NCBI GenBank assembly: GCA_030746455.1
Contig: JASLMQ010000438.1
Span: forward strand, 1 to 9,514
Source of the DNA: Candidatus Latescibacterota bacterium
Lineage (GTDB): Bacteria > Latescibacterota > UBA2968 > GCA-2709665
DNA: 9,514 nucleotides
Reading direction: 5' to 3'
Positions 1 to 9,514 of the stretch are shown here, piece by piece. The notes below the pieces were generated by a model. That model was not told where the DNA came from. It made no database searches and saw only the letters and a program-made list of their open reading frames with translations. The first letter of the stretch is position 1, and the number at the start of each line of letters is the position of its first letter. The translations under genes were made by a program, and so were the position numbers.

Positions 1-22
1 GCGACACCGTCGCGCCCTTTCT

Positions 23-41
23 CGTTTCGGTAGCCGAAGCG
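23..41 (-). terminator. Possible weak terminator hairpin at the operon end
   Basis: Arms at 23-30 and 34-41 form an 8-base stem with a 3-base loop; on the minus strand one pair is an A-C mismatch. It begins 9 bases after the stop codon of the outer-membrane protein gene. No T run follows, so termination would be inefficient or factor-assisted. Confidence 0.3.
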
Positions 42-50
42 CAAGGAACA

Positions 51-3000
51 TCAGAACCGGAAGAGTAGCCTCAAGCTGAAGGTCAGATCGGTGAGGTCGT
101 TCTGCGGGTAGACCCAATCGACGTATCTGCCCAGGTCCAGACGCAGGCGCAGGATCATCGAGTGAAGGGGATAGAGGTCCAGCGCAGTGCTCGATCCGAA
201 CTGATAGGTGGTCTCGTCGCTGGTGCCGCTTCCCCGTCGGTGGGCCGCGGAGAGGCTCTGTCGGGCCTCCAGGCGTCGAATCCGCAGGAAGCCCTGTCGC
301 CTCCAGATCAGGTCGGTCCGTGCCTCCCAGTCGTGAAGTCCCTCTCGCACGTCCCGATCATCCTCCTGAAGGCGACGATAGCGCAGGTACAGGGTGTTCT
401 GGAGCCCCGCGGTCCAGCGTCTCTCTATCCAGGCGGAAGGCTCGATGGTCCAGTCGGATCTCTGGCCGCTCCGGGCCCGATGAACCTGGCGGTACTGAAG
501 GCTGAGCCGGGTCCGGTATCCAAGCTTCATGTCCAGCTTCTCTGTCCAGCGCCAGTATCGGTTCACAAAGGCGCTCGCCGCCGCCAGCTCCTGCCGACTC
601 CTCTCGATCAGGCTGTGCAAGAACCATCGGGTGCCGGGACGCAGTTCGTTCCTGAGTGCGACGGTGCGTCCGACCTGGGCGTCCTGGAGTCTCCGGCGGT
701 CCAGGCTGAACAGGCGCCACACCCTGGAGCCCATTTCCTCGTCGGTGTTTCCCGATCCGGTGAGCGATTGGGTCAGATCGAGATCGAAATGGAATGGTGC
801 CAGCCGACTCCAGACCTGGCCCGGCGACATCCTGAGGTTGAGCTGGGCATACTGGAGCAGGCCCGCTTCCCTGGTGGCGGAGCCCGAATGGAAATACTGA
901 GACACCCGATTCTCCGCCCGGACGTTCAGCTGCATGGGGCGCCATTTCTCGTGCACGAGATCGACCAGCAATCGTTCCGACCGCAGGAGGGGGCGCCGCC
1001 GTCCACCTGTCGGTGCGTCGTCCAGGTCGCTCTGGCGGTAGATCAGCGTGCCCTGGACCTGCTCGCGGATCGTCGTGTTCAGCCGCAAGTGGCCCAGGTG
1101 AAACGCCTGGCGGCCGGAGGTCTTGGATCCGGACCGTCTTCCCACACGCAGCAGGGCTTCGGCCTTCAGCCGCCGGAGGGAGAGTTTGCGGCACCACGAT
1201 TTGGGCAGCTGGTAGACGAATCGGGTCTGAAGCAGCGTCTTTCGCGAGGTGCCGCTTCCCCCTCGGGTCTCCGTGTTCTGGAGGTCCAGACGCAGGCTCG
1301 GGAAGCGCGCCCTGTGGAAGAGGAGGCCGAGACCGGCGGCTCGGTCCGTAGGGGTGACCCCGTGGGACGCGGCCGATCCCCGCGACCTCTGCCATTCTCC
1401 GGTGAAGCGCAGATCGTCACGCAGATCAAGGGAAGAGGAGAGCCCTGCCGCAGACCGCACGTCCCCCACCACCCGTTGGGGGCGATAAAGGTTCTGGTAG
1501 TCCTGTGTGTAGCTCCTATGGTACGACCGGACCCGGAGCCGGGGCGAGCTCAGCCACGCCTCGACATCGCTCCCCGCCAGGGAGCCCGTCCTGGGGTTGT
1601 AGGCCAGGCCGGGCGTGATCCGCAGGTCAAAGGCCCCAAGGGTCTCGCGGAACTCGCCGTGGAGAGAGAGGAGGTCCCGCACCCCCTCTGTACCGGGATG
1701 CGCCGAGTCCTCGGCCGTGAACTGAAGCCAGTCGCCCTGGACAGTGAAGCGGTCCGACGGACTCCAGCTCATGGTGGCCGCCCGAACCCGCTCGGCGTCC
1801 TCGCCGGCATAGTATTCGTACTCGATCTCGATCCGGGTGTCCGTGCTTACGGCCTCCTCCCGCACGAAAACGAGGGTGCCGTTCGTGTAGTCCAGGACAT
1901 AGTCCCTGCCGCTGGCAGCCGCCAGGCCATCTAGCCTCAGCACCTCGCTGCCCCGGACGAGATGTCGCTGCTTCAGCTGGATCAGCGACCGCTCGGTCTG
2001 GTAGCGAGCCACCAATCTGTAGTGCGAGCGCGGATGGGCCGGATCGTAGACCGAGTCGGGGAAGGGAGAGGCCCCGGGGAGGATAAGAAGACCGTTCGAG
2101 AAGTCGACCCACTCCGGATCGGCGCGTCCATCTCCGTCGTCGTCGATTCCGAAGCGGGCGATCGGCACCGACGTGTCCGACGTGTCGGTGATGGCCAGAT
2201 CGAAGGTGAAGGGGATGATGCCGGCGCCACCCAGATGGTAGATGTTCCGCCGGGCCGTAGAGACTATCCCGCCGTGCTGCAGGACCGACTCGCCGGGTCC
2301 CTCCTTTGAGGTGTATGCAGCGACCAGGGTCCAGCCCGACATAACCGGCCTGTAGAACCGGATGACGTTCGCCTTCGAGTAGAACTGGAAGTCCTCGCCC
2401 TCTCTCCACAGGTCGTAATCCCCGGTGACCCCGGCGACAGTGTGACGGGCCAGCGTTCGGGCCGTGTTGTTTCCAGCGACGAGATCGTCCACGTAGATCC
2501 GGATGCCTTCCGGTGGGTCGTGCGCGGAGATCAGGTCGGGGATGGCATAGAACTCGTTGCGCGAATAATCCAGGTCCCTCAACACGACCGACGATGTATC
2601 TGCGGCACCCTCGTAGAACTCGTAGGTCTTGCGAGAGCGCAACTCGCCCGCCATGGCCTTCAGGCCGAACCGGCTTCGTTTGAACCGCGGGGTCTTCGGC
2701 CCGGCCTGAAGCCACACATTTCCTCCGAAGATGCTGGCCGGCTCCCCGAATGGGACCTCGCCCTGCTCCCGACGGAAATCCCCCCACCCCAGCTCCCGCA
2801 CCACCTCGTCTCCACGGGCCTTGTACTGGACTCCGTACATCGTTTCGCTGTAGTCCGCGTTGTTGTAGAAGCCCGACAGGCTTCTCTCCTCCCCGAACGT
2901 CAGCCGGTTCTTCACGTCCAGCCGCTCTCCCCAGATCCTGTGAGGATCGCCTCCCCCGGAAGGCGTGAAGAACTGCCTGTGCTCGTGGATCACCGCTGCC

Positions 3001-4244
3001 CGGCTTCCCTGCCAACTCCACGTTGCGTTGCCCAAAGGGATACTGCCACCCGCCTCGTTGTCGAACAGGTCTCGAGCGATCTGCCCCCAGGACCTTTCTC
3101 TGCCGCCCTTCCTGGACACGGTTGCATAGCTGACCCACGGGTCCTGTTGTGACCGTCTGTGGTCTATGTGCTCCGGGTTCAGCAGGATCGCCAGGCCGCC
3201 GTTCACGTACACGGACTCGTAGCTGGAGGCGGTCAGGCCAGAGGCGTAGTCCAGGATCTCCCAGTTCCTCTCGGATCGGTCCCATGCCAGGACGCTATGG
3301 TCCGTGAGTACCCACACGCTCCGGGGGTCGACCGTCCCATCCGCCAGCCGTGATGTCCTGAGGTAGGCGTTCCCCTCGAACTCCCGCCAGACCTCGGTGC
3401 CCGCCTCGTAGACGTACAGGCCCAGCCGGGTGATCGCCCAGATGCGATCCTCTTCGACCACCACTTCCAGGAGGCTGTCTCGGCGGAGATAGGGCTGGAG
3501 GTGGGGGTGTCGACTCAGAAGCTCGGGGTCGAACCGAACGAGTCCGGCCTCGCCGGCAAGCCACACCTCATCACCCAGAAGGAACATCCGATCCGGGATC
3601 GGTGCCCCTTCCGCACCGATGGCGTGGTGTCGCCACCTCTCATACTGGGGATCGTACTCCGAGAGACCCCGATCGGTGAGCATCCAGATCCGGCCGTCCC
3701 GCACCACGATATCGCTCGCCGGTCGTCCCGAGAGGCCGTGTGCGTCTCCGAACGCCTCCCACTCCTCGATCAGCAGGTCGTAGCGTGCCACACCGCTGTC
3801 GGTCGCAATCCAGACCGTGTCGTCCTGCAGGGCCAGCCCGTTGACGGCATTGGAGGGAAGCCCGCTGGTCACGTCGAAGAAGAGCCACTCGTTCAGCCGG
3901 ATGTGCAGCGCTGCCAGCCCGTGGTCCAGGATGCACCAGAGCCATTCGTCGCCGTAGTGGAGCTGCCTGACGGCAGGAGCGACTCCGTTTCTAGAGGGGG
4001 ATGCGCGTTTGAAGGAGTCATCGTCCGGATTGTACCGGTAGAGCCCGTGGGGGGTGCCGACCCAGACTTGATTCTCCGCTTCGATGACGGGGTACCGACG
4101 GTGAAGGTTGATCTCCGCGGAGCGCGGTTCACCCGGCCAGGCGAGGATGAGGAGTGCGGCAAGCACACTCCAGTGAACTGCAGGAAGGTAGGAGCGGAAG
4201 ACCGTGTGGTGGGAGGCGCAGACGACGCGTGTGGAACGGCGCAT
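51..4244 (-). CDS. Large outer-membrane protein: N-terminal beta-propeller, SprA-like modules, C-terminal beta-barrel
   Basis: The protein has 1397 residues from the ATG at 4244; an upstream in-frame ATG at 4334 would add 30. I prefer 4244 because a basic stretch and a hydrophobic core (SVLAALLILAW, about residues 26-36) follow it as a signal peptide; neither ATG has a good Shine-Dalgarno. Residues 60-322 hold seven 'VWxxTxxGLxxYD' blades, starting near 60, 102, 144, 186, 227, 268 and 310, a regular 41-42 residue period typical of two-component-regulator propellers. Two modules (about 581-646 and 765-812, the latter with DYVLDYTNGTLVFV and IEIEYEYY) resemble those of SprA-like proteins. An Asp-rich loop, DDDGDGRADPE, lies at 700-710. 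From about 820 onward, alternating hydrophobic and charged strands end in LRLLFRF, a C-terminal aromatic as in BAM-inserted barrels. It is the last gene of the operon. Outer-membrane location is well supported; transport, secretion or display function is unknown. Confidence 0.85.
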   Translation of the reverse strand: MRRSTRVVCASHHTVFRSYLPAVHWSVLAALLILAWPGEPRSAEINLHRRYPVIEAENQVWVGTPHGLYRYNPDDDSFKRASPSRNGVAPAVRQLHYGDEWLWCILDHGLAALHIRLNEWLFFDVTSGLPSNAVNGLALQDDTVWIATDSGVARYDLLIEEWEAFGDAHGLSGRPASDIVVRDGRIWMLTDRGLSEYDPQYERWRHHAIGAEGAPIPDRMFLLGDEVWLAGEAGLVRFDPELLSRHPHLQPYLRRDSLLEVVVEEDRIWAITRLGLYVYEAGTEVWREFEGNAYLRTSRLADGTVDPRSVWVLTDHSVLAWDRSERNWEILDYASGLTASSYESVYVNGGLAILLNPEHIDHRRSQQDPWVSYATVSRKGGRERSWGQIARDLFDNEAGGSIPLGNATWSWQGSRAAVIHEHRQFFTPSGGGDPHRIWGERLDVKNRLTFGEERSLSGFYNNADYSETMYGVQYKARGDEVVRELGWGDFRREQGEVPFGEPASIFGGNVWLQAGPKTPRFKRSRFGLKAMAGELRSRKTYEFYEGAADTSSVVLRDLDYSRNEFYAIPDLISAHDPPEGIRIYVDDLVAGNNTARTLARHTVAGVTGDYDLWREGEDFQFYSKANVIRFYRPVMSGWTLVAAYTSKEGPGESVLQHGGIVSTARRNIYHLGGAGIIPFTFDLAITDTSDTSVPIARFGIDDDGDGRADPEWVDFSNGLLILPGASPFPDSVYDPAHPRSHYRLVARYQTERSLIQLKQRHLVRGSEVLRLDGLAAASGRDYVLDYTNGTLVFVREEAVSTDTRIEIEYEYYAGEDAERVRAATMSWSPSDRFTVQGDWLQFTAEDSAHPGTEGVRDLLSLHGEFRETLGAFDLRITPGLAYNPRTGSLAGSDVEAWLSSPRLRVRSYHRSYTQDYQNLYRPQRVVGDVRSAAGLSSSLDLRDDLRFTGEWQRSRGSAASHGVTPTDRAAGLGLLFHRARFPSLRLDLQNTETRGGSGTSRKTLLQTRFVYQLPKSWCRKLSLRRLKAEALLRVGRRSGSKTSGRQAFHLGHLRLNTTIREQVQGTLIYRQSDLDDAPTGGRRRPLLRSERLLVDLVHEKWRPMQLNVRAENRVSQYFHSGSATREAGLLQYAQLNLRMSPGQVWSRLAPFHFDLDLTQSLTGSGNTDEEMGSRVWRLFSLDRRRLQDAQVGRTVALRNELRPGTRWFLHSLIERSRQELAAASAFVNRYWRWTEKLDMKLGYRTRLSLQYRQVHRARSGQRSDWTIEPSAWIERRWTAGLQNTLYLRYRRLQEDDRDVREGLHDWEARTDLIWRRQGFLRIRRLEARQSLSAAHRRGSGTSDETTYQFGSSTALDLYPLHSMILRLRLDLGRYVDWVYPQNDLTDLTFSLRLLFRF

Positions 4245-4370
4245 GCATCGGCTTTCGCTTGGACTCAGGCCTGATTCCTCAGTAGGGATCCCCCGGGAGG
4301 CCGACTCGGGGTCAGACCCGCCTCTGTGCGTCATTGCGCCACAATGTCCGGCTGAAAGCGAATTCGACCG

Positions 4371-4383
4371 ATTTGGCCCAAAT
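4371..4383. promoter_or_regulatory. Perfect dyad (ATTTGG C CCAAAT) between the second DUF362 gene and the outer-membrane protein gene
   Basis: A 6-base inverted repeat around a single central C lies in the 4335-4401 gap, inside the otherwise GC-rich run. It could be an operator for an internal promoter or a minor RNA hairpin; no convincing -10/-35 pair accompanies it. Confidence 0.35.
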
Positions 4384-4387
4384 GAGG

Positions 4388-4401
4388 TTCCCGCGAGGGA
4401 A
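4388..4401 (-). other. Short hairpin next to the stop codon of the second DUF362 gene
   Basis: TTCCC and GGGAA arms enclose a 4-base loop, immediately downstream of the stop codon at 4404-4402. There is no T tract after it, so it is more likely an RNA-processing or stability element, or a partial attenuator, than a terminator. Confidence 0.35.
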
Positions 4402-5307
4402 TCAGGCCTCTACTTTCTCAACGCGTATCTTCCGGGTGTCGATCTCTCCGACGCCGTTCTTGTGGGAGGCCTTGAGGTGCTCGATCTGTTCGGGGGGGAG
4501 GCGCCTTCCGCCGAATCCGTAGCGGGACGCGACCACGGCATCGAGTGCGAGGATGTCTAGGCCGGCGAAAAGGCGGTTCTCGCGAACGACGGTACCGGGC
4601 CCTGTCGGCCCTCCACTGAGCAGCACCCGACTCGCGTCGACGATGTTGAGCGATGGCCGTACGGCCGTGGCCAGATCCGCTATGGCCTGAGAGAGATCCA
4701 GGCGCGTGTGGAAGGTCGTGCGGTCCCAGATGACACCCATCAGATTCTTGATGGCGAGACTCACGCGCGTGGCCGAATGGTGCTTGGCCGTCGCCAGATT
4801 GATGAAGAGGTCCGCACGGCGAACCACTTTCAGAAGCTCGATCTGCTTCAGGACCCGACCGTCCACGTCCAGGGGTTCGTAGAGCCGCTGCTGATTCGCC
4901 AGCAGTAGCCTTGCGTTCGGGTACTCTGCCACGACGGCGTTGAGCTCGATCTTGTCGAATCGGTTGGATTTGAGCGTGTGGTCCGCGATCACGATCCGTT
5001 TTGCGCCCTTTGAGGCCAGGAAGCTGCACAGGGCATCCACCGCCTGTGGCGAGGTCGTGGTGCCCGACGCCTCGGCGTGGGGCAGGCAGAGATTCGGCTT
5101 GATGAGGACGGTGGCGCGCGACAGGTCCTTCTCCACGAGGCTATCTACCCCGCCCACGGCGGCAAACAGCGCAGCCATCGCATCAGCCGTACGCCCCTCG
5201 ACCTCGAAAACCGACGGCTCTATCGGGGCCCCGTGTACGCGGCCGATCGACAGCAGGTTCGAGGCGAGGGCGCCGGTCCCGATCCTGAGGAAGTCTCTCC
5301 GGTTCAT
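4402..5307 (-). CDS. DUF362 family protein with Tat-type signal peptide (short paralogue)
   Basis: This 301-residue protein opens with NRRDFLRIG (residues 2-10), a twin-arginine motif, followed by a hydrophobic stretch to about residue 27, so it is probably exported folded or membrane-anchored. The remainder matches DUF362: VLIKPNLCLPH (67-77), TSPQAVDAL (85-93), AKHHSATRVSLAIKNLMG (174-191), LNIVDA (220-225) and SGGPTGPGT (231-239). The family is sometimes fused to ferredoxin domains, but no 4Fe-4S cluster motif is visible here, and its biochemical role is not known to me. The ATG overlaps the stop of the lipoprotein gene in ATGA, and AAGG lies four bases upstream, indicating translational coupling. 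It is a shorter paralogue of the DUF362 gene at 5868-7100 and lacks that protein's dockerin-like tail. Family assignment is fairly secure; function is not assigned. Confidence 0.88.
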   Translation of the reverse strand: MNRRDFLRIGTGALASNLLSIGRVHGAPIEPSVFEVEGRTADAMAALFAAVGGVDSLVEKDLSRATVLIKPNLCLPHAEASGTTTSPQAVDALCSFLASKGAKRIVIADHTLKSNRFDKIELNAVVAEYPNARLLLANQQRLYEPLDVDGRVLKQIELLKVVRRADLFINLATAKHHSATRVSLAIKNLMGVIWDRTTFHTRLDLSQAIADLATAVRPSLNIVDASRVLLSGGPTGPGTVVRENRLFAGLDILALDAVVASRYGFGGRRLPPEQIEHLKASHKNGVGEIDTRKIRVEKVEA

Positions 5308-5849
5308 CGCGCCTTCCCATCCACATTCAGAGCGAATTGCTTCAGTATGTTCAGGCTCTCCTCGGTGTCGTCGTTGATCTCAAGATGGACGAAATAGGCA
5401 CCCCGATAGAACGCGAGCACCTGCGAGAACCCGCCGTAACGGACGTACTGGGCGGCGGTTCCGGCCCCGGCGGTCCAGCCGGTCGCCGCACTCATTCCGA
5501 GATCAGGATCGCCGTAGGTGGCCTGGGCGTTGGTTTCGTTCCCCAGATCGTACACGGTCAACCCGAGCTGGTGATCCGCGTTGCCCACCGAACCCCGGTA
5601 GGTCTGGTGCGCTGCCTCCCGGAATCCGTGTCGCTGGTAGATGTCGGCCAAGCCGTTGATGTAGATGGTGAGGTCGGAGATGCTGTTGGCGGTCCACCCG
5701 GTTCCGGAATACGCCCACCCGGTGATCTCGTTGTTCTTCACCAGGAGATCCTCGATCGACAGGATGTCATCGCTGTTCGTCGCCTGCTTACTGCACGCCG
5801 GCGCGAAGATACACAAGCAGATCGGGATCAACCAGGCGGCCACTCTCAT
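5304..5849 (-). CDS. Small lipoprotein, DUF6599-like
   Basis: This 181-residue protein starts with a short basic end, a hydrophobic core (WLIPICLCIFA) and APAC-S, a slightly atypical lipobox with Ala rather than Leu at -3; Cys19 would be the lipidated residue. The mature part contains EITGWAYSGTG (41-51), DLTIYINGLADIYQRHGFREA (59-79), LTVYDLGNETNAQATYG (97-113) and VLAFYRGAYFVHLEI (144-158). This pattern of an 'INGxADxYxxxGF' block, a 'YDxGxxxNAxxxY' block and a late 'F(W/Y)(K/R)GxYxVxL' strand resembles DUF6599, recalled from memory rather than searched. A strong GGGGA lies six bases before the ATG. It begins 18 bases after the larger DUF362 gene and overlaps the start of the smaller one by four bases, so it is probably made together with both. 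It may be a partner or anchor for them; no enzymatic motif is visible. Confidence 0.85.
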   Translation of the reverse strand: MRVAAWLIPICLCIFAPACSKQATNSDDILSIEDLLVKNNEITGWAYSGTGWTANSISDLTIYINGLADIYQRHGFREAAHQTYRGSVGNADHQLGLTVYDLGNETNAQATYGDPDLGMSAATGWTAGAGTAAQYVRYGGFSQVLAFYRGAYFVHLEINDDTEESLNILKQFALNVDGKAR

Positions 5850-5867
5850 TTCGCTTCCCCAGGCAGC

Positions 5868-7100
5868 CTATACCACGCTCTTGCCGAAGAGCTGGGCGAA
5901 CTGCACGAAGTCGTTGAAGCCGACAGACCCGTTTCCGTCCAGGTCGAATTTCGAGTTGAACCCCGCGTCTCCCTCCGATGTGCCGAAGCCCCGGGCGAAC
6001 TCTACAAAGTCGCTGAAGTCCACCTTCCCACTCCCATCGAAGTCCGCCAGCCTCACGCGTGCGGGGTCGACGTCGATTTCCACGGGAGGACTGCTCTGCG
6101 ACGTCGGGTTCGTGAGCCTGACGACATCCATCTGGGAGGGATCATTGGTTCCCAGACGATAAACGCTCGCGGCCGTGTCGATGTGGCTCGCATACGAGGT
6201 GGTGGTGCAACCATTGTCTTCCAGGATTTCCCGGCCCCAGTAGTCGGTGGCCACCATATCCTTGCTAAGGACGATCGTGTTGGCCGTGAACTGGGGATAT
6301 CCATTGGGACCGCCCGACCTCACACCCACCAGGGCGTCGAGGACGTTCACGCGCTGTCTGCTCTTGATGGGGTAGAGGGAACTCAGCGCAGGGATGTAGG
6401 GATCGCCATTGTTGCCGTGGAGCCTGCTCGGCCTGTCGCAGGTGCCGTAGTGGTTCTTGAGGCTCAGGCTGACCCCCGCGACCCCACCGTGGTTCTTGAG
6501 TACGGGGATATTGATGATGTGATCCGCCATCGATGTGACGACTTTGCTGAGCCTCTGGGAGCTTCCGCTCACGTCGTACGAGTCGGTCGAGTAGCCGGCG
6601 GTGTCGCTGCCAATGCACCTCACCCCGGAGGTCGATGAATTGATGGTGTACCCGCTCGACTGCATCCTGCTCGACCTGTCGCCGTAGATGATGATGTTGT
6701 TCTGAGGGAACATCTGTCCGTCGAAGGCCATGCGGGTGAGCCCGTTGATCACGGCCTGGGCCACCTGGGGGTGGGTGGGGATGGAGGGGAAGAGGCAGTT
6801 GACCTTGATGGCCACCGTCTGCGAGGGGGAGATGCTCGGCAACAGCGCCTTCCAGGCCTCGCCCACATCCTGCCTGTCCGCCAGCCACTTGACGCCACTG
6901 TCCACCATCATCTGCACGGTAGGTAGCTTGATTGAGAACCCGGTGGTGGCGTCGTCGTGCTCGGCAATGACCACGCGGCTGGCATCCGAGGAGGGGGACA
7001 GGGACAGCAAAGCCCTCGGGTAGGCGAGGGTCGCAATCCCGGCAACGGAGGTCGTGCGAAGAAAGGCGCGACGATCGACTCGCAGCTGTCTATCGTGCAT
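5868..7100 (-). CDS. Tat-exported DUF362 protein with C-terminal dockerin-like calcium-binding tail
   Basis: The protein has 410 residues. DRRAFLRTT (9-17) is a clear twin-arginine motif followed by a hydrophobic signal region to about residue 35. The DUF362 core spans about 41-330, with VAIKVNCLFPS (96-106), NIPVLKNHGGVAGVSLSLKN (197-216), NVLDALVGVRSGGPNG (252-267) and a late KDMVATDYWG (280-289) block. Two EF-hand-like loops follow: DFDGSGKVDFSD (353-364) and DLDGNGSVGFND (386-397), each leading into a short F-rich helix (FVEFARGFG, FVQFAQLFG). This is the layout of a type I dockerin-like domain, common on exported proteins of FCB-type bacteria. The gene starts 23 bases after the histidine kinase gene, with AGGA seven bases before the ATG, so it is the first structural gene of the operon. 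The enzymatic role is unknown; the tail suggests attachment to a partner or calcium-dependent stability. Confidence 0.9.
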   Translation of the reverse strand: MHDRQLRVDRRAFLRTTSVAGIATLAYPRALLSLSPSSDASRVVIAEHDDATTGFSIKLPTVQMMVDSGVKWLADRQDVGEAWKALLPSISPSQTVAIKVNCLFPSIPTHPQVAQAVINGLTRMAFDGQMFPQNNIIIYGDRSSRMQSSGYTINSSTSGVRCIGSDTAGYSTDSYDVSGSSQRLSKVVTSMADHIINIPVLKNHGGVAGVSLSLKNHYGTCDRPSRLHGNNGDPYIPALSSLYPIKSRQRVNVLDALVGVRSGGPNGYPQFTANTIVLSKDMVATDYWGREILEDNGCTTTSYASHIDTAASVYRLGTNDPSQMDVVRLTNPTSQSSPPVEIDVDPARVRLADFDGSGKVDFSDFVEFARGFGTSEGDAGFNSKFDLDGNGSVGFNDFVQFAQLFGKSVV

Positions 7101-7123
7101 GATCCTGTCCTGTGGTGATGGAC

Positions 7124-8485
7124 TCAGGCGTCACCCTTCGTCCGTTGCGTCGGTTCTGCGGGGAACGCCAGTGTGAACCGCGCGCCTCCCCGGGGGCTCT
7201 CGGAGACCTCCGCAGAGCCCGCCTGGAGTCCCATGATGCGCTGGACGATGGCGAGGCCCAGGCCCGCTCCTCCCACGCTGGAGGTGCGGCTTTCGTCGAG
7301 GCGGGAGAAGGGCTCGAAGACCTTGTCGCGAACGTCCGGGGGGATCCCGGGGCCGTCGTCGTCGATACAGATGAAGACGGACCCATCCTCCTGTCGGCCT
7401 TCTAACCAGATATCGGTCTTCGCGTGGCGCACCGCATTGGTGACGAGGTTCAGTACGGCCCGCCGGAAGTAGCGGGGAATGGCGCGTACGTACACCGTGC
7501 TGCAATCGACGTGGACGGCCAGGTCGTCACGCAGCTCGGAGACGATCCCGGGCATCTCGCGGAGGACGGCGCCGACGTCCACCCTGTCCATCTCGGGGGC
7601 GGCATCGTCGCCTTCCAGGCGGACGAATGTGAGGAGCTCCTCAACGAGGTCATTCAGCTCGGTGAGAGAACCCTGGATCCGGAGGAGATGGCGTGTCTTC
7701 TCCTCTGGTGAGTCCGTGGACTGGGCCTCGTCGAGCACGAAGAACAACCTGGCCAGCGGCGTGCGGAACTCGTGGGAGACGGCGCGCAGGAGCTCCTTCT
7801 GGCCTTCCAGGAGCCCTTCGATTCTGTCGGCCATCGCGTTGAAGGTGCTCGCGAGCTCCGCGACGGCATCCGCGCTGTCCACCTCGGCCCTGCTTTCGAG
7901 ATCCCCCTGGCCGAAGCGCTCCGCGACCTCCGAGAGCCTGTGAATCCGGCGCTCGAGCGGCCGCACGAGGAAGTAGATGGCTGCGCCGATCAGCAGGAGG
8001 ATCGAAGCCAGGATGCCCAGGAATATGTACTCTGTGCCCCGCAGGGGACCCGGTCTAGGCCTGCCCCTCCCGGGCCTGCCGTCTGGAGCCGGTCCCCGGG
8101 GTCTCCGCCTGACCCCCATTGCCAAGACCTCCGCTTCAGAGATCTTGGCGTAGGCCTGCGGTCCCGTGTCCGTGAAAGCCGCGACGGCTTCACCGGACTG
8201 CATCTGCTGAACCATCTCCGGAGAAAGCGCTAGCTCACCAAAGGGCTTGACGGTGAGGGACCACCATCGTCCGTGGCGGGCGAGGATCTCCGCGCGCCGG
8301 GTCGAGTCCTCCCCGGCCTCCGCGAGGTGCTGGCTGATGGCGGTCGCACTGCCACGCATCCTCTCGAGGAATCTGGTACGGCGGAGCGCCTCAAGCCGCT
8401 GGTTGACGATGAAGATCGTGGCGATGGCCCCCAGGAAAAGGACGATGGCCATCCCGATGTAGATGCGGAGAAATTGCTGTCTCAC
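7124..8485 (-). CDS. Membrane sensor histidine kinase, RstB/CpxA-like
   Basis: This 453-residue kinase would phosphorylate the response regulator encoded just upstream. Transmembrane helix 1 is at about 9-29, a periplasmic segment at 30-151 and helix 2 at 152-173, followed by HAMP (174-228), HisKA with SHEFRTPLARL (phospho-acceptor His238) and HATPase_c. ATP-binding motifs are the N box LNLVTNAVRHA (345-355), DDDGPGIP (375-382) and GGAGLGLAIV (405-414). All catalytic residues look intact. The start is GTG, overlapping the regulator's stop as GTGA, with GAGG seven bases upstream, so the two are translationally coupled. The QFLRIYIG start and PLARL after the histidine box are like RstB and CpxA. 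The periplasmic segment just before helix 2 (about 126-150) is rich in Arg, Pro and Gly, which is unusual for the outer face of a membrane helix. The signal sensed is unknown. Confidence 0.95.
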   Translation of the reverse strand: MRQQFLRIYIGMAIVLFLGAIATIFIVNQRLEALRRTRFLERMRGSATAISQHLAEAGEDSTRRAEILARHGRWWSLTVKPFGELALSPEMVQQMQSGEAVAAFTDTGPQAYAKISEAEVLAMGVRRRPRGPAPDGRPGRGRPRPGPLRGTEYIFLGILASILLLIGAAIYFLVRPLERRIHRLSEVAERFGQGDLESRAEVDSADAVAELASTFNAMADRIEGLLEGQKELLRAVSHEFRTPLARLFFVLDEAQSTDSPEEKTRHLLRIQGSLTELNDLVEELLTFVRLEGDDAAPEMDRVDVGAVLREMPGIVSELRDDLAVHVDCSTVYVRAIPRYFRRAVLNLVTNAVRHAKTDIWLEGRQEDGSVFICIDDDGPGIPPDVRDKVFEPFSRLDESRTSSVGGAGLGLAIVQRIMGLQAGSAEVSESPRGGARFTLAFPAEPTQRTKGDA

Positions 8486-9195
8486 GGTCCTTCCTCTGCC
8501 ATGAGGTAACCCACGCCGCGCACGGTTTTGATGTAGTGGGGAGCGGAGGTGTCGTCGCCGAGCTTTCGCCGGATCCGGGACACGTAGACGTCCACGCTCC
8601 GGTCCAGGCCGTCGTAGTCGTAGTTGAAGAGGGCCTGGTAGATGTCCTGGCGGCTCACGACCTCACCGGCCCGGCCCGCCAGGTACCACAGCAGCTCGAA
8701 CTCGATGGTGGTGAGATCGATTCCGGTCTCACCCAGGACGACCTCTCTCCGTCCCGCGTCCACGGCAAGCTGACCCACGGCTACGCGACCCGCCGTTGAC
8801 TTCGGAGCGGCCGGCTGGACCCTCCGGAGCAGGGCCCGGATTCTGGCGATGAGCACACGGGGCTGCACCGGCTTGGTGACGAAGTCGTCGGCGCCGAGCT
8901 CGAGTCCCAGGATCTCGTCCAGGTCCTCGTCGCGGGCGGTCAGGATCAGGATGGGCCCACCATATGCCGGTCGAACGGCCTTGCAGACCTGGAAGCCGTC
9001 CATTCCAGGCAGCATGAGGTCGAGGATCACGAGATCCGGCGACTCCGAGAGGATCCGTTCCGCCGCCGTTTCGCCGTTCGGCTCGCAGGCGACCTGGAAC
9101 CCCTCCCGCTCGAGGCGCTCCTTGATGAGCTCCGCCAGCTCGATGTCGTCCTCGACGATAAGGATCGTCTCGCTGTTTGCCTGAGGTGATTCCAT
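8482..9195 (-). CDS. OmpR/PhoB-family response regulator, RstA-like
   Basis: This 237-residue DNA-binding regulator is the first gene of the operon. The receiver domain spans about 9-125, with acidic pair Asp16/Asp17, phospho-acceptor Asp59 in LVILDLMLPGMDG, Thr86 and Lys108 in FVTKP. A winged-helix domain follows at about 136-234, with LTTIEFELLWYL, the recognition-helix region DRSVDVYVSRIRRKL (198-212) and the wing motif IKTVRGVGY. ILTARDEDLDEILGLELGAD is typical of the RstA-like branch. The ATG is preceded by TGAGG with a seven-base spacing, set in the loop of a small hairpin. The kinase gene overlaps its end by four bases. TTACA repeats upstream of the start suggest autoregulation. The likely targets include this operon; other targets cannot be seen from the window. 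Confidence 0.95.
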   Translation of the reverse strand: MESPQANSETILIVEDDIELAELIKERLEREGFQVACEPNGETAAERILSESPDLVILDLMLPGMDGFQVCKAVRPAYGGPILILTARDEDLDEILGLELGADDFVTKPVQPRVLIARIRALLRRVQPAAPKSTAGRVAVGQLAVDAGRREVVLGETGIDLTTIEFELLWYLAGRAGEVVSRQDIYQALFNYDYDGLDRSVDVYVSRIRRKLGDDTSAPHYIKTVRGVGYLMAEEGP

Positions 9196-9211
9196 GCTCT
9201 AGCCTCAGAGC
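9196..9211 (-). promoter_or_regulatory. Ribosome-binding site within a small hairpin loop
   Basis: The minus strand reads GCTCTGAGGCTAGAGC directly before the response regulator ATG: a perfect 5-base stem (GCTCT/AGAGC) with the Shine-Dalgarno GAGG in its 6-base loop. The spacing from GAGG to ATG is seven bases, which supports this start. The loop is complementary over five bases (GAGGC/GCCTC) to the CCTCC region at 9254-9260 upstream in the leader. Confidence 0.5.
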
Positions 9212-9224
9212 GATACAAAGCAAC

Positions 9225-9254
9225 CACAGATGAGCACAGATAAACACTGATAAG
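9225..9254. repeat. Three-copy 10-base tandem repeat (CACAGATRAR type)
   Basis: Three consecutive units begin at 9225, 9235 and 9245 on the plus strand, each close to CACAGATRAR; the third has T for A at its fourth base and R is G or A. The stretch is AT-rich against a GC-rich background. Similar CACAGATG/AACACAGATG strings are, as I recall, scattered through intergenic regions of many environmental bacteria and often give spurious short proteins. Its role is unknown. Confidence 0.75.
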
Positions 9255-9258
9255 GAGG

Positions 9259-9289
9259 CGTCAGAGCCTGGCGATTGCAGGCCTTGACG
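9259..9289 (-). other. Leader hairpin (imperfect inverted repeat, 12-base arms)
   Basis: Arms at 9259-9270 and 9278-9289 enclose a 7-base loop. Ten of twelve pairs are Watson-Crick, with one wobble and one mismatch. The hairpin lies in the predicted leader of the operon. On the minus strand it is followed by CCTCC and not by a T tract, so it does not look like a simple intrinsic terminator. Confidence 0.5.
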
Positions 9290-9313
9290 GGCCTTGTTGT
9301 TGAAGTATCGCCC

Positions 9314-9322
9314 ATTATCGCA
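9314..9322 (-). promoter_or_regulatory. Extended -10 promoter element of the operon
   Basis: The minus strand reads TGCGATAAT, matching the extended -10 form TGnTATAAT at all but one position. No TTGACA-like -35 lies 16-18 bases upstream; that position falls within the TTACA array instead. Transcription would start near 9307, leaving a leader of about 110 bases before the response regulator ATG at 9195. The promoter call assumes housekeeping-type sigma recognition in this lineage. Confidence 0.55.
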
Positions 9323-9330
9323 AGGATGTC

Positions 9331-9368
9331 TGTAAGGGCTTTGTAAATGGAATGTAACAGTTTGTAAA
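9331..9368 (-). promoter_or_regulatory. Array of four TTACA direct repeats: probable response-regulator operator
   Basis: On the plus strand TGTAA occurs at 9331, 9342, 9353 and 9363, that is TTACA on the minus strand at spacings of 10, 11 and 11 bases in an AT-rich stretch. Two of the copies are extended to TTTACA and one to GTTACA. Direct repeats one helical turn apart, with AT-rich gaps, are how OmpR/PhoB-family dimers bind DNA, and GTTACA resembles the second half of the RstA box reported for Escherichia coli. The promoter-proximal unit ends 11 bases before the -10 element, the geometry of PhoB-activated promoters that lack a good -35. Autoregulation by the adjacent regulator is inferred. 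Confidence 0.7.
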
Positions 9369-9400
9369 CAGGCGATTCCAAGACTACGGCCACAATGGGC

Positions 9401-9514
9401 CTACGATTCCCAGGAACCCATCGCGATTGTGGGTATGCAGAACCGGTCGCCCTCGCTGATTTCATAGATCCTGAAGGCCTCGCCCTCCTTCAGCATCAGG
9501 TCCGGATTGTCGAT
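9401..9514 (-). CDS. C-terminal end of an unidentified gene (partial, runs off the right edge)
   Basis: Reading the minus strand from the window edge gives 37 in-frame codons ending in TAG at 9403-9401. The visible residues include DNPDLMLKEGEAF, IYEISEGDRF and the terminus TIAMGSWES. The frame is open to the edge, GC-rich and of the same codon style as the downstream genes, while the base composition turns AT-rich just after its stop; this supports a genuine gene end. I do not recognise the family from so short a piece. It lies 205 bases upstream of the response regulator on the same strand; since a separate promoter seems to sit in the gap, it is probably not part of the same primary transcript. 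Confidence 0.6.
   Translation of the reverse strand: MDNPDLMLKEGEAFRIYEISEGDRFCIPTIAMGSWES

What the first reader, a model, noticed from the sequence alone, without database searches (positions are those of the whole stretch)
9314..9368. Helically phased TTACA array abutting an extended -10: a self-controlled promoter for a two-component operon
Four TTACA units with 10, 11 and 11 base spacing sit upstream of a -10 element that lacks a -35, and the next gene encodes an OmpR/PhoB-type regulator. Repeat spacing and distance to the -10 both fit class II activation as at PhoB boxes. Four units could seat two regulator dimers. Because repeats and regulator are adjacent, the recognition motif of this regulator can be proposed from the sequence alone and used to look for its regulon.
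Basis: partly seen in the sequence, partly recalled or inferred. Interest (0 to 1): 0.7.

Follow-up and report, generated by a model that had tools for sequence, protein, structure and literature searches.

The report
Four-repeat RstA-type self-controlled promoter
Four evenly spaced copies of TTACA in front of a bacterial two-component regulator gene look like a real, conserved binding array of a known type (like the E. coli RstA box), and the promoter they serve lies ten bases further on than first proposed.

Summary
In detail: four exact TTACA units, spacing 10-11-11, are the only TTACA in the window; in 20,000 shuffles of the intergenic stretch none gave even three in phase. The adjacent regulator and kinase are RstA/RstB-like (best NCBIfam models, but below cut-off). 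Related genomes carry the same box: two patterns hit 12 of 16 genomes with a 64-71% regulator orthologue and 2 of 48 without; wrong spacing hit 0 of 16. A profile built without the window matches the window's array at E = 2.4e-11, next best E = 1. In 11 of 12 aligned boxes a -10-like hexamer stands exactly 21 nt after unit 4; the twelfth is an eight-unit array that fits at its last unit. Genes behind boxes in relatives include the regulator operon, small secreted Spy-like proteins and an ABC exporter. E. coli asr shows the same register weakly. Against: one orthologue genome has no box, and nine further regulator loci have none nearby. Binding is untested.

The parts
9363..9367 (-). unit 1, TTACA
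   Evidence: exact TTACA in 7 of 9 aligned relatives
9353..9357 (-). unit 2, TTACA; units 1+2 = TACA-N6-TACA, the RstA-box spacing
   Evidence: exact in 8 of 9 relatives
9342..9346 (-). unit 3, TTACA; weakest unit in relatives
   Evidence: exact in 2 of 9, ACA kept in 6 of 9 relatives
9331..9335 (-). unit 4, TTACA, followed by GAC
   Evidence: exact in 3 of 9, ACA kept in 8 of 9 relatives; GAC follows in 8 of 15 boxes that were found without it in the pattern
9327..9332 (-). -35-like hexamer CAGACA, overlapping unit 4
   Evidence: nnGAC in 8 of 9 aligned relatives, nnGAT in one; reading it as -35 is inference from the 17-nt spacer
9304..9309 (-). -10 hexamer GATACT, 21 nt after unit 4
   Evidence: xAxxxT at this offset in 11 of 12 boxes, window included; 0 of 5000 shuffles of the 11 relatives
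   Evidence: inference from the -10 position
9314..9319 (-).
   Evidence: offset 11: mean score 2.58, xAxxxT in 1 of 12
8482..9195 (-). RstA-like response regulator, 237 aa
7124..8485 (-). RstB-like sensor histidine kinase, 453 aa, overlapping the regulator's end by 4 bases
9401..9514 (-). 3' end of the gene upstream of the array (...IAMGSWES*), same direction

Best explanation
The four TTACA units are the operator of the RstA-like regulator encoded next to them, built into its own sigma-70 promoter. Units 1+2 (10 apart) form one RstA-type site for a head-to-tail dimer; units 3+4 (11 apart) seat a second dimer whose downstream edge overlaps a weak -35 (CAGACA, 9332-9327). The -10 is GATACT (9309-9304), 17 nt after that -35 and 21 nt after unit 4; transcription would start near 9297 and run through regulator and kinase. 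Phosphorylated regulator most likely activates, making up for the poor -35, and so amplifies its own synthesis. The same promoter form stands before envelope-type genes elsewhere in relatives' genomes. Shown here: the array, its conservation with fixed spacing and fixed -10 distance, its link to genomes with the orthologous regulator, RstA-like contact residues. Inferred: binding, dimer seating, activation rather than repression, start site.
For: Array exact and phased beyond chance. Profile R1 from 9 relatives' promoters without the window: window 36.8 bits, E = 2.4e-11, next 3.1 bits, E = 1. Since those 9 were found by the TTACA spacing, a match in the units is expected; but the positions outside the units alone score 21.3 bits in the window, and 0 of 20,000 shuffles of those letters reach that. 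-10 offset of 21 nt: 11 of 12 boxes, 0 of 5000 shuffles; the twelfth is an eight-unit array with the same 21 nt after its last unit. Boxes in 12 of 16 orthologue genomes against 2 of 48 others, 22 hits against 2; reversed-pattern control 2 hits in the 16 and 6 in the 48 (Fisher p = 4e-8, genomes not independent). Wrong-spacing control: 0 of 16, 1 of 48. GAC after unit 4 in 8 of 15 boxes found without it. Box upstream of the regulator operon in G003, G035 (ahead of an ECF sigma gene), G041 and, decayed, G058. The base-contacting residues of Klebsiella RstA (PMC4117788, section 16 read; numbered there Arg199/200, Ser201, Val203/204, Arg207/208) correspond, by my mapping, to the R, S, V, R of DRSVDVYVSRIR, all identical. 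Outside the phylum: L008 (regulator 51% identical) has ATACA-10-TTACA-11-GTACA-11-TTACA, 21 nt, TATAAT.
Against: No binding or transcript data. G033 has a 68% regulator orthologue but no box. G034 has no box directly upstream of its regulator. 0 of 9 examined clade B loci have one near the regulator, though the contact residues are the same in the three clade B regulators aligned. The profile does not reach the boxes before the regulators of G041 and G058. Of the 15 orthologue-genome hits, the 5 in clade B were left out: 1 of those 5 has xAxxxT at 21 nt and none has GAC, while 3 of the 5 hits in other genomes have xAxxxT there, so that mark alone is not specific. Part of the 12 of 16 is circular, as GAC was read off some of the same genomes. 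The window's own genome is not held. GATACT matches TATAAT in only 4 of 6.
Confidence: 0.83

Rival explanations
1. One reading: class II promoter whose -10 is the extended GATAAT at 9319-9314, 11 nt after unit 4, with no -35.
For: TGC-GATAAT is present and matches TATAAT in 5 of 6, better than GATACT; a distance of about 10 nt from box to -10 is known for PhoB (recalled).
Against: At offset 11 xAxxxT stands in 1 of 12 boxes, the window itself (mean score 2.58); at offset 21 in 11 of 12, and in L008.
Confidence: 0.1
2. The box belongs to another OmpR-family regulator of the cell (WalR-like, PhoP-like or CpxR-like), and the adjacent pair is merely one of its targets.
For: Similar direct repeats are recalled for WalR (TGTWAH repeats, opposite orientation) and Bacillus PhoP (four TTNACA-like repeats); the R..V..R of the recognition helix is shared, e.g. 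with VicR.
Against: Boxes track genomes with this regulator's orthologue (12 of 16 against 2 of 48), although 20 of the other 48 hold a 41-46% homologue at E <= 1e-50; TACA has the orientation of the RstA box relative to the gene; boxes adjoin the regulator operon in several genomes.
Confidence: 0.1
3. The box works as a repressor site: the bound regulator covers the -35 and shuts its own operon down (negative feedback).
For: Unit 4 overlaps the -35-like hexamer.
Against: The -35 is poor (nnGAC) in 8 of 9 aligned relatives and the 17-nt spacing is kept, which fits activation better; at E. coli asr RstBA induces from the same distal position (PMC9026648, passage seen; register).
Confidence: 0.12
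4. Chance, slippage or a repeat with no regulatory role.
For: One of 300 whole-window shuffles has some 5-mer four times in phase.
Against: Spacers between units are unrelated in sequence; spacing and -10 offset are kept across genomes; profile match E = 2.4e-11, with 21.3 bits from outside the units.
Confidence: 0.01

Closest known systems
RstA box of enterobacterial RstA/RstB (consensus TACATNTNGTTACA; E. coli asr promoter)
   Same: TACA repeats 10 apart (units 1+2: TACAAACTGTTACA, 10 of 12 specified positions by eye); same contact residues; RstA and RstB are the best NCBIfam models. The profile's best hit in an 18-kb stretch of E. coli K-12 is the asr RstA box, E = 0.028, and TATAGT lies 57 nt after the start of unit 1 (58 in the window); PMC9026648 puts that box at -77 to -55 (passage).
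   Different: The described RstA box has two units; here four, the second pair overlapping the -35, where asr has a PhoB box (-39 to -22). The stretch upstream of E. coli rstA gave only 2.1 bits. Candidate targets differ.
Bacillus subtilis PhoP promoters (recalled; two searches found no paper with the terms tried)
   Same: Four TTNACA-like direct repeats about 11 apart, two dimers, in the core promoter.
   Different: Another branch of the regulator family and another phylum; recalled only, not tested.
Pho box of PhoB (recalled)
   Same: Direct repeats about 11 apart replacing the -35.
   Different: Unit is CTGTCAT, not TTACA; the PhoB model scores lower than RstA for this regulator (183.6 against 236.5 bits).
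Cpx/Bae envelope-stress regulons with CpxP and Spy (recalled)
   Same: Small secreted proteins, barrel-like and export genes behind boxes in relatives.
   Different: Pfam matches to LTXXQ and Metal_resist are below their cut-offs where present and absent in G035; the signal is unknown.

Membership tests
OmpR/PhoB-type response regulators | Receiver plus winged-helix DNA-binding domain | tested here: met
   PF00072 92.7 bits and PF00486 97.6 bits, both above cut-off
RstA (NCBIfam NF007977) | Score above the curated equivalog cut-off | tested here: not met
   236.5 bits, cut-off 330; still the best of 97 families
RstB (NCBIfam NF007898) | Score above the curated equivalog cut-off | tested here: not met
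   239 bits, cut-off 478; still the best of 81 families
RstA-type DNA recognition | Base-contacting residues Arg199/200, Ser201, Val203/204, Arg207/208 of the recognition helix | tested here: met
   all four identical in the window regulator; residues from the paper section read, alignment, numbers mapped by me
RstA box | Tandem TACA repeats in the order TACATNTNGTTACA | tested here: met
   TACAAACTGTTACA: both TACA and the GTTACA kept, 2 of 12 specified positions differ (sequence; consensus)
RstA box | Binding by the phosphorylated regulator | not testable with these tools
   needs a footprint
sigma-70 promoter | -10 and -35 hexamers about 17 nt apart | tested here: inconclusive
   -10-like hexamer at a fixed offset in 11 of 12 boxes and nnGAC 17 nt upstream, but both hexamers are weak and the consensus scan found no site
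Autoregulated two-component operon | Box conserved upstream of the regulator operon in relatives | tested here: inconclusive
   4 of 6 clade A relatives (two of them ahead of a sigma gene, one decayed and seen by eye only), 0 of 9 examined clade B loci

The most novel reading that the evidence does not exclude
A fixed promoter plan for RstA-class regulators, four half-sites at 10-(10 or 11)-11 with the -10 set 21 nt after the last, reaches across phyla (Latescibacterota, a Crenotrichaceae genome, a decayed form at E. coli asr) and is old; the regulator can spread cooperatively along longer arrays, as the eight-unit array of G034 suggests; and it governs an envelope-stress regulon with Spy-like secreted proteins in a phylum with hardly any studied regulators.
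Probability: 0.35. Interest if true: 0.55.

Novelty: new member of a known kind. Interest (0 to 1): 0.45.

Why it matters
It gives, from sequence alone, a testable operator, promoter and set of candidate targets for a two-component system of a little-studied phylum, and ties it to a structurally known regulator (RstA), so that binding and start-site predictions are exact to the base. It also corrects the promoter: the hexamer chosen by eye was the better consensus match, but comparison with relatives points to another. The doubled RstA site with a fixed -10 distance could be used to look for RstA-class regulons in other phyla.

Tried and rejected
No genome is held for the window, so its own regulon could not be scanned; relatives were used. 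PhoB box: rejected as the closest type (unit sequence). Chance: rejected. RNA element in the leader: no Rfam match at the gathering score, fold no better than shuffles (z = -0.75). The G040 C17 hit lies beside, and points away from, a gene that I take by eye for mraZ; read as MraZ boxes (recalled). The other four non-orthologue hits (G017, G027, G045, G046) lack GAC and were read as chance, though the G045 and G046 ones, kin of each other, do have xAxxxT at 21 nt. The G014 hit has no xAxxxT there. A twelve-hit search with box and -10 together gave 10 hits in 6 of the 16 and 2 in 2 of the 48 (G040, G042), reversed control 2 in the 48; the G042 hit (3 mismatches) was not followed. Clade B hits: 6 of 10 have xAxxxT (CAATGT or CATTCT) at 21 nt, but they are near-copies in kin genomes and were not used for the promoter claim; their gene contexts were not read, those of the clade B hits were (receptor-like and other envelope-type genes, by eye). 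Seven clade B profile hits covering model positions 23-25 to 65: I looked at three (L229, L230, L231); they lie antisense in or at the same conserved small gene, and I dropped all seven as sites. Papers: I saw passages and section 16 of PMC4117788, passages of PMC9026648 and one passage of PMC4888885, a primer of no use; all others only as listings. Searches for Bacillus PhoP with TTAACA and for Spy/CpxP/LTXXQ listed no paper; the one listing for Latescibacter with response regulator and binding motif was not opened. The profile search outside the phylum used 63 of the 80 loci.

Full report
Observation. The minus strand of the window holds TTACA at 9363-9367, 9353-9357, 9342-9346 and 9331-9335 (spacing 10, 11, 11), and nowhere else on either strand. 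Shuffling the 209-base stretch 9196-9404 20,000 times gave at most two phased TTACA. The next gene, 8482-9195 minus, is an OmpR/PhoB-type regulator and is followed, with a 4-base overlap, by a sensor kinase at 7124-8485.

Which regulator. The best NCBIfam models are RstA (236.5 bits, cut-off 330) and RstB (239 bits, cut-off 478), so the pair is RstA/RstB-like rather than a tested member. Identity is 45% over 233 alignment columns to E. coli RstA and 31% over 289 to RstB. The base-contacting residues of Klebsiella RstA (PMC4117788, section 16 read) are identical here by my mapping, and they are kept in 12 of 13 aligned regulators; in P0003 the Ser is Arg.

Relatives. Of the seven best loci of a scan with the regulator, six bear titles of Latescibacterota or Latescibacteria and one of Gemmatimonadota. 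Of 64 genomes held for the phylum of one of them (G003), 16 have a regulator at 64-71% identity. I call G003, G033, G034, G035, G041 and G058 clade A and the other ten clade B; this is a working label from identity and gene context, not from a tree.

The box recurs. A three-unit pattern gave 9 hits in 8 of the 16 orthologue genomes and 3 hits in 2 of the 48 others; reversed control 0 and 2. Stretches around regulators and arrays then showed TTACA-N5-TTACA-N6-nnACA-N6-nnACA in G003, G034, G035 and G041. A pattern for it (16 fixed letters, 1 mismatch) gave 20 hits: 15 in 9 of the 16 and 5 in 5 of the 48; reversed control 1 and 10. In 8 of the 15, and in the window, GAC follows unit 4, although it was not part of the pattern (p = 2e-11 at 1/64 each). 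With GAC added (2 mismatches) the 10-11-11 and 10-10-11 patterns gave 22 hits in 12 of the 16 and 2 hits in 2 of the 48; reversed control 2 and 6. The same letters at wrong spacing gave 0 of 16 and 1 of 48. These counts are partly circular, because GAC was read off some of the same genomes, and the genomes are kin.

The promoter. I lined up 12 boxes at unit 4: the window, the 10 clade A hits and one 10-10-11 box of G003; the 5 clade B hits were left out. A hexamer xAxxxT stands exactly 21 nt after unit 4 in 11 of 12 (mean weighted score 5.5, next best offset 3.25; 0 of 5000 letter shuffles of the 11 relatives reach their value). The exception, G034 at 6156, is an array of eight units at 0, 10, 21, 32, 43, 54, 65 and 75, the fifth to seventh degenerate, whose last unit CTACA is followed by GAC and, after 21 nt, GATATT. 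Of the clade B hits left out, 1 of 5 has xAxxxT there; of the 10 clade B hits, 6 have it. The regulator promoters of G041 and G058 keep the register by eye, with GATCTT and GATATT, though their unit 4 has decayed. The window's hexamer is GATACT at 9309-9304. GAC after unit 4 falls where the last bases of a -35 (TTGACA) would be at a 17-nt spacer; I infer a weak -35, CAGACA, overlapped by unit 4.

Profile tests. A sequence-only profile from nine relatives' promoters, without the window, finds the window's array with 36.8 bits, E = 2.4e-11; the next best is 3.1 bits. As the nine had been found by the TTACA spacing, I scored the positions outside the units alone: 21.3 bits in the window, reached by 0 of 20,000 shuffles of those letters. 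Over the 64 genomes nothing outside the 16 exceeded 17.7 bits; the nine training sites scored 38.7-46.1 (stricter filters, at most 80 candidates scored per genome). The profile does not reach the boxes before the regulators of G041 and G058. Among 63 of the 80 loci the one hit above 8 bits is in L008, a Crenotrichaceae genome with a 51% identical regulator: ATACA-10-TTACA-11-GTACA-11-TTACA, 21 nt, TATAAT, before a gene whose product begins like a secreted protein. In an 18-kb stretch of E. coli K-12 the best hit, E = 0.028, is the RstA box of asr, with degenerate units 3-4 and TATAGT in register; a paper places that box at -77 to -55 and a PhoB box at -39 to -22 (PMC9026648, passage). The stretch before E. 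coli rstA gave 2.1 bits.

Genes behind boxes in relatives. Regulator-kinase in G041 and, decayed, G058; ECF sigma-regulator-kinase in G003 and G035 (sigma domains PF04542 and PF08281 tested in G035). Small secreted proteins in five genomes: one family in G003, G034 and G035 (36-49% identical) and another pair in G041 and G058 (33%), not linked to each other at E 1e-3; Pfam gives sub-threshold LTXXQ for that of G034 and Metal_resist for that of G058, none for G035, while those of G003 and G041 were not scanned. I call them Spy-like on that slender ground. In G003, G034 and G035 a barrel-like gene follows (41-51% identical to one another); in G041 an ABC ATPase and permease follow, whose G058 homologues (62% and 54%) have their own box, divergent from the small secreted gene. 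A Temptin_C/Ig protein follows one G034 box and a protein without Pfam match the other. Two boxes could not be assigned: G058 C125 (contig end) and G041 C94 (nearest gene in the other direction). An envelope-stress role is inference.

Counter-evidence. G033 has the regulator and no box; G034 has no box directly before the regulator; 0 of 9 examined clade B loci have one near the regulator, whose gene there has another upstream neighbour; G008 was not examined because its contig starts within the gene. Self-control is thus likely for the window but not a fixed trait of the family.

Mechanism. Most likely two dimers sit head to tail, one on units 1-2 at about -70 to -56, where asr has its RstA box, one on units 3-4 at about -49 to -34, overlapping the -35, and the proximal dimer contacts sigma. 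Positions follow from the -10; binding, stoichiometry and direction of control are untested.

Verdict. It is a new member of a known kind, with unusually exact comparative support.

Noticed in passing
window 9205-9256 (-): The leader between promoter and regulator start holds a copy of a dispersed ATCTGTG repeat; a related 22-base pattern (1 mismatch) occurs in 12 of 64 relatives' genomes, up to 44 times in one. The ORF starting MFICAHLWL at 9247 translates it and is probably not a gene.
   Followed up: partly
L128 6156-6235: Eight-unit TTACA-like array with 10-11 spacing before a gene in G034, ending in the same promoter register.
   Followed up: partly
L123 8619-10119, L124 1594-3044: In G035 and G003 an ECF sigma factor gene lies between the box and the regulator gene.
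   Followed up: partly
window 4402-7100 (-): Two DUF362 proteins, one with EF-hand-like repeats, flank a DUF6599 protein gene downstream of the kinase.
   Followed up: no
window 51-4334 (-): A 1427-aa protein with a sub-threshold two-component-propeller match and a sub-threshold SprA match, possibly a propeller plus outer-membrane barrel.
   Followed up: no
L127 about 9084-9168 (-): In G041 the -10 lies 6 bases before the regulator's ATG, so its transcript would be leaderless.
   Followed up: no
L138 8248-8284: A TTACA array beside what I take for mraZ in G040, pointing away from it; probably MraZ boxes (recalled).
   Followed up: partly
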